Origin: Rhodospirillaceae bacterium SYSU D60007
GTDB taxonomy: Bacteria > Pseudomonadota > Alphaproteobacteria > Reyranellales > Reyranellaceae
Direction of reading: 5' to 3'
Assembly: GCA_003574685.1 (NCBI GenBank)
Contig: QOCQ01000024.1
Coordinates: 1-64,000 of the forward strand
Length of the DNA: 64,000 nucleotides
Part shown: piece by piece, positions 1-64,000 of the stretch
Numbering within the stretch: the first letter of the stretch is position 1
Layout: each line of letters opens with the position of its first letter
The notes under the pieces: model-generated
What the model was told of the DNA's origin: nothing
Databases searched by the model: none
The model's input: the letters and a program-made list of their open reading frames with translations, nothing else
Program-made: the position numbers and the translations under genes

Positions 1-2
1 GT

Positions 3-46
3 GTAACCGATGTATCCGGTCCAAACTGTTACCTATGTATCCGGCC
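3..46. repeat. Paired 19-bp direct repeats, IS-terminus-like
   Basis: Two copies of the motif GTWACCKATGTATCCGGYC lie at 3-21 and 28-46, 25 bp apart, agreeing at 16 of 19 positions. From memory, repeated motifs of the type TGTTACCTATGTMTCCGG occur at the ends of IS481-like or IS3-like elements in alphaproteobacteria, so this may be the edge of an insertion sequence lying left of the window. No transposase is visible here. The IS assignment is inference; the repeat is directly visible. Confidence 0.45.
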
Positions 47-56
47 GTACACCCCT

Positions 57-82
57 CCTCTCCCCGCCTTCGCGGGGAGAGG
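57..82. repeat. Palindromic hairpin, 11-bp perfect stem
   Basis: CCTCTCCCCGC (57-67) pairs perfectly with GCGGGGAGAGG (72-82) around the loop CTTC. A partial copy, GCGCGGGGAGAAGG, follows at about 121-134. The hairpin lies downstream of the minus-strand gene that ends at 178. It could stop that transcript or be one copy of a dispersed palindromic repeat. There is no T-run on either side, so a classical terminator is uncertain. Confidence 0.5.
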
Positions 83-177
83 ACAAAGAGCGCCAGATTT
101 CTCCGGACAGCCCTGCGCCTGCGCGGGGAGAAGGCAGAAAGGCAAGCGGGTCATGCAGGGGAGCGAGCCGGGTAACG

Positions 178-741
178 TCACCGTCCAATTCCCAATGCAC
201 GTTCGATCTCGAGGCGATGCAGCCCCGGAAAGGCGGCCGCCACCAGGGGCAGCAGCTCTTCGCGGTCGCGCGCATCGGGCGTCACGCCGAGGCACACGGC
301 ATAGACCCCGAGATTACCGATGGCAGCGCGCAGGCGCTGCTGCACCGGCCTGTCCCGGTCGCCGGGCAGCGGCCAGTGCGCTGCCAGCATGAGTTGCTCG
401 ACATGCTCGGCCGCCAGCTCGGCTTCCGCGACCCGCCGCCGTGCCGCTTCAACTGTCTCCGGCGGCGCCAGGGTCCACGCGCCCTCGCGGATGCGCTGAC
501 GCATGGCCCGCGCCAGCCGCACGACGCCCTCCTGCCACGGCTCGACCTCCGCCAGCAGCGCCTTCAGCCGGTCGACCGTGAGCGTGCCGCGCCCCGACGC
601 GCCCAGCCATACGCAGAGCAGCAGGACATTGACGTCTGCCTGGCGACGTTCCTGCAATCCGAGGCATCCGGCCGACACGCCCTCGGCGGCATAAACCTCC
701 AGCGAGAAGTTCCAGAACGGATGCGGCAGGAAGGCGCTCAT
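178..741 (-). CDS. TIGR02444 family protein (DUF2390)
   Basis: This 187-residue protein starts MSAFLPHPFWNFSLEVY and carries the family hallmark F-W-x-F-S-L-x-V-Y (residues 9-17), followed by GV..GCL.LQ and a D-V-N (36-38). The rest is alanine- and arginine-rich helix with no membrane segment or signal peptide, so it is probably cytosolic. The family is widespread in proteobacteria and its function is unknown. It is divergent from the small YdcH-like gene at 895, with 153 bp between the two starts. The overlapping plus-strand frame through this region has no recognisable motifs and is a shadow. Confidence 0.8.
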   Translation of the reverse strand: MSAFLPHPFWNFSLEVYAAEGVSAGCLGLQERRQADVNVLLLCVWLGASGRGTLTVDRLKALLAEVEPWQEGVVRLARAMRQRIREGAWTLAPPETVEAARRRVAEAELAAEHVEQLMLAAHWPLPGDRDRPVQQRLRAAIGNLGVYAVCLGVTPDARDREELLPLVAAAFPGLHRLEIERALGIGR

Positions 742-894
742 CGCCGCGATGCGCCCGGTCCCTGCATGAGGAGGCGCTCAGACCTGCGGCGGGCCGACGT
801 CCGGGCCTGCGTCCCGGCCGATGGCGTGCAAGACCCGTACCGCCGGGCGCGTTCATTTGCTAAGGTCGCCGCCCGACGGGTCTGGCCGGAAACA

Positions 895-1101
895 ATGGAA
901 GAACTCGACCTCGACGCCATCCGCGCCAAGCTGGCGGCGCTGCAGCAGGAACACCGCGACCTCGACGAGGTCATTGCCCGACTTGCCGAGAAGGCACCCT
1001 TCGACATGATCCAGTTGCAGCGGTTGAAGAAGCGCAAGCTTGGTCTGAAAGACCAGATTGCGGTGCTGGAAAGCAAGCTGATTCCCGATATCATCGCCTG
1101 A
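895..1101 (+). CDS. YdcH family small protein (DUF465)
   Basis: This 68-residue protein has the DUF465/YdcH pattern: a helix rich in E, R and L (H-R-D-L-D-E-V-I at about 22-29), then the core F-D-M-I-Q-L-Q-R-L-K-K-R-K-L-G-L-K-D-Q-I. It is predicted to be a helical hairpin or coiled coil. The family is common in alphaproteobacteria and its role is unresolved. The ATG at 895 fits the normal family length. The open frame runs much further upstream, but that part overlaps the TIGR02444 gene antisense and has no family similarity. The gene precedes the trehalose operon by 42 bp with a palindrome in between. Confidence 0.8.
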   Translation: MEELDLDAIRAKLAALQQEHRDLDEVIARLAEKAPFDMIQLQRLKKRKLGLKDQIAVLESKLIPDIIA

Positions 1102-1122
1102 CCGCCCTCAATTCCGCAATGT

Positions 1123-1138
1123 GGTCAACCGGTTGACC
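1123..1138. promoter_or_regulatory. 16-bp perfect palindrome, candidate operator of the ots operon
   Basis: GGTCAACCGGTTGACC is self-complementary over all 16 bases. It sits 22 bp after the YdcH stop and 6 bp before the otsB GTG. With no loop it is a poor hairpin but a typical dimeric repressor site (the GGT..ACC layout recalls GntR/FadR- or LacI-type operators). The regulator is not identified. Confidence 0.45.
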
Positions 1139-1143
1139 TGACG

Positions 1144-1938
1144 GTGCCCGGACCCGATGCTTTGTCGATGATGGATCGCCTGCTCGTGAAACGACAACAG
1201 CCCGCATCTCCCCCTTCACCGCAACAGCCGCCCCCCATTGGTTCGGACTGGGCGCTGTTTCTCGATCTCGACGGAACCCTGCTCGACCTTGCGCCTACCC
1301 CCACCTCCGTGGAGGTTCCTCCCGGGCTGATCGATGTGCTGCGCCGCCTGAGCGCGCGGCTTGGCGGCGCGCTGGCGATCGTCACCGGCCGGCCGCTGGA
1401 GGACATCGACCGCTTGCTCGCGCCGCTGCGGCTGCCGGTTGCCGGCAATCACGGTGCCTCGGCGCGCCTGCCGGATGGCACGACCCGGGCCCTGGCAGAG
1501 TTCGCGCCATTGCCGCCCGAATGGCTGCCGCACGCCGAAGAGGCCTGCGCCACCTGGCCGGGTGTGATTGTCGAGCCCAAACCCTACTCGATCGCGCTGC
1601 ATTACAGGCAGGCGCCCGAGCGGGAGTTCGACATCCTCGCGCTCGCCCGCGAGCTGGTCGGCGGCCATCCGGACTACGAGATCCTCAAGGCCCACTACGC
1701 CTACGAGGTGCGGCCGCAGCAGGCGACCAAGGGACTCGCGATCGAGCGGCTGATGGAATTGGCACCCTTCCGTGGGCGCATTCCCGTCTTTGTCGGCGAT
1801 GACGAGACAGACGAGAGTGCCCGCGCGGCTGCCCGGCAACTGGGCGGCATCGGTCTGGATGTGGCCCCCTCCTTCGGCGGCAGCGCCGGACGCGTGCGGC
1901 AATGGCTGGCATCCGCGGTTGCGGGCGATGGAGCATAA
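1144..1938 (+). CDS. otsB: Trehalose-6-phosphate phosphatase (HAD superfamily)
   Basis: It dephosphorylates trehalose-6-phosphate to trehalose in the cytosol. Of 264 residues, HAD motif I D-L-D-G-T is at 41-45 (nucleophile D41), V-T-G-R-P follows near 78-82, and the metal-binding motif G-D-D-E-T-D-E is at 218-224, as in OtsB. The substrate-gripping E-x-K-x5-A-L-H-Y stretch (VEPKPYSIALHY) is also present. The GTG start at 1144 is used here; ATG codons at 1168 and 1171 are alternatives with no better ribosome site. It is the first gene of otsB-GH15-otsA; the stop TAA is 2 bp before the next ATG, so translation is probably coupled. Confidence 0.9.
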   Translation: MPGPDALSMMDRLLVKRQQPASPPSPQQPPPIGSDWALFLDLDGTLLDLAPTPTSVEVPPGLIDVLRRLSARLGGALAIVTGRPLEDIDRLLAPLRLPVAGNHGASARLPDGTTRALAEFAPLPPEWLPHAEEACATWPGVIVEPKPYSIALHYRQAPEREFDILALARELVGGHPDYEILKAHYAYEVRPQQATKGLAIERLMELAPFRGRIPVFVGDDETDESARAAARQLGGIGLDVAPSFGGSAGRVRQWLASAVAGDGA

Positions 1939-1940
1939 CG

Positions 1941-3715
1941 ATGCGGCAACTCGACCTGGCGCCGGTCGGCAATTGCGCCATCGCATCTCTCGTGGACCGA
2001 AACGGACGGCATGTCTGGCACTGCCACCCCAGGCTGGACGGCGATCCGGTATTCAATGCGCTGGTCAATGGCGAGTCGCCCGAGACGGGCTATATGGACG
2101 TGGTGCTGCGCGATCTGGCGCGCACCGAACAGGCCTATGTGCGCAACACATCCGTACTGGAGACCATCCTCGAGGACCGGCATGGCGCGCGGGTGCGCGT
2201 CTATGACCTTGCGCCGCGTTTCGAGCGCTTCGGCCGCGTCTATCGGCCGCCGATGCTGGTGCGCCGCATCGAACCGATGTCCGGTCACTGCCGTGTGAAG
2301 GTGCGGATCCGCCCCAGCTATGATCATGGCGCCGTTGCGGCGCACCCCATCTCCGGCAGCAATCACATCCGCTATGTCTCGCCCGGGCTCACCGTGCGCA
2401 TCACGACAGACATGCCGGTGTCGTTCCTGCTGCAGGAAGTCGAGTTCGTGCTTGATCGGCCGCTGAACTTTTTCCTGACACCTGACGAGACGCTGCCCGA
2501 CAAGCCCGACGCCTTCGCGCGCGAATTGCTGGAGGAAACCACCGCCTACTGGCAGAACTGGGTGCGCGGGCTGGCTGTGCCGTTCGACTGGCAGGAAGCG
2601 GTGATCCGCGCGGCCATCACCCTGAAACTGTGCAGCTTCGAGGACAGCGGCGGCATTATCGCGGCGCTGACCACATCAATTCCGGAATCCCCGGACAGTG
2701 GCCGCAACTGGGACTATCGCTTCTGCTGGCTGCGCGATGCGTTCTTTACCGTCAACGCGCTGAACCGTCTGGGCGCGACGCGCACGATGGAGAACTACAT
2801 CCGCTATCTGCTCGCGGCCGTGCTGGGCCAGGGCGGCGCGCCAATGATGCCGCTCTATCCCATCGTGCCGGGCAGTTCGTTGACGGAAATCGAGGCCACG
2901 GCGCTCACGGGCTTCCGCGGCATGGGACCGGTGCGCATCGGCAACGCGGCCGCCAGCCAGCGGCAGAACGACGTCTATGGCTCGCTGATTCTGGCGACGG
3001 CGCAAATGTTCTGGGATGGACGTCTGCCCAGTCCGGGCGGGGCCGATCTCTACCGGCTGCTGAAGCCGATCGCCAAGCGCGCCGCAAAGGATGCGCTGAA
3101 ATCCGATTCCGGCATATGGGAGTTCCGCGGGCGGCGGCGGATCCATACCTTCTCCGCCGCCATGTGCTGGGCGGCGCTGCATCGGATGGCGATGATCGCC
3201 AGCCGCGTTGGACAGCAATCCGATGCCGCCGACTGGACGAGTCGCGCCGCTGCGCTGCGCGACGAGATCATGCAACGCGCGCTGCACGCAGAGGGATGGT
3301 TCGCCGGAAGTTTCGGCGGCACCGAGACGGATGCATCGCTGTTGCTGCTGCCCGAGATTGGCCTGGTGCAGGCCAATGACGAGCGCTTTTCGCGGACCCT
3401 GCGGATCATCGAACGGCGCCTGCTGCGCAACGGCTTCGTAATGCGCTACGACGAGGCGGACGATTTCGGCGCACCGGACTGTGCGTTTCTGGTCTGTACC
3501 TTCTGGTATATCGACGCCCTGGTTGCAACCGGGCGGCGGCAAGAAGCGTTGGAGTTGTTCGAGAACGTGCTGGCCCGGCGCAATCACGTCGGCCTGCTGT
3601 CCGAGGATGTTCATCCTCAGGACGGCACGCTCTGGGGGAACTTTCCCCAGACCTACTCCATGGTGGGCCTCATCCTGTCGGCGATGCGGCTGAGCCGGAG
3701 CTGGGAGGAAGGCCT

Positions 3716-3731
<16 letters not shown>
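1941..3731 (+). CDS. Glycoside hydrolase family 15 protein (glucoamylase/trehalase-like)
   Basis: This 596-residue (alpha/alpha)6-barrel enzyme of family GH15 probably hydrolyses an alpha-glucoside linked to trehalose metabolism. N-W-D-Y-R-F-C-W-L-R-D-A begins at about residue 256. G-I-W-E-F-R-G supplies the presumed general acid E394. S-E-D-V-H-P near 555, followed by G-N-F-P-Q-T-Y-S, supplies the presumed base. The usual D-V-Y-G-E motif reads D-V-Y-G-S here, which may alter a subsite. Start 1941 (MRQLDLAPVGN) is 3 bp after otsB; an in-frame ATG at 1902 lies inside otsB and is less likely. The 3' end overlaps otsA by 16 bp. There is no signal peptide. Whether the substrate is trehalose, maltose or another glucan cannot be decided from sequence alone. 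Confidence 0.85.
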
Positions 3732-5122
<1,391 letters not shown>

Positions 5123-5146
5123 CGCGGATTTCCCAGCCTCTCCCCT

Positions 5147-5192
5147 GCCGGGAGCGCCGCTTTAGTGGCGCCGGCGGCGAGCCAACGCCGCC
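5147..5192. terminator. GC-rich hairpins between convergent otsA and acyl-CoA dehydrogenase
   Basis: GGCGGCG (5173-5179) pairs with CGCCGCC (5186-5192) across AGCCAA, between two genes transcribed towards each other. Just upstream, 5147-5172 is a degenerate copy of the palindromic repeat found intact at 24196-24333 (shared GCCGGGAGCGC and AGTGGCGC). No U-tract follows. It probably acts as a transcription or mRNA-end barrier for both genes. Confidence 0.4.
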
Positions 5193-5195
5193 AGC

Positions 5196-6341
5196 TCACC
5201 GTGCGAACAGGCTGCGTGCGATGATGGTCTTCATCACCTCGATCGAGCCGCCGGCGATTTTGGTGTAACGCGCATCGGCGAAGGCACGCGCGATCGGGTA
5301 TTCGGTCATGTAGCCGTAGCCGCCGTGCAACTGCAGGCACTCGTCGACCACCTCGCATTGCAGCTCGGTAGTCGTCATCTTGGCCATTGCCGCGTCGACG
5401 GCGTCGAACCTCCGTTCCAGATGCAGCTCGATGCAACGGTCGACCAGCACGCGCTGGGCCACGATCCGGGCCTTCATCTCGGCAATCTTGAACTGCGTGT
5501 TCTGGAAGGCCGCGATCGGCTTGCCGAAGGCCTCTCGCTGCGTGACATAGTCGATGGTCCAGTCCAGCGCCGCTTCGCAGGCTGCCACGGCCTTCACTGC
5601 CTGGGTGAGGCGTTCCTGCGCCAGCTCGTTCATCAGCAGGGCGAAACCCTGACCTTCGGCGGCCAGGATGTTGCCGGCCGGCACACGCACCTGGTCGAAG
5701 AACAGCTCGGACGTATCCTGCGAATGCATGCCGATCTTCTTGAGCTGCCGGCCGCGACGGAAGCCCGGCCGGTCCGTCTCGACCACGATCAGACTCATCC
5801 CTTTGGCGCCCTGACGCGGATCGGTCTTGCAGGCGACGATCACCAGGTCGGCGGTCTGGCCGTTGGAGATGAACACCTTCTGGCCGCTGATCACGTAGTC
5901 GTCGCCGTCGCGCACTGCCGTCGTGCGGATCGCCTGCAGGTCGGAGCCTGCCGAGGGCTCGGTCATCGCGATGGCGCCGATCGCTGCGCCGCTCGCCATG
6001 CGGCTGAGCCAGGCGCGTTTGAGCTGCTCGCTGCCGTACTTCAGAATGTAGGGCGCCACGATGTCGGAATGCAGGCTGAAGAATACCCCCGTGGCTCCGG
6101 CGCGACCCAGTTCTTCCATCACGATGACGCTGTGACGGAAATCGCCACCCTGTCCGCCATATTCTTCCGGCACGTCGCATAGCAGCAGGCCGGCCTTCCC
6201 GGCCTTGAGCCACACGTCGCGCGGCACCCGCGCGTCCTGTTCCCACTGGTAGTAATGTGGTGCGATCTCGCGGTCGACGAACCGGCGCGCGGTCTCGCGG
6301 AACATCTCGTGCTCGGGGGAGAAGATCGTGCGGGGAATCAT
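5196..6341 (-). CDS. Acyl-CoA dehydrogenase family protein
   Basis: This is a 381-residue FAD-dependent alpha,beta-dehydrogenase of acyl-CoA thioesters; electrons would pass to ETF. The N-terminal helical domain has E-Y-G-G-Q-G. The FAD/substrate loop is [18 protein letters not shown] opens the C-terminal domain, and the catalytic base is probably E368 in [17 protein letters not shown] near the end is standard. It stands alone on the minus strand, divergent from purE, and no neighbour gives a substrate. It differs clearly from the two AtuD-like dehydrogenases further along. The long antisense and shifted frames across it are shadows. Confidence 0.9.
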
Positions 6342-6443
6342 GGTCGTGCCGATGGCTCCAGGAATGCCGATGTTCTGCGGAGTTCGGCGGGCGAAGCCAA
6401 GCGACGGATGCCTGCGATACCGGCTCGCGAAATAATCGCATGC

Positions 6444-6471
6444 TTGCGGGCCCGGCGGCGATTCCTATACT
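6444..6471 (+). promoter_or_regulatory. Candidate sigma70-type promoter of purEK
   Basis: TTGCGG (6444-6449) and TATACT (6466-6471) are separated by 16 bp and lie 47 bp upstream of the purE ATG, in the gap divergent from the acyl-CoA dehydrogenase gene. The match to -35/-10 hexamers is good for so GC-rich a genome. No transcript evidence is available. Confidence 0.45.
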
Positions 6472-6518
6472 CGCCGCTCCCTCGGCGCGGCGCGCGACCG
6501 GGCGGCACGGGACGAGGC

Positions 6519-7040
6519 ATGGCAAAGCGCAAGGCCGGCAAGGCGACGCGGCCCCTGGTCGGGGTCATCATGGGAAGCCAATCCGACTGGAGCACGATGA
6601 AGCATGCCGCTGACATGCTGGCGACGCTGGGCGTGCCTTACGAAACGCGCATTGTGTCCGCCCATCGCACGCCGCGGCGCATGATGGAGTACGCCGCCGC
6701 CGCCAGGTCCCGCGGTCTCAAGGTGATCATCGCTGGCGCCGGCGGCGCGGCGCATCTTCCGGGCATGACCGCGTCGCTCACCGCACTGCCTGTTCTCGGC
6801 GTGCCGGTCGAGAGCCAGGCGCTCAAGGGCATGGACAGCCTGATGAGCATCGTGCAGATGCCAGGCGGTGTACCGGTCGGCACGCTGGCGATCGGCAAGG
6901 CTGGCGCAACCAACGCCGGCCTGATGGCAGCCAGCATTGTCGGCCTGTCGGATCCGAAGATCATGGCCGCGGTCGAGGCGTGGCGCGCACGTCAGACGCA
7001 GGCGGTCGCCGACCACCCCGCGCCAGAGAAGGCCTCGTGA
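6519..7040 (+). CDS. purE: 5-(carboxyamino)imidazole ribonucleotide mutase (class I PurE)
   Basis: It converts N5-CAIR to CAIR in de novo purine synthesis. The 173 residues contain G-S-Q-S-D-W (19-24), S-A-H-R-T-P (47-52) and [11 protein letters not shown], the class I PurE phosphate- and substrate-binding motifs. ATG 6519 gives the normal length; the longer in-frame extension back to 6255 overlaps the divergent dehydrogenase and is rejected. The stop overlaps the purK GTG in a GTGA junction, so the two are translationally coupled. A candidate promoter lies at 6444-6471. Confidence 0.95.
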
Positions 7041-8116
7041 GCCGTCGCGCCGTGCTGCCGCCGGGATCGACGATCGGCATTCTGGGCGGCGGGCAGCTTG
7101 GACGCATGACAGCGCTTGCCGCAGCCAATCTCGGCTATCGCTGCCATATCTATGCACCCGACGCGCATGCGCCGGCCTTCGACGTTTCCGCGAGCCACAC
7201 GCAGGCGCCGTACGAAGACCAGGCAGCGCTGCGTGACTTTGCCAGCCAGGTCGATGTCGCCACCTACGAGTTCGAGAACGTACCGGTGGCCTGTGTCGAG
7301 TTCCTGGCACCGCTGGTACCGGTGCATCCTGGCGCCGACTTGCTGCGCACGGCGCAACACCGGGGGCGGGAGAAGGCGTTCTTCCAGCGCATCGGCGTGC
7401 CGGTGGCGCCCTTCGCGCTCGCCGATAGCGAAGCGGCCCTGACGGCAGCGGCGCAACAGGTCGGCCTGCCCGCCATCGTCAAGACGACGACCGAGGGCTA
7501 TGACGGCAAGGGGCAGGCGCGGGTGAATGCCGGCACCGATCTGGCGGCCTTGTGGGCAGCATTGGGCAGACGCGAGCTGATCGTCGAGGCGGTCATCGAC
7601 TTTGTCGCCGAAGCCTCGGTGATTGCCGTGCGCGCTGCCGACGGCACCGTCCGCTGTTTCCCCATCGGCCGCAACGTGCACCGCAACGGCATTCTCCACA
7701 CCACGACCGTGCCCGGTGGCTTCGATCCCGCGCTGCTGCGGCAGGCCGAAGAGATCGGCCGGCGTGCTGCCGAGGCGGTCGATCTCATCGGCGTGCTGTG
7801 CGTGGAGCTGTTCATCACCCGGGATGGGCGGGTGCTGGCCAACGAGATGGCCCCTCGACCGCACAATTCAGGCCACTGGACCCAGGATGGCTGCGTCACC
7901 AGCCAGTTCGAACAGCTCGTCAGGGCGATCTCGGGATTGCCGCTGGGGCTGGTGGATCTGCGCGTACGCCAGGTGGTGATGACCAACCTGATCGGCGCTG
8001 AGGCTGATCAATGGCAGGCGATCGCGGGCGAGGCGAACGCGAAGCTGCATCTCTATGGCAAGCGCGAGGCCCGGCCCGGCCGCAAGATGGGCCACGTCAA
8101 CCGCCTGACACTGTAA
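7037..8116 (+). CDS. purK: 5-(carboxyamino)imidazole ribonucleotide synthase
   Basis: This ATP-grasp enzyme makes N5-CAIR from AIR, bicarbonate and ATP, the substrate of PurE. The 359 residues open with [11 protein letters not shown]. The ATP-grasp core has [12 protein letters not shown], and the substrate and metal region reads [12 protein letters not shown]. The GTG start at 7037 overlaps the purE stop by 4 bp. The gene ends 2 bp before the convergent COQ9 gene, with no room for a separate terminator. Confidence 0.95.
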
Positions 8117-8118
8117 GG

Positions 8119-8748
8119 TCAGCGCGCCGGGCGCGTCCGCCAGCGCTCGCCAAAGCTGCGCACACGCGACTTGAGCTTCTCGAACTGCATCACGTCGCTG
8201 ATACGCCGGTCCAGGAAAGCCCACGTCGCCGACAGCCCCTCGGACCGGTCGTTGAGCCAGTAGAGCACGGTTGAGGAGTACACCCCGGCCAGGGTCGCCC
8301 GCTTGGTATAAAAGCTGAAATCCGCCGACCGGTCGCCGGCCGCATACCAGATGGCATCGACGGTCCGGTAAAGCAGCCGTGCCGCCAGCGGCGCATTGGT
8401 GGGCAGCGCGAGGATCGACAGCGCACGGCGCACCGCCTCTCGATGGGCGGTGTTCTGCTCCAGGCGCACCCGGATCGCCAGCGTGATCCGGTCCCGGATC
8501 TTGAGGCTGCCAATGCCGCGGCGCTCCAACTCCTCCACCATGCGCCGATCGGCGCGCCGGCTGTGGTACTCGATCATCTCGAGCGCGCCGCCGGGGAAGG
8601 CCAGCGCCGCCTCCTCGGCGGTGATGGCTCCGTCGCGCACCGCCGCCCGCACGCCGGCCGGCCCCCACCCGTCAAAGGCAACGTTGAACAACATGGCGTC
8701 GAGCACGCGGTCTCTGAGACTGTCGCCGGCAGCCGATTTGTCTTCCAT
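8119..8748 (-). CDS. COQ9 family protein (ubiquinone biosynthesis accessory)
   Basis: This 209-residue protein matches the alphaproteobacterial and mitochondrial COQ9 family: a helical N-terminal part (L-D-A-M-L-F-N-V-A-F-D-G-W) resembling a TetR fold, then D-A-I-W-Y-A-A-G-D-R-S-A-D-F-S-F-Y-T-K-R, which is highly conserved in COQ9. Known eukaryotic COQ9 is a lipid-binding partner of the COQ7 hydroxylase; the bacterial role is inferred. ATG 8748 is chosen over the upstream in-frame start at 8832, which adds unrelated residues. It is divergent from rpsU, a pairing I recall in other alphaproteobacteria. Confidence 0.85.
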   Translation of the reverse strand: MEDKSAAGDSLRDRVLDAMLFNVAFDGWGPAGVRAAVRDGAITAEEAALAFPGGALEMIEYHSRRADRRMVEELERRGIGSLKIRDRITLAIRVRLEQNTAHREAVRRALSILALPTNAPLAARLLYRTVDAIWYAAGDRSADFSFYTKRATLAGVYSSTVLYWLNDRSEGLSATWAFLDRRISDVMQFEKLKSRVRSFGERWRTRPAR

Positions 8749-8891
8749 GGCGGCGCTCCTTGCTAACCCGTTTGAGGATATAGGCAATTTCGCCCTCGTT
8801 GGCAGGTCCGCCAGGCAAGAATTCGGACGCACGGACGCTTGCCGGTCAGGCTTCCCTTGTGCGCCCTGCTGTGATACCTACCCGCCTCCGA

Positions 8892-8913
8892 TGCCGGGCG
8901 CCCGCGCCCGGCA
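8892..8913 (+). promoter_or_regulatory. 22-bp inverted repeat in the rpsU leader
   Basis: TGCCGGGCGC (8892-8901) is complementary to GCGCCCGGCA (8904-8913), separated by 2 bp, about 16-20 bp upstream of the ribosome-binding GGAGAG. As RNA it would form a very stable stem just ahead of the rpsU start region. It may affect mRNA stability or translation, or be a DNA operator. No family was recognised. Confidence 0.4.
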
Positions 8914-8946
8914 ATGACCCGATTCCAGAGAGGAGAGTGAATCCCA

Positions 8947-9150
8947 GTGCAGGTCCTGGTCCGCGACAACAACGTCGATCAAGCGCTGCGCGTGCTGAAA
9001 AAGAAGCTCCAGCGCGAGGGCGTTTTCCGCGAGATGAAGCTGCGTCGCAACTACGAGAAGCCGTCGGAACGCCGCGCGCGCGAGCGCGCCGAGGCCGTGC
9101 GCCGCGTGCGCAAGCTGATGCGCAAGCGCATGGAGCGCGAGGGCTACTAG
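8947..9150 (+). CDS. rpsU: 30S ribosomal protein S21
   Basis: S21 is a small-subunit protein close to the anti-Shine-Dalgarno region. The 67-residue sequence begins [18 protein letters not shown] and ends in a very basic helix, as in bacterial S21. The start is GTG at 8947, preceded by the strong site GAGAGGAGAG about 10 bp upstream. It is monocistronic, with its own leader palindrome (8892-8913) and a strong intrinsic terminator (9178-9210). Confidence 0.97.
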
Positions 9151-9177
9151 CCCGTCCGCCCCCTTGGAACCTCTCGA

Positions 9178-9210
9178 AGCCCCCGCCGCCGCGGGGGCTT
9201 TGGTTTTTCG
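9178..9210 (+). terminator. Rho-independent terminator of rpsU
   Basis: AGCCCCCGC (9178-9186) pairs perfectly with GCGGGGGCT (9191-9199) around CGCC, followed by TTGGTTTTT. A 9-bp GC stem plus a T-rich tract 28 bp after the rpsU stop is a textbook intrinsic terminator, the clearest in the window. Confidence 0.9.
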
Positions 9211-9253
9211 GCGGTCCGGCGGTACGCTTCAGCGTCGCTTGGCGAGGAACGAC

Positions 9254-10774
9254 ATGGCCCCGGCACCAGAGCACACGATCATTCGCGGCGGACGGCTGAT
9301 CGACACGACGAAACGGCAGACGTCCGCGGCTGACCTGCTGGTGATGGGAGACACCATCGCCGAAATCGGCCCGCCGGCGATGCCCGCGCCCTCCGGCGCG
9401 CATGAGATCGACGCCAGCGGCCTGCTGCTGCATCCGGGGCTGATCAACGCCCACACCCACAGCCATGGCGGGCTGGCCCGCGGCATGGGCGATCGCTGGA
9501 CGCTGGAATTGTTGCTGACAGCCAGCCAATGGACCGGCGGCAACCGTACCTTGCGGGACAAGTACCTGTCGGCCCTGCTGGTCGCCTGCGAGATGCTGTT
9601 GAAGGGCTGCACTGCCGCCTACGATCTGATGGCCGAGTTCCCCATGCCGTCGGCTGAAGGCATCGATGCGGTCGCCCGTGCCTACAACGACGCCGGCATG
9701 CGCGCGGTGGTGGCGCCGATGATGGCCGACCGCAGCTTCTTCGAGGCGATCCCCGGCCTGATGGACCGGCTGCCGCCGTCGCTCCAGAGAGAAGTGGAGG
9801 CCTTCCGCTTCGCGCCGCACCTCTCAAGCGTCGGGCGCATGAAGGAGATCCTGCACGGCTGGGCGCATGACCGCGATCGCATCCGGCCTGCCGTGGCGCC
9901 GACCATCCCGCACCACTGCAGCGATGCGTTCCTGACGGCCTGCCGTGACCTCGCACGCGAGTACGGCGTGGGCATGCATACCCATGTCTCGGAATCGAAG
10001 GTCCAGGTCGTCGTCGGCTACCAGCTCTACGGCATGTCGCTGACCAGGCATCTCGACCGGCTGGGAATCGTTGGTCCGGACTTCACGGTGGCGCACGGCG
10101 TCTGGCTCGACCATGACGACATGCAGCTCCTGGGCGACAAGGGCGCCTCGGTGGCGCACAACCCCGGCAGCAACATGCGGCTGGGCAGCGGGCTTGCCGA
10201 CATGCGCGGCATGCTCGAGCGCAAGGTCAATGTCGGCATCGGCACTGACGGGGCCTCCTGCGCCGACAACCAGAACATGTATGAAGCGATGCGGCTTGCC
10301 TCCTTCGCTTCAAAGGTTCAGGGACCGGATATCGAACGCTGGATCACCACCGGCGAGGCGCTGGACGCGGCGACGCTGGGCAGCGCCCGGGCGCTGGGCT
10401 TCGGCGATGCGATCGGCCGGCTGGCACCGGGCTTCAAGGCCGACATCGTGTTTCTCGACCTCGCGCATCCCAACTGGATGCCCTGCAACGATCCGGTCAA
10501 CGCGCTGGTCCATGTCGAGGACGGCACCGCCGTGCGGTCCGTCATGGTCGGCGGCCGCATGGTAGTGGAGAACCGTCGGCTGCTCACGGTCGATCTCGCA
10601 AAACTCGCCCACGAAATCGAGGAAGTCCGGGAACGGCTGCAGGCGGCCAGGGGGCCGGCAAAGGCGCTCTATGACCGGCTGGAAAAAGTAGTCTCGTCGT
10701 TCTGTCCAGGTCTCGCCCGCCAGCCGCTGCACATCCACCGCTACGGCGGGCACCCGCCTGCCGCCGACGGTTGA
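9254..10774 (+). CDS. Amidohydrolase family protein (TrzA/AtzA/SsnA-type chlorohydrolase-deaminase)
   Basis: This 506-residue metal-dependent TIM-barrel hydrolase belongs to the superfamily that deaminates or dechlorinates ring nitrogen compounds. Metal ligands H-x-H are at H67 and H69 (N-A-H-T-H-S-H). Further ligands are in G-M-H-T-H-V-S-E, V-A-H-G-V-W and G-T-D-G-A-S. The C-terminus restores the beta-sandwich (A-D-I-V-F-L-D-L) and then adds a helical tail of about 60 residues (E-I-E-E-V-R-E-R-L) beyond the usual end. ATG 9254 is preferred over 9164, which lies in the rpsU terminator. It is a stand-alone gene; the substrate cannot be read from the sequence. Confidence 0.85.
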   Translation: MAPAPEHTIIRGGRLIDTTKRQTSAADLLVMGDTIAEIGPPAMPAPSGAHEIDASGLLLHPGLINAHTHSHGGLARGMGDRWTLELLLTASQWTGGNRTLRDKYLSALLVACEMLLKGCTAAYDLMAEFPMPSAEGIDAVARAYNDAGMRAVVAPMMADRSFFEAIPGLMDRLPPSLQREVEAFRFAPHLSSVGRMKEILHGWAHDRDRIRPAVAPTIPHHCSDAFLTACRDLAREYGVGMHTHVSESKVQVVVGYQLYGMSLTRHLDRLGIVGPDFTVAHGVWLDHDDMQLLGDKGASVAHNPGSNMRLGSGLADMRGMLERKVNVGIGTDGASCADNQNMYEAMRLASFASKVQGPDIERWITTGEALDAATLGSARALGFGDAIGRLAPGFKADIVFLDLAHPNWMPCNDPVNALVHVEDGTAVRSVMVGGRMVVENRRLLTVDLAKLAHEIEEVRERLQAARGPAKALYDRLEKVVSSFCPGLARQPLHIHRYGGHPPAADG

Positions 10775-10794
10775 CGTCGCCGTCTTTCGTGTTG

Positions 10795-10827
10795 TGCGTC
10801 ATCCCTCGCGGCGCTCGGGATGACGCA
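10795..10827. terminator. Bidirectional hairpin between amidohydrolase and pntB
   Basis: TGCGTCATCCC (10795-10805) pairs perfectly with GGGATGACGCA (10817-10827) across an 11-base loop, midway between the convergent ends of the amidohydrolase and pntB. There is no T-run. Its GTCATCCC/GGGATGAC arms resemble a dispersed palindromic repeat type common in alphaproteobacteria, here probably used as a shared 3' end. Confidence 0.5.
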
Positions 10828-10838
10828 TAAGGACGGCC

Positions 10839-12239
10839 CTAGTGGCTCTGTTCCAGGGCCTTGACGATGTTCTCGCACATCGCCTTGGCGTCGGCGAACA
10901 GCATCATGGTGTTGTCGCGGAAGAAGAGTTCGTTATCGACGCCGGCGTAGCCCGACGACATGCCGCGCTTCACGAACAGCACCGTCTTGGACTTGTCGAC
11001 CTCAAGGATGGGCATGCCGTAGATCGGGCTCTGCGGGTCGGTCTTGGCAGCCGGATTGGTGACGTCGTTGGCGCCGATCACGAACGCCACGTCCGTCGCG
11101 GCAAAGTCGCGGTTGATCTCGTCAAGCTCGAAGACCTCGTCGTAGGGCACGCTCGCCTCGGCCAGCAGGACGTTCATGTGGCCGGGCATGCGGCCCGCCA
11201 CCGGATGAATGGCATAGCGCACCTGGACTCCTTCCTTTTTCAGAAGGTCAGCCATTTCGCGCAGCGCATGCTGCGCCTGGGCCACCGCCATGCCATAGCC
11301 CGGCACGATGATCACGCTGGAGCCGTTCCTCATCAGGAAGGCGGCATCCTCGGCCGAGCCCGCCTTGACCGGCTTGTCGCTCTTGCCGCCCGCCACGACC
11401 GCACCGCCGTCGGTGCCGAAGCCACCCAGGATCACGTTGAAGATCGAGCGGTTCATGCCCTTGCACATGATGTAGCTGAGGATCGCGCCGGAGCTGCCGA
11501 CCAGCGCACCGGTCACGATCAGCGCGGTGTTGGCAAGGGTGAAGCCGATGCCGGCAGCGGCCCATCCCGAATAGGAGTTCAGCATCGACACCACGACCGG
11601 CATGTCGGCGCCACCGATCGGCAGGATCAGCAGAAAGCCCAGCGCCAGCGACAACGCGATCAACAGGATGAACGGCAGCGCCGCGCCTGTAGCTGCGAAC
11701 CATACCAGCAGCACGACCAGCGCGATGCCCAGCGCCGCGTTCAGCACGTGCTGGCCACGGAACACCAGCGGCGCGCCCGACATGATGGCCTGAAGCTTGG
11801 CGAAGGCGATCACCGAGCCGGTGAAGGTGATCGCGCCGATCGCGGTGCCCAACCCCATTTCGATCAGGCTGCCGGTGGCGATGTTGCCCTTCACGCCGAT
11901 GCCGAATGCCTCCGGTGCCATGAAGGCGGCGGATGCAACGAACACGGCTGCGAGGCCAACCAGCGAATGGAAGGCGGCAACGAGTTGCGGCAGCGCCGTC
12001 ATCTGGATGCGCAGCGAGATGAACGTGCCGACCGCACCCCCGATGAGGATGCCGGCCACGATCAGCCACCAGCTCAGCACGCCCGGCATGGCGACCGTGA
12101 CCACGATCGCCAGGACCATGCCGATGATGCCGTAGAGATTGCCGGCGCGCGCCGACTCTGGCGACGACAGGCCGCGCAGCGACATGATGAAGAGAATGGC
12201 GGCGACGAGATAGCCGTAGGAGGCGAATTCCTGGGTCAT
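10839..12239 (-). CDS. pntB: NAD(P)(+) transhydrogenase, beta subunit
   Basis: This is the membrane beta subunit of the proton-translocating transhydrogenase that reduces NADP+ with NADH using the proton gradient. The 466 residues contain about nine hydrophobic helices up to residue ~270 and then the NADP(H)-binding dIII domain (V-P-G-Y-G-M-A-V-A-Q-A-Q and V-I-G-A-N-D-V-T-N-P-A), which is strongly conserved in PntB. The start MTQEFASYGYL at 12239 is the family start; the frame continues upstream into pntAB in error. It is third in the pntAA-pntAB-pntB operon, 19 bp after pntAB. Confidence 0.95.
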   Translation of the reverse strand: MTQEFASYGYLVAAILFIMSLRGLSSPESARAGNLYGIIGMVLAIVVTVAMPGVLSWWLIVAGILIGGAVGTFISLRIQMTALPQLVAAFHSLVGLAAVFVASAAFMAPEAFGIGVKGNIATGSLIEMGLGTAIGAITFTGSVIAFAKLQAIMSGAPLVFRGQHVLNAALGIALVVLLVWFAATGAALPFILLIALSLALGFLLILPIGGADMPVVVSMLNSYSGWAAAGIGFTLANTALIVTGALVGSSGAILSYIMCKGMNRSIFNVILGGFGTDGGAVVAGGKSDKPVKAGSAEDAAFLMRNGSSVIIVPGYGMAVAQAQHALREMADLLKKEGVQVRYAIHPVAGRMPGHMNVLLAEASVPYDEVFELDEINRDFAATDVAFVIGANDVTNPAAKTDPQSPIYGMPILEVDKSKTVLFVKRGMSSGYAGVDNELFFRDNTMMLFADAKAMCENIVKALEQSH

Positions 12240-12258
12240 TAAACGCGTCTCCCCGCCG

Positions 12259-12699
12259 CTACTTCCTGGCCGGCACGGTCTTCTTCCTGAACATCGAGAG
12301 CATGCGCTGCGTAACGATGAAGCCGCCGAAGATGTTGACCGATGCCAGCGCCACGGCGATGAAGCCGAAGATCTTGGCCATGATCTCGGAGCCCGACACG
12401 CCGGCCAGACCGGCGGCGAGCAACGCACCCACCACGATCACCGAAGAGATCGCGTTGGTGACCGACATCAGCGGCGAATGCAGCGCCGGCGTCACCCGCC
12501 AGACGACGTAGTAACCCACGAAGCAGGCCAGCGCGAAGATGGTGAGCAGCGTGATGAACGGCATATGTCCGCTGGCCGCCGGCTGCATCGGCGAGGCGGC
12601 CGCTGCAACGGCAGCATCGGCATAGATACCCAGTTGTTTGGCGAGCTCTGCGGCCTGCTTGGCGAGTTCGGCCGCGCGGCCAGCGAGTTCGTCGTTCAT
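12259..12699 (-). CDS. pntAB: NAD(P)(+) transhydrogenase, alpha-2 membrane subunit
   Basis: This 146-residue membrane part of the alpha subunit is a separate gene, as in Rhodospirillum-type enzymes, rather than fused to the NAD-binding part as in E. coli. After a helical alanine-rich N-terminus (residues 1-45) come three or four hydrophobic helices ([44 protein letters not shown]) and a basic tail. [16 protein letters not shown] is the conserved family segment. It lies between pntAA and pntB. Confidence 0.93.
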
Positions 12700-12791
12700 G
12701 GGGATTCTCCCTTAGTGCGAATCGTCGCGACACACGCGCCCGCGTCGCGGACACAGGGACGGACGGGTCTTGACCTGACCGGAACCGGTTA

Positions 12792-13946
12792 TCACGCGGC
12801 CGCCTTCAGCGACGGGTGGATGACAGCACCGCCCTGGGTGACAAGGGCGCCCTTCACGACCTCGTCATCCATACTGATCTTCAGCGCCTTCGTCTCCGTA
12901 TCGACCAGCGGCGTGATGAAGTTCAGCAGGTTGCGGGCAAACAGCGCACTGGCATCCGTGGCCAGTCCGGCCGGCAGATTGGCGGGCCCGATGATCTTGA
13001 CGTCGTGCCTGATCACTGTCCTGCCGAACTCGGAGAGCGGGCAGTTGCCACCCTGCTCGACGGCCATGTCGAGGATCACCGATCCGGGCTTCATGGTCTT
13101 CACCATGTCCTCGCTCACCAGCACAGGTGCCTTGCGCCCCGGAATAAGCGCGGTGGTGATCACGATATCCTGCGCCTTGATGTGCTCCGCAAGCAACGCC
13201 GCCTGCTTTGACTGATAGGCGGCCGACATCTCCCTGGCATACCCCTCGGCGGTTTCGGCGGCCTTGAACTCTTCATCCTCCACCGCGATGAACTTTGCGC
13301 CCAGCGACTGGACCTGCTCCTTCGTTGCCGGTCGCACGTCGGTCGCGGACACGACACCGCCCAACCGCCTCGCCGTGGCAATGGCCTGCAGGCCGGCCAC
13401 GCCGACGCCCATGATGAACACCTTGGCCGGCGCGATCGTGCCTGCCGGAGTCATCATCATCGGGAAGGCACGCGAGAAAGCGGCCGCCGCATCGATGACC
13501 GCCTTGTAACCGGCCAGATTCGCCTGCGAGCTCAGCACATCCATCGACTGTGCACGCGTGATGCGCGGCGTCAGCTCCAATGCGAAGGCGTCGACCTTCG
13601 CGGCGGCCAGCGCCTCGATCAGCGCTGGATTGCTCAACGCCCCAAGCGGCGAGAACAGCGTCGTGCCGGGGCGCAGCAGGCCCACCTCGTAGAGGTCGCC
13701 TTCACCGGCCATCATGGGCCGCTGGACCTTGAAAACGATATCGGCCTGCTCGTAAGCGGCGGCTGCATCCGCAGCCAGCGCCGCGCCCGCCGCCTCATAT
13801 GCCGCATCGGGAAAGGCGGCCGCCGTGCCGGCCCCCGCCTCGACCACGACCTCGAACCCCAGTGCCTTGAGTTTCTTGACTGTTTCCGGTGTCGCCGCAA
13901 CGCGTGTTTCGTCGGGTCGACGTTCCCTCGGAATGGCAATTTTCAT
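12792..13946 (-). CDS. pntAA: NAD(P) transhydrogenase, NAD(H)-binding alpha-1 subunit
   Basis: This peripheral domain I binds NAD(H) and passes hydride to PntB. The 384 residues start M-K-I-A-I-P-R-E. R-A-Q-S-M-D-V-L-S-S-Q-A-N matches the RQD-loop region, and the Rossmann signature G-V-G-V-A-G-L-Q-A-I is followed by D-V-R. The ATG at 13946 matches the family; the 77-residue upstream extension is not conserved. It is first gene of the operon, divergent from the hydroxyacid dehydrogenase at 14120 (173 bp gap, presumably with both promoters; I could not pick convincing hexamers). The gap to pntAB is 92 bp. Confidence 0.94.
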   Translation of the reverse strand: MKIAIPRERRPDETRVAATPETVKKLKALGFEVVVEAGAGTAAAFPDAAYEAAGAALAADAAAAYEQADIVFKVQRPMMAGEGDLYEVGLLRPGTTLFSPLGALSNPALIEALAAAKVDAFALELTPRITRAQSMDVLSSQANLAGYKAVIDAAAAFSRAFPMMMTPAGTIAPAKVFIMGVGVAGLQAIATARRLGGVVSATDVRPATKEQVQSLGAKFIAVEDEEFKAAETAEGYAREMSAAYQSKQAALLAEHIKAQDIVITTALIPGRKAPVLVSEDMVKTMKPGSVILDMAVEQGGNCPLSEFGRTVIRHDVKIIGPANLPAGLATDASALFARNLLNFITPLVDTETKALKISMDDEVVKGALVTQGGAVIHPSLKAAA

Positions 13947-14119
13947 CAGCGCAGACCTGTCCCCGGAAGTTTCGGCGGTGCAACATGCCGCATCGCGGAT
14001 GACATTGCCAACCCCTGTGCGACAGCACGCCCGGTGCGGTATGTCGCGGTGCGAGGCGACGACAGAACATCGTACCGGCGTTTCTGATCCGTTCCACGAA
14101 GCATGGGGATTTTCGCGCG

Positions 14120-15079
14120 ATGAGCACAGACAGTCGGCCGGACATCGTGCTGGGTTTCTCGTTCGCGCGGGCAACACGCGAGGCGTTCGCGGCGGCCTAC
14201 AATGTCATCGGCATGCTGGAGAAGCCGGACCCGACACTGGTCGCGCCGGAAATGTCAGCGCGTGCCCGTGCTCTCGTGACGGCAGGCAGCATCGGCGCGA
14301 GCGAGGCGCTGATGGCGGCCTTGCCAAAGCTGTCGATCATCTGCTGCTTCGGCAGCGGCTTCGAGCGCGTGGACCTTGCGGCCGCCCACCGGCGCAATAT
14401 TGCCGTGACCCACAGCCCGGAAGCGAATGCTGCAGACGTGGCCGACATGGCGATGGCGCTGCTGCTGGCATCGACGCGCCGCGTTGCACGGGCTGACCGC
14501 TTCATCCGCGCCGGCAAGTGGGATGCGCGCCTGGCGGGGCGCTTCGGGCCCATTGCCGGGCTGGGCGGCGGACGGCTTGGCATTCTGGGCCTCGGGGCGA
14601 TCGGCACGCGCGTCGCGACACGGGCCGCGGCATTTGAAATGGAGATCGGCTATCACAATCGCCGGCCGCGTCCAGACGTCGGCTATCGCTATTTCTCCAC
14701 GCCGCGTGGCCTTGCCGAATGGGCCGACTACCTCGTGGTCGCTTGTCGGGCCGATGACACCAACCGGCATCTGGTCGATGCCGCATTCCTGCGGGCGCTC
14801 GGTCCGCGCGGGCATCTGGTGAACGTCTCTCGCGGTTCGGTGGTTGACGAGGCCGCGTTGGCTGACGCGCTGGCCAACAACGTGATCGAGGGCGCCGGCC
14901 TCGACGTTTTCGAGCACGAGCCGCCCGTGCATCCGAAGCTGTCCGAGCTGGAGAATGTCGTAATGACGCCGCATCTGGGCGGCGGTACGGAGCGTGCTGT
15001 CAGGGCCATGACCGAAATGGTGCTGCAAAACCTGCAAGCCCACTTCGCGGGCAAGCCGCTGCTGTCGCCCGTACCTTAG
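14120..15079 (+). CDS. D-isomer specific 2-hydroxyacid dehydrogenase (hydroxypyruvate/glyoxylate reductase-like)
   Basis: This 319-residue NAD(P)H-dependent oxidoreductase interconverts a 2-keto acid and its D-hydroxy acid. The Rossmann motif G-L-G-A-I-G is at 157-162. The catalytic set is complete: R238 (V-S-R-G-S), E267 (H-E-P-P) and H285 (T-P-H-L-G-G). N-R at 180-181, the position that reads the adenosine ribose, suggests an NADPH preference, but this is inference. There is no signal peptide. It stands between pntAA (divergent) and a convergent aldo/keto reductase, without operon partners. Confidence 0.88.
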   Translation: MSTDSRPDIVLGFSFARATREAFAAAYNVIGMLEKPDPTLVAPEMSARARALVTAGSIGASEALMAALPKLSIICCFGSGFERVDLAAAHRRNIAVTHSPEANAADVADMAMALLLASTRRVARADRFIRAGKWDARLAGRFGPIAGLGGGRLGILGLGAIGTRVATRAAAFEMEIGYHNRRPRPDVGYRYFSTPRGLAEWADYLVVACRADDTNRHLVDAAFLRALGPRGHLVNVSRGSVVDEAALADALANNVIEGAGLDVFEHEPPVHPKLSELENVVMTPHLGGGTERAVRAMTEMVLQNLQAHFAGKPLLSPVP

Positions 15080-15109
15080 ACAACACAAGACTGAGCAGAG
15101 GGGCTGCTG

Positions 15110-16114
<1,005 letters not shown>

Positions 16115-16183
16115 CGCAAAGCCTCTGGTGACTGCCTTGGGCGGCGCAGTCTTCGCCAGTTGCCTGCGATCTTCAACTCCCCG

Positions 16184-16561
16184 CTATCCCGCCTTGCCGC
16201 AATATGCCTCGATCCGGTAGCCGTCCAGGTCCACCGCGAAGGCCGCGTAGTAGTTGTCGCCGTAGTCCTTGCGTACGCCCGGCTTGCCGTTGTCGCGCCC
16301 GCCCGATTTCAGCGCCGCCGCGTGGAAGGCATTGACACCCTTCCGGTCGGGCGCGCTGAAGCAGATATGCAGGCCGGAGCGGTCATCCGCCGGCACCGGG
16401 TGGTCGGTGGCACTGATCCACAGCACCACCGCGTCGGCACCGTAGCCCAGCGACCCCTCGCCCGAGCTCAGACATTTGTAGCCCAGCGGCGCCAGAACCG
16501 CGTCGTAGAACCGGCGGGTGCGGGCAATGTCACGCACGCCAATCGAAATGTGGTCGATCAT
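16184..16561 (-). CDS. VOC family protein (glyoxalase/bleomycin resistance/dioxygenase fold)
   Basis: This 125-residue single-module protein starts M-I-D-H-I-S-I-G-V-R-D-I and ends in D-L-D-G-Y-R-I-E-A-Y, the paired beta-alpha-beta-beta-beta motifs of the vicinal oxygen chelate fold. Likely metal ligands are H4, H65 (G-L-H-I-C-F) and E117. The ribosome site GGGAGG lies 6 bp before the ATG. It is divergent from the CGNR regulator across 88 bp that hold a palindrome and a tandem repeat, which suggests that the regulator controls it. The substrate is unknown. Confidence 0.85.
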   Translation of the reverse strand: MIDHISIGVRDIARTRRFYDAVLAPLGYKCLSSGEGSLGYGADAVVLWISATDHPVPADDRSGLHICFSAPDRKGVNAFHAAALKSGGRDNGKPGVRKDYGDNYYAAFAVDLDGYRIEAYCGKAG

Positions 16562-16576
16562 CTGTTCCTCCCTAAC

Positions 16577-16602
16577 TATAAAACCGGTTATATGGTTATA
16601 TA
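16577..16602. promoter_or_regulatory. AT-rich operator-like repeats between VOC and CGNR genes
   Basis: The palindrome AACCGGTT (16582-16589) is embedded in a longer imperfect one, and GGTTATAT is repeated in tandem at 16586-16593 and 16594-16601. The stretch is far more AT-rich than its surroundings and lies in the shared promoter of two divergent genes. It is a reasonable binding site for the CGNR protein encoded next door, though that link is untested. Confidence 0.5.
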
Positions 16603-16649
16603 CGTCCCGGACTGCTTGTCAACCCATATGCCGGTTAGTATCTGGAGCA

Positions 16650-17243
16650 ATGCCCCTGCTGTCCGTGCGTCCCGATCTGTGTCTGGACTTCGCCAATACC
16701 CGCTACTGGCGCGGCACCGATCCTCCCACCGAGGAGCTGCAGGGGTTCGGCGACGTGCTGGCTTGGGTCGCAGCGCGGGGGGTCGGTGAGGCGGATGTGG
16801 TGGGCCCATGGCGGGAACAGCCAGATGAGGTAGGAACCAGAACCTTCGCGGCGGCGCTTGATCTGCGGGAGGCGCTGTACCGCATCTTCAGCGCGGCCAC
16901 CCTCGGCACGCCCCCGGCCGCGGGCGACATCGAGACGCTGAACCAGGCGCTGAGCGGTACGCCGCCGCGCACCCGGCTGCGCCACACCCCGGGCGGCTAT
17001 GCCTGGGAGGTCACGGAACTGAAGCCGACGGTAGCCAATCTGCTGGCGCCGGTGCTGTGGTCGGCCGGCGACCTGCTGGGCAGTGCGCGGCTGGCACGTG
17101 TGCGACGTTGCGCCAACGACAAGTGCCTGTATTTGTTCGCGGACGACAGCCGCAACGGCACGCGGCGGTGGTGTTCGATGAGCACGTGCGGCAACCGTGC
17201 CAAGGCTCACCGGCATTATCACCGGACCCGGGAGAAGGCATGA
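16650..17243 (+). CDS. CGNR zinc finger domain-containing regulator (ABATE domain)
   Basis: This 197-residue protein is a predicted stress-type transcription regulator. The N-terminal ABATE domain (residues 1-150) starts R-P-D-L-C-L-D-F-A-N-T. The C-terminal zinc finger has C154, C159, C175 and C180, with the name-giving C-G-N-R at 180-183 followed by a basic A-K-A-H-R-H-Y-H-R-T-R. ATG 16650 puts the start 6 residues before the conserved RPDLCLDFANT; earlier in-frame codons cross the repeats. It is divergent from the VOC gene, and its stop overlaps the CorA-like ATG (ATGA), so the transporter is co-translated. Confidence 0.88.
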   Translation: MPLLSVRPDLCLDFANTRYWRGTDPPTEELQGFGDVLAWVAARGVGEADVVGPWREQPDEVGTRTFAAALDLREALYRIFSAATLGTPPAAGDIETLNQALSGTPPRTRLRHTPGGYAWEVTELKPTVANLLAPVLWSAGDLLGSARLARVRRCANDKCLYLFADDSRNGTRRWCSMSTCGNRAKAHRHYHRTREKA

Positions 17244-18226
17244 TCAGGGTGCTGACCAGCGCTACCCGCAGGATGACCGAACTGGCGCCTGCCGCCTGCG
17301 GCGCCGGCCTGCCCGCCGATGCGCTGTGGATCGACCTGCACGCGCCCGACAGGAGCGAGGTGCAGTTCGTCGAGAAGGCGCTGGGCCTGGAGCTGCCCAC
17401 CCAGGAGGAGATGCTGGAAATCGAGCCTTCCAGCCGGCTCTACCAGGACGGCGGCGCCACCTTCGCCACAACCAGCATCCTGTGGCACACCGAAACCGAG
17501 GCGCCCGAGATCTCACCGGTGACCTTCGTGCTCGGCGAACGCGTGCTGGTGACGATCCGCTACAGCGAGCCCAAATCGTTCGCCCTGTTCCAGGCCCAGG
17601 CCGCGCGCCAGGCCGGGCTCTGCCAGTCCAGCGCTACCATCCTGGTCGGCCTGCTGGAAGCCATCATCGACCGCCTGGCCGACATCCTGGAGCGCTGCAC
17701 CGCCGAGGTCGACCGCATCTCCAAGGATGTCTTCGGGCGCGCCAGCCCCGGCGGCCACATCCATACCGCCAGCCAGGAATACACCGATACGCTGCGGCGC
17801 ATCGGCCGGCAGCAGGACCTCGTCAACAAGGCGCGCGAAACCCTGGTCGGGCTGGGCCGGGTTGTGGGCTTCCTGTCGATCTCGCGCCAGCCGCCGCTCG
17901 ACAAGGCCGGTCGCGAGCACCTCAAGACGCTGGCGCGCGACGCGCGGTCGCTGACCGACCATGCCGCCTTCATCGTCAGCAACATCAACTTCCTGCTCGA
18001 TGCCACGCTGGGCATGATCAACATCGAGCAGAACCAGATCATCAAGATCTTCTCGGTCGCCGCCGTCGCCTTCCTGCCGCCGACACTGGTCGCCAGCATC
18101 TACGGCATGAACTTCGATTTCATGCCCGAGCTGAAATGGCCGTGGGGATACCCGCTGGCGCTCGCCCTGATGCTCCTGTCGGCGGTGGTGCCGTTCCTCT
18201 ACTTCCGCCGCCGCAAGTGGCTGTGA
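17240..18226 (+). CDS. CorA/ZntB-family divalent metal transporter
   Basis: This 328-residue inner-membrane transporter of Mg2+, Co2+, Ni2+ or Zn2+ has a long cytosolic alpha/beta plus coiled-coil N-domain and two C-terminal membrane helices (about 268-288 and 303-321). The signature G-M-N is at 289-291 in S-I-Y-G-M-N-F-D-F-M-P-E. The loop after GMN carries P-E-L, and the protein ends R-R-R-K-W-L in the usual basic tail. The ATG at 17240 overlaps the CGNR stop by 4 bp. The neighbouring zinc-finger regulator suggests metal- or stress-linked expression, but the ion cannot be told from sequence. Confidence 0.9.
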   Translation: MIRVLTSATRRMTELAPAACGAGLPADALWIDLHAPDRSEVQFVEKALGLELPTQEEMLEIEPSSRLYQDGGATFATTSILWHTETEAPEISPVTFVLGERVLVTIRYSEPKSFALFQAQAARQAGLCQSSATILVGLLEAIIDRLADILERCTAEVDRISKDVFGRASPGGHIHTASQEYTDTLRRIGRQQDLVNKARETLVGLGRVVGFLSISRQPPLDKAGREHLKTLARDARSLTDHAAFIVSNINFLLDATLGMINIEQNQIIKIFSVAAVAFLPPTLVASIYGMNFDFMPELKWPWGYPLALALMLLSAVVPFLYFRRRKWL

Positions 18227-18233
18227 GCGTCCT

Positions 18234-18530
18234 TCAGCGCAGGATGCTCTGCAGCTTCATGGCCACGCCCATGTCGCCGTCGATCTTCAGCTTGCCGGTC
18301 ATGAAGGCGGTCATGCCGTCGAGCTTGCCCCCCACCAGATCGACGAGATCCGACAGGCTCATCTTGATGGTGCAATCGGCGGGGTTGTCGTCATTGCTCA
18401 CCGCCGGCGGGTTCTGCTTGCCGTCGATGTAAATGGCGCCGTCGGGCGTGCTGAACTTGACGGTGTTGCCGAAAGCGGACTTGCTGCCGGCGCCGGCCTT
18501 CATCTTCTCGGTCAATTCCGCGAGTGTCAT
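18234..18530 (-). CDS. SCP2 sterol-binding domain-containing protein
   Basis: This 98-residue, single-domain protein of the sterol carrier protein 2 fold binds lipids or acyl-CoA in a hydrophobic tunnel. The pattern D-C-T-I-K-M-S-L-S-D-L-V-D-L-V-G-G-K-L-D, then A-F-M-T-G-K-L-K-I-D-G-D-M, is diagnostic. ATG 18530 gives the family length; upstream in-frame residues are not conserved. It is probably a helper for acyl-CoA metabolism, given the enoyl-CoA hydratase directly upstream on the same strand. A perfect inverted repeat at 18649-18666 lies in its promoter region. Confidence 0.88.
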   Translation of the reverse strand: MTLAELTEKMKAGAGSKSAFGNTVKFSTPDGAIYIDGKQNPPAVSNDDNPADCTIKMSLSDLVDLVGGKLDGMTAFMTGKLKIDGDMGVAMKLQSILR

Positions 18531-18648
18531 CGCTTGCTCCCTGTGGGCGTAGTATGCCTCGGCCGCTTCCGGTCCCCGGCGCCCGGCCGCCTGTCGAAGA
18601 CTGCCCGGCGGCGCGCCGCTCGGCAACGCCGCCGCGCACCATATTGAC

Positions 18649-18666
18649 GTTGACGCTTGCGTCAAC
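18649..18666. promoter_or_regulatory. Operator-like inverted repeat upstream of the SCP2 gene
   Basis: GTTGACGC (18649-18656) is perfectly complementary to GCGTCAAC (18659-18666) across TT. It lies in the 166-bp gap between the enoyl-CoA hydratase end and the SCP2 start. Its ACG/CGT half-sites resemble the palindrome at 20185-20202 ahead of the atu-like cluster. Sites of this look are known for regulators of branched-chain acyl-CoA catabolism; which protein binds here is unknown. Confidence 0.5.
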
Positions 18667-18696
18667 CGGTACCGGCACCCCGGTATGAACCAGTGT

Positions 18697-19494
18697 TCAG
18701 GACGTTACGCGACGGCTCGGCCATTGCGGCTCGCGCTTGTCGAGGAAGGCGGCGATGCCTTCAGCGAAATCCGATGTCGCGGCCAGCGCCGTCGCGGTTT
18801 CGAGTTCCAGCGTCATCCCCTCCTCGAACGTCAGTCCTCCGCCCAGCGTGACGGTGTGGCGGATGGCCGCCAGTGCTTCGGCGGGCTTGCCGGCCAGCTC
18901 CCGCGCGTAGTCCTGCACGCGGCGCCGCAGATCGGCCGGTGCCACGATTTCGTCGATCAGGCCCCAATCGCGTGCCTCGGCCGCGCCCAGCAACCGGCCA
19001 TCGTACAAATAGCGGATGGCGCGCGGCCGGCCGATCAGCCGCGCAAGCGCCTGGGTGGCAGCAATGGGCGGGATGAAGCCGATGCGGATCTCGGGCTGCC
19101 CGAGCTTCGCGTCGGCGGCCGCGAAGCGCAGGTCGCAATGCAGGGTCATCTCCAGCCCGCCGCCGACGGCCGTGCCGTTGATCGCCGCCAGCAGCGGCTT
19201 GGGCGAGTGCCGCAGCAGCCGCGCGATCTCATGGCACAGCACGACCCAGCGCCGCATGCCCTCGACATCCATCTGCTGGAACACGCGCAGATCGGCACCG
19301 GCACTGAAATAGCGGTCGACGGCGCTGGCGAGCACCAGGACACGTGTGTCGGCATCGGCCAGCGCTGCCTTCAGCGCGTCTCGCACCTGTTCCACCATAC
19401 CGCGGTCGAAGGCGTTCACCGGTGGCCGGTTGTATTCCAGCCAGGTCACGTGCTGTTCGGTGCGGAGACGCACGCATTCGAACGACGGCGCCAT
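18697..19494 (-). CDS. Enoyl-CoA hydratase/isomerase (crotonase) family protein
   Basis: It hydrates or isomerises enoyl-CoA thioesters. The 265 residues show the oxyanion-hole segments F-S-A-G-A-D-L (63-69) and G-G-G-L-E-M (111-116). Both crotonase glutamates are present, E115 and E135 (Q-P-E-I-R-I-G), at the 20-residue spacing of rat crotonase, so real hydratase activity is plausible. The ATG at 19494 is preceded by GGGGGGAGG at good spacing; an in-frame GTG at 19515 is possible. It follows the unknown 165-aa gene and precedes SCP2 on the minus strand. Confidence 0.88.
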   Translation of the reverse strand: MAPSFECVRLRTEQHVTWLEYNRPPVNAFDRGMVEQVRDALKAALADADTRVLVLASAVDRYFSAGADLRVFQQMDVEGMRRWVVLCHEIARLLRHSPKPLLAAINGTAVGGGLEMTLHCDLRFAAADAKLGQPEIRIGFIPPIAATQALARLIGRPRAIRYLYDGRLLGAAEARDWGLIDEIVAPADLRRRVQDYARELAGKPAEALAAIRHTVTLGGGLTFEEGMTLELETATALAATSDFAEGIAAFLDKREPQWPSRRVTS

Positions 19495-19549
19495 GGTCTG
19501 CCTCCCCCCTGTCACACCTGGCGCGATCCGTCAGCGGGCGGACGGCCCG

Positions 19550-20047
19550 TCAGGTCGCGTAGGCGTTACCCTTGTCGGCCAGCCACTTGATCTTGTCATC
19601 CAGAGAGGAGCCGGTCTTGACGAAGTCCGGGTTGAACGGCGCCGGCGTCGAGCCGGGCAGATACTTCTTGCGGTCCGCCTCGCCATCGGACGCGCCCTTG
19701 AGGCCCCACTGCACGCTGTCGACCGAGGCGCGCGAGGTAGGGTTGGCCGTGGTCTGCATCAGATGGCCCAGACCCAGCGTCTGCAGACCGAACTTGATCG
19801 TGCCGAAGCCCAGCACCAGCGCCCGCATCTGGTCGTAGTTGCAGGCGTTGTTGGCTACAGCCTGCCGCGCGAACAGGTAGTGCTCGGCGGCCGCCAGATC
19901 CTCGTTCACCGATGCGCCCGGCAGCCGGCGTTCGGCCTGGAGCATGCGGAAGGCCTTGCTCAGCCGCAGCAGGAAGTTCGGCTCGCTGAGATGCGCGCCC
20001 AGCGCACGATCGATGTGGTTCTGGACGGTGCGGTCGTTGACGGCCAT
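19550..20047 (-). CDS. Hypothetical protein, 165 aa
   Basis: I do not recognise a family. The product is soluble, with no signal peptide or membrane helix. It opens with a helical stretch (T-V-Q-N-H-I-D-R-A-L-G-A-H-L), has Y-L-F-A-R-Q-A-V-A-N-N-A-C-N-Y-D in the middle, and a glycine-rich helix G-F-G-T-I-K-F-G-L-Q-T-L-G-L-G-H. ATG 20047 is likely; the upstream in-frame residues to 20137 cross the promoter-like palindrome. Its position, first in the minus-strand run with the hydratase and SCP2 and divergent from the atu-like cluster across 190 bp, suggests a role in the same lipid or terpenoid catabolism. Confidence 0.65.
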   Translation of the reverse strand: MAVNDRTVQNHIDRALGAHLSEPNFLLRLSKAFRMLQAERRLPGASVNEDLAAAEHYLFARQAVANNACNYDQMRALVLGFGTIKFGLQTLGLGHLMQTTANPTSRASVDSVQWGLKGASDGEADRKKYLPGSTPAPFNPDFVKTGSSLDDKIKWLADKGNAYAT

Positions 20048-20124
20048 GGAATGCCTGCCTCTGGATGTGCCGGATGATCGGCGGGCAAAGGCATCGCATG
20101 GCCCGGCGCGTTCGTCCAGAAAAA

Positions 20125-20138
20125 AGTGAACGTACACT
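20125..20138. promoter_or_regulatory. Imperfect palindrome upstream of the 165-aa gene
   Basis: AGTGAACGTACACT is self-complementary at 12 of 14 positions, centred on the inner CGTA. It lies 78-91 bp upstream of the minus-strand gene start at 20047, in the divergent gap that also holds the stronger palindrome at 20185-20208. It could be the matching operator for the leftward promoter. Confidence 0.3.
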
Positions 20139-20184
20139 CGTCTTTGAGGAGTCGCCTGCCGAAATCCCGCCGGACCCGCAGCTT

Positions 20185-20208
20185 GACGCTTACGTAAGCG
20201 TCGCTTAC
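20185..20208. promoter_or_regulatory. Overlapping perfect palindromes, candidate operator of the atu-like cluster
   Basis: GACGCTTAC/GTAAGCGTC (20185-20202) is a perfect 18-bp palindrome. It overlaps a second one, GTAAGCG-T-CGCTTAC (20194-20208), so three alternating CGCTTAC half-sites stand in a row 29-53 bp upstream of the SDR start. This layout is typical of a TetR-type repressor bound as two dimers. In Pseudomonas the atu cluster is repressed by the TetR protein AtuR at inverted repeats; no such regulator gene is in this window. Confidence 0.55.
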
Positions 20209-20237
20209 GCGTGAACGCGCGTTTAGCAGAGGTGCCG

Positions 20238-21107
20238 ATGCCCTATCGTTCCGTGCTTCGCCCTAGCCTGTTTGCCGGCCGGACCGTCGTCGTGACGGGC
20301 GGCGGCAGCGGTATCGGCCGTTGCACGGCGCATGAACTCGCGGCCCTGGGCGCGCATGTCGCCATCACCGGCCGCAGGATCGAAAGGCTGGAGGCTGTGC
20401 GACAGGAGATCGAGGCCTCCGGCGGCACTTGCGAGTGCCACGCTTTCGACATCCGCGAGGAACAGCCGGTGCGGGACGCCATTGCCGCCATCGTGGCGCG
20501 CAACGGCCGCATCCACGGCCTGTTCAACAATGCCGGCGGACAGTTTCCTGCGCCCGTCGAAAAAATCAGCGCGCGCGGCTTCGATGCCGTGGTGCGCAAC
20601 AACCTGACCGGCGGCTTCCTGGTGGCGCGCGAGGTCTTCACCCAGTCGATGAGCCAGCACGGCGGCGCCATCGTGTTCATGGCCGCCGACATGCGCAACG
20701 GCATGCCCAACATGGCCCATTCCGGCGCCGCGCGCGCCGGAACGCTGAATCTCGCGATGACCATGGCCTTCGAATGGGGCCGCGCCGGCGTGCGCGTGAA
20801 TGTCGTCTCGCCCGGCTGGATCGCCTCCAGCGGCATGGATACCTACGAGGGCGAGTTCAAGCGCAACATCCCGCTGCTGAAGACGCACGTGCCGCTCGGC
20901 CGTATCGGCACCGAAAGCGAGGTTTCGTCGGTAGTCTGCTTCCTGCTGAGCGAAGGGGCGGCATTCATCACCGGCATCAACGTCGGCATCGATGGCGGCG
21001 TGCCGCTGGGCACCCGCAACATCCCCCTGCCCGAAGGCGCTCGCAGCCAGCCCTACAACGGCTTCCACCTCGCCGTGACGCCCAAAGTGCTGCAGGGAGA
21101 CGAATGA
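20238..21107 (+). CDS. SDR family oxidoreductase (AtuB/PECR-like)
   Basis: This 289-residue short-chain dehydrogenase has T-G-G-G-S-G-I-G at 20-27 and N-N-A-G-G. In place of the usual Y-x-x-x-K it has A-H-S-G-A-A-R-A-G, the form found in trans-2-enoyl-CoA reductase (PECR) and 2,4-dienoyl-CoA reductase-type SDRs, which fits an acyl-CoA substrate. ATG 20238 with AGAGG upstream is chosen; a GTG at 20211 is possible. It is the first gene of a cluster whose order matches atuB-C-D-E-F, so it may oxidise a terpenoid alcohol, aldehyde or CoA intermediate. The role is inferred from context. Confidence 0.8.
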   Translation: MPYRSVLRPSLFAGRTVVVTGGGSGIGRCTAHELAALGAHVAITGRRIERLEAVRQEIEASGGTCECHAFDIREEQPVRDAIAAIVARNGRIHGLFNNAGGQFPAPVEKISARGFDAVVRNNLTGGFLVAREVFTQSMSQHGGAIVFMAADMRNGMPNMAHSGAARAGTLNLAMTMAFEWGRAGVRVNVVSPGWIASSGMDTYEGEFKRNIPLLKTHVPLGRIGTESEVSSVVCFLLSEGAAFITGINVGIDGGVPLGTRNIPLPEGARSQPYNGFHLAVTPKVLQGDE

Positions 21108-21140
21108 TGGCTGGACAGCCTCACGCGGGTGGGTTGCACG

Positions 21141-21222
21141 CGCTGGGGGCGCGTCACTCCAGTGACGGCTCACGTGTCCTGGTCCGTAGAAGCCGCGCCA
21201 CTGGAGTGGCGCGCCCCCAGCG
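21141..21222. repeat. 82-bp nested inverted repeat element
   Basis: The ends CGCTGGGGGCGCG (21141-21153) and its complement (21210-21222) are perfect inverted repeats. Each arm also contains an inner palindrome, CGTCACTCCAGTGACG on the left and CGCCACTGGAGTGGCG on the right. The core matches the larger element at 24196-24333. It lies in the 130-bp gap between the SDR and carboxyltransferase genes. It is probably a non-autonomous palindromic repeat; it could also shape the operon mRNA. Confidence 0.65.
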
Positions 21223-21237
21223 ATCCTGAGCAATACG

Positions 21238-22854
21238 ATGCCTGTCTTTCAGAGCCAGATCGACATCCGTTCGGACGAGTACAGGCGCAACCGCGAGGGC
21301 ATGCTGGCGGCAATCGAGGAATTTCGAGCGGCCGAGCGGGCCGTGCAGGCAATCGCCGAGAAGGCCCGGCCGCGCTTCCGCAAGCGCAAGCAGCTCATGC
21401 CGCGCGAGCGCATCGCGCTGCTGGTCGACCCCGGCGCACCCTTCCTCGAGCTGATGGGGCTGGCGGGCTACCGCATGCACGATGACCGCGACGGCAGCAG
21501 CGCCGGCGGCGGGGCCATCGTCGGCATCGGCTATGTCGAGGGTGTGCGCTGCGTGATCTCGGCCTCGAACAGCGCCGTTAAGGGCGGCACCGTCGCGCCG
21601 GCCGGCCAGCGCAAGGGCCAGCGCATGCAGCAGATCGTGATGGAGAACAAGCTGCCGCTGATTTACCTGGTCGAATCGGGCGGCGCCAACCTGCTCTACC
21701 AGGCCGAGATCTTCGTGCCCGGCGGCCGCGGCTTCGCCAACCAGGCCCGCATGTCGGCGATGGGCATTCCGCAGGTCACGGTTGTGCACGGCTCTTCGAC
21801 CGCTGGCGGCGCCTACCTGCCGGGACTGTCCGACTACGTCATCATGGTGCGCAACCAGGCCAAGGTGTTCCTCGCCGGCCCGCCGCTGCTGAAGGCTGCC
21901 ACCGGCGAGATCGCGACGGACGAGGAGCTGGGCGGCGCGGAGATGCACAGCACCATCTCCGGTGTATCGGAATGGCTGGCCGAGAACGACGCCGACGGCA
22001 TCCGGCTGGCCCGCGAAGTAGTGCGCAAGTGGCGCTGGAACGATCATGCCCCGCCGCCGCCACAGCGCCCCTGGCGCGAGCCGCTCTACGACATCGACGA
22101 GCTGTGCGGCGTCGTGCCGCCCGACTACCGCCAGCCCTACGACGTGCGCGAGGTGATCGCCCGCATCGTCGATGGCTCGGATTTCCTCGAATTCAAGGCG
22201 CTTTATGACCAGCAAACGATCTGCGGCTGGGCCGAGATCGAGGCGCTGCCGGTGGCCTTCATCGGCAATAACGGTCCGATCACCACGCGGGGTTCGGTCA
22301 AGGCGGCACAGTTCATCCAGCTCTGCTGCCAGTCGGGCACGCCCATCGTCTATCTGCAGAACACGACAGGCTACATGGTGGGCACCGAGGCGGAGAAAGG
22401 CGGCATCGTCAAGCATGGCTCGAAGATGATCCAGGCGGTGGCCAATGCCACCGTGCCGCAGATCACCATCGTGATCGGCGGCAGCTTCGGGGCGGGCAAC
22501 TACGGCATGTGCGGTCGCGCCTATGACCCGCGCTTTATCTTTGCCTGGCCCAACAGCCGCACTGCCGTGATGGGCGGCGAACAGGCTGCCACGGTGCTGA
22601 AGATCGTCACCGAACAGAAATACGCGCGCGAGGGCGGATCGCCGCCGCCGGGCATGGTTGAGAAGATGTACCAGGGCATCGTCGAGCAGTTCGAGCGCGA
22701 GTCGACCGCGCTCTACAGCACCGCGCATCTCTGGGACGACGGCCTGATCGATCCGCGCGACACCCGCCGTGTGCTGGCTTTCACGCTGTCGGTCGCACGC
22801 GAATCGATGGTCCGCAAGCTGCGGCCCAGCACCTTCGGCGTGGCACGCATGTAG
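21238..22854 (+). CDS. Acyl-CoA carboxylase carboxyltransferase (beta) subunit, geranyl-/methylcrotonyl-CoA type
   Basis: This 538-residue carboxyltransferase of the crotonase-like ACC/PCC/MCC/GCC beta family moves CO2 from carboxybiotin onto the gamma carbon of a branched enoyl-CoA. The N- and C-terminal CT domains are both complete (oxyanion segments G-S-S-T-A-G-G-A-Y and G-G-S-F-G-A-G-N-Y). The substrate-pocket segment reads E-S-G-G-A-N-L-L-Y-Q (146-155), where MCC enzymes as I recall have G-G-A-F-L-P. Losing the bulky Phe suits a longer acyl chain such as geranyl-CoA. It pairs with the biotin subunit at 26344. The function in terpene catabolism is inferred. Confidence 0.85.
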   Translation: MPVFQSQIDIRSDEYRRNREGMLAAIEEFRAAERAVQAIAEKARPRFRKRKQLMPRERIALLVDPGAPFLELMGLAGYRMHDDRDGSSAGGGAIVGIGYVEGVRCVISASNSAVKGGTVAPAGQRKGQRMQQIVMENKLPLIYLVESGGANLLYQAEIFVPGGRGFANQARMSAMGIPQVTVVHGSSTAGGAYLPGLSDYVIMVRNQAKVFLAGPPLLKAATGEIATDEELGGAEMHSTISGVSEWLAENDADGIRLAREVVRKWRWNDHAPPPPQRPWREPLYDIDELCGVVPPDYRQPYDVREVIARIVDGSDFLEFKALYDQQTICGWAEIEALPVAFIGNNGPITTRGSVKAAQFIQLCCQSGTPIVYLQNTTGYMVGTEAEKGGIVKHGSKMIQAVANATVPQITIVIGGSFGAGNYGMCGRAYDPRFIFAWPNSRTAVMGGEQAATVLKIVTEQKYAREGGSPPPGMVEKMYQGIVEQFERESTALYSTAHLWDDGLIDPRDTRRVLAFTLSVARESMVRKLRPSTFGVARM

Positions 22855-22874
22855 TGCGGTGGAGATATGAAGAG

Positions 22875-22972
22875 TTCACCACAGAGACACAGAGGACACA
22901 GAGAGAAGAAAGTCTCGGGCGCCTTCGGCGCGTGGAAATCATCCTCTGTGATCTCTGTGCCTCTGTGGTGAA
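22875..22972. repeat. 98-bp inverted repeat of CACAGAG units
   Basis: The left arm (22875-22903) starts TTCACCACAGAG; the right arm (22944-22972) ends CTCTGTGGTGAA. The 29-base arms are complementary except at 3 positions, and each contains three CACAGAG units. The centre holds GCGCC-TTC-GGCGC. The composition is markedly less GC-rich than the flanking genes. I recall the same TTCACCACAGAG..CACAGAG motif in many unrelated environmental genomes, so this is likely a mobile or dispersed repeat. It lies between the carboxyltransferase and the first AtuD-like gene. Confidence 0.7.
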
Positions 22973-23018
22973 ATCTTGCTGCTGCGCATCGATCAGACTT
23001 TAGAAGGCGACCAGGCAG

Positions 23019-24179
23019 ATGCAATTCACCGCCGAGCATGAGGAGCTGCGCCGCACGTGGCGCACCATCATCGACCGCGAGATCAACCCGCATGTCGACG
23101 AATGGGAAGAGGCCGGCATCTTCCCGGCACATGAGCTGTTCAGAAAGCTGGGGAGCGCCGGGCTGCTGGGCGTCGACAAGCCGGTCGAGTTCGGCGGCGC
23201 CGGCCTCGACTTCTCATACGCGATGGTCTGCGCCGAATCGCTGGGGCACGTCAACGGCGGCTCGATCCCCATGGCGGTCGGCGTGCAGATCTCGATGGCG
23301 ACGCCGGCGCTGGCGCGCTTCGGCAGCGACGACCTGCGCCGTGAGTTCCTGGCGCCCTCCATCAGCGGCGAGTACGTTGCCTGTCTCGGCGTGTCGGAGG
23401 TGGGCGCCGGCTCCGACGTGGCCAGCATCAAGACCACCGCGCGGCGGGTCGGCGGCGACTACATCATCAACGGCGGCAAGATGTGGACCACCAACGGCAC
23501 CCAGGCCGACTGGATGTGCCTGCTGGCCAACACGGGAGAGGGCGAGGCCCATCGCAACAAGTCGCTGATCTGCGTGCCTATGAAAGCGAAGGGCGTGCAG
23601 GTGGTGAAGAAGCTCGACAAGCTTGGCATGCGCGCTTCCGACACCGCGCAGATCTTCTTCGACGACGTGAAGGTGCCGATCCGTAACCTGATCGGCCAGG
23701 AAGGCATGGGCTTCGTCTATCAGATGAAGCAGTTTCAGGAGGAGCGCCTGTGGGCCGGTGCCGGCACCCTGCAGGGCTGCGATCGCATCATCAACGCCAC
23801 GATCGAGTACACGCGCGAGCGCAAGGTGTTCGGCCGGCCACTGCTGGACAACCAGGTGATCCACTTCCGGCTCGCCGAGCTGAAGAGCGAGGTCGAGGGC
23901 CTGCGATCGCTGGTCTACCGCGCCTGCGAGGAGTACCTGGCCGGCAAGGATGTCACCATGCTGGCGTCAATGGCCAAGCTGAAAGCCGGCCGCCTGCGGC
24001 GCGAGGTCTCGGATTCCTGCCTGCAATACTGGGGCGGCGCCGGCTATCTGTGGGACAACCCTGTCGGCCGTTCGTTCCGCGACGGCAGGCTGGGATCGAT
24101 CGGCGGTGGCGCCGACGAGATCATGCTGCAGATCATCGCCAAGCTCATGGGCACCCTGCCCAGACCGGAGGCGAAGTGA
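23019..24179 (+). CDS. Acyl-CoA dehydrogenase, citronellyl-CoA dehydrogenase (AtuD)-like, copy 1
   Basis: This 386-residue FAD enzyme would introduce the alpha,beta double bond into a branched acyl-CoA. It starts M-Q-F-T-A-E-H-E-E-L-R-R-T. Hallmarks are G-V-S-E-V-G-A-G-S-D-V-A-S-I-K, W-T-T-N-G-T-Q-A-D-W-M-C and L-G-M-R-A-S-D-T-A-Q-I-F-F, which resemble what I remember of Pseudomonas AtuD. The catalytic Glu is probably E367 (G-G-A-D-E-I-M). It is followed by a near-identical-length paralogue at 24352; the two are separated by a palindromic element. Cluster context supports citronellyl-CoA or a similar terpenoid acyl-CoA as substrate. Confidence 0.85.
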   Translation: MQFTAEHEELRRTWRTIIDREINPHVDEWEEAGIFPAHELFRKLGSAGLLGVDKPVEFGGAGLDFSYAMVCAESLGHVNGGSIPMAVGVQISMATPALARFGSDDLRREFLAPSISGEYVACLGVSEVGAGSDVASIKTTARRVGGDYIINGGKMWTTNGTQADWMCLLANTGEGEAHRNKSLICVPMKAKGVQVVKKLDKLGMRASDTAQIFFDDVKVPIRNLIGQEGMGFVYQMKQFQEERLWAGAGTLQGCDRIINATIEYTRERKVFGRPLLDNQVIHFRLAELKSEVEGLRSLVYRACEEYLAGKDVTMLASMAKLKAGRLRREVSDSCLQYWGGAGYLWDNPVGRSFRDGRLGSIGGGADEIMLQIIAKLMGTLPRPEAK

Positions 24180-24195
24180 GGTGGAGGTCACGAAC

Positions 24196-24333
24196 GCCGG
24201 GAGCGCGCCACTCCAGTGGCGCACTGCCCGGAGCGTCAGCGGAGGGCAGCCGTCGTCCCGCGTCAGCAGCCGCTGCAAGACTTGGCTTCGCTGGCGCTTC
24301 GCCAATGCGCCACTGGAGTGGCGCGCTCCCGGC
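24196..24333. repeat. 138-bp MITE-like element with 28-bp perfect terminal inverted repeats
   Basis: The 28 bases at 24196-24223 (starting GCCGGGAGCGCGCCACTCC) are perfectly complementary to 24306-24333. Each end carries the inner palindrome GCGCCACTCCAGTGGCGC. The 82-base middle has no coding potential. The element fills almost the whole gap between the two AtuD-like genes, shares its core with the element at 21141-21222, and has a decayed relative at 5147-5172. I saw no obvious target-site duplication. Confidence 0.75.
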
Positions 24334-24351
24334 AATGATACAGGTACGACC

Positions 24352-25512
24352 ATGCAGTTCACAGCAGAGCACGAGCAGATCCGGCGCACGTTGCACAGCA
24401 TCATCGACCGGGACATCAATCCGCATGTGGACGCATGGGAGGAGGCCGGCATCTTCCCGGCACATGATGTCTTCCGGAAGCTGGGCGAGGCCGGGCTCCT
24501 GGGCATCCACAAGCCAGTCGAGTATGGCGGCGCAGGCCTCGACTATTCCTATGCGCTGGTGATGGCCGAGGAGCTGGGCCACATCAATTGCGGCTCGGTG
24601 CCCATGGCGATCGGCGTGCAGACCGACATGGCGACGCCGGCCCTGGCGCGTTTCGGCAGCGACGAGTTGCGCCGCGAGTTCCTCGCCCCCTCCATCAGCG
24701 GCGAATACGTCGCCTGTCTCGGCGTGTCGGAGGTCGGTGCCGGCTCCGACGTAGCATCGATCAAGACGACGGCGCGCCGGGTCGGCGGCGACTATGTCAT
24801 CGATGGCGGCAAGATGTGGACCACCAACGGCACCCAGGCCGACTGGATGTGCCTGCTGGCCAATACCGGCGACGGGCCGGTTCACCGCAACAAGTCCCTG
24901 ATCTGCCTGCCGATGAAAACCAGGGGCGTGCAGGTAGTGAAGAAGCTGGACAAGCTTGGCATGCGCTCGTCGGACACCGCACAAATCTTCTTCGACGAGG
25001 TGAAGGTGCCGGTCCGCTACCTGATCGGCCAGGAAGGCATGGGCTTCACCTACCAGATGCAGCAGTTCCAGGAGGAGCGGCTGTGGGGCGCCATCAGCGC
25101 CGTGGTCGGCATGGAGCGTCTGATCGACCAGACCATCGAGTACACGCGCAACCGCAAGGCCTTCGGCCGGCCGCTGCTCGACAACCAGGTGATCCATTTC
25201 AGGCTGGCTGAGCTGAGGACCGAGGTCGAGACGCTGCGTTCGCTCTGCTACCGGGCGTGCGAGGAATACATCGGCGGCGCGGATGTCACGATGCTGGCCT
25301 CGATGGCGAAGCTGAAGGCCGGCCGCGTCGTGCGCCAGGTGGCGGATGGCTGCCTGCAATACTGGGGCGGCGCGGGATACCTGTGGGAGAGCCCGACCGC
25401 GCGCGCCTTCCGCGACACGCGGCTGGCCTCGATCGGCGGCGGCGCCGACGAGGTGATGCTCCAGATCATCTGCAAGCACATGGGCACCCTGCCCCGCCTG
25501 GAGAACCGGTGA
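24352..25512 (+). CDS. Acyl-CoA dehydrogenase, citronellyl-CoA dehydrogenase (AtuD)-like, copy 2
   Basis: This 386-residue paralogue of the preceding gene has the same length and no gaps. For example, 31 of the first 40 residues are identical and the middle is almost unchanged (G-V-S-E-V-G-A-G-S-D-V-A-S-I-K; W-T-T-N-G-T-Q-A-D-W-M-C). The base is again E367 (G-G-A-D-E-V-M). Differences cluster near L-W-G-A-I-S-A-V-V-G-M-E versus L-W-A-G-A-G-T-L-Q-G-C-D (around 245-260), a region that lines the acyl pocket in this family, so substrate ranges may differ. The stop overlaps the next ATG (TGATG), so it is coupled with the hydratase. Confidence 0.85.
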   Translation: MQFTAEHEQIRRTLHSIIDRDINPHVDAWEEAGIFPAHDVFRKLGEAGLLGIHKPVEYGGAGLDYSYALVMAEELGHINCGSVPMAIGVQTDMATPALARFGSDELRREFLAPSISGEYVACLGVSEVGAGSDVASIKTTARRVGGDYVIDGGKMWTTNGTQADWMCLLANTGDGPVHRNKSLICLPMKTRGVQVVKKLDKLGMRSSDTAQIFFDEVKVPVRYLIGQEGMGFTYQMQQFQEERLWGAISAVVGMERLIDQTIEYTRNRKAFGRPLLDNQVIHFRLAELRTEVETLRSLCYRACEEYIGGADVTMLASMAKLKAGRVVRQVADGCLQYWGGAGYLWESPTARAFRDTRLASIGGGADEVMLQIICKHMGTLPRLENR

Positions 25513-26327
25513 TGGCTGACTTCCGTCCTGCCTATGAGACGCTGATCCTGCGCCGGGACCGGGCGCGGCTGTATGTGACGCTGAACCGGCCGGAAGTGAA
25601 GAACGCGCTCAACCCCGTCCTGCTCGGCGAGCTGAAGGATGTCGCGGATATCCTTTGCGACCGCCAGGACATCAAGGCCGTGATCCTGCGCGGCGCCGGC
25701 GGCACGTTCTGCGCCGGTGCCGATCTGCGCAACATGGAGAGCAGCATCGGCGCGCCGCCGCGGCCCGGTGAAAAGGATCCGATTGCGATCAACAATCGCG
25801 AATACGGCACCTTTCTCGAGGCGCTGGGCAGCCTGCCGCAGGTCGTGGTGGCCGCTGTGGAGGGCTACGCGATCGCGGGCGGATTCGGCCTGGTGTGCGT
25901 TTCCGACGTCGCCATCGTCACGGAAGGTTGCGGCTTTGCCATGTCGGAAACCGCCATCGGTATCGTGCCGGCGCAGATCGCGCCCTTCGTGGCCGCGCGC
26001 ATCGGCGTGCCGCAGACGCGGCATCTCGCCCTCACCGCTGCCCGCTTCAAGGGCGCGGAGGCAGTACGAATCGGCATCGGCCACTACCTGGTGAAGGACT
26101 CTGCAGCCTTGGACGAAAAGCTCGAAGAGGTCCTGAAACAGATCGACCGCTGCGCGCCGCTGGCCAATGCGCTGACCAAGCAGGTCATCATGCGTGTGGG
26201 CACCGAGCCGCTGTCAGCAACCCTCGACTTCGCCGCCGACTGCTTCGCGCAGGCACGGCGCAGCCCCGAGGCGGCCGAGGGCCTGCGTGCCTTCGCCGAA
26301 AAGCGGCCGCCCCGCTGGGCCGGCTGA
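25512..26327 (+). CDS. Enoyl-CoA hydratase family protein, isohexenylglutaconyl-CoA hydratase (AtuE)-like
   Basis: This 271-residue crotonase-fold enzyme has the oxyanion-hole loops T-F-C-A-G-A-D-L (65-72) and A-G-G-F-G-L (122-127). The first crotonase glutamate is replaced by G126; the second is kept as E146 (M-S-E-T-A-I-G). From memory a one-glutamate active site is also a feature of AtuE and related methylglutaconyl-type hydratases, so this is not a sign of decay. It starts within the stop of the upstream dehydrogenase and is followed 16 bp later by the biotin subunit. It probably hydrates the carboxylated branched enoyl-CoA. Confidence 0.82.
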   Translation: MADFRPAYETLILRRDRARLYVTLNRPEVKNALNPVLLGELKDVADILCDRQDIKAVILRGAGGTFCAGADLRNMESSIGAPPRPGEKDPIAINNREYGTFLEALGSLPQVVVAAVEGYAIAGGFGLVCVSDVAIVTEGCGFAMSETAIGIVPAQIAPFVAARIGVPQTRHLALTAARFKGAEAVRIGIGHYLVKDSAALDEKLEEVLKQIDRCAPLANALTKQVIMRVGTEPLSATLDFAADCFAQARRSPEAAEGLRAFAEKRPPRWAG

Positions 26328-26343
26328 CGGTACAGGCGAACCG

Positions 26344-28308
26344 ATGAACTTCTCCAAAGTCCTGATCGCCAATCGCGGTGAAATTGCCTGCCGCATCGCG
26401 CGTACGGCGCACGAACTGGGCTATCGCACCGTGGCCGTGTTTTCCGAAGCCGATGCCGGGGCACTGCACGTGCTCGCCTGCGATGAAGCCGTGGGTCTGG
26501 ACGGCAATCTCGCCGCCGAAACCTATCTCAACATCGCCAGGCTGATCGACGCGGCGCGCCGCAGCGGCGCCGATGCCGTGCATCCCGGCTACGGTTTTCT
26601 TTCCGAGAACGCCGTCTTTGCGCGGGCCTGCGCCGAGGCGGGACTGGTGTTCATCGGGCCGCCGCCCGAGGCAATCGACGCCATGGGCAATAAGGCCGCG
26701 GCCAAGCGGCGCATGATCGAAGCCGGCGTTCCCTGCGTGCCCGGCTACCAGGGCGCGGACCAGCGCGACTCCACCCTCATTGCCGAGGCAAGGAAGATCG
26801 GCCTGCCGGTGATGGTGAAGGCGGCTGCCGGCGGCGGCGGGCGCGGCATGCGGCTGGTGAACGCTGAGACTGACCTGGGCGACGCGATCCGCACGGCCCG
26901 CGACGAGGCGGCCAATGCGTTCGGCTCCGGCGAGCTGATCCTGGAAAAGGCCGTCGTCGAGGCGCGCCATGTCGAGATCCAGGTCTTCGCAGACGCCCAT
27001 GGCAGCGTGGTGCATCTCGGTGAACGCGATTGCTCGATCCAGCGCCGACACCAGAAAGTTATCGAGGAGGCGCCATCGCCCGCCGTCGATGCCGCCCTGC
27101 GTCAGCGCATGGGAGCGGCCGCCATCGCCGCGGCGCGCGCCATCGGCTATCGTGGCGCCGGCACTGTCGAATTCCTGCTGGGCAAGGATGGGCGCTTCTA
27201 CTTTCTGGAGATGAATACCCGTCTCCAGGTCGAGCATCCCGTCACGGAGATGATCACCGGCCAGGATCTCGTGGCTTGGCAGTTGCGGGTTGCCGCCGGG
27301 GAGAAGCTGCCGCTGAAGCAGGAGGAGATTCGCTTCGAGGGGCATGCCATCGAGGCACGACTCTACGCCGAGGACCCGGCCAACGGCTTCCTGCCGCAGA
27401 CTGGCACGGTGGCGCTGTGGCGGCCCGCGTCAGGGCCCGGCCTGCGCACAGACCATGGCATCCGCGACGGCCATGCCATCTCGCCCTACTATGATCCCAT
27501 GATTGCGAAAGTGGTGGCGCACGGCACCACGCGTGTGGATGCCTGCCGCCGGCTGGCCCGGGCGCTGGAAGACACGGTCGTGCTGGGTCCCGTAACCAAC
27601 AAGCACTTTCTGGTGCAGCTATTGCGGCATCCGGCGTTCTTATCGGGTGATGCCAATACAAGCTTTATCGACAGCTATTTCCCGCCTGCCGCGTTGACAC
27701 CCGCCACGCCAACGCGGGCGCACTGGGCGGTGGCAGCCGGATTGTTGTACCGCACCGTACGGGATCGCGCCGGCCCGTTGCTGGGCGGCTGGCGCAATTC
27801 CAACCCTGAGCCGACGCTGCTGCGGCTGCGCGCCGGCAGCACGGTGCAGGAGGTCCGACTGGCGCCCGCCGCGGGCGGTGGCCTCAAGACCATTGTCGGC
27901 GATGCCGACGTGCTGATTCACATCGGCCGTCACGAAGACGGGCGCGTGCGCTTTGCCATTGAGGGCGTGTGGCGCACCGCGCATGCGCAGGTGGCCGATG
28001 GTTCATGGCTGATCGAGCTGGGCGGGCTGGCTTTCGCGATTGCGGACGTAACGCACGACGCACCGGAAGGCGCCGATGCCGCCGGTGACGGCACCCTGCG
28101 CGCACCCATGGATGGCCGCATCGTGGTGGTGAAGGTCGCAACCGGCGATGCCGTCGTGCGCGGCCAGACCCTGATGGTGCTGGAAGCCATGAAGATGCAG
28201 CACCAGATCCGCGCGGCATCCGACGGCACCGTCGCCTCGCTGCCCGTGAAGGAGGGCGAGCAGGTCGCCGCCCGCACGGTCCTCGCCACCCTGACCCCGT
28301 CGGACTGA
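26344..28308 (+). CDS. Acyl-CoA carboxylase biotin carboxylase/biotin carrier (alpha) subunit, GCC/MCC type
   Basis: This 654-residue subunit carboxylates its own biotin with ATP and bicarbonate. The biotin carboxylase domain spans residues 1-450: I-A-N-R-G-E-I-A, the ATP-grasp glycine loop K-A-A-A-G-G-G-G-R-G-M, and E-M-N-T-R-L-Q-V-E-H-P-V-T-E from E289. The BT linker follows, then the C-terminal carrier domain with biotinyl lysine K617 in E-A-M-K-M. Length fits MCC/GCC alpha subunits. It closes the atu-like operon and pairs with the beta subunit at 21238. Other possible partners (propionyl-CoA) are less likely given the neighbours. Confidence 0.88.
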   Translation: MNFSKVLIANRGEIACRIARTAHELGYRTVAVFSEADAGALHVLACDEAVGLDGNLAAETYLNIARLIDAARRSGADAVHPGYGFLSENAVFARACAEAGLVFIGPPPEAIDAMGNKAAAKRRMIEAGVPCVPGYQGADQRDSTLIAEARKIGLPVMVKAAAGGGGRGMRLVNAETDLGDAIRTARDEAANAFGSGELILEKAVVEARHVEIQVFADAHGSVVHLGERDCSIQRRHQKVIEEAPSPAVDAALRQRMGAAAIAAARAIGYRGAGTVEFLLGKDGRFYFLEMNTRLQVEHPVTEMITGQDLVAWQLRVAAGEKLPLKQEEIRFEGHAIEARLYAEDPANGFLPQTGTVALWRPASGPGLRTDHGIRDGHAISPYYDPMIAKVVAHGTTRVDACRRLARALEDTVVLGPVTNKHFLVQLLRHPAFLSGDANTSFIDSYFPPAALTPATPTRAHWAVAAGLLYRTVRDRAGPLLGGWRNSNPEPTLLRLRAGSTVQEVRLAPAAGGGLKTIVGDADVLIHIGRHEDGRVRFAIEGVWRTAHAQVADGSWLIELGGLAFAIADVTHDAPEGADAAGDGTLRAPMDGRIVVVKVATGDAVVRGQTLMVLEAMKMQHQIRAASDGTVASLPVKEGEQVAARTVLATLTPSD

Positions 28309-28347
28309 GCCAGCCGCCGGAGCATTCCTCACAGGAGCGAACGGACA

Positions 28348-29751
28348 TTGACAAATCCCGCATTCGTGCGGACCCTTACTGCTATGGCCAAGGCATCGAC
28401 GTGCATTGTTTCCGGTCGCACCCAGGCGGCCCTTTCCCTCGCCCTGATCATCATCGCCGCCGGAGGTGACCCGGCCACAGCCCAGACCGCCGACCCGGCG
28501 CTCAAGGAAGCCATCAGGCAGTTCAACCTCAGCCCGACCTGCCGGCGCACCTACCAGAAGTACCTGAAGGCAGGGGCCATTCGCGCCTTTGCCACCAACC
28601 GGCGCGGCCAATGCGGCTATGCCGCCAACTACCGCACCCCCGAAACCGCGCAGGTGGCGGCCATCGGCTTCTGCCAGCGCGGCAATGCCGAAGGCTGTAC
28701 GATCGTGGCCACCTTTGCGGGAAGGTCGGCCAGCCATCGCGACGGCGCCGAAGCACCCGGCGCGATCCTCTGGCCGCCCGACACGCCGGCTGACGAGCCA
28801 CAGGACGCCGCCGCGCTGGGCCTCAATGCCGCATGCCGTGACTCCTACGCGACCTACTTGCTCGGCGCGCCGCCGCGGGCCTTTGCGCGCAGCGCCGATG
28901 GCCGCTGCGGCCACGCCACAGGCCATCGCACCATCGCCGAAGCGCGCAAGGCCGCTATCGAGCAATGCGGCAGGCTGGTCCGCCCGGCTTGCGAGATCGT
29001 GGCGTCCGCCGAACCGGCCTTCATGCCGGACGGACTGCAAAGCGCGATCCAGCCGCTGTCTCTCGATCCTCTGTTCCGGCTGCACGGACCGGCGCGCGCC
29101 GCCGGGGCCATTATCTGGAGCCACGGCCGGTCCGTTACACCGGAAGGCCGCCGTGCCGATCGCCGCACGGCGCCGACGGCAACGATCATCCGCGCGCTCG
29201 GCAACGCCGGCTGGGACGTCTATCGCGCCAATCGCGCGCCGCTCGACGACACCAACAACTGGGGTTCCGCCGCCATCACCATGGGTGTCGAAAAGCTGCG
29301 CGCGCTGGGCTACGGCAAGATCGTCCTTGCCGGCCAGTCCGCCGGCGGCTGGATCGCGCTCACCGCCATGGACCGCATCAACGGGCTGCACGCCGTCATT
29401 GCGCTGGCGCCTGCATCGCACGGCAACCGCAACGTTCAGACGACCCGGCGCGCGACGGCACTCAAGGAGTTCGATGCCCTGCTGGCGCGCCGCCATTCGC
29501 CGGAAACGCGGGTGGTGATCGCCCTGCTCGAGAACGACGACTACGATCCCGACCCTGATGAGCGCGCACGCATCGCCAGCGAGCGCGCGCAGGAGCCCGG
29601 CATGCCGCTGCTGCTGATCGACCGGCCGGGCGGCATCGCCGGGCACACTGCCGGCACGGGGTTGCCGATGGCGCAGCGCTTCGGCATCTGCCTGCGCGAT
29701 TTCGTGATGCGCCCCACGGTACCCGCCGGCGTCACGACCTGCCCGCAGTAG
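28348..29751 (+). CDS. Exported two-repeat (DUF4189-like) protein fused to an alpha/beta hydrolase domain
   Basis: The protein has 467 residues from a TTG at 28348 (AGGAG 10 bp upstream); ATG 28384 is an alternative. A hydrophobic segment at about 26-39 followed by A-T-A-Q suggests export. Two 57-residue repeats follow (65-121 and 163-219), each with four Cys at the same places, R-A-F-A and R-T-x-E-A, resembling DUF4189-type modules. The C-terminal half has the nucleophile elbow G-Q-S-A-G-G (S331), an acidic N-D-D-Y-D and a late G-H. This suggests a serine hydrolase with disulphide-bonded domains in the periplasm. The substrate is unknown. It stands after the atu-like operon and convergent with GST. 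Confidence 0.7.
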   Translation: MTNPAFVRTLTAMAKASTCIVSGRTQAALSLALIIIAAGGDPATAQTADPALKEAIRQFNLSPTCRRTYQKYLKAGAIRAFATNRRGQCGYAANYRTPETAQVAAIGFCQRGNAEGCTIVATFAGRSASHRDGAEAPGAILWPPDTPADEPQDAAALGLNAACRDSYATYLLGAPPRAFARSADGRCGHATGHRTIAEARKAAIEQCGRLVRPACEIVASAEPAFMPDGLQSAIQPLSLDPLFRLHGPARAAGAIIWSHGRSVTPEGRRADRRTAPTATIIRALGNAGWDVYRANRAPLDDTNNWGSAAITMGVEKLRALGYGKIVLAGQSAGGWIALTAMDRINGLHAVIALAPASHGNRNVQTTRRATALKEFDALLARRHSPETRVVIALLENDDYDPDPDERARIASERAQEPGMPLLLIDRPGGIAGHTAGTGLPMAQRFGICLRDFVMRPTVPAGVTTCPQ

Positions 29752-29764
29752 CTACCTGCTACTG
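29745..29764. terminator. Short hairpin between convergent hydrolase and GST genes
   Basis: CAGTAG pairs with CTACTG across seven bases, spanning the 7-bp gap between the two stop codons. The stem is only 6 bp with no T-run, so it is a weak candidate for a shared 3' end. Confidence 0.25.
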
Positions 29765-30424
29765 GTCCGGCTCGAGCGGCGAGCGGGTCGCCTGCACCGA
29801 CGGCCGCTCTGCCATGGCCGCGCGCCAGCGTTCGACGCCGGGATAGACCGCCAGCAGCCCTGCACCCTCTTGGGCCAAACGCAGCAGGGCGATCATGGGA
29901 TAGACGTGCAGGTCGGCAAGGCTGAGGGCGGACCCGCCGAGCCACGGGCCGGCGGCGAGTGCTTCTTCGAAGACGCCGAGGCAGGTGCGGGCGCGTGGCA
30001 GGGCCGCGGCAATACGCGCCTCATCTGATTGCCGGCCCTGTACGGGCGCGCGCACGCGTTCGACGAAGATATCCCACACCATCGTGCGGTAGGCGTAGCT
30101 GTCGGCGATGCTGATAAGCTGGTTGACGCGCGCTCGGGCACGGGTGTCGGCGGGCAGCAGCGCCGGGCCGTCAAATGCTTCATCGACGTAGCGGCTGATC
30201 GCGCCGCTTTCGTAAAGCCGGAAGCCGTCATGTTCGAAAGCGGGAATGCGCGCGAAGGGCTGGCGCGCAAGATACCCGGCCGTCGGTCCGCCCGGCGCGA
30301 AGATGTCCACTTCCTCGAGCCGGTAGGCAACGCCCTTCTCATCCAGCGCCAAACGCACAATGCGCGTGTAGACGCTGTAGCGGGCGCCAAAGACAATCGG
30401 CTGGCCGGCGGCTGCGGGTGACAT
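29759..30424 (-). CDS. Glutathione S-transferase family protein
   Basis: This 221-residue cytosolic protein has the two-domain GST layout. The thioredoxin-like N-domain begins F-G-A-R-Y-S-V-Y-T-R-I-V-R-L-A-L, with the cis-proline segment F-A-R-I-P-A-F and the glutathione gamma-Glu site Y-E-S-G-A-I. The helical C-domain has S-L-A-D-L-H-V-Y-P, the N-capping box. Residue S12 or Y11 would activate glutathione. It is divergent from the importer operon at 30484 (59 bp gap). The specific substrate is not predictable. Confidence 0.88.
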   Translation of the reverse strand: MSPAAAGQPIVFGARYSVYTRIVRLALDEKGVAYRLEEVDIFAPGGPTAGYLARQPFARIPAFEHDGFRLYESGAISRYVDEAFDGPALLPADTRARARVNQLISIADSYAYRTMVWDIFVERVRAPVQGRQSDEARIAAALPRARTCLGVFEEALAAGPWLGGSALSLADLHVYPMIALLRLAQEGAGLLAVYPGVERWRAAMAERPSVQATRSPLEPDQ

Positions 30425-30483
30425 GTCTGCGTTGAACCGCTAGTTTCCTCGTCGAATCGGAAGAAGCCACCTCGGGGAGGAGC

Positions 30484-31509
30484 ATGCGCATCAGGCTCGT
30501 CGCGGCACTGGCCGCCCTAGTGACATTCGGTCCGGCACTGACCGCTGGCGCCCAGGAAAAGGTTTCGATCGCCGCCCTTCGGTTCGTCTCCTCGGCACCG
30601 ATCTTCATAGCCATGGAGAAAGGCTACTTCAAGGAACAGGGCCTGGACGTGGAGTTCAAGTTCTTCGACGCCGCGCAGCCGATCGCGGTGGCCGTGGCGG
30701 CGGGCAATGCCGATCTGGGGATCACCGGCCTGACTGGCGGTTTCTATAATCTCGCCGGCAAGGGTGCGATGAAGATCATCGCGTCGCAGTCGCGCGAGGA
30801 GCCGGGGTACGACTTTGTTGCGTACGTCGCCAGCAAGAAGGCGTACGACGCGGGCTTCAAGGACCCGGGCAAGTTCCCTGGCAAGACCATCGGCATCACC
30901 CAGGTCGGCTCTACGTTCCACTACATGCTGGGCATGCTGGCCGAGAAGCGCGGCTTCAAGCTGACGGAAGTCACCCTGAAACCGCTGCAGTCCATTGCCA
31001 ATGTCACGGCGGCACTGAAAGGCGAGCAGGTGGACGGCGTGCTGCTGCCGGCCAACAACGCCTATGCGGTCGAGAAGGACGGCGCCGGCAAGATCATCGG
31101 CTGGGTGCACCAGGAGACGCCGTGGCAGCTCGGCGCGCTCTTTGCGGGCACAGGCGTGATTGAAGAGCGCCGGCCAGTGGTCGAGAAGTTCGTGGCGGCC
31201 TATGTCAAGGCCTGCGCCGACTATGCCGACGCCTTCCTGCAGCGCGACGCTGCCGGCAAGCGAACCTTCGGTTCCAAGGCCGATGCCCTGATCCCGATCA
31301 TCCAGAAATATGTCGAACCGAAACCTTCGGCGGAGCAGGTCAAGGCAAGCGCCTCCTATATCGATCCGAAGGGACGCCTGCTGGTGAAGAACATCCATGA
31401 ACAGGTTGCCTGGTACCAGGCGCAGGGCATGGTGGCGCGCGATGTCGATGCGGCGAAAATCCTCGACCTGTCCTTTGTGAAGGACCATCTCGATGTGCCG
31501 AAGCGATAG
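30484..31509 (+). CDS. ABC transporter substrate-binding protein (NMT1/SsuA/ThiY-like)
   Basis: This 341-residue periplasmic binding protein starts with a Sec signal peptide (hydrophobic A-A-L-A-A-L-V-T-F, cleavage near A-G-A/Q-E, residue 23-24). The mature part opens V-S-I-A-A-L-R-F-V-S-S-A-P-I-F-I-A-M-E-K-G-Y-F, with G-L-D-V-E-F-K-F as in the NMT1/SsuA family that binds sulfonates, taurine, nitrate or thiamine precursors. GGGGAGG precedes the ATG. It is the first gene of a three-gene importer (2 bp to the ATPase). The ligand is unknown. Confidence 0.88.
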   Translation: MRIRLVAALAALVTFGPALTAGAQEKVSIAALRFVSSAPIFIAMEKGYFKEQGLDVEFKFFDAAQPIAVAVAAGNADLGITGLTGGFYNLAGKGAMKIIASQSREEPGYDFVAYVASKKAYDAGFKDPGKFPGKTIGITQVGSTFHYMLGMLAEKRGFKLTEVTLKPLQSIANVTAALKGEQVDGVLLPANNAYAVEKDGAGKIIGWVHQETPWQLGALFAGTGVIEERRPVVEKFVAAYVKACADYADAFLQRDAAGKRTFGSKADALIPIIQKYVEPKPSAEQVKASASYIDPKGRLLVKNIHEQVAWYQAQGMVARDVDAAKILDLSFVKDHLDVPKR

Positions 31510-31511
31510 GC

Positions 31512-32285
31512 ATGGATCTGCGTCTGGAGGGAATCACCCATTCCTATGACGGCCTGCTGGCGCTCGACGGCATCGACCTGGAGGTGCGCGACGGCGAGAC
31601 GGTGGCGATCATCGGGCCCTCGGGTTGCGGCAAGTCGACCCTGCTGGGAATCGTTGGCGGCCTGCTGAAACCGTCCGCCGGCCGGGTGCTGGCGATTGGC
31701 GCGCCGCGTGCCGATTCGCTCAACCCCTTCACCTACGTCTTTCAGGACTTCGCCCTGCTGCCCTGGCGCAACGTGGCCGCAAATGTGGCACTAGCGCTGG
31801 AGCATCATGGCCTTTCGCGTGCCGAGCGGCGGGAGCGCGTGGCCGCGGCGCTGGCGCTCACCGGGCTCGGCGAATTCGCTGCGGCATTGCCAAAACAGCT
31901 CTCCGGCGGAATGCGCCAGCGGGTGGGCATCGCCCGCGCACTGGTGGTGCGGCCGGCCGTGCTGCTGCTCGACGAGCCGCTGTCGGCGCTGGATGCGCAG
32001 ACACGCGAGCTGCTGATGGAGGACCTGCTGGCGATCTGGGCGCGCGAACGCTCGACCCGCCTCTATGTGACGCACAATCTCGACGAGGCCGCACGGCTGG
32101 CCGACCGGGTCATTGTGCTGTCCCGCCGTCCCGGCCGCATCCGCGAGATCGTGCGCATCGACATGCCGGTCGCCGAGCGCGGCGCGCCAACCGCGCTGCC
32201 GGTGGTGGCGGGCGTGCGCGAGAAGCTGTGGGCGCTGATCCGCGATGAAGCCCGCGACGCCGAGCGCGAGGTGCAGCATGGCTGA
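31512..32285 (+). CDS. ABC transporter ATP-binding protein (SsuB/TauB-like)
   Basis: This 257-residue cytosolic ATPase has Walker A G-P-S-G-C-G-K-S-T at 35-43, the signature [15 protein letters not shown], Walker B V-L-L-L-D-E-P and a downstream switch His (V-T-H-N-L-D-E-A). The Q-loop context F-Q-D-F-A-L-L-P-W-R is typical of the nitrate/sulfonate/taurine importers. It overlaps the permease by 8 bp and powers the system of the 30484-33066 operon. Confidence 0.92.
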   Translation: MDLRLEGITHSYDGLLALDGIDLEVRDGETVAIIGPSGCGKSTLLGIVGGLLKPSAGRVLAIGAPRADSLNPFTYVFQDFALLPWRNVAANVALALEHHGLSRAERRERVAAALALTGLGEFAAALPKQLSGGMRQRVGIARALVVRPAVLLLDEPLSALDAQTRELLMEDLLAIWARERSTRLYVTHNLDEAARLADRVIVLSRRPGRIREIVRIDMPVAERGAPTALPVVAGVREKLWALIRDEARDAEREVQHG

Positions 32286-33066
32286 CGCGGCGCCCGTTAC
32301 GTTTCGTGGCGGCGGCTTTCATCCACGTCCACAGCGCCTGGTGCCCGTAGCAGTGTTCGTGGCCGTCATCGGCCTGTGGCAGTTCGCGTCATGGCGGGGC
32401 TGGCTGCCGGCGCTGTTCCTGCCCAGCCCGTGGGAGATCGTCACCGCGCTGGGCGGCATGATCAGCGATGGCAGCCTTGGCCGGCATGTCGGAGCCTCGC
32501 TGATGCGCATCGCGCTGGGCTGGGTGCTGGGCACGGCTGCCGGTCTCGCGATCGGGCTGGCGATGGGGATCTTCTCGGTCGCGCGCGCCGCGGGCCTGCC
32601 GGTCGTCTCGGCGCTGTTCCCGATCCCCAAGATCGCGTTGCTGCCGCTGTTCATTCTTTGGTTCGGGATCGGCGAGCCGTCCAAGGTGGCGACCATCGGC
32701 TTCGGTGTCTTCTTCCCCACCGTCATTGCCGCCTACACGGCCTGCGATTCGGTGCCGCGCAACCTGATCCGCATGGCTCAGAGCTTCGGCCTGCCGCCTG
32801 CCGCCATCGTCTGGAAGATCCTCGTACCGGGTGCCATGCCGGGCATCCTCGCCGGCTTCCGCATCACCGCCTCGATCGCGCTGATTCTGGTGGTAGCGGC
32901 CGAAATGATCGGCGCGCAGTACGGCATCGGCGCCTTCATCCTGAGCGCCGGCAACCTGAACCAGATCGACCATCTGCTGGCCGGCGTGACGCTGCTGTCG
33001 CTGCTGGGGCTGGCGGTCAGCGCCGTGCTGGGGGCGGTCGAGCGCGCCGTGCTGCGCTGGCGTTGA
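32278..33066 (+). CDS. ABC transporter permease (SsuC/TauC-like)
   Basis: This 262-residue inner-membrane permease has six hydrophobic helices, from V-P-V-A-V-F-V-A-V-I-G-L-W-Q to L-L-G-L-A-V-S-A-V-L. F-P-I-P-K-I-A-L-L-P-L-F-I-L-W-F-G-I-G-E and the EAA coupling loop A-Q-S-F-G-L-P-P-A-A-I-V-W-K-I-L-V-P are typical of the BPD_transp_1 subgroup that includes SsuC, TauC and ThiX. ATG 32278 lies within the end of the ATPase gene. With the binding protein and ATPase it makes a complete importer. Confidence 0.92.
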   Translation: MADAAPVTFRGGGFHPRPQRLVPVAVFVAVIGLWQFASWRGWLPALFLPSPWEIVTALGGMISDGSLGRHVGASLMRIALGWVLGTAAGLAIGLAMGIFSVARAAGLPVVSALFPIPKIALLPLFILWFGIGEPSKVATIGFGVFFPTVIAAYTACDSVPRNLIRMAQSFGLPPAAIVWKILVPGAMPGILAGFRITASIALILVVAAEMIGAQYGIGAFILSAGNLNQIDHLLAGVTLLSLLGLAVSAVLGAVERAVLRWR

Positions 33067-33134
33067 TCGTCGGGGAAACCGGTAGCGCAGGGCGGAATTG
33101 TTTGGTACGCCACCAATCAGAAAAGGGAGGTCTC

Positions 33135-34394
33135 ATGTCCAATACGATCCGCCGCGCGGGCCTTACCCGTCGCACGCTCGCCACCGGGGCTGCCGCCGGC
33201 GCCGCCCTGCTCGGCGCGCCGCTGCCGCTGCGCCACGCACTGGCGCAGGACAAGTTCGATTTGCGGGTCGCGGTGCTGCTGCCGCTGTCGGGCGTGCAGG
33301 CGCAGATCGGCCAGGCCTGCATGCGCGGCGCCGAGCTGGCCAATGACGTCTTCGCCGACATGAAGATCCCGGCGAAGCTCGACATTATGCGCTACGATAC
33401 CGAATCGAGCGCTGATGTGGCGCGCACCCAGGCCGAGAAGGCGATCGCCTCGGGCGCGCATATCCTGACCGGCGCGTTCGACTCGGGCCATACCATGGCG
33501 GTGGCGCAGGTGACTGAGCAGCGGACGGTGCCGCTGGTCGTCAACATCGCGGCCACGCCGCAGCTCACCGAGTCCGGCTTCAAGTATCTGGTGCGGAACT
33601 TCCCGACGGCACCGATGCTGGTCACCGGCGCGCTCACCCTGCAGAAGGACCTGTTCGCCGCCACCGGCAAGACGCCGAAGACCGCCGTCCTGATGTCGGT
33701 CAACGACACGTTCGGCGAAGCAATGATGAAGGCGATCCCAGGCCTCGCCAAGAAACTGGAGATGCCCTACGAGATCGTCGAAGTGATCTCCTACGATCCG
33801 CGTGCCAAGGATTTGTCGGCTGAGGTGGCCAAGGCCAAGGCGACGAAGGCCGAGCTGGTGATGCCGGTCAGCCGTCTGAACGACGCCAAGCTTTTGATCC
33901 AGGAGATGGTCAAGCAGCAATACGAGCCGATGGGCATCGTCAATCCCGGTGCGCCGGGGCTGTACGAGTACGATTTCCTCAAGACCATGGGCAAGTACGC
34001 CAACTTCCACGTCTCGAACGTGCCGTGGCTGAACCCCAAATCCCCCATGACCCAGGCGCTCGAGAAGCGCTTCGCGGCCAAGTACAAGGACGGCCACCTC
34101 GACATCAATGTCGGCTTCACCTTCGAGGCGCTGCTGGTTGCGGCTGACGCCTGGCTGCGCGCCAAGTCGCATGCCGGCACAGCCCTGATGGAGGCGCTGC
34201 GGCGCACCGACATCAAGGAGCACGTGACCACCGGCGGTCCCATCCAGTTCGACAGCAAGGGCCAGAACGTCAATATCCGAGCCGCCGCTGTGCAGAACCT
34301 GAAGAACAAGCCGACCGTGGTGCTGCCGCCCGAATTTGCCATCGCCAAGCCGGTGTTCCCGATGCCGGGCTGGCGATCCAAGGAACGCGGCTAG
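33135..34394 (+). CDS. ABC transporter substrate-binding protein (Leu/Ile/Val-type, periplasmic-binding-protein fold I)
   Basis: This 419-residue periplasmic protein has a probable Tat signal (L-T-R-R-T-L-A-T-G-A-A-A-G-A-A-L-L, cleavage near A-L-A-Q-D). The mature part starts L-R-V-A-V-L-L-P-L-S-G-V-Q-A-Q-I-G-Q and continues A-E-L-A-N-D, as in LivK/Peripla_BP_6 proteins. It lies between the SsuABC-like operon (68 bp) and a second LivK-like gene (173 bp), and carries its own AGGGAGG. It probably delivers an alternative ligand to the LivHMGF permease downstream; that sharing is inferred. Confidence 0.88.
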   Translation: MSNTIRRAGLTRRTLATGAAAGAALLGAPLPLRHALAQDKFDLRVAVLLPLSGVQAQIGQACMRGAELANDVFADMKIPAKLDIMRYDTESSADVARTQAEKAIASGAHILTGAFDSGHTMAVAQVTEQRTVPLVVNIAATPQLTESGFKYLVRNFPTAPMLVTGALTLQKDLFAATGKTPKTAVLMSVNDTFGEAMMKAIPGLAKKLEMPYEIVEVISYDPRAKDLSAEVAKAKATKAELVMPVSRLNDAKLLIQEMVKQQYEPMGIVNPGAPGLYEYDFLKTMGKYANFHVSNVPWLNPKSPMTQALEKRFAAKYKDGHLDINVGFTFEALLVAADAWLRAKSHAGTALMEALRRTDIKEHVTTGGPIQFDSKGQNVNIRAAAVQNLKNKPTVVLPPEFAIAKPVFPMPGWRSKERG

Positions 34395-34567
34395 GTTTCG
34401 TACGCGCCAGCTTCCCGTCCGGCGAGCCCGGGTGTAGGTTGATCCGGAGAGCAGCCGCTTGCGTGCGCGCCGGCATTGACCGACGGGCCGCCTGAGTCAT
34501 CGCCTGCATACATACCGCTTCGACTGTCCTGTGCGTATCCCGCGTTGCAACAACAAGGGAGGAAGCC

Positions 34568-35812
34568 ATGGGTCGCGCAACGAGTCGTAGTGTACTGGCT
34601 GCGGGAGTGGCGGGTGGTCTCGTCGTTGCTGCCGCGACGGCGGCAGCACAACAGAAGGAGATCGTGATCGGCGCCCAGTGCGATCGCACAGGGCCGACGC
34701 TGATCGCGGGCGTGCCGATGTGCCCGGCATTCCATGACTACGTCAGCCTGGTCAACAAGACTGGCGGCGTCGAAGGCTACCGAATCCGGGTCAGCGAGAT
34801 TGACACCGAGTACAAGGTGCCGCAATCGGTCGAGGCCTACGAGCGGTTGAAGAAGGAAGGTGCCGTTTCGGTGCTCATCTGGGGCACGCCTGCAGTGCAG
34901 GCACTGACCCAGAAGCTGATGGAAGACAGGATCCCCGGCACTTCGCCCGGGTTCGGCCTCGCCGCCTCGGCCGACGGCAAACGCTATCCTTACCTGTTCC
35001 CGATCGCAGCGACTTACTGGTCCCAGACGGCTGCCGCGGTGAAGTTCGTGAAGGACAAGCTGGGCGGCAATCTCGCCGGCAAGAAGATCGCCTACATCTT
35101 CTATGACAACCCCGCCGGCCGCGAGCCGCTGCCTGTGCTCGAAGAGCTGCAACGGCTCGAGAAGTTCGAGCTCAAGATCTTCGCCGTGCCGGCGCCTGGC
35201 CTCGAAGTGGGCGCCCAGGTGCTGGATATTGCCCAGCGTTACCGCGCCGACTTCACCATCGCCCACCTGTTCGGGCGATCGCCATCAGTGACGATCAAGG
35301 AGTTCAAGCGGGTCGGCTATCCGCTCTCCAAGGTGGTTGCCTTCGTCTGGGCCTCGACCGACTCCGACATCGAGGCTGCTGGCGGCTTCGCCATGGCGGA
35401 AGGCTACTACACCATGCACTTTGCCGGCGTCGGCACCGACTACCCGGTCCTCAGGGATATCGCCGAGATGTACAAGGTGCAGGGCAAGGCGCCACCCCGC
35501 GAGATGCAGTCCTCGACCTTCTACAATCGCGGCCTCTTGTGGATGGCCCTCACCATCGAGGCGGTGCGCAATGCGGTGAAGGCCACGGGCGACAAGCCGC
35601 CGACCGGTGAGGACGTCAAGGTCGGGTTCGAGCAGATCAGCAAGTTGCCGATCGGCGATATCGCCCCGCCCTTGAAGATCACATCCGCCGACCACGAAGG
35701 CGGCGGCTGGGTGCAGATCTTCCAGGTCAGGAGCGGCAAGTTCCAGAAAGTCTCGGACTGGTACCGCGCCTACCCCGAGGTGATCGCCAAGGCGGTCAAG
35801 GAGGCAAAGTAG
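34568..35812 (+). CDS. ABC transporter substrate-binding protein (Leu/Ile/Val-type), liv operon
   Basis: This 414-residue LivK-like binding protein has a short signal peptide (S-V-L-A-A-G-V-A-G-G-L-V-V-A-A-A-T-A-A-A/Q, residues 8-27). The mature protein begins I-V-I-G-A-Q-C-D-R-T-G-P-T and has the two-lobed type I fold (G-T-P-A-V-Q-A; F-T-I-A-H-L-F-G-R). Aryl-acid binders of this family look alike, and the CoA ligase in the same operon makes an aromatic or hydroxycinnamate ligand plausible. GGGAGG precedes the ATG. The gap to livH is 84 bp. Confidence 0.9.
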   Translation: MGRATSRSVLAAGVAGGLVVAAATAAAQQKEIVIGAQCDRTGPTLIAGVPMCPAFHDYVSLVNKTGGVEGYRIRVSEIDTEYKVPQSVEAYERLKKEGAVSVLIWGTPAVQALTQKLMEDRIPGTSPGFGLAASADGKRYPYLFPIAATYWSQTAAAVKFVKDKLGGNLAGKKIAYIFYDNPAGREPLPVLEELQRLEKFELKIFAVPAPGLEVGAQVLDIAQRYRADFTIAHLFGRSPSVTIKEFKRVGYPLSKVVAFVWASTDSDIEAAGGFAMAEGYYTMHFAGVGTDYPVLRDIAEMYKVQGKAPPREMQSSTFYNRGLLWMALTIEAVRNAVKATGDKPPTGEDVKVGFEQISKLPIGDIAPPLKITSADHEGGGWVQIFQVRSGKFQKVSDWYRAYPEVIAKAVKEAK

Positions 35813-35896
35813 AAGAAGACGTCCCGGCATTGACAGTCGCTATCGGCAAAAGGCAAATGACGTAATTGCGTACCAGAATGCGAATAGCGGGAGGCA

Positions 35897-36784
35897 ATGC
35901 CGGACGATCCCGGACAGTTCGTCGTAACGCTGCTGCAGGCCATCGTCATGGGGCTCCTGACCGGCATGGTCTACGGCCTGATGGCGCTGGGCCTCTCCGT
36001 CATTTTCGGCGTGATGCGCGTAGTCAACTTCGCGCATGGCGAAATGATGGTTGTGGGTATGTACCTGGCATGGCTGGCGTTCGACCGGCTTGGCCTTGAC
36101 CCGATCGTCTCGCTACCCGCGGTCGCGGCCAGCCTGTTCGTCTTCGGCTACGCCCTTCAGCGCACGGTCATCAACCCCTTCATCGGCCTGCCGGAGCACA
36201 TGCAGTTCATGCTGCTCCTGGCGGTGGCCATCCTGCTCGTCAATGCGTGCCTTGCCATTGCCGGACCCGACACGCACGGCGTGCAGGTCGACTACATGTT
36301 CGACTCCTTCAACGTCGGGCCGCTCATCCTGGATGCAGTGCGCGTTTATGCAGCCATCGCGGCGCTGGTGGTGGCAGGCCTGCTCTGGCTCTTCTTCACG
36401 CGAACGCGGCCCGGCAAGGCGATTCGCGCCGCCGCCGACAATCACGTCGGCGCGCTGGTCGTCGGCCTGGATGTGAAACAGCTCTACGCGATGACCTTCG
36501 GCATTGGCGCGGCCTGCGTCGGCGCCTCGGGTGCGCTGATGCTGCTGATTGTACAGGTGCATCCGTTCCTCGCCATCGACTACACGCTGCTGGCCTTCGT
36601 CATCGTTATTGTCGGCGGGCTGGGCAGCATGTCCGGCGCGCTGGCCGGCGGACTGCTGATCGGCGTCTCGGAGGCCGTCGCGGGCGTGCTTCTGCAGCCA
36701 TCGCTCAAGAGCGTGTTCAGCTTCGGCCTTCTCATCATCGTCCTGCTGCTGCGCCCGCAGGGGCTGCTCGCGCGTCGCGCATGA
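35897..36784 (+). CDS. livH: Branched-chain-type ABC transporter permease LivH
   Basis: This 295-residue inner-membrane permease has about eight hydrophobic helices. The start segment G-L-L-T-G-M-V-Y-G-L-M-A-L-G-L-S-V-I-F-G-V-M-R-V-V-N-F-A-H-G-E is the family hallmark, and R-A-A-A-D-N-H-V-G-A is the coupling loop. It ends R-P-Q-G-L-L. The stop overlaps the livM ATG (ATGA). With LivM it forms the channel of the importer in the 34568-39258 operon. Confidence 0.93.
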   Translation: MPDDPGQFVVTLLQAIVMGLLTGMVYGLMALGLSVIFGVMRVVNFAHGEMMVVGMYLAWLAFDRLGLDPIVSLPAVAASLFVFGYALQRTVINPFIGLPEHMQFMLLLAVAILLVNACLAIAGPDTHGVQVDYMFDSFNVGPLILDAVRVYAAIAALVVAGLLWLFFTRTRPGKAIRAAADNHVGALVVGLDVKQLYAMTFGIGAACVGASGALMLLIVQVHPFLAIDYTLLAFVIVIVGGLGSMSGALAGGLLIGVSEAVAGVLLQPSLKSVFSFGLLIIVLLLRPQGLLARRA

Positions 36785-37827
36785 GGGCGGGTGGCGTCTG
36801 GCAGCGGCTTACGGAAGGCGTGCCGGCACGTGCGCTCGCCGCACTTGCTGTCCTTGCAGCCCTGCTGCTGGCAGCCCCCGTTCTGTCGCAATTGCTGCCG
36901 GCCGGCGACTACTGGCTCTCGATCCTGATCCTGATGGTCTACTTCGCGTACATTGGGCAGGCGTGGAACATCATGATGGGCTTCGCCGGCCAGCTTTCGC
37001 TGGGCCACGCGCTCTATCTGGGGCTGGGCGGCTACATCGCGGCGGCCCTCTACGCCAACCTGGGCGTAGGCCCCTGGCTGGGCGTCTTCGCCGCTGTCTG
37101 CATCGCCATGCTCGCGGGCGGGTTGATCGGCTATCTTGGTTTCCGCTTCTCGGTGGCGGGCGTCTATTTCGCCTTGCTCACCATCGCCTTCGCCGAGTTC
37201 ACGCGCATTCTCTTCGATCACTTCAAGTGGGTCGGCGCCTCGGGTGGGCTCTTCCTCAAGGTCGAACCCGAAGGCAGCCCGTTCAATCTCCAGGGCAGCC
37301 CGGTTCTCTTCTACTACGTGATCCTCGTGCTGGCGGCATTGGCGTTCGTGTTCTGCCGCTGGCTGCTGACGGGCCGGCTTGGCTACTACTGGCTTGCCAT
37401 CCGCGAGGATCCCGAGGCAGCGCAGGCCGCCGGCATCAATGTGTTCCGCTACAAGATGCTGGCGGTGCTTATCTCCTCGGGGCTGACGGCGCTGGGGGGC
37501 GTGTGGTCGGCCTTTTACTACAAGAACCTGTTCCCCGAATCGGCCTTCTCCATGGGGCGCTCGATCGAGGTGACGCTGGCACCCATCATTGGTGGCCTGG
37601 GCACGCTCGTCGGCCCGATTCTCGGATCCGCGCTACTCGTAGGACTAGGGGATCTTTTCACCACCATGGCAGAACGCCTTGCCGAGTACGGCATCAAGGC
37701 CGGCGGGCTGAAGCAGATCGGCTATGGCGTAGCCCTGCTGCTGATCGTGATGTTCAGGCGTGAAGGTGTGTGGCCCTGGCTTGCGCACTGGCTTGGCTTC
37801 GACCGACACCGGGAGAACCAACCGTGA
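36781..37827 (+). CDS. livM: Branched-chain-type ABC transporter permease LivM
   Basis: This 348-residue permease partner of LivH has helices throughout. Q-A-W-N-I-M-M-G-F-A-G-Q-L-S-L-G-H-A and the coupling loop A-I-R-E-D-P-E-A-A-Q-A-A-G-I-N are standard for LivM. A-P-I-I-G-G-L-G-T-L-V-G-P-I-L-G is also conserved. It starts inside the livH stop and overlaps the livG GTG by 4 bp, so the three genes are translationally coupled. Confidence 0.93.
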   Translation: MRAGGVWQRLTEGVPARALAALAVLAALLLAAPVLSQLLPAGDYWLSILILMVYFAYIGQAWNIMMGFAGQLSLGHALYLGLGGYIAAALYANLGVGPWLGVFAAVCIAMLAGGLIGYLGFRFSVAGVYFALLTIAFAEFTRILFDHFKWVGASGGLFLKVEPEGSPFNLQGSPVLFYYVILVLAALAFVFCRWLLTGRLGYYWLAIREDPEAAQAAGINVFRYKMLAVLISSGLTALGGVWSAFYYKNLFPESAFSMGRSIEVTLAPIIGGLGTLVGPILGSALLVGLGDLFTTMAERLAEYGIKAGGLKQIGYGVALLLIVMFRREGVWPWLAHWLGFDRHRENQP

Positions 37828-38552
37828 GCGGGGCCCATCTGGCGGTGCGCAATATCGGCAAGAGCTTTCGCGGCCTGCGAGCGGTGAATGATGTCGCCTT
37901 CGATGTTCCGGCTGGCGCGATACACGCGCTGATCGGCCCCAACGGCGCAGGGAAAACGACCTGCTTCAACATGATCGCGGGCGTGTACCCGCCCGATGGC
38001 GGCACCATCTTGCTCGATGAACATTCCATCGCGGGACTGCGGCCGGACCAGATTTGCGCGGCCGGGGTCGGCCGGACTTTCCAGATCGTCCGACCATTCA
38101 TGGGGCTGACGGTCGAGGAAAACGTCACCATTGGCGCGCTGGCGCATTGTCGGCATGTGCCGGAGGCTCGCGCCCTGGCGCGTGAACTGCTGGAGGAGCT
38201 GGGACTCGGCGACCGTCGCACAGCACGCGCCGCCAGTCTCACGCTGCCCGATCGCAAGCGGCTGGAGGTGGCACGCGCCCTTGCCACCCGGCCCCGGCTG
38301 CTATTGCTGGACGAGGTGATGGCCGGCCTGCGGCCGACGGAAACCGACCAGATGGTGGCGTTCCTGAAGGAGCTGAATGCCCGCACGGGTGTGACCATCC
38401 TGCTGATCGAGCATGTGATGCGCGCGGTCATGGCCCTCTCCCAGCATATCGTGGTGCTGCATCACGGCGAGAAAATCGCGGAAGGAAGGCCGGAGGACGT
38501 CACTCGCGATCCCGCCGTACTCGACGTCTATCTCGGCCAGGAGGTGCACTGA
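37824..38552 (+). CDS. livG: Branched-chain-type ABC transporter ATP-binding protein LivG
   Basis: This 242-residue ATPase has Walker A G-P-N-G-A-G-K-T-T at 38-46. The signature reads S-L-T-L-P-D-R-K-R-L-E rather than LSGGQ, a variant I recall in many LivG homologues. Walker B is L-L-L-L-D-E-V, with the switch His in I-E-H-V-M-R. The GTG start at 37824 is in a GTGA overlap with livM and is favoured over the in-frame ATG at 37770 inside livM. It is separated from livF by 1 bp. Confidence 0.92.
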   Translation: MSGAHLAVRNIGKSFRGLRAVNDVAFDVPAGAIHALIGPNGAGKTTCFNMIAGVYPPDGGTILLDEHSIAGLRPDQICAAGVGRTFQIVRPFMGLTVEENVTIGALAHCRHVPEARALARELLEELGLGDRRTARAASLTLPDRKRLEVARALATRPRLLLLDEVMAGLRPTETDQMVAFLKELNARTGVTILLIEHVMRAVMALSQHIVVLHHGEKIAEGRPEDVTRDPAVLDVYLGQEVH

Positions 38553-38553
38553 C

Positions 38554-39258
38554 ATGCTCGACGTGGCCGGGCTCGATCTGCACTACGGCGATGCCCAGGC
38601 CCTGGCGGGTGTTTCGTTGCACGCCGAGGCTGGCGAGATTGTCGTGATTGTCGGCGCCAACGGTGCGGGCAAGAGCTCGCTGATCCGTACCATTCACGGC
38701 ATGCAGCAGCCGTCTGCCGGCCGCATCATCTTCGACGGAGAGGATGTCACCGGCTATCCGAGCCACGCGGTGGTGGAACGTGGCATCGGACAGGTGGCGG
38801 AAGGCCGCCAGGTGTTTCCCAACCTGACGGTGCTTGAGAATCTGGAAATGGGTGCCGCACCGCGCAGGGCGCGGGCATCCGAGAAAGCGACGCTGGAGCG
38901 GGTGTTCACGATGTTCCCGCGCCTGGGAGAACGGCGGCGGCAGGCCGCCGGCACGCTCTCCGGGGGCGAGCAGCAGATGCTGGCGATCGGCCGCTGCCTC
39001 ATGGGCCAACCCCGGCTCATCATGTTTGACGAGCCGTCGCTGGGCCTGTCGCCTGCCATGACCCAGGAGGTCTTCCGCGTCGTACGCCAGCTCCACGCCG
39101 AGGGGCTGACCATCCTGCTGGTGGAGCAGAATGTCATGGCGTCGCTGAAACTGGCCGATCGTGCCTATGTGCTGGAGAATGGCCGTATCGTGCTGAGCGG
39201 TACGGGACCTGAACTGCTGGACAATGATGGCGTGCGTCAGGCGTATCTGGGTTTGTAG
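38554..39258 (+). CDS. livF: Branched-chain-type ABC transporter ATP-binding protein LivF
   Basis: This 234-residue ATPase has Walker A G-A-N-G-A-G-K-S-S at 34-42, a canonical signature L-S-G-G-E-Q-Q-M-L-A-I-G-R and Walker B L-I-M-F-D-E-P-S-L-G-L. V-E-Q-N-V replaces the usual switch His by Gln, as is normal in LivF. It pairs with LivG. The next gene, a CoA ligase, begins 25 bp later on the same strand, so the transporter and ligase are probably one transcript. Confidence 0.93.
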   Translation: MLDVAGLDLHYGDAQALAGVSLHAEAGEIVVIVGANGAGKSSLIRTIHGMQQPSAGRIIFDGEDVTGYPSHAVVERGIGQVAEGRQVFPNLTVLENLEMGAAPRRARASEKATLERVFTMFPRLGERRRQAAGTLSGGEQQMLAIGRCLMGQPRLIMFDEPSLGLSPAMTQEVFRVVRQLHAEGLTILLVEQNVMASLKLADRAYVLENGRIVLSGTGPELLDNDGVRQAYLGL

Positions 39259-39283
39259 GAAGAGCTTGCTGGAGTGACAGCAC

Positions 39284-41176
39284 ATGTCGTTGCCGGATCG
39301 CGTAGCCGTACTGGCCGCACCTCTTGCCGAGATTGATCTTGCGCCACCGGCGGTCATTGCCGAGCGGCGGCCGGACGGTTCGTTGCTGCTTCGCTCACCC
39401 ACGCCGCTGGCGGATTGGGCGCGCTCGATACCGGACCTGCTGCACCAGCGGGCGCGCGACAGCGGCGAACGCGTATTTCTAGCCGAGCGCACCGCCAACG
39501 GGAGCTGGCGACGCATCACCTACGCGGAGACAGCGCACGCGGTCCGGCGCATAGCCTCGGCGCTGCTGGCGCGCGGCTGCACGACCGAACAGCCGGTATC
39601 GATTCTCTCCGGCAATTCCATCGACCATGCACTGATCGCGCTGGGCGCCATGGAAGCCGGCGTGCCGGTGGCGCCGGTATCGACCGCCTATTCGCTGATG
39701 TCGCAGGATTTCGGCAAGCTGCTTCATGTCGTGCGCCTGCTCACACCGCGCCTGATTTTCGTCGACGACGGGGCGCCCTATCGCCAGGCGTTGCTGGCGT
39801 TGCGCGACGCCGGCCTGCTCGAAGGCGTGGAGGTCGTCGTGGGCCGGAACCTGCCGGCAGAACTTGCCACGACGCCGTTTGCCGCGCTGCAGGCCGCGCC
39901 CCCGGACGAGCGGGCGCTGGACGCGGCCTTCGCGGCGATCACCCCGGAGACCATCGCCAAGATCCTGTTCACATCAGGATCAACCGGCCTGCCGAAAGGT
40001 GTCATCAACACACATCGCATGATGTGCTCCAACCAGCAGGCGATCGCGCAGACGTTCCGCTTTCTGGGCCGTGGCAAGCCACCGGTCCTGCTCGACTGGC
40101 TGCCGTGGAATCACACCTTTGCCGGCAATCACGACTTCAACATGCTCCTGTTCCATGGTGGCACGTACGTCATCGACGAAGGCAAGCCTGCACCCGGCCT
40201 GATCGAGCGCACGATCGCGAACCTGCGGGAGATAGCGCCAACGCTCTATCTGAACGTGCCGCGCGGCTTCGACATGGTGATCCCCTACCTTGAACGGGAC
40301 GCCGGTCTGCGCGACCACTTTTTCAGCCGGCTCGATTTCGTGCTCTATGCCGGAGCCGCATTGCCACAGCACCTGTGGGAACGGCTGGAAGCGCTCTCCG
40401 TAGCGGCCACCGGCCGCCGGGTCATGATGGTGTCGGCATGGGGGTCCACCGAAACGGCGCCCTGCGCCACGGCGGTACATTGGCCAGTCGAGAGCGCCGG
40501 CATCATCGGCCTGCCCATCCCCGGTACCGAGATCCTGCTGACGCCGAATGCCAACAAGATGGAGCTGCGCGTCCGCGGACCCAACGTGACGCCCGGATAC
40601 TGGCGCGATGCCGAGAAGACCCGCGAAGCGTTCGATAGCGAAGGCTTCTATCGCATCGGTGACGCCGGCCGGCTGTATGATCCCGCCGATCCCGCCAAAG
40701 GAATCCTCTTCGACGGCCGCGTGGCGGAGGACTTCAAGCTCTCGTCGGGAACCTGGGTGCATGTCGGCGGCTTGCGGGTGGCCGCCATCGCTGCTGCAGC
40801 GCCGGTCATCCAGGACTGCGTCGTTACCGGGCAGGACCGTGACGATATCGGCCTGCTCGTATTTCCCAATCCCGCCGGCTGCGCATCGCTTTGTCCCGAC
40901 GCGAAGCCAGGAGCGACGCTCACCGAGCTGACGGCGCGGCCCGAGGTGCGCCAGCGCCTCGCCGAGGGACTGGCGGCGCACAACCGCGCGCAGCCCGGCA
41001 GTTCCACCCGCATCGCCCGGGTCAGGGTGCTCACCACGCCGCCCGGCATCGATGCCAACGAGATCACGGACAAGGGCTACATCAACCAGCGCGCCGTGCT
41101 GGAACACCGTGCCCATGAAGTTGCACGCCTGTATGCCGAGACACCCGGACCCGAGGTGATTATTGTAGGCACATGA
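39284..41176 (+). CDS. AMP-dependent acyl-CoA synthetase, feruloyl-CoA synthetase-like
   Basis: This 630-residue adenylating enzyme would activate a carboxylic acid as its CoA thioester. The AMP-binding P-loop is F-T-S-G-S-T-G-L-P-K-G (229-239), with W-G-S-T-E-T and the hinge Y-R-I-G-D-A. The layout, with G-N-S-I-D-H, W-L-P-W-N-H-T-F-A-G-N-H and a C-terminal lysine in E-I-T-D-K-G-Y-I-N-Q, is that of the feruloyl-CoA synthetase group and its long C-terminal variant. It follows livHMGF and overlaps the cyclase gene by 4 bp (ATGA). The natural acid is not determined; an aryl or arylpropanoid acid is likely. Confidence 0.85.
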   Translation: MSLPDRVAVLAAPLAEIDLAPPAVIAERRPDGSLLLRSPTPLADWARSIPDLLHQRARDSGERVFLAERTANGSWRRITYAETAHAVRRIASALLARGCTTEQPVSILSGNSIDHALIALGAMEAGVPVAPVSTAYSLMSQDFGKLLHVVRLLTPRLIFVDDGAPYRQALLALRDAGLLEGVEVVVGRNLPAELATTPFAALQAAPPDERALDAAFAAITPETIAKILFTSGSTGLPKGVINTHRMMCSNQQAIAQTFRFLGRGKPPVLLDWLPWNHTFAGNHDFNMLLFHGGTYVIDEGKPAPGLIERTIANLREIAPTLYLNVPRGFDMVIPYLERDAGLRDHFFSRLDFVLYAGAALPQHLWERLEALSVAATGRRVMMVSAWGSTETAPCATAVHWPVESAGIIGLPIPGTEILLTPNANKMELRVRGPNVTPGYWRDAEKTREAFDSEGFYRIGDAGRLYDPADPAKGILFDGRVAEDFKLSSGTWVHVGGLRVAAIAAAAPVIQDCVVTGQDRDDIGLLVFPNPAGCASLCPDAKPGATLTELTARPEVRQRLAEGLAAHNRAQPGSSTRIARVRVLTTPPGIDANEITDKGYINQRAVLEHRAHEVARLYAETPGPEVIIVGT

Positions 41177-42675
41177 GCGAGCTGCCCGTGCCGTCTGCAT
41201 CCGAAGTTGCTGCGATCCGGCTGCGCTACTTCACGATGGTGGCGTCGGTCTTCGTCATTGACATGGCTATGACGACACTGTTCTCCGCGATCTCCGGCCA
41301 GTGGCAGTGGATGCCGCGAAATGTTGTCTCCTCGATGGTGGCACTTCTCCTGCTGAATTTCCTGCAGGCGCGCTACCTTTTGGCGCCCGTCGACCGCTTC
41401 CTGAACGGCAAGGGCCGCTTTGAGGATATCCAGCGGCGACTGACGCAGTTGCCGATCCTGACGGCCCGCAATGTCGGCCTGCTAACGCTCGCGCTGTGGA
41501 CTTTCCGTTTCCACGTACCGGTTTTCATGCCGGGGCATTTGCCGGATGCACCGCTGGCGGATTCGATCAGCACGATCGTGCTGGTCAGCTTCTTCTTCTT
41601 TACGTACACCTACTTCCTGGTCAGCGACTATCTGGCGAAGCTCTGTGTCTTTCTGTTCCGGCACTACGGAAGGAACCTGGAGCTCTATTTCGGCAGCTAC
41701 GCACGCAAACTGGCGGTCGCGCTGTTCGTTGTTGCCGTCCTGCCGCTGGCGGCGATCGTCATCGACATGTACAGCTACGGGGGAGAAGCGCTCCGCACCG
41801 AAGTCCTGGTTGACGTCGTGGACTCGCTGCTGGCCATGGCTGTGGCGACCTATTTCGTGGTTCGCAGCCTGCTGCGGCCCGTACGGATCCTCACGCGGGG
41901 CATGGCCGATGTGACAAAGGGAGACCTCACCGTCAGGTTGCCGGTAACGTCAAACGACGAGATCGGCCAGCTCACCAGCACTTTCAACCGCATGGTCGAG
42001 GGGCTGCGGGACCGCGAGCGAATCCGCGAAACGTTCGGCAAGTACGTCAGCGCCAGTGTCGCCAATGCCCTGATCGAGCAGACGCGCGATGGCGTGATCC
42101 GCGCCGAGGCGCGCGAAGCGACCGTGCTGTTCACCGACATCGACGGTTTCACCGGCATCGCCGAATGGCTGCCGGCCGAGACTCTGGTGACGGCAGTGAA
42201 CGAGTACCTTGAGCTGATCCTGGGGCCCATCCAGCGTTACGGCGGGGTGGTCAACAACTTTATTGGCGATGGCCTGCTGGTCAGCTTCAACCTGCCGCTT
42301 GCCAATCCTGACCATGCCAACGCCGCCGTCGCGGCCGCCATCGAGATCAGTCGCCTCGTATCGGGCCGCACCTTCGCGGGCGGCGTTGCCTTTGGCACCC
42401 GCATCGGTATCAACACCGGCACGGTGATCGGCGGCACCGTCGGCGCGGGTGACCGGCTGAGCTATACCCTGCTGGGCGATCCGGTGAACACCGCGGCGCG
42501 CCTTCAGGAGCTGAACAAGGCGCACGGCACGCGCATCCTGGTATCGGACGCCACCCGGCAGCGCTGCGGCGAGCGGTTTGCCTTTAGAAGCATTGGCACT
42601 GTCAGCGTGCGCGGACGTGCCGAACCCGCCACGATCTATAGCTGTGGCGAGCACCAAGCCGTCGCTGCCGCGTAG
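41173..42675 (+). CDS. Membrane-bound adenylate/guanylate cyclase with HAMP domain (class III)
   Basis: This 500-residue signalling enzyme makes a cyclic nucleotide, most likely cAMP. The N-terminus has about six hydrophobic helices (within 16-225), so it may sense a membrane or small-molecule signal. The HAMP linker (about 228-280) ends in T-S-T-F-N-R-M-V-E-G-L. The cyclase domain (about 300-490) has both metal Asp residues, D322 (F-T-D-I-D-G-F) and D366 (I-G-D-G-L), and N-T-A-A-R for catalysis. The ATG overlaps the CoA ligase stop. An uptake-activation operon with its own cyclase is unusual and suggests feedback on aromatic uptake. Confidence 0.88.
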   Translation: MSELPVPSASEVAAIRLRYFTMVASVFVIDMAMTTLFSAISGQWQWMPRNVVSSMVALLLLNFLQARYLLAPVDRFLNGKGRFEDIQRRLTQLPILTARNVGLLTLALWTFRFHVPVFMPGHLPDAPLADSISTIVLVSFFFFTYTYFLVSDYLAKLCVFLFRHYGRNLELYFGSYARKLAVALFVVAVLPLAAIVIDMYSYGGEALRTEVLVDVVDSLLAMAVATYFVVRSLLRPVRILTRGMADVTKGDLTVRLPVTSNDEIGQLTSTFNRMVEGLRDRERIRETFGKYVSASVANALIEQTRDGVIRAEAREATVLFTDIDGFTGIAEWLPAETLVTAVNEYLELILGPIQRYGGVVNNFIGDGLLVSFNLPLANPDHANAAVAAAIEISRLVSGRTFAGGVAFGTRIGINTGTVIGGTVGAGDRLSYTLLGDPVNTAARLQELNKAHGTRILVSDATRQRCGERFAFRSIGTVSVRGRAEPATIYSCGEHQAVAAA

Positions 42676-42703
42676 GCGCCCACGTTGTTCCATGAGAGTC
42701 TCC

Positions 42704-43909
42704 ATGCCGCTTGATCTCAGCCCCGACCAGAAAGACCTTCAGGCCCGTGCACGCGAACTGGCGCGCGGCCCTGTTTCCGAACGTGCTGCCGACGTCGATC
42801 GCACCGAGCAGTACCCCTGGGACAACGTCACGTTGCTCAAGGAGGCGGGCCTTCTGGGGTTGACCATTCCCTCGCGCTACGGCGGTCGCGATGGAAGCTG
42901 GCTGGACGCCGTGCTGGTGATCGAGGCGCTGTCGGCCGCCTGCGCCGTCACCGGCCGCATTGCTGTTGAAACCAACATGGGCGCCATCAGCGCGGTGATG
43001 GCCTATGGCTCGGAAGAGCAGAAACGCCTGGCGGCAGACATGGTGCTGGCAGGCGACAAGCCCGCGATCTGCATTACCGAGCCCGAGGCCGGATCCGACG
43101 CCAACGCGATGACCACGCGTGCCGAGCGGCGCGGCAATCGCTACGTCGTCAATGGCCGCAAGCACTGGATCACCGGCGGCGGTGTCTCACGCCTGCATCT
43201 AATCTTTGCGCGCGTTTTCGATGCACAGGGCAACGAAGAAGGTATTGGCGGTTTCCTTGCCATCCGCGACGAGACGCCGGGGCTCAGGATCGTACGGCGC
43301 GAACCCACCATGGGCCTGCGCGGCATTCCCGAAGCCGAGATCGCCTTCGAGGACATGGAGCTGCCGCCCTCGGCATTGGTGATGCCGCCGCGCGGGCTCA
43401 GGAAAGGCTTTGCCGACCTGATGACCGCCTATAACAGCCAGCGGGTCGGCGCCGCGACGGTGGCGCTGGGGATCGCGCAGGGCGCGTATGACCTGGCACT
43501 GAACTGGTCCGAAGAGCGCGAGCAATTCGGCCGACCCATCAACGAGTTCCAGGGCCTCCAGTGGAAGCTGGCCGACATGTCGATCCGGCTCGCCGCCTCG
43601 CAGGCGCTGGTCTACAAGGCGGCGCGCAGCGGCGAAGGCGGCTTTCCCGACATGCTGCTGGCCGCGCAGGCCAAGATCTTCACCGCCGAATCCGCGATCC
43701 AGACCGTCAACGACGCGCTGCAGTTCTTCGGCGCGCGCGGCTATTCGCGCAACGTGCCGCTGGAGCGCATGGCACGTGACGTACGCATGTTCACCATCGG
43801 CGGCGGCACGGCCGAGGTCCTGCGCAACGTGGTGGCCGGCGCGATCCTCGGCAAGAAGCTGCCCCAGACGCGGGACGGCTGGACGAAGGCAGTCGGCGAC
43901 TGGAGATGA
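42704..43909 (+). CDS. Acyl-CoA dehydrogenase family protein
   Basis: This 401-residue FAD enzyme carries I-T-E-P-E-A-G-S-D-A, K-H-W-I-T-G-G-G and R-E-Q-F-G-R-P-I-N-E-F-Q. The base is probably E371 (G-G-G-T-A-E-V-L-R-N). It is unlike the AtuD pair. The ATG at 42704 has GAGAG in front; 42692 is an in-frame alternative with a poorer site. It comes 28 bp after the cyclase and is likely the last gene of the liv-ligase-cyclase run, where it would dehydrogenate the CoA ester made by the ligase, for instance a phenylpropanoid or cyclic acid. Confidence 0.87.
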   Translation: MPLDLSPDQKDLQARARELARGPVSERAADVDRTEQYPWDNVTLLKEAGLLGLTIPSRYGGRDGSWLDAVLVIEALSAACAVTGRIAVETNMGAISAVMAYGSEEQKRLAADMVLAGDKPAICITEPEAGSDANAMTTRAERRGNRYVVNGRKHWITGGGVSRLHLIFARVFDAQGNEEGIGGFLAIRDETPGLRIVRREPTMGLRGIPEAEIAFEDMELPPSALVMPPRGLRKGFADLMTAYNSQRVGAATVALGIAQGAYDLALNWSEEREQFGRPINEFQGLQWKLADMSIRLAASQALVYKAARSGEGGFPDMLLAAQAKIFTAESAIQTVNDALQFFGARGYSRNVPLERMARDVRMFTIGGGTAEVLRNVVAGAILGKKLPQTRDGWTKAVGDWR

Positions 43910-43930
43910 GGCCTGGCGCCGATTTCCTTT

Positions 43931-45301
43931 CTACGGCTTCGCTGGTGCAAAGGCCCGCAACAGGACTTTCTCCGCCACTTTTCGACCCAGCGCCTCGCCG
44001 GCATCGATATCGCTGCGGTAATGAATCCCGGCCCATACACGCGCCTCGGCGGCTTCGCGGCCCTGGGCCAGCAGCCACTCGCGGTCTGCGGGAAACATCT
44101 CGGCCAGAACCGTCGCTGCCGCCGTGGACAGGCAACCATGCGCTGCTGGATAGCTTGGATGTCCGGGCGGCGGGAACACGGTTTTCAGGTCGGGGTCGAG
44201 CTGTGAGGGGCGGATGCGCCAGTAGGCGTACTTCGCATCCCAGCAGGCAACCGTGCTGTCGTGAAACGCGACGTTCAACGCCGCGAACGCACGGGCGGAG
44301 GTCGGTGGATCGAACTGGGCACCGTACTCCAGGAGCTTCATGCGCGCGATCTGGTTCCACAGCGCGTAGGCACGAGCGCCTCCGAAGACTTCCCAGTAAA
44401 TGGCGCGATGATTGCTCTTCGGTGTTCGCTTGAACGATTTCAGCTCGGCGAGATCTGCCTTTGTGCTGTCGGAGTCGAAGGCTGGTGGAGCCGCCGGGCG
44501 GAACTCGTCCGGACGCGACAGAACCCAAGTGCGCCAGGTCCCGGCCATCGGCGCGATCGGATTCTCGCCCCGCCAGTGGCCAGGGCCCTGGGGAACGCTG
44601 CCGGTCCATTTGGCATCCCATCCATCCCCCTTGGCGCGCGCAATCGCGAGAGCTGCGATCTTCCTGCCGATCTCACGACCCGCCGCGACGTCGCTCGGGA
44701 ACGCGACGCCCGCCAGCACGCGTGACGTCATCGCCTCTTCGGCGCGTGCGGCCAAAGCCTTGGCACGGGCCGGGAACAGATGGCCGAGAATTTCAGCGGC
44801 GGCAGCCGCCGCGGCTGCATAGTCGGATGGGTATCCCGCACTCTTGGGTGTCGGAAACGCCGTGACCAGGGAGGCATCCAGTTCGCGCGGCCGCGGCGTG
44901 CGGAATTTCCGCTTGTCCGCCCAGGCGGCTGCCACCGCATCGTCGATGGCCGCCTGCAAGAGGGCGAGGTGCCGTGCAGCCAGGGGCAACGTCACGAAGT
45001 CTTCCAGCATGATCTCAATGGCCAGCTCGTTCCAGCGGTAGGCCGGTCCACCTGTGTCCCACCAGCGCGCGCGCATCACCTCAGCGGCGCTGCGCCCGGC
45101 CACCACCTGTTTCACCTCGGCAAGTTCCGCCTTCATGTCGGCAGGCGGCGGCTTCGCCAGCCCCGCCGGGGTTTCGACGAGCCAACCTGGCGCACGCGGT
45201 AACCGAATGACCGCCTGGTTCTCGGCGTGCGCGACATCGCACACGCCCACCATCAGACCGGCCAGCAATGGAAGAGCCTTCAAACCTTGCATGGCGTCCA
45301 T
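43931..45301 (-). CDS. PAP2-superfamily/vanadium haloperoxidase-like exported protein with degenerate internal duplicate
   Basis: The protein has 456 residues with a signal peptide (L-P-L-L-A-G-L-M-V-G-V-C-D-V-A-H-A, cleavage near residue 27). The C-terminal half carries the acid-phosphatase/haloperoxidase set: K357 and R364, S383 and H388 (P-S-Y-P-A-A-H-G), R421, H427 and D431 (R-V-W-A-G-I-H-Y-R-S-D). The N-terminal half (about 130-215) repeats the same layout, but both His positions are changed (Y161, A200), so only one active site remains. It could be a periplasmic phosphatase or, less likely, a haloperoxidase. The start at 45301 is chosen for the signal peptide; an ATG at 45376 exists. 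It is divergent from the AraC-TPR gene. Confidence 0.75.
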   Translation of the reverse strand: MDAMQGLKALPLLAGLMVGVCDVAHAENQAVIRLPRAPGWLVETPAGLAKPPPADMKAELAEVKQVVAGRSAAEVMRARWWDTGGPAYRWNELAIEIMLEDFVTLPLAARHLALLQAAIDDAVAAAWADKRKFRTPRPRELDASLVTAFPTPKSAGYPSDYAAAAAAAAEILGHLFPARAKALAARAEEAMTSRVLAGVAFPSDVAAGREIGRKIAALAIARAKGDGWDAKWTGSVPQGPGHWRGENPIAPMAGTWRTWVLSRPDEFRPAAPPAFDSDSTKADLAELKSFKRTPKSNHRAIYWEVFGGARAYALWNQIARMKLLEYGAQFDPPTSARAFAALNVAFHDSTVACWDAKYAYWRIRPSQLDPDLKTVFPPPGHPSYPAAHGCLSTAAATVLAEMFPADREWLLAQGREAAEARVWAGIHYRSDIDAGEALGRKVAEKVLLRAFAPAKP

Positions 45302-45435
45302 CCCGACAGAGATTTGCCCGGATAGAGATGCTCGGCGGGTCCCGCCCTGCCCGCCATGCACATTCCGCTGTGTCATTCAAACCGCGCCGGAAAAATGCTA
45401 GGAATAGCGATCGCATCACGACTGTCTGTCCGGCC

Positions 45436-46614
45436 ATGTCACCGCCGCGCGCTTCGGCCATCAGGCATTCCGGCAAGGACAAGGATCCTGCTTTTGCCGC
45501 CACCCTGCCGCGCGACCTGGTCCGGGCGCTGGGCTGGCTGCGCGCGCACCTGCGGGAGCCGGTACGGCTGGAACGGCTGGCACAGGTCGCCGGTGTTGCC
45601 CCGCGCACGCTGGAGACGCATTTCAGACAGTTCCTCGGCACGACGCCGCTGGGATGGGTGCGCCAGGAGCGGCTGCTGCACGCCCGCCGCGCCCTGCTCG
45701 AGCAGGCGGACGACGCCAGCGTCACACGCGTGGCGCTGGACAGCGGCTTCACCCAGCTCGGGCGGTTTGCCGCGCACTACAGCCGGCAGTTCGGCGAATT
45801 GCCCTCGCAGACGGTCAGGCGCGCCCGGGCGAACACTCACGACGAGGTCGATGACGAGGCCCTGCGCCTCACCTGGCGCGCCATGCCCTCGGTCTTTGCC
45901 GTCGCGCCCCGGCAATGCAACGAGGCACTTGAAGACCTCGACCGCGCACAGCAGCTGGCACCGCGGTTTGGTTTGCCCAAAGCCCTGGCGGCCTGGTGCT
46001 GGAGCCAGCGTGCGGCCCAGCACTTCAGCCCGACACCGCAGGAAGATGCGGCGCGCGCGCTTCGTCTCGCGGAGGAGGCCCAGGCGATGGCGCCGATGGA
46101 TTCGATGACGCTGACGCTGGTCAGCGGCGCGCTGACGCTCACCCACCGCCTCGAAGCGGCTGACCGGCTTCTCGAAAAAGCGCTAGCCTACGACCCCCGG
46201 TCAGCCGTCGCCTGGCTCCGGCGCGGCTGGTCTTCGGCATATTTCGGAGACTCTGAGGGCGCGATTCGCGAACTTGGCACCACGCTGCAGATCATGCCCT
46301 TCGAGCCCGTGCGGCACCTTGCCTTCATTGGCATCGGCTGTGCCCATTTTGCCGCCGGGCGATATGCGCGTGCGGCGCAATGGGTTCGGGCAGGCATCGA
46401 GGCCTGCCCGGACTCCTTCTGGGCAGCCCGCGTGATGGCCGCTGCGGCCGTCCACGCCGGGGCGCGATCCGAAGGCCGGCGGATCGTGCGCCAGTTGATG
46501 CGCAAGGATCCCGGCCTGACAGTTGCCGTAGCACAGCGAGCCTGGCCCTTCCCGCCGCGCTTCATGGACTGCCTGGCCGACGGCCTCATCGCAGCCGGCA
46601 TGCCCAGGAACTGA
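45436..46614 (+). CDS. N-terminal AraC-type HTH with C-terminal TPR-like repeats
   Basis: This is a 392-residue predicted transcription regulator. Residues 24-130 form an AraC/XylS double helix-turn-helix (R-L-E-R-L-A-Q-V-A-G-V-A-P-R-T-L then A-L-D-S-G-F-T-Q-L-G-R-F-A-A-H-Y). In place of a ligand-binding domain before the HTH, the remainder is TPR-like helices (A-R-A-L-R-L-A-E-E-A-Q-A-M-A-P, A-L-A-Y-D-P-R-S-A-V-A-W-L-R-R-G-W) extending to the end. The HTH-first order is the reverse of most AraC proteins. The start at 45436 is tentative. It is divergent from the PAP2-like gene, which it may control. Confidence 0.8.
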   Translation: MSPPRASAIRHSGKDKDPAFAATLPRDLVRALGWLRAHLREPVRLERLAQVAGVAPRTLETHFRQFLGTTPLGWVRQERLLHARRALLEQADDASVTRVALDSGFTQLGRFAAHYSRQFGELPSQTVRRARANTHDEVDDEALRLTWRAMPSVFAVAPRQCNEALEDLDRAQQLAPRFGLPKALAAWCWSQRAAQHFSPTPQEDAARALRLAEEAQAMAPMDSMTLTLVSGALTLTHRLEAADRLLEKALAYDPRSAVAWLRRGWSSAYFGDSEGAIRELGTTLQIMPFEPVRHLAFIGIGCAHFAAGRYARAAQWVRAGIEACPDSFWAARVMAAAAVHAGARSEGRRIVRQLMRKDPGLTVAVAQRAWPFPPRFMDCLADGLIAAGMPRN

Positions 46615-46629
46615 AACGCTGCGGCGCGA

Positions 46630-46944
46630 TCACGGCAGATTGACATCCACGTCCACGACGTCGACGCAGGCTTGAGTCTGGCTGTGGCGGGAGCCGGTGT
46701 GCCATCTGCCGGTCCGCATCCGGGCATCGTGGACTTCTGTCAGATAGAGGCAGCGCCACTCGCCGGCGCGCGGCAGGCCGCGGCTACTGCGACCGCCGAA
46801 CTGGAACGTCAGCGCCGTCTCCTGCCCATCCTTATGGCCGAGGATATGCGGACAATGCTCGCGATAGAGGCCACGGTAGGTGCATGTGACCTGCTTGCGC
46901 TCGCGAATGGCTTCACGGAACAGAAGATAGGTCGCGCTTGGCAC
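46630..46944 (-). CDS. Conserved hypothetical protein, 104 aa (WYL-like)
   Basis: This soluble 104-residue protein opens Y-L-L-F-R-E-A-I-R-E-R-K-Q-V-T-C-T-Y-R-G, then H-C-P-H-I-L-G-H-K-D-G, F-Q-F-G-G-R-S-S-R-G-L-P and G-E-W-R-C-L-Y-L. This layout resembles the start of WYL-type sensory domains and a small conserved hypothetical family I remember only vaguely. Cys and His residues (C21, C31, H33, H37) could bind metal. It overlaps the Rrf2 gene by 32 bp and is the last gene of the GNAT-Rrf2 operon. Function unknown. Confidence 0.6.
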   Translation of the reverse strand: MPSATYLLFREAIRERKQVTCTYRGLYREHCPHILGHKDGQETALTFQFGGRSSRGLPRAGEWRCLYLTEVHDARMRTGRWHTGSRHSQTQACVDVVDVDVNLP

Positions 46945-47383
46945 CGCTTACCTCCGCGCGGGCGAAAGCATCAGCCCTGGAGGCTTGCCGCGCAATCTGG
47001 CGCAGCAGCGTATCGAGGCTGATCGAGCGCAGCGTCGCCTCGGCGATTTCGTCGATTTCAGCCAGTACGCGGCCCAGCGCCCGGCGGATGTCCGTGTCCT
47101 CGCCCGGCTCGGTTGCCCGATTGCCCGGCTCGGTTTCGAACAGGGCGACAATATCCATCAGCGTGGTGCGGCGGGCATTGCCGGTGAAGCGGTAGCCGCC
47201 GGCCGCGCCGCGCTCGGCCTCGGCCAGACCAGCCCGCGCCAGATCGCGCAGCACCTTGGCGAGGTGGTGCGCCGAAACCCCGAACTGCCGCGCGAGATCC
47301 GCCGCCGACAGCCGTCGTGCCGGATCGCGCGCCAGTTCCAGCGCGGCGTACAGTCCGAGGCGCGTTCCCATCTGGAGCTTCAC
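46913..47383 (-). CDS. Rrf2 family transcriptional regulator
   Basis: This 156-residue winged-helix regulator shows L-G-L-Y-A-A-L-E-L-A-R-D, the recognition region A-D-L-A-R-Q-F-G-V-S-A-H-H-L-A-K-V-L-R-D-L, and G-Y-R-F-T-G as wing. There is no cysteine in the protein, so it cannot hold the [2Fe-2S] cluster of IscR or NsrR type through Cys ligands. The ATG overlaps the GNAT stop (ATGA). It may respond to another ligand through its C-terminal helices. It lies next to the boxC-boxB genes and could regulate them, which is untested. Confidence 0.85.
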   Translation of the reverse strand: MKLQMGTRLGLYAALELARDPARRLSAADLARQFGVSAHHLAKVLRDLARAGLAEAERGAAGGYRFTGNARRTTLMDIVALFETEPGNRATEPGEDTDIRRALGRVLAEIDEIAEATLRSISLDTLLRQIARQASRADAFARAEVSGAKRDLSSVP

Positions 47384-47892
47384 GCCGGAAGCTCCAGGTC
47401 AAGTTGCAGCGAAGGCCCGGCCGTCATCCCCTGGCTGCGGAAGAACGACAGGATCAGGTGGTCGCGGCGGTCCACCAGCGTCCGCACCCGATCAACCCCG
47501 GCGACACGGAAGCGCGCACACAGCGCCCCGAAAAGCTGCGTGCCGACGCCCGCCAGCCGCCGCGCCGTGTCGACCTGGATCGCGAACACCCATCCCACCG
47601 GCGGCGAGCCGAACTCCCAGGCACGCACCTCGCCAATGACGAAACCCACCAGTGCCCCGTCCTCCGCTTCGGCAATCAGGAAAATCCGTTCCGGCGGCCC
47701 GCCGGCGTAGTGCTGCAGCGCCCACTGCCAGTACCCGGCCTTGGCAACGGCGGTAATCCGGCGATCCAGCGCCACAATGGCCGGCAAGTCCGCGGCTTCG
47801 GCAGCGCGCACCCGCACCTCCCCCGATCCGGTCTTTTCCACAGCCTTCGGCATCATCTCCCCGGTCGGCTCAGCCGTTGACAGGGTGAGCAT
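47380..47892 (-). CDS. GNAT family N-acetyltransferase
   Basis: This 170-residue acetyltransferase uses acetyl-CoA. The acceptor-side strands are followed by W-V-F-A-I-Q-V-D-T and motif A R-R-L-A-G-V-G-T-Q-L-F-G-A-L (Q/R-x-x-G-x-G/A), then V-R-T-L-V-D and the C-terminal F-F-R-S-Q-G-M. The ATG at 47892 gives a longer N-terminus; M13 and M14 are alternatives. It is the first gene of a leftward operon with Rrf2 and the 104-aa protein, divergent from boxC across 68 bp. The substrate is unknown. Confidence 0.83.
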   Translation of the reverse strand: MLTLSTAEPTGEMMPKAVEKTGSGEVRVRAAEAADLPAIVALDRRITAVAKAGYWQWALQHYAGGPPERIFLIAEAEDGALVGFVIGEVRAWEFGSPPVGWVFAIQVDTARRLAGVGTQLFGALCARFRVAGVDRVRTLVDRRDHLILSFFRSQGMTAGPSLQLDLELPA

Positions 47893-47908
47893 GCCGGGGT
47901 TAGAAGTA

Positions 47909-47942
47909 AATAGGTATTTGAGTACCGAATTACGAAATTCGT
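47909..47942. promoter_or_regulatory. AT-rich operator-like palindromes between GNAT and boxC
   Basis: GGTA-TTTGAG-TACC (47913-47926) is followed by ACGAA-A-TTCGT (47932-47942). Both are symmetric, in an unusually AT-rich 68-bp divergent gap, so they may be the operator and promoter region that control boxC and the GNAT-Rrf2 operon. Candidate binders are the Rrf2 protein encoded next door or an unlinked BoxR-type regulator. Confidence 0.35.
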
Positions 47943-47960
47943 TAGCCGGGAGCGGACGCC

Positions 47961-49625
47961 ATGGCAGCCAACGGACCCGAACCCGCGATCGATTTCCGCA
48001 CCTCGCCCGAGCGCTACAATCACTGGAAGCTCGACATCGACGGTGCGGTGGCCACTCTGGCGATGGACGTACGCGAGGACGCGACGCTCAAGCCCGGCTA
48101 CCGGCTCAAGCTCAACTCCTACGATCTGGGCGTTGATATCGAGCTCTATGACGCCATCCAGCGCCTGCGGTTCGAGCATCCCGAAGTGGGCGCCGTGATC
48201 CTGACGTCGGCCAAGGACCGCGTGTTCTGCTCGGGCGCCAACATCAACATGCTGGGGGTGTCCTCGCATGCCCACAAGGTGAACTTCTGCAAGTTCACCA
48301 ACGAGACGCGCAACGCGATCGAGGATGCCAGCGAATTCTCCGGCCAGCGTTACCTCTGCGCCATCAACGGCACGGCGGCCGGCGGCGGCTACGAGCTGGC
48401 GCTGGCCTGCGAACGCATCATCCTCGCCGACGACGGCAGCTCGGCGGTGTCCTTGCCCGAACTGCCGCTGCTGGCCGTGCTGCCCGGCACGGGCGGACTC
48501 ACCCGGCTGGTAGACAAGCGCAAGGTGCGCCGCGACCGCGCCGACTTCTTCTGTACCGTCAGCGAGGGCGTGCGGGGCAAGCGCGCGGTGGAGTGGCGCC
48601 TGGTTGACGAGGTCGTGCCCCGCAGCAGGCTCGACGAGACGGTGCAGGCGCGCGCGAAGGAACTGGCCTCGACGCGGCCGGGGGCGCGGGGGATCAGCCT
48701 CACGCCGTTGGCGCGCACCATCGAGGGCGATCGTATCAGCTACCCGCACCTCGTCGTCGAGATCGACCGCGAGCAGCGCGCCGCGCACTTCCGTATTCAT
48801 GGCCCGGAGCAGCAAGCGCCGGCAGACGCAGCCGGCATCGAGGCGCAAGGCGATGCGTTCTGGCCGCTGGCGCTTTGCCGGGCGCTGGACGACGCCGTCC
48901 TGCATCTGCGGCTCAACGAGGGCGAGATCGGCACCTGGGTATTCCATACGGCGGGTGACGCAGAGCTGGTCGCCGCTTACGACGCCCTGCTGCTAGCCAA
49001 TGCCGGCCATTGGCTGGCGCGGGAAATCACCCTCTACTGGAAGCGCACGCTCAAGCGCATCGACGTGAGCTCGCGCAGCCTGATTGCGCTTGTCGAACAG
49101 GGAAGCTGTTTCGCCGGCACGCTGTTCGAGCTGGTGCTGGCGGCCGACCGTTCGTTCATGCTCGACGGCCGGCTGGAAGGCAGCAACCTGCCGGAATCCG
49201 CGGTTCGACTGACCGGCATGAATTTCGGCCCGCTGCCCATGGGCAACGGGCTTACCCGCCTGCAAAGCCGCTTTCTCGCTGAACCGGAGGCTGCCGAGCG
49301 GCTGCGGGAAGAGATCGGCAAGCCGCTCGACGCATCAAGTGCCGGCGAACTCGGTCTCGTCACCTTCACGCCTGATGACATCGACTGGGAAGACGAGGTG
49401 CGCCTTGCCATCGAGGAGCGCGCCAGCTTCTCTCCGGACGGGCTCACGGGCATGGAAGCCAACCTGCGATTCGCCGGGCCGGAGACCATGGAAACCAAGA
49501 TCTTCGCCCGTCTGACGGCATGGCAGAACTGGATCTTCCAGCGTCCCAACGCCGTCGGCCCCGAGGGGGCGCTGCAGCTCTATGGCTCCGGCCGAAAGCC
49601 GCAATACGACCGCGGGCGGGTATGA
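47961..49625 (+). CDS. boxC: 2,3-epoxybenzoyl-CoA dihydrolase (benzoyl-CoA-dihydrodiol lyase)
   Basis: It opens the ring of 2,3-epoxybenzoyl-CoA with two waters, yielding 3,4-dehydroadipyl-CoA semialdehyde and formate. The 554 residues make a double crotonase fold. The N-half has F-C-S-G-A-N-I-N-M-L-G and A-A-G-G-G-Y-E-L-A-L-A-C-E, with P-E-L-P-L-L-A-V-L-P-G-T-G-G-L-T-R. The C-half has E-Q-G-S-C-F-A-G-T-L-F-E-L-V-L-A-A-D. The start N-terminal F-R-T-S-P-E-R-Y-N-H-W matches BoxC, as does length. GGGAGCGG precedes the ATG. boxB follows after 42 bp. Confidence 0.95.
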   Translation: MAANGPEPAIDFRTSPERYNHWKLDIDGAVATLAMDVREDATLKPGYRLKLNSYDLGVDIELYDAIQRLRFEHPEVGAVILTSAKDRVFCSGANINMLGVSSHAHKVNFCKFTNETRNAIEDASEFSGQRYLCAINGTAAGGGYELALACERIILADDGSSAVSLPELPLLAVLPGTGGLTRLVDKRKVRRDRADFFCTVSEGVRGKRAVEWRLVDEVVPRSRLDETVQARAKELASTRPGARGISLTPLARTIEGDRISYPHLVVEIDREQRAAHFRIHGPEQQAPADAAGIEAQGDAFWPLALCRALDDAVLHLRLNEGEIGTWVFHTAGDAELVAAYDALLLANAGHWLAREITLYWKRTLKRIDVSSRSLIALVEQGSCFAGTLFELVLAADRSFMLDGRLEGSNLPESAVRLTGMNFGPLPMGNGLTRLQSRFLAEPEAAERLREEIGKPLDASSAGELGLVTFTPDDIDWEDEVRLAIEERASFSPDGLTGMEANLRFAGPETMETKIFARLTAWQNWIFQRPNAVGPEGALQLYGSGRKPQYDRGRV

Positions 49626-49667
49626 GATCTCCCTTCCCACAGGAAGGCCGAAATACGGAGGACCCTG

Positions 49668-51086
49668 ATGTCCATCGACTATAGCGAGCGGATCCCCAAC
49701 AACGTCGATCTGTCGAGCGACCGGCGCTTGCAGCGGGCGCTGGAAGCCTGGCAGCCGCGCTTCCTCGAATGGTGGAAGGAGCTGGGACCTGACGGCACCT
49801 CGGCCTGGGATGTCTATCTGCGCACCGCCATCTCCACCGACGCCAATGGCTGGGCCCATTTCGGCTACGTAAAGATGCCCGAGTACCGCTGGGGCATCTT
49901 CCTTGCCGAGCGCGAGGCCGATCGTGCGATTGCCTTTGGCGATCACAAGGGCGAGCCGGCCTGGCAGGAAGTGCCCGGCGAGCACCGGGCCACCCTGCGC
50001 CGCCTGATCGTGACGCAGGGCGACACCGAGCCGGCATCGGTCGAGCAGCAGCGGCTGCTGGGCAAGACCGCACCATCCCTCTACGACCTGCGCAACCTCT
50101 TCCAGGTCAATGTCGAGGAGGGCCGGCATCTCTGGGCCATGGTCTACCTGCTGCACGCCTATTTCGGGCGCGACGGCCGCGAGGAAGCCGAGGCGATGCT
50201 GGAGCGCCATTCGGGCGACCCGGACAAGCCGCGCATCCTCGGCGCCTTCAACGAGGAAACGCCGGACTGGCTGTCCTTCTTCATGTTCACCTACTTCACC
50301 GACCGCGACGGCAAGTACCAGCTCGCATCGCTGGCCGAATCCGGCTTCGATCCGCTGTCACGCACCTGCCGCTTCATGCTGACCGAGGAAGCGCACCACA
50401 TGTTCGTGGGCGAAACCGGCGTGGGCCGCATCGTGCAACGCACCTGTGAGCTGATGCGCGAGCAGAAGACCGATGACGTCCGGGCGCTGGGTGCCATCGA
50501 CCTGCCCACGATCCAGAAGTACCTGAACTTCCATTTCAGCGTATCGCTGGACCTCTTCGGCCAGGAGGCCTCGACCAACGCCGCAAACTATTACACGGCG
50601 GGGCTGAAGGGCCGCTTCCTCGAAACCCGGATCAGCGACGACCACAGGCTGACGGACGCGAGCTACGATATCCTCGGTCTGGAGAATGGGCACGTCGCGA
50701 CACGGACCGTACCGGCACTGTCGGCACTCAATGAGCGGCTGCGCCAGGACTATATCGACGACTGCGCTCGCGGGGTCATGCGCTGGAACAAGGCCATCGA
50801 GCGTACGGGCGTGCCGTTCGAGCTGAAGCTGCCGCACCGTGCCTTCAACCGCCGCATCGGCGCCTTTGCCGATGTGCGCGTCTCGCCCGACGGCAAGGTG
50901 ATCAGCGAGGCCGAGTGGCAGGCCAATGTGGCGAAGTGGCTGCCGACCGACGAGGATCGCGCCTACGTGCAGTCGCTGATGGGTGCGGCGGTAGTCGAAC
51001 CCGGCAAGTTCGCGCACTGGATCGCCCCGCCGGCCCGCGGCATCAATAACCAGCCCGCCGACTTCCAGTACATCCGGTTCAACTGA
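49668..51086 (+). CDS. boxB: Benzoyl-CoA 2,3-epoxidase oxygenase subunit
   Basis: This diiron oxygenase subunit epoxidises benzoyl-CoA with O2 and electrons from BoxA. The 472 residues start I-D-Y-S-E-R-I-P-N-N-V-D-L. Two E-x-x-H iron motifs are visible: E151-x-x-H154 (V-E-E-G-R-H) and E240-E-A-H243-H. The sequence is complete to the R-F-N tail. CGGAGGA precedes the ATG. boxA (the reductase) is not in this window, so the reductant must be encoded elsewhere. A DUF1810 gene points towards its end with an 11-bp gap. Confidence 0.95.
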   Translation: MSIDYSERIPNNVDLSSDRRLQRALEAWQPRFLEWWKELGPDGTSAWDVYLRTAISTDANGWAHFGYVKMPEYRWGIFLAEREADRAIAFGDHKGEPAWQEVPGEHRATLRRLIVTQGDTEPASVEQQRLLGKTAPSLYDLRNLFQVNVEEGRHLWAMVYLLHAYFGRDGREEAEAMLERHSGDPDKPRILGAFNEETPDWLSFFMFTYFTDRDGKYQLASLAESGFDPLSRTCRFMLTEEAHHMFVGETGVGRIVQRTCELMREQKTDDVRALGAIDLPTIQKYLNFHFSVSLDLFGQEASTNAANYYTAGLKGRFLETRISDDHRLTDASYDILGLENGHVATRTVPALSALNERLRQDYIDDCARGVMRWNKAIERTGVPFELKLPHRAFNRRIGAFADVRVSPDGKVISEAEWQANVAKWLPTDEDRAYVQSLMGAAVVEPGKFAHWIAPPARGINNQPADFQYIRFN

Positions 51087-51097
51087 GCCGGATGCGC

Positions 51098-51523
51098 TCA
51101 GGAAGCGAGGAAGTCGAGCGTGGCCTGACACCGCTCGCCGGCATAGTACTTGCGCAGGGCTTCCTCGAACTCGGCGTTGTCCGGCGTGACCCCGGCAAAC
51201 AGTGTCATCGACGAGCGGAACTTCAGATCGTCGGGTGTGCCAAGCACCTGGCGTGCCGAGCGCCCCTCGATGCGGTTCATCAGGCACGTGCACTCGCGCA
51301 GGCGTGGTCCGAGGACCGGATGGTTGAGATAGGCCTCCGCCTCCGCGCGCGAGGCGATGCCGAAGTCCCGGGCCATCCCGGTGCGGCCCAGGCCCCTGGT
51401 CTGCGGAAAGACGAACCACATCCAGTGGCTGCGCTTGTGACCTTCACGCAATTCCGACAGGACGTCCTCAAGGACCCGGTCCTGGGCGTCCACGAAGCGC
51501 TGCAGATTATAGGGATCGTTCAT
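51098..51523 (-). CDS. DUF1810 family protein
   Basis: This 141-residue soluble protein shows the DUF1810 pattern: D-P-Y-N-L-Q-R-F-V-D-A-Q, then S-H-W-M-W-F-V-F-P-Q-T-R-G-L-G-R-T, A-E-A-Y-L-N-H-P-V-L-G-P-R-L and P-D-D-L-K-F-R-S-S-M-T-L-F. Function is unknown. It interrupts the box genes on the opposite strand, between boxB and the benzoate-CoA ligase, and so is probably not part of the pathway. Its start is 77 bp from the ligase ATG, in a shared divergent gap. Confidence 0.88.
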   Translation of the reverse strand: MNDPYNLQRFVDAQDRVLEDVLSELREGHKRSHWMWFVFPQTRGLGRTGMARDFGIASRAEAEAYLNHPVLGPRLRECTCLMNRIEGRSARQVLGTPDDLKFRSSMTLFAGVTPDNAEFEEALRKYYAGERCQATLDFLAS

Positions 51524-51600
51524 GGCGGTCCTTTCTCAAAGGCTCGACGCCGGGCGATGAGATTTGCTAACGACTTGCAAGCAATGTGCGGAGGCTAACC

Positions 51601-53169
51601 ATGGCAGGGCGGAGCGTCGGGGCGATCGAAATCGGCAGCGACGGGCGCATCCGATTCCCGCACGATTTCAATGTAGCGGTGCCGTTCATCGACCGCCACA
51701 TGGCTGAAGGGCGCGGCGAGCACATCGCCATTCGTACCGCCGCAGAGAGCGTATCCTACGCACAACTGGCGCAGCGGGTCGACGCTACGGGGCGCGCGCT
51801 GCTGGCACGCGGCCTTGTTCCGCCTGAACGCATGCTGATGATCGTCAAGGATTGCCCACAGTTCTTTCATCTGTTCTGGGGCGCCATAAAGGCCGGCATC
51901 GTGCCCGTGCCTGTGAACACGCTGCTGCGCGCTGCCGACTATGCCTACATGATCGAGGACTCCGGATGCCGGCTCGTGGCCTGGTCCCCCGAGTTCGCCG
52001 CCGAAGTCGAGCCGGCATTGCAGCAGCTCGGTTCAAAGGCGCCGCCGGCGCTGAAGGTGACCGATGATGCCAGCATCGGCGCCGACACGGCCGGTGCTCC
52101 GCTGAAGCCCCATCTCGCCCGGCCGACCGACGACTGCTTCTGGCTCTATTCCTCCGGCTCGACCGGCCGGCCCAAGGGCGCCGTGCACCGCCAGCGCGAC
52201 ATGGTGGTGACCAGCGAGAACTACGGCGTGCGCACGCTTGGCGTAACGGAGCACGATGTGTGCTACTCGGCCGCCAAGCTGTTCTTCGCCTACGGGCTGG
52301 GCAACGCCATGACGTTCCCCCTATGGGCAGGCGGCACAGCGATTCTCGATCCGGCGCGGCCCACGCCCGATTCGACCTTCGACAACATCGAACGGTTCCG
52401 TCCCACCCTCTATTTCGGTGTGCCTACCCTCTACGCCGCCCAGCTTGCGGCAATGGACAAGCGCAAGCCGGATTTCAGCTCCGTACGCGCCTGCGTGTCG
52501 GCCGGCGAGGCGCTGCCCGCCGAAATTTTCCGCCGCTGGCAGGAGAAGACGGGGACCATCATCCTCGACGGCATCGGCTCGACCGAGATGCTGCACATCT
52601 TCCTCAGCAACCGGCTGGACGACTATCGCCCCGGCAGCAGCGGCAAACCCGTGCCCGGCTACGAAGCCGAAATTCGCACGCCGGAGGGCAGTCCGGTGAA
52701 ATCCGGCGAAACTGGCCGGCTGTGGATGAAGGGTGATTCGGCGGCGGCCTATTACTGGAACAAGCCCGAGAAGACCGCCGAGACGATGGTCGGTGGCTGG
52801 CTCGATACCGGTGACACCTATCGCCAGGATGAGGCTGGCTATTTCATCTACGAGGGCCGCAGCGATGACATGCTGAAGGTCGGCGGCATCTGGTGCTCGC
52901 CGGTCGAGATCGAGGCCTGCCTGATCGGCCATCCCGCCGTGCTGGAATGCGCGGTCGTGGGCCGTGCCGATGCCGATGGTCTGGTGAAGCCGCAGGCCTT
53001 CATCGTGCTGAAACCCGGCCAAGGTGCAGGTGCAGCGCTTACGGATGCGCTGATGGCACACTGCAAGCAGAAGCTGGCGCCCTATAAATATCCACGCTGG
53101 GTAGACTACGTCGCCGAGCTGCCCAAGACCGCAACCGGCAAGATCCAGCGGTTCAGATTGCGATCATGA
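51601..53169 (+). CDS. bclA: Benzoate-CoA ligase family protein
   Basis: This 522-residue AMP-forming ligase makes benzoyl-CoA, the BoxAB substrate. It opens F-N-V-A-V-P-F-I-D-R-H, with the P-loop Y-S-S-G-S-T-G-R-P-K-G (183-193), G-S-T-E-M-L-H-I-F and the C-terminal catalytic lysine K514 in A-T-G-K-I-Q-R. This pattern matches the benzoate-CoA ligase family (TIGR02262), which also accepts substituted benzoates. GGAGG is 6 bp ahead of the ATG. The stop overlaps the pseudogene ATG (ATGA). The family call is strong; the exact aryl substrate is inferred from the box genes. Confidence 0.9.
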   Translation: MAGRSVGAIEIGSDGRIRFPHDFNVAVPFIDRHMAEGRGEHIAIRTAAESVSYAQLAQRVDATGRALLARGLVPPERMLMIVKDCPQFFHLFWGAIKAGIVPVPVNTLLRAADYAYMIEDSGCRLVAWSPEFAAEVEPALQQLGSKAPPALKVTDDASIGADTAGAPLKPHLARPTDDCFWLYSSGSTGRPKGAVHRQRDMVVTSENYGVRTLGVTEHDVCYSAAKLFFAYGLGNAMTFPLWAGGTAILDPARPTPDSTFDNIERFRPTLYFGVPTLYAAQLAAMDKRKPDFSSVRACVSAGEALPAEIFRRWQEKTGTIILDGIGSTEMLHIFLSNRLDDYRPGSSGKPVPGYEAEIRTPEGSPVKSGETGRLWMKGDSAAAYYWNKPEKTAETMVGGWLDTGDTYRQDEAGYFIYEGRSDDMLKVGGIWCSPVEIEACLIGHPAVLECAVVGRADADGLVKPQAFIVLKPGQGAGAALTDALMAHCKQKLAPYKYPRWVDYVAELPKTATGKIQRFRLRS

Positions 53170-53773
53170 TCCGCATTGCGTCCTTCAACGTCGAGAACCT
53201 GTTCCAGCGGTCAAAGGCGCTGAATGCGACACATGGGACGTGGGACAGCCGATCCTGGCCGCATACCGGGAAGTGCACGAGCTGTTCGCCGAAGACCCCT
53301 ACACGCCCGCGATCAGGGATCGCATCCGCGATCTGCTGCTGGCGCTCGATATCTGCTACGTCAACACGCACCGTGCCGTTCGGCGACGGCTGACCAAGGA
53401 CCCGAAATGGGCATGGCTGCGCAAGAGCCGCGGCGATTTTGACCGCGAGCCGCGGGATGCCACTGAGAGCGTCGAGATCGTGGCGACGGGCCATGGCGAC
53501 TGGATCGGCTGGGTGGAGCTGGCCACGCAGCCGGTCGATGAGCTGGCAACGCGCATGACGGCGCGGGTGATCCGGGAAATCGCCGCTGACGTCATGGGCG
53601 TGATCGAGGCCGAGGACCGGCCGGCCTCGCGCCGCATTTCCAGGGCGGCGGCATTTTCCGCAAGGGCCTGTGTGGGGCAGCCGCGTCACGCGCCCGACGG
53701 CGTGGGAAAGATGACCCGCGCGTCCGAAAGCGCCTCGGATCACGCCGCCGTCTTCGTTGACCTCGACCTGTAG
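53166..53773 (+). pseudogene. Decayed endonuclease/exonuclease/phosphatase family gene
   Basis: Frame 1 (53166 to about 53231) reads M-I-R-I-A-S-F-N-V-E-N-L-F-Q-R-S-K-A-L-N, the start of an EEP-fold protein. The reading frame then shifts near 53231-53240 and continues G-Q-P-I-L-A-A-Y-R-E-V-H-E-L-F through L-A-T-R-M-T-A-R-V-I and G-V-I-E-A-E-D-R-P-A. The conserved end S-D-H-A-A-V-F-V-D-L-D-L follows after only about 45 more residues. About 200 codons remain of a protein I recall as roughly 340 residues, so a frameshift and a large internal deletion have removed the core catalytic region. It starts inside the benzoate-CoA ligase stop codon. Confidence 0.8.
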
Positions 53774-53813
53774 CGGCTTGGCTCCGCTGGGCGTTTACCG
53801 GGACCAGAGAGGC

Positions 53814-54866
53814 CTATGCATTGGCGGCGCCGGCCGGGTAACCAGGAGCGCGGATGCAGGCTGCGCGGTGGCCCGGACGGATCTCGAGGCACTCCGGCAC
53901 CACGCGCTTGCACTCGTCGATGGCGATCGGGCAACGCGGATGAAAGACGCAGCCCGGTGGCGGCCGCAGCGCGCTGGGCACCTCGCCGCCCAGCACCGTG
54001 CGCTGGCGTTCTGCTTCGACCTCGGGGTCGGGGATAGGCACCGCAGAGAGCAACGCCTTGGTGTAGGGATGCAGCGGCTCCGCATAGAGCGTGGTCCGGT
54101 CGGTAATCTCGGCCATCTTGCCGAGATACATCACCGCCACGCGGTCAGAGATGTGGCGCACCACGGAAAGGTCGTGCGCCACGAAGAGATAGGTCAGGTT
54201 GAAGCGCTCCTGCAGATCCTCAAGCAGCGTAATGATCTGCGCCTGGATCGAGACGTCCAGCGCCGATACCGGCTCGTCGCAGACGATCAGCGAGGGCTCC
54301 ATCGCCAGCGCGCGCGCAATGCCCACGCGCTGACGCTGGCCGCCCGACAGCTCATGCGGATAGCGGCTGGCCATGGAGGGCAACAGGCCGACGACGGTGA
54401 GCAACTCGCGCACGCGATCCTGGCGCGCCTTGCGTTCCGGCACGATGCCGTGAACCGCCAGCGGCTCGTCGAGCATCTGGCCGATGGTGATCCGCGGATT
54501 GAGCGAGCTGTAAGGGTCCTGGAAGATCACCTGGATCTTGCGGCGGACGCGGCGCACTTCCGCCGGCGACAGCGTCATGAGATCGCGGCCTTCGAAGATC
54601 ACCTGGCCGCTGGTCGGCCGCTCCAGCAGCAGGATGCAGCGGCCGGTCGTGGTCTTGCCGCATCCCGACTCGCCCACCAGCCCCAGCGTCTCGCCACGGC
54701 GGATGGTGAAGGAAACGTCATCCACGGCCTTCACGACCTGTGGCGGCCCGCCGAGAAAACCGCCGCCGACCTGGAAGTGCTTCACCAGGTTCCTGACTTC
54801 CAGGATCACGTCGCCCGCGGGCGCCGTGCGCGGTGCCTCACCCGCCACCATCTCGGCCGTGCTCAT
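53814..54866 (-). CDS. Oligo/dipeptide ABC transporter ATP-binding protein (DppF-like)
   Basis: This 350-residue ATPase has Walker [10 protein letters not shown] (65-73), signature [15 protein letters not shown] and Walker B L-I-V-C-D-E-P. The C-terminal Oligo_HPY extension has the cysteine set [15 protein letters not shown]. It is the last gene of a five-gene operon; its ATG overlaps the DppD-like stop by 4 bp. It is convergent with the decayed EEP gene (40 bp gap). Confidence 0.92.
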
Positions 54867-55897
54867 GCCGGCACCTTTTCAGGCTTTGCTGCGCGCACCG
54901 GCAGCTTGTCCTTTTCCCAGCATGCGGAATGCTGGGTACCGGCCACGCGCTCCAGCGGCGGTACTTCTTCGGCGCAGCGCTCGACGGCATATCCGCAGCG
55001 CGGCCTGAACGAGCAACCCGGCGGCAGGCGCGTGAGATCGGGCGGCTGCCCCTGAATGGGGGCAAGCCGTTCGCGCTTGGGCTCATCGAGCCGCGGCACG
55101 GAGCGCAGCAGGCCCAGCGTGTAGGGATGCCGCGGACTGGCATAGATCTCGCGAGCCGTACCGCGCTCCACGATCTTGCCGGCATACATGACGTTCACCC
55201 GGTCGGCATATCGCGCCACTACACCGAGATTGTGGGTGATGATCAGGGTGGCCACGCCCAGCCGCCGTGACAGATCCTTCATCAGGTCCAAAATCTGCGC
55301 CTGGATCGTGACGTCGAGCGCGGTTGTCGGCTCGTCGGCCAGAATCAGCGCCGGCTCGCAGGAGAGCGCGATCGCGATCATCAGGCGCTGGCGCATGCCG
55401 CCACTGAACTGATGCGGATACTGCTTCAGCCTGCGTTCGGCATCCGCGATCCCTACCAGACCAAGCACTTCGACAGCGCGAGCATGGGCCTGTTCCGGTG
55501 TATGGCCGAGGTGAATTTCACAAGCCTCTGTGATCTGCCGGCCAACCGTAAGCACGGGGTTCAGCGAAGTCATCGGTTCCTGGAAGACCATGGCGATCTC
55601 GCGACCCCGGATCTTCCGCATCTCCTCTTCGGAGCGCTTCAACAGATCGCTGCCCTTGAACAGGATCTGGCCCCCGGTGATGCGGCCCGCTGGCTTTGAA
55701 ATCAGGCCCATGATCGACAGCGCACTGACGGACTTGCCGCAGCCCGACTCGCCCACCAGCGCCACCGTCTCGCCGGCGCGCACATCCCAGCTTACGCCGT
55801 CCACGGCGCGTACGATGCCGTTGGATGTCGCGAACTCGGTGTGCAGGTCGCGAACATCAAGCAGGAGGTCCGGAGCAGGTGCAGTGCGTTCGTTCAT
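54863..55897 (-). CDS. Oligo/dipeptide ABC transporter ATP-binding protein (DppD-like)
   Basis: This 344-residue ATPase has Walker A G-E-S-G-C-G-K-S (49-56), signature [15 protein letters not shown], Walker B L-I-L-A-D-E-P, and a C-terminal region with [15 protein letters not shown]. The ATG 55897 (M-N-E-R-T) is preferred to a TTG at 55918. It partners the DppF-like ATPase downstream and the two permeases upstream (50 bp from DppC). Confidence 0.92.
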
Positions 55898-55947
55898 ATG
55901 CTCACCAGCAGCGGCCAAGGTTTCCTCGGTTGAGTGTCATAGCCCGG

Positions 55948-56847
55948 TCATCCCGTTCGCAGTTTCGGATCCAGCGCATCGCGCAGAGAATCGCCGAAGA
56001 GGTTGAACGCAAACACCGCAAGGCTGATGGCCAGCCCCGGGAACAGCGCCATCCACGGGGCCGTCTCCGCAAACTCCACGGCGGCGCCCCGCAGCATCAG
56101 GCCCCATGCCGCCGTGGGCTCCTGCACGCCAAGCCCCAGGAACGAGAGCGACGCCTCCAGCAGGATTGCCTGGCCAAGGAACGCGGTCAGCATGATCAGG
56201 TACGGCGCCATCACGTTGGGCAACATGTGGCGCAGGATGATACGGGTGTGGCGATAGCCCAAAGCCCGCGCCGCATCGACGTACGGCATCTCCCGCACTG
56301 AAAGCGCGCTGGAGCGGATCACCAGCGCGCAGCGCGGTATCATCGGCACGGTCATGGCGGCGATCAGGTTCGGCAAATTGTTGCCCAGCACCGCCACCAT
56401 CGCCAGCGCGAGGATGATCAACGGGAAGGAGATGAGGATGTCCATGAAACGCTGGATGACGAGATCGATCCGGCCGCCGAAATAGGCACTGGCCACCCCG
56501 ATGACCGCGCCCACGGTCGAGCCGATGAAGGCGGCGCCAAAGCCGACGATCAGGGCGGTCTGGGAGCCATAGATGATGCGCGAGAGCACGTCGCGGCCGA
56601 AGGCATCAGTGCCCAGCCAGTGCTGCGCGCTGGGCGCCGCCAGCATCGCAGCGAAATCGATGGCGAGCGGGTCATAGGGCGAGATCCACGGCGCAAGCAC
56701 TGCCACCAGGATCATGAAAATGACGACACCGGCCCCAATCGCGCCCAGTGGCCGGCGACGGCAGAAGCTGAGCGTCAGGTCAAGCCATCGCCGCCGCCTT
56801 GCGGCAGATGCGGGCTCAACCAGCACACCCTCAGTCGTGGCGCTCAT
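55948..56847 (-). CDS. Oligo/dipeptide ABC transporter permease (DppC-like)
   Basis: This 299-residue permease has an N-terminal OppC-type helix (G-A-I-G-A-G-V-V-I-F-M-I-L-V-A-V-L-A-P-W-I) followed by Y-D-P-L-A-I-D and H-W-L-G-T-D-A-F-G-R-D-V-L-S-R, the hallmark of DppC/OppC. The coupling loop Y-V-D-A-A-R-A-L-G-Y and L-P-N-V-M-A-P-Y are present. It sits 26 bp after the DppB gene and completes the heterodimeric channel. Confidence 0.93.
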   Translation of the reverse strand: MSATTEGVLVEPASAARRRRWLDLTLSFCRRRPLGAIGAGVVIFMILVAVLAPWISPYDPLAIDFAAMLAAPSAQHWLGTDAFGRDVLSRIIYGSQTALIVGFGAAFIGSTVGAVIGVASAYFGGRIDLVIQRFMDILISFPLIILALAMVAVLGNNLPNLIAAMTVPMIPRCALVIRSSALSVREMPYVDAARALGYRHTRIILRHMLPNVMAPYLIMLTAFLGQAILLEASLSFLGLGVQEPTAAWGLMLRGAAVEFAETAPWMALFPGLAISLAVFAFNLFGDSLRDALDPKLRTG

Positions 56848-56873
56848 GCCTCATTCCTCAAGGCGCATTCTCC

Positions 56874-57830
56874 CTACCGGTACCGGATACGCGGGTCGAG
56901 CCAGGCATACATGACATCCATGGCGAAGTTCACGAAGATGAAGGCGGCCGCAACCAGCAGCACCAGCGCCTGGGTCAGCGTGTAGTCTCGCCGCGAGATC
57001 GCCTGCACGAAAAGCAATCCCAGGCCATTAAGGTTGAAGACCTGCTCGGTCACGACCAGCCCGCCCAGCAGGAACGCGAACTCCAGGCCGATCACCGTAA
57101 CCACTGGCAGCATGGCGTTCTTCAGGGCATGGCGCACAAGGATGAGCTTCAGCCAGAGCCCCTTGGCACGTGCGGTGCGAATGTAGTCCTCGCGCAACAC
57201 CTCCAGCATCGATGAGCGGGTCATGCGCGTTGCGACCGCGGAGTAGCGATAGCCCACCGCGAGCGCCGGCCAGATGAGCTGCAGCATGTTCTGCCAGGGA
57301 TCCACCCAGAACGGGGTGTAGATCATGGGCGGCAGCCACTCGAAGATGATCAGGAAGCCCAGGATCATCAGGATGCCGAGCCAGAATGACGGCATCGCCA
57401 GGCCGGCGATGGAGAAGATCCGCACGGCATAGTCGACCCAGGTGTCCTGCTTGAGCGCAGCAATGATGCCCAGGGGCAGCGCCAGCAGGGTGGCAACGAT
57501 GGTGGCCATCAGGGCGACCTGCAACGACAGCGCAAAGCGCAGCTCGATCTCCTCGCTGATCGGTCCGCCGGTCCACATGGAGATGCCGAAATCGAACTTC
57601 AGCACGCCCCAGAACCAGATCGCGAACTGCTCCCATACCGGCTTGTCGAGGCCCAGCCGGGCACGCTCCGCCTGAAGGACCTCGGCAGATACGCCCGAAC
57701 CCTCGCCCGACATGAACTTCGCTTCCACGACGTCGCCGGGAATGACGCGCAGCAGCAGGAAAATGATCACGGCGACCCCGACTAGCGTCGGGATCATCAG
57801 CAGGAAACGATGAATGACGAAGCGCAGCAT
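56874..57830 (-). CDS. Oligo/dipeptide ABC transporter permease (DppB-like)
   Basis: This 318-residue permease starts L-R-F-V-I-H-R-F-L-L-M-I-P-T-L-V-G-V-A-V-I-I-F, with R-V-I-P-G-D-V-V, typical of DppB/OppB. The loop D-Y-I-R-T-A-R-A-K-G-L and K-N-A-M-L-P-V-V-T-V-I-G-L are the coupling segment and its follow-on. It is separated by 168 bp from the binding protein upstream; a strong hairpin (57910-57960) lies in the gap. Confidence 0.93.
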   Translation of the reverse strand: MLRFVIHRFLLMIPTLVGVAVIIFLLLRVIPGDVVEAKFMSGEGSGVSAEVLQAERARLGLDKPVWEQFAIWFWGVLKFDFGISMWTGGPISEEIELRFALSLQVALMATIVATLLALPLGIIAALKQDTWVDYAVRIFSIAGLAMPSFWLGILMILGFLIIFEWLPPMIYTPFWVDPWQNMLQLIWPALAVGYRYSAVATRMTRSSMLEVLREDYIRTARAKGLWLKLILVRHALKNAMLPVVTVIGLEFAFLLGGLVVTEQVFNLNGLGLLFVQAISRRDYTLTQALVLLVAAAFIFVNFAMDVMYAWLDPRIRYR

Positions 57831-57909
57831 GATGACTTCAGGTTGTTGAGCAGGCTGAGGGCGGCCGCTCCGGCATCATGGGACGAAGCAGAAGCCCTGT
57901 GCGCAGCAA

Positions 57910-57960
57910 TCCGCCTTCCCGGGAAATCCCTTGCGACGCTCGGGATAACGGGAAGGCGGA
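57910..57960 (-). promoter_or_regulatory. Intercistronic hairpin between binding-protein and permease genes
   Basis: TCCGCCTTCCCG (57910-57921) pairs perfectly over 12 bp with CGGGAAGGCGGA (57949-57960); a smaller TCCC/GGGA stem may form inside. It lies 39 bp after the binding-protein stop in transcription order. In many binding-protein operons such a stem stabilises the first cistron or partly stops transcription, so more binding protein than permease is made. That role here is inferred. Confidence 0.55.
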
Positions 57961-57998
57961 GACACAGGTCCGTCGCTTCGCTCCTGACGGCCAGAACG

Positions 57999-59612
57999 CT
58001 ACTGTGTGGGCCCGTCGGCCAGCCACACCGTGTCGAGCATCTGATTGAGGTAATGGCTTGGCGTGACCTGCCATCCCCTTACCTTGCTCGAGTGCGGGAT
58101 GATGCGATGCCACTGCAGCGTCATCAGGTAGTGAGCCTCCTCGTCGAGCAGGCGCTTCTCGAACTGACGCACGAACTTCTTGCGCTCCTCGACACTCTTG
58201 GCCTTGCTCTGCTTTTCGTAGAGGTCGTCCAGGACCTTGTCCTCGTAGAAGCCGTAGTTGGACGGATTCTTGCTGCGCGACGTGAACTTGTAGAGGTCGA
58301 GATCGGGCTCCACCGTGTAGCCGCACTGGAAGTCCATCGCGACCTCGAAATCCCCCTTCTTCAGGGTGGCGTAGTAAGCTGCGGCCTCGACGACCTGCTG
58401 CTTCACGTTCACGCCGATCTGCCGCCACTGGTCGATCAGCCACACCGCCACCGGCTCGTAGGGCATCGGCACGCCGCGGTTGCTGAAGGTGAACGACAGA
58501 TCCTCGACGCCCGCTTCCTTCAGCAGCTTCTTCGCTTCAGCCCGTGCCGCATTGATATCCTTGCCATAGCCGGCCAGCTTCTCAAGCTCCTCCGGCGGCG
58601 TGGCATAGGGCGTTCCAGGCACCTGCACGCCGGCCACTTCCTTGACGATGGCGATCTTCGACAGCGCCTTGGATCCCGCGTAGCGATCCAGCGCCAGCGT
58701 CAGCGCCCGGCGCACGCGCTTGTCGTCGAACGGCTTCTTGGTGTGGTTGGGTGCGACCAGCAACAGGCAGTCCCACGGGCTTTCGGCGACCGTGATCTTG
58801 TCGCCCAGCGCCGCCTTCAGCGTGTCACGCTCGGCGGGGCTGAAGCCACGGAACTGGATGTGCGCGCGCTCGCCACGGATGGCCGCGACCTGCGCGGAAG
58901 ACGACTTGATGAAGAGAGCGCGGTAGCCATCGAGGTATGGTTTGCCCTTGTCCCAGTAGTTCGGGTTTTTCTTGCCGACCCAATGGGAGCCCTTGACGTG
59001 CTCTACGAAGATGAAGGGGCCGGTTCCGTTGATGTGGGTTTCATACCAGTGCGGATCCTTCGCCAGGATGTCCGCCCGGTAGATGAAATTCCATGGTGAG
59101 GCCAGGGAGGCGAGGAACGATACTGCCGGCCATTTAAGCTGAAACACCACTGTATAGGGATCCGGTGCCTCAACGGCCTTGACGACCGCATATTGTCCCT
59201 TGCGATCGCTCACCACGCCGGCAGGCGGGAAGATGATCTTGTCGTAGGATGCTTTCACATCCTTCGAGGTCATCTCGTTGCCGTCGTGGAACTTCACGCC
59301 CTGCCGCAGCTTGAACGTGTACGTCAAACCGTCTTCTGAAACTGTCCAGCTCTCGGCCAGGTCGGCGACAGGCTTGGTGCCCGTCGGATCGGTGGGATCG
59401 AAGCGCAGCAGGCCATTGTAATGCGGCGCGACAGGGTGGATGACGCCGAAGGTCTGCTCGCGGTGGGCGTCGTAGGATGGCGGCTCGGACGGAACCGGGA
59501 ATATGAGCTCGCCGCCACTGCGCGGCTTCTCGTCTGCCCGTACGCCTGCAGGCGCGAACAGACATGCAGCCGCGGACAGCATGGCCGCAAAGAAAAGAGT
59601 ACGACGATTCAT
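57999..59612 (-). CDS. Peptide/opine-type ABC transporter substrate-binding protein (SBP family 5)
   Basis: This 537-residue periplasmic protein has a signal peptide (L-F-F-A-A-M-L-S-A-A-A-C-L-F-A-P-A-G-V-R-A/D, cut near 27). The mature protein has S-Y-D-A-H-R-E-Q, D-L-A-E-S-W-T-V-S-E-D-G-L-T-Y-T-F-K-L-R and V-K-F-H-D-G-N, hallmark SBP_bac_5 strands. Family 5 binds di- and oligopeptides, opines, nickel and some sugars; with Dpp-type permeases peptides are likeliest. It leads the operon SBP-dppBCDF and is divergent from a sugar-type importer across 268 bp. Confidence 0.92.
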   Translation of the reverse strand: MNRRTLFFAAMLSAAACLFAPAGVRADEKPRSGGELIFPVPSEPPSYDAHREQTFGVIHPVAPHYNGLLRFDPTDPTGTKPVADLAESWTVSEDGLTYTFKLRQGVKFHDGNEMTSKDVKASYDKIIFPPAGVVSDRKGQYAVVKAVEAPDPYTVVFQLKWPAVSFLASLASPWNFIYRADILAKDPHWYETHINGTGPFIFVEHVKGSHWVGKKNPNYWDKGKPYLDGYRALFIKSSSAQVAAIRGERAHIQFRGFSPAERDTLKAALGDKITVAESPWDCLLLVAPNHTKKPFDDKRVRRALTLALDRYAGSKALSKIAIVKEVAGVQVPGTPYATPPEELEKLAGYGKDINAARAEAKKLLKEAGVEDLSFTFSNRGVPMPYEPVAVWLIDQWRQIGVNVKQQVVEAAAYYATLKKGDFEVAMDFQCGYTVEPDLDLYKFTSRSKNPSNYGFYEDKVLDDLYEKQSKAKSVEERKKFVRQFEKRLLDEEAHYLMTLQWHRIIPHSSKVRGWQVTPSHYLNQMLDTVWLADGPTQ

Positions 59613-59880
59613 GGAGATGCCTCCTCGTTGAGCGTCCTCCCGAGCAGCCCTCTTGCGACGGGGCTTGCATCGACTACGCGGCCATCTTAGCGGGTTTTCC
59701 TGCCAGTGAAACCCCCTGTGCGGAACGGCACTGCTTCCCGAGAAGCCAGAGATCCGGCACGCGTGGCAGTGACCGCTCTGTGATCTCGCCGTAGTTCTTG
59801 CCGTGCCGGCGCGCTGCGCTAGGTTAGCCGCAACACAATCTTAACCAGCGGGCGCGAGAACGCCCCGCAGTGGGGGTCGG
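59613..59880. other. 268-bp divergent intergenic region
   Basis: This is the longest non-coding gap, between the outward-facing peptide-importer and sugar-type importer operons; it must hold both promoters. I found two inverted repeats, GGGTTT-N11-AAACCC (59692-59714) and GGTTA..TAACC (59822-59846), as possible regulatory sites, but no convincing hexamer pair and no RNA gene. An ATG-free start region before the GTG at 59881 has GGGGGTCGG as ribosome site. Confidence 0.4.
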
Positions 59881-60924
<1,044 letters not shown>

Positions 60925-60977
60925 AACCGGTTTTGCCAGCGCGTGATGCCGGCGAAGACCAACGGAGGGAGACAACA

Positions 60978-62270
60978 ATGCGCAGACGTTCAGTTCTCGG
61001 CGGATCAGCGGCCCTGGCCGCCGGTCTGCTCACCCGCCCGGCACTCACGCAGGGTGCCGTCGAAGTGTCGTTCTTCTATCCGGTGGCCGTGGGCGGGCCC
61101 ATCACGAAGATCATCGATGGCTATGCCGCCGACTTCGAGAAGGAGAACCCCGGCATCAAGGTCAAGCCGATCTACGCCGGCACCTATCAGGAGACGATCG
61201 TCAAGGCGCTGACGGCGCACAAGAGCGGTACCCCGCCCGTGACGTCGGTGCTGCTGTCGTCCGACATGTTCACCCTCATCGACGAGGACGCGATCATCCC
61301 GTTCGAGGAGCTGGCGAAAGGCGCCGACGACGCGGCCTGGATCAAGAGCTTTTATCCGGCCTTCATGTTCAACAGCCAGACGGGCGGCAAGACCTGGGGT
61401 ATCCCCTTCCAGCGCTCGACGGTCGTGCTCTACTGGAACAAGGACCTGTTCAAGGAAGCAGGTCTTGATCCGGAAAAGCCACCGGCCGACTGGGCCGAAC
61501 AGGTGGCCTTCGCCCAGAAGCTCACCAAGCGCGAGGCCAGCGGCAATGCCAGCCAGTGGGGCATTCAGGTGCCCTCCTCGGGCTTTCCCTACTGGCTGTT
61601 CCAGGGCTTCACCACCCAGAATGGCGTTGAGCTGATGAACCAGGCCGGCGATACGACCTTCTTCGACAAACCGGAGGTGATCGAGGCGTTGCAGTACTGG
61701 GTGGACCTCAGCCGCAAGCATCACGTCCATCCGCCCGGCATCGTCGAATGGGGCACCACGCCAAAGGATTTCTTCGAGCGCAAGACGGCGATGATGTGGA
61801 CGACGACCGGCAACCTCACCAATGTCCGGAAGAACGCCAAATTTGATTTCGGTGTGGCAATGCTGCCGGCCGGCAAGCGGCGCGGCAGCCCGACGGGCGG
61901 CGGCAATTTCTACATCTTCAAGAAGTCCACGCCCGAGCAGCGCGCGGCAGCCCTGAAGTTCATCAAGTGGATTACCTCGCCCGAACACGCCGCCCAGTGG
62001 GGCATCGACACCGGCTATGTGGCAGTCCGCCCCGATGCCTGGGAAACGCCGGCGATGAAGAAGTACGTGGCAGACTTTCCGCCGGCGGCGGTGGCGCGGG
62101 ACCAGTTGCCATATGCTGTTGCGGAGTTGTCAACGCACGAGAACCAGCGGGTCACCAAGGCGCTCAACGACGGCCTGCAAGCGGCGCTGACCGGCACCAA
62201 GTCGGCCGAGCAGGCGATGAAGGATGCGCAGGCCGAAGCCACCCGTATCCTGCGGCCGTACAAGAGGTAG
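60978..62270 (+). CDS. Extracellular substrate-binding protein (SBP family 1, UgpB-like)
   Basis: This 430-residue periplasmic protein has a probable twin-arginine signal (R-R-R-S-V-L-G-G-S-A-A-L-A-A-G-L-L, cut near A-L-T-Q-G). The mature part begins V-E-V-S-F-F-Y-P-V-A-V-G-G-P and has the SBP_bac_1 segments F-N-S-Q-T-G-G-K-T-W-G-I-P-F-Q and Y-W-N-K-D-L-F-K-E-A-G-L-D-P. UgpB-type proteins bind glycerol-3-phosphate or its diesters, others sugars. It is 53 bp after the ATPase and 19 bp before the permease. AGGGAG precedes the ATG. Confidence 0.92.
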   Translation: MRRRSVLGGSAALAAGLLTRPALTQGAVEVSFFYPVAVGGPITKIIDGYAADFEKENPGIKVKPIYAGTYQETIVKALTAHKSGTPPVTSVLLSSDMFTLIDEDAIIPFEELAKGADDAAWIKSFYPAFMFNSQTGGKTWGIPFQRSTVVLYWNKDLFKEAGLDPEKPPADWAEQVAFAQKLTKREASGNASQWGIQVPSSGFPYWLFQGFTTQNGVELMNQAGDTTFFDKPEVIEALQYWVDLSRKHHVHPPGIVEWGTTPKDFFERKTAMMWTTTGNLTNVRKNAKFDFGVAMLPAGKRRGSPTGGGNFYIFKKSTPEQRAAALKFIKWITSPEHAAQWGIDTGYVAVRPDAWETPAMKKYVADFPPAAVARDQLPYAVAELSTHENQRVTKALNDGLQAALTGTKSAEQAMKDAQAEATRILRPYKR

Positions 62271-62289
62271 CGGCGGTCCGGCTTCGCCG

Positions 62290-63165
62290 ATGACCCGCTT
62301 CTCCGCATCGGTCCATGGCTGGCTGCTGCTGTTGCCGGCCCTGGCCCTGCTGGCGCTGTTCACGCATTTCCCCGCCGCGGCGACGCTGGTCGACAGCTTC
62401 TGGTCGACGCCGCGCGGGGCGCGGGGCTCCGTCTTCATCGGCCTGGACAACTACCAGACCATGGTAGAGGACCCGGTATTCTGGACCTCGCTGGTCAACA
62501 GCACCTGGTTTGCCCTGGGCACGATCCCGCTGTCGATCGCGCTTGCCATCCTGATGGCGGTCTGGGTCAACGACCGCATCGCGGGCCGCACGCTGGTGCG
62601 CATGGCGTACTTCACGCCCACCATCCTGCCGATGATCGCGGTCGCCAACATCTGGCTCTTCTTCTATACGCCGCAATACGGGCTGCTGGAGCAGGTGCTG
62701 GGTGCCTTCGGCGCACCCTCCCATAACTGGCTCGGCAGCCAGAGCACGGCGTTGATCTGCGTCATCGTCGTGGCGATCTGGAAGGAAGCCGGATTCTTCA
62801 TGATCTTCTACCTGGCGGCTTTGCAGCAGATTCCGCCGCATCTGGCCGAAGCGGCAGCGCTGGAGGGCGCCTCGCGCTGGACCTACTTCCGCCGCGTACA
62901 GTTTCCGCTGCTGATGCCGACCACCCTCTTCGTTCTGGTCAACGCCGTGATCGGCGCCTTCCGCACCATCGACCATGTCATCGTGATGACGCGCGGCGGG
63001 CCGGACAATGCGACGTCGTTGCTGCTGTTTCACCTCTATCAGGTCGGCTTCAGCTTTTGGGATACAGGGTATGCAGCGGCGATCACGGCCGTGCTGTTGG
63101 CCATCCTGGCGTCGCTGGCGTTCAGCCAGTACTTCTTTCTTGAGCGGCGGATCCACTACCGATGA
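62290..63165 (+). CDS. Carbohydrate-type ABC transporter permease (UgpA/MalF-like)
   Basis: This 291-residue permease has six membrane helices, starting S-V-H-G-W-L-L-L-L-P-A-L-A-L-L-A-L-F. The coupling (EAA) loop is A-A-A-L-E-G-A-S-R-W-T-Y-F-R-R-V-Q-F-P. The sequence has V-F-I-G-L-D-N-Y, typical of UgpA/MalF. ATG 62290 is the likely start; a longer in-frame start overlaps the SBP gene. Its stop overlaps the next permease ATG (ATGA). Confidence 0.92.
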   Translation: MTRFSASVHGWLLLLPALALLALFTHFPAAATLVDSFWSTPRGARGSVFIGLDNYQTMVEDPVFWTSLVNSTWFALGTIPLSIALAILMAVWVNDRIAGRTLVRMAYFTPTILPMIAVANIWLFFYTPQYGLLEQVLGAFGAPSHNWLGSQSTALICVIVVAIWKEAGFFMIFYLAALQQIPPHLAEAAALEGASRWTYFRRVQFPLLMPTTLFVLVNAVIGAFRTIDHVIVMTRGGPDNATSLLLFHLYQVGFSFWDTGYAAAITAVLLAILASLAFSQYFFLERRIHYR

Positions 63166-64000
63166 GCGGCGAGGTGCGTCTCGACCCCTACGAGCCACGC
63201 GGCGCCGGGCGCGTGCTGGAAAGCACGGCTGCGGCCGTGCTGGCGATCCTCTGGGTCCTGCCGCTGCTCTATGCCGTGTGGACCGCCTTCCATCCCGCCG
63301 AGTTCTCCGCCCGTTTCACGCCGGATGCACCGCTGACACTGGAGAATTTCGAGCGCGCCTGGGTGGCCGCGCCCTTTGCCCGCTACTTCCTCAACTCCTT
63401 TCTGCTGGTGACGCTGATCCTGGTGAGCCAGTTCACGCTCTGCACGCTGGCCGCCTATGCCTTCGCGCGCTACGACTTCCCCGGCCGCGATCTCGCCTTC
63501 ATGCTGGTGCTGGTACAGCTCATGATCATGCCTGACGTGCTGATCGTCGAGAATTACCGCACGCTGAGCTGGCTCGGCATTCTCGATTCTATCCCGGCGA
63601 TCGCGCTTCCCTACGTTGCCTCGGCTTTCGGCATCTTTCTGCTGCGCCAGACTTTCAAGACCGTGCCCCGGGAACTCGATGACGCCGCGCGGGTGGAAGG
63701 CGCCAGCGCGCTGCAGGTGCTGTTCAAGGTCTATGTGCCGCTGGCCCGGCCGGTCTACATCGCCTATGGCCTGGTGTCGGTGAGCTACCATTGGAACAAC
63801 TTCCTCTGGCCGCTGATCGTCACCAACTCTGTCGAGTCGCGGCCGCTCACCGTGGGGCTGCAGGTGTTCTCCTCCGGCGACCAAGGGATAGACTGGTCGG
63901 TGATCTGTGCCGCCACCCTGATGACGTCCGCGCCGCTTCTGCTTGCTTTCCTGCTTTTCCAGCGCCAGTTCGTGCAAAGCTTCATGCGCGCAGGCATACG
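63162..64000 (+). CDS. Carbohydrate-type ABC transporter permease (UgpE/MalG-like), 3' end outside window
   Basis: This is an open frame of 279 codons without a stop up to the window end, so it is partial. It starts M-S-G-E-V-R-L-D-P-Y-E-P-R-G, has the helix A-A-A-V-L-A-I-L-W-V-L-P-L-L-Y-A-V-W, N-F-E-R-A-W, and F-A-R-Y-D-F-P-G-R. The EAA loop is D-A-A-R-V-E-G-A-S-A-L-Q-V-L-F-K-V-Y-V-P, typical of UgpE/MalG. It partners the upstream permease (4-bp overlap). The last visible residues (F-V-Q-S-F-M-R-A-G) indicate that only a few codons are missing. Confidence 0.9.
   Translation, partial: MSGEVRLDPYEPRGAGRVLESTAAAVLAILWVLPLLYAVWTAFHPAEFSARFTPDAPLTLENFERAWVAAPFARYFLNSFLLVTLILVSQFTLCTLAAYAFARYDFPGRDLAFMLVLVQLMIMPDVLIVENYRTLSWLGILDSIPAIALPYVASAFGIFLLRQTFKTVPRELDDAARVEGASALQVLFKVYVPLARPVYIAYGLVSVSYHWNNFLWPLIVTNSVESRPLTVGLQVFSSGDQGIDWSVICAATLMTSAPLLLAFLLFQRQFVQSFMRAGI

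Follow-up and report, generated by a model that had tools for sequence, protein, structure and literature searches.

A CACAGAG-armed hairpin inserted in a bacterial operon, and the gene for a predicted nuclease, GxxExxY, found between the same arms in related genomes

The hairpin at the carboxyl transferase/acyl-CoA dehydrogenase junction

The window, by which we mean the whole 64,000-nucleotide stretch of Rhodospirillaceae bacterium SYSU D60007 DNA that was analysed, contains a carboxyl transferase gene (PF01039; 21238–22854, + strand) followed by an acyl-CoA dehydrogenase gene (PF00441, PF02770 and PF02771; 23019–24179, + strand). The 164-bp spacer between them (22855–23018, + strand) holds an inserted inverted repeat. 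The 29-nucleotide arms of a preliminary description, with three mismatches and three CACAGAG units each, were found again at 22875–22903 and 22944–22972, and the full inverted repeat spans 22870–22903 and 22944–22977, with 34-nucleotide arms that are 88% complementary and separated by 40 nucleotides. Inverted-repeat detection, together with alignment to 17 other copies from the Reyranella group, delimits a left arm (22870–22903, + strand) in which an outer box AAGAGTTCACC precedes three CACAGAG units, and a right arm (22944–22977, + strand) in which three CTCTGTG units precede GGTGAAATCTT. The loop region between them (22904–22943, from the inverted repeat and the fold) includes a central GCGCCTTCGGCG stem at 22919–22930, which is also seen in the alignment. 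The terminal arms are tandem CRCNNAG units that start with TT[CA]ACC and lie in inverted orientation. Folded as RNA, the inverted repeat reaches −64.1 kcal/mol (z = −9.05), which none of 200 shuffled sequences equalled; it is real and well beyond chance. At the gathering score, the window had no match in Rfam.

The GC content of the 98-bp element is lower than that of the window (54% versus 66%), as had been noted, and is matched by 1.1% of sampled 98-bp segments, the arms having 52% and the loop 57.5%. The same description had called this composition foreign. However, the CACAGAG motif is itself GC-poorer than the host genome, so the dip most probably reflects the make-up of the motif, and an origin from a foreign donor was not borne out. 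As an 8-mer, CCACAGAG occurs in the window about as often as chance predicts (2 copies, 1.98 expected); the unusual feature of the hairpin is the paired arrangement of its units.

Two further features of the operon were observed. A second palindrome, GCGCCACT-NN-AGTGGCGC, occurs there in three perfect copies (21195–21212, 24205–24222 and 24307–24324), and 7 matches with at most 3 mismatches were counted versus 1.4 expected. Positions 23019–23318 and 24352–24651 are 81% alike over 300 bases, and the two neighbouring genes of acyl-CoA dehydrogenase kind to which they belong (the Pfam scan covered the first only) look like a tandem duplication.

To compare occupied and empty sites, we examined 28 loci for the junction of the two genes, 26 of which had both anchors (one per genome, window included). 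The hairpin was present in two of the 26, namely the window's own genome and the congener G001, and the spacers of the other 24 genomes measured 2–169 bp and had no CACAGAG. Two of these hairpin-free spacers (L152 and L158) contain unrelated palindromes, so the junction appears to tolerate repeated hairpin insertion. The hairpin of the window is an insertion, not a local structure of the operon. Since the G001 hairpin has a similar central stem, the two are probably one old, shared insertion, and the window copy is probably an old, inactive passenger common to the window's genome and this one congener. The occupied/empty comparison that had been suggested delivered relatives lacking the element at the junction, but not clean boundaries.

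A dispersed repeat whose arms enclose a GxxExxY gene

Counting the window, such arms occur at eight or more loci of the genome from which it derives. When 61 genomes were searched, with 14 candidates scored in each, 10 had arm matches; the sister genomes G001 and G003 had many, and 20 dispersed copies were retrieved from the arm-matching genomes. Across an alignment of the window copy and 17 more, the consensus end is GAAGAATTCACCACAGAG, and most aligned copies of the genus have a central GCGCGCC-nnn-GGCGCGC stem. The hairpin of the window therefore belongs to a dispersed repeat family. Dispersed copies occur in its own genome, in sister genomes and in other lineages, which agrees with the statement in the preliminary description that the motif is scattered among unrelated bacteria. 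Given these copies at further loci and the sites without a hairpin in relatives, the structure is not confined to this operon position; such confinement is what would have overturned that description. The central stem of the short copies was not seen as such in two gene-bearing copies read by eye (L055 and L057), which suggests that the short form multiplies as a unit. In two pooled sets of 45 and 59 copies, the left arm of a copy was more complementary to its own right arm than to those of other copies (P = 0.002 each), a difference that was not significant within the window's genome (n = 6) or within G001 (n = 7, P = 0.08).

The arm motif was also found in at least 120 stretches of IMG/VR, and no GxxExxY gene was found among the loci searched in viral contigs. 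When 80 of these stretches were used to look for occupied/empty pairs, no pair with clean boundaries emerged: contigs L281 and L344 are both occupied, L302 (a 72% match to L314) has another palindrome and no CACAGAG at the site, and L296 (which matches L325) and L324 (which matches one flank of L310) have hairpins of other units. The tandem units at about 4735–4975 of L296 and about 2140–2310 of L324 are GCGAGACAGCGAG-like and CACGGAG, where the matching contigs carry CACAGAG; at these sites one arm type has possibly been replaced by another.

In G002 and G003, the two congeners that have a GxxExxY gene (PF13366/TIGR04256), the same arms enclose it: one arm is made of three CACAGAG units and the opposite arm of three CTCTGTG units, to which G003 adds one CTCCGTG. 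The flanks of the G003 gene-bearing copy were matched in no other of 25 genomes. The window's genome has no PF13366 match and holds a decayed gene-bearing copy. In G002, a complete gene-bearing element lies between carA and carB (identified by Pfam). At this place the window's genome has a 299-bp spacer (L006) with the same arms and, as in G002, the gene start VTTERDPLTGK; the rest of the gene was lost, and a further palindromic repeat with CTTCATGGTGAGC and GCTCACCATGAAG ends was gained. G044 has an apparent remnant at this place, and G004, G005 and G040 have other inserts. The carA–carB spacer measures 0–19 bp in 12 of the 18 genomes with both anchors, two further genomes that lacked an anchor lying outside the 18. 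The element supplies the stop codon of carA and adjoins an AAGAAGA stretch, which is native in some element-free relatives (G001 and G003) and may be part of the target.

The enclosure extends beyond the genus. Among 111 PF13366 genes (from 119 loci, of which only those with 200 bp of flank at either end were used), which are not independent because they include one duplicate (L057 = L062), a possible double (L058/L061) and orthologue sets from Pedobacter, Chryseobacterium, Nostoc and Flavobacterium, 72 were surrounded by inverted arms at a score of at least 14, versus 1 of 345 control positions shifted by 1.2 or 2.2 kb within the same loci. At an arm score of 20, 39 genes were enclosed versus one control. 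Many of the 39 genes below a score of 14, which include 21 of the 39 in Bacteroidota, have weaker arms. The association of the arms with the GxxExxY gene is well supported. Where the phylum is named (73 of these loci), the gene was surrounded by score-14 arms in seven phyla: Pseudomonadota (9 of 14), Planctomycetota (5 of 5), Verrucomicrobiota (2 of 3), Bacteroidota (18 of 39), Cyanobacteriota (5 of 6), Acidobacteriota (2 of 2) and Chlamydiota (the single gene, with a long and odd repeat); the one gene each from Chloroflexota, Ignavibacteriota and Bacillota had none. The unit differs by lineage (CACAGAG, CACAAAG, CGCAAAG, CGCAGAG, CACATAG, CACGAAG or CACAGAT), and the design is one throughout. 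In Sphingomonas parapaucimobilis (L173), the gene lies between fabD and fabG and its arms are of a different unit, CGCGAAGGCGCGAGG. A search that started from the arms (110 loci, drawing on the same 80 IMG/VR stretches) returned nine arm-bounded stretches of 261–1500 bp, one with GxxExxY; no second enzyme was recognised in the six of the other eight that were read for open frames, one of which appeared on reading to hold a ThiF/MoeB-like host gene.

The GxxExxY protein and its relation to the arms

To our knowledge, the GxxExxY family (TIGR04256/PF13366) has no tested function. All 47 aligned proteins match both TIGR04256 and PF13366, and among 109 proteins E22, D61 and E71 are present in 100% and K73 in 99%, followed by a conserved HxAQxxxY. 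An AlphaFold2 model (mean pLDDT 96.4) had as its best structural neighbour 4ic1 (SSO0001; Z 9.7 over 99 residues, rmsd 3.5), which we take to be a Cas4; the other neighbours scored Z <7.5, near the level of common arrangements. Weak Cas4 profile matches were obtained for 20 of the 47 proteins, no relative of the nuclease was found in the PDB by sequence, and a search with Foldseek by itself had no match below E 0.001. From its putative catalytic residues and modelled fold, GxxExxY is predicted to be a small PD-(D/E)XK nuclease with a Cas4/RecB-like fold, which differs from Cas4 and RecB in comprising the nuclease core alone, at about 115–120 residues. Carriage by phages or plasmids was considered and rejected, because matches were scarce: at E 1e-5, GxxExxY was absent from all 50,697 phage records and present in 8 of the 72,556 plasmid records, and at E 0.001 the window element matched one phage record, four plasmid records and no E. 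coli record, no match covering 80% of it.

From lineage to lineage, the arm motif varies together with the protein. Mapped onto a 108-protein tree with 78 labelled members (GAG, AAG, TAG or GAT), the arm type changes 13 times, versus 33.7 times in shuffles and 30.5 times when labels were shuffled inside each phylum or family code (no shuffle out of 300 was as low), and with one row per genus 9 times versus 14.1, the counts being confined to loci whose arms fit a type. The choice of CAC or CGC in the first unit changes 10 times versus 18.4, or 7 versus 9.8 with one row per genus (P = 0.017). A Mantel test on 86 of the 109 proteins, those with arms scoring at least 12, gave r = 0.36, and 0.14 (P = 0.007) for pairs below 65% identity.

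This relation extends to the dispersed copies. Of 27 genomes searched, 22 had CAC- or CGC-type gene arms and at least one copy; the five that were set aside had arms of another or unidentified type (four) or no copies (one). In the 22, CAC copies made up a larger share if the gene arms were themselves CAC (P = 0.007), with the CAC and CGC classes set by eye after counting and L079 classed from its upstream side alone. There were counter-examples, in which the dispersed copies are mostly (L082, L129 and L136) or by leaning (L081 and L096) of the other unit type than the gene arms. In one genome with CACATAG gene arms, the copies were CACATAG, CACTAAG and near variants, and none was CACAGAG.

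Gene and motif also occur together at the level of whole genomes. Of 299 Pseudomonadota genomes, 56 had PF13366, 45 the motif and 31 both (Fisher P = 1.8e-16), and a reversed control pattern gave one match across the 299. One family supplies 29 of the 31 double-positive genomes, the association having P = 0.017 within this family and P = 0.029 outside it, and 14 of the 45 motif-bearing genomes have no PF13366 match. The highest motif count among the 299 was 104 arm matches in a 2.9-Mb genome (G182), from which eight stretches (L234–L241) were fetched.

How the hairpins may have spread

We consider it probable, at roughly 0.68, that the hairpin of the window belongs, as a non-autonomous copy, to a family of mobile hairpins in which the gene-bearing members have GxxExxY between the same arms. 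Because the arms tightly enclose the gene in relatives, the nuclease is likely to be the engine of repeat spread in several phyla. From this arrangement we infer that the nuclease mobilises the hairpins. The arms would pair into a hairpin or cruciform; the nuclease would recognise the tandem heptamer arms, probably in that form, and would cut outside the TT[CA]ACC end, at the outer ends of the arms; and cutting might let copies spread in trans, in the way suggested for RAYT and REPINs. Neither cutting nor excision nor a fresh insertion was observed. Of the interpretation first offered for this locus, the dispersed element with empty sites has held, the foreign composition was not borne out, and the enclosed nuclease gene had no part in that account.

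A different possibility, which we regard as rather unlikely, is that the nuclease benefits the host in repair, recombination or defence, and that the hairpins are its action sites or regulators and spread incidentally. In some genera the gene has stayed at a single location, something for which a purely selfish element would have no need: matching flanks were seen in all 45 Pedobacter, all 3 Nostoc and all 6 Chryseobacterium pairs, and in 6 of the 10 Flavobacterium pairs. At such loci, dN/dS was 0.04–0.11 in the unsaturated pairs shown for Pedobacter, Nostoc and Flavobacterium, with at most 8 pairs shown per set, many of them with saturated dS, and Chryseobacterium pairs too similar to judge. 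However, the gene is patchily present (56 of the 299 genomes), insertions lie in operons such as fabD–fabG, and carA–carB shows a remnant as well as sites without the element. A benefit to the host can be compatible with a mobile hairpin family carrying the nuclease gene, which remains the best explanation.

Still less probable is that the hairpin is a classical MITE, a deletion derivative of a putative DDE-transposase insertion sequence. Like a MITE, it is non-autonomous, has terminal inverted repeats, is dispersed as short copies with sites lacking the element, and has a related gene-bearing form. This form, however, was found to carry a PD-(D/E)XK gene between its arms and no DDE transposase. 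Moreover, 134 short copies (taken from all loci retrieved up to that stage, with only identical copies removed, and including no base-precise occupied/empty pair) gave no convincing sign of a target-site duplication, the best offset giving 0.29 identity versus 0.23 in shuffled sequences (z 3.8, best of 160), so that a staggered DDE cut seems unlikely.

That the hairpin is a REP or REPIN moved by a RAYT (HUH Y1 transposase) is very improbable and was rejected, since, although the repeat is short and palindromic and three of the four genomes of the genus have Y1_Tnp genes, all six Y1_Tnp loci of the genus lack CACAGAG and CTCTGTG within 1.5 kb and carry other palindromes, the Y1_Tnp gene of the window's genome sitting between copies of GCGCCACT/AGTGGCGC and others between further palindromes, as judged by eye. 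As similar copies lie on both sides of this RAYT-like gene (L051), the GCGCCACT-NN-AGTGGCGC palindrome is likely the REP of the genome's own RAYT.

In its working, the nuclease-borne hairpin family may nevertheless resemble REPIN/RAYT systems, without being a member of them. On the description of RAYT in PMC3116915 and PMC8266576, the two have in common short repeats that form hairpins and number in the tens, a small number of nuclease genes per genome, situated next to such repeats or flanked by them, retention of the gene in related species, and co-variation of repeat and enzyme. The window hairpin itself is a dispersed hairpin of two inverted units. The differences are that the enzyme here is predicted to be PD-(D/E)XK and not HUH Y1, that the arms are tandem heptamers with TT[CA]ACC ends, and that the six Y1_Tnp loci, where a cognate RAYT would be flanked by the repeat, had no CACAGAG within 1.5 kb.

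Whether GxxExxY and the heptamer-armed hairpins form a separate class of mobile element, a convergent counterpart of REP/RAYT in which a lone nuclease would disseminate hairpins without a DDE, HUH, recombinase or reverse-transcriptase partner, we regard as evenly balanced. In the open-access literature searched, we recognised no description of the pairing of the hairpin with GxxExxY, nor of the enclosure of GxxExxY by inverted repeats, and we know of no report of this pairing. The association offers a testable role for a nuclease family without a known one, and may explain where the puzzling TTCACCACAGAG repeats seen in environmental genomes come from. If true, it would add an enzyme class to those that spread short bacterial repeats.
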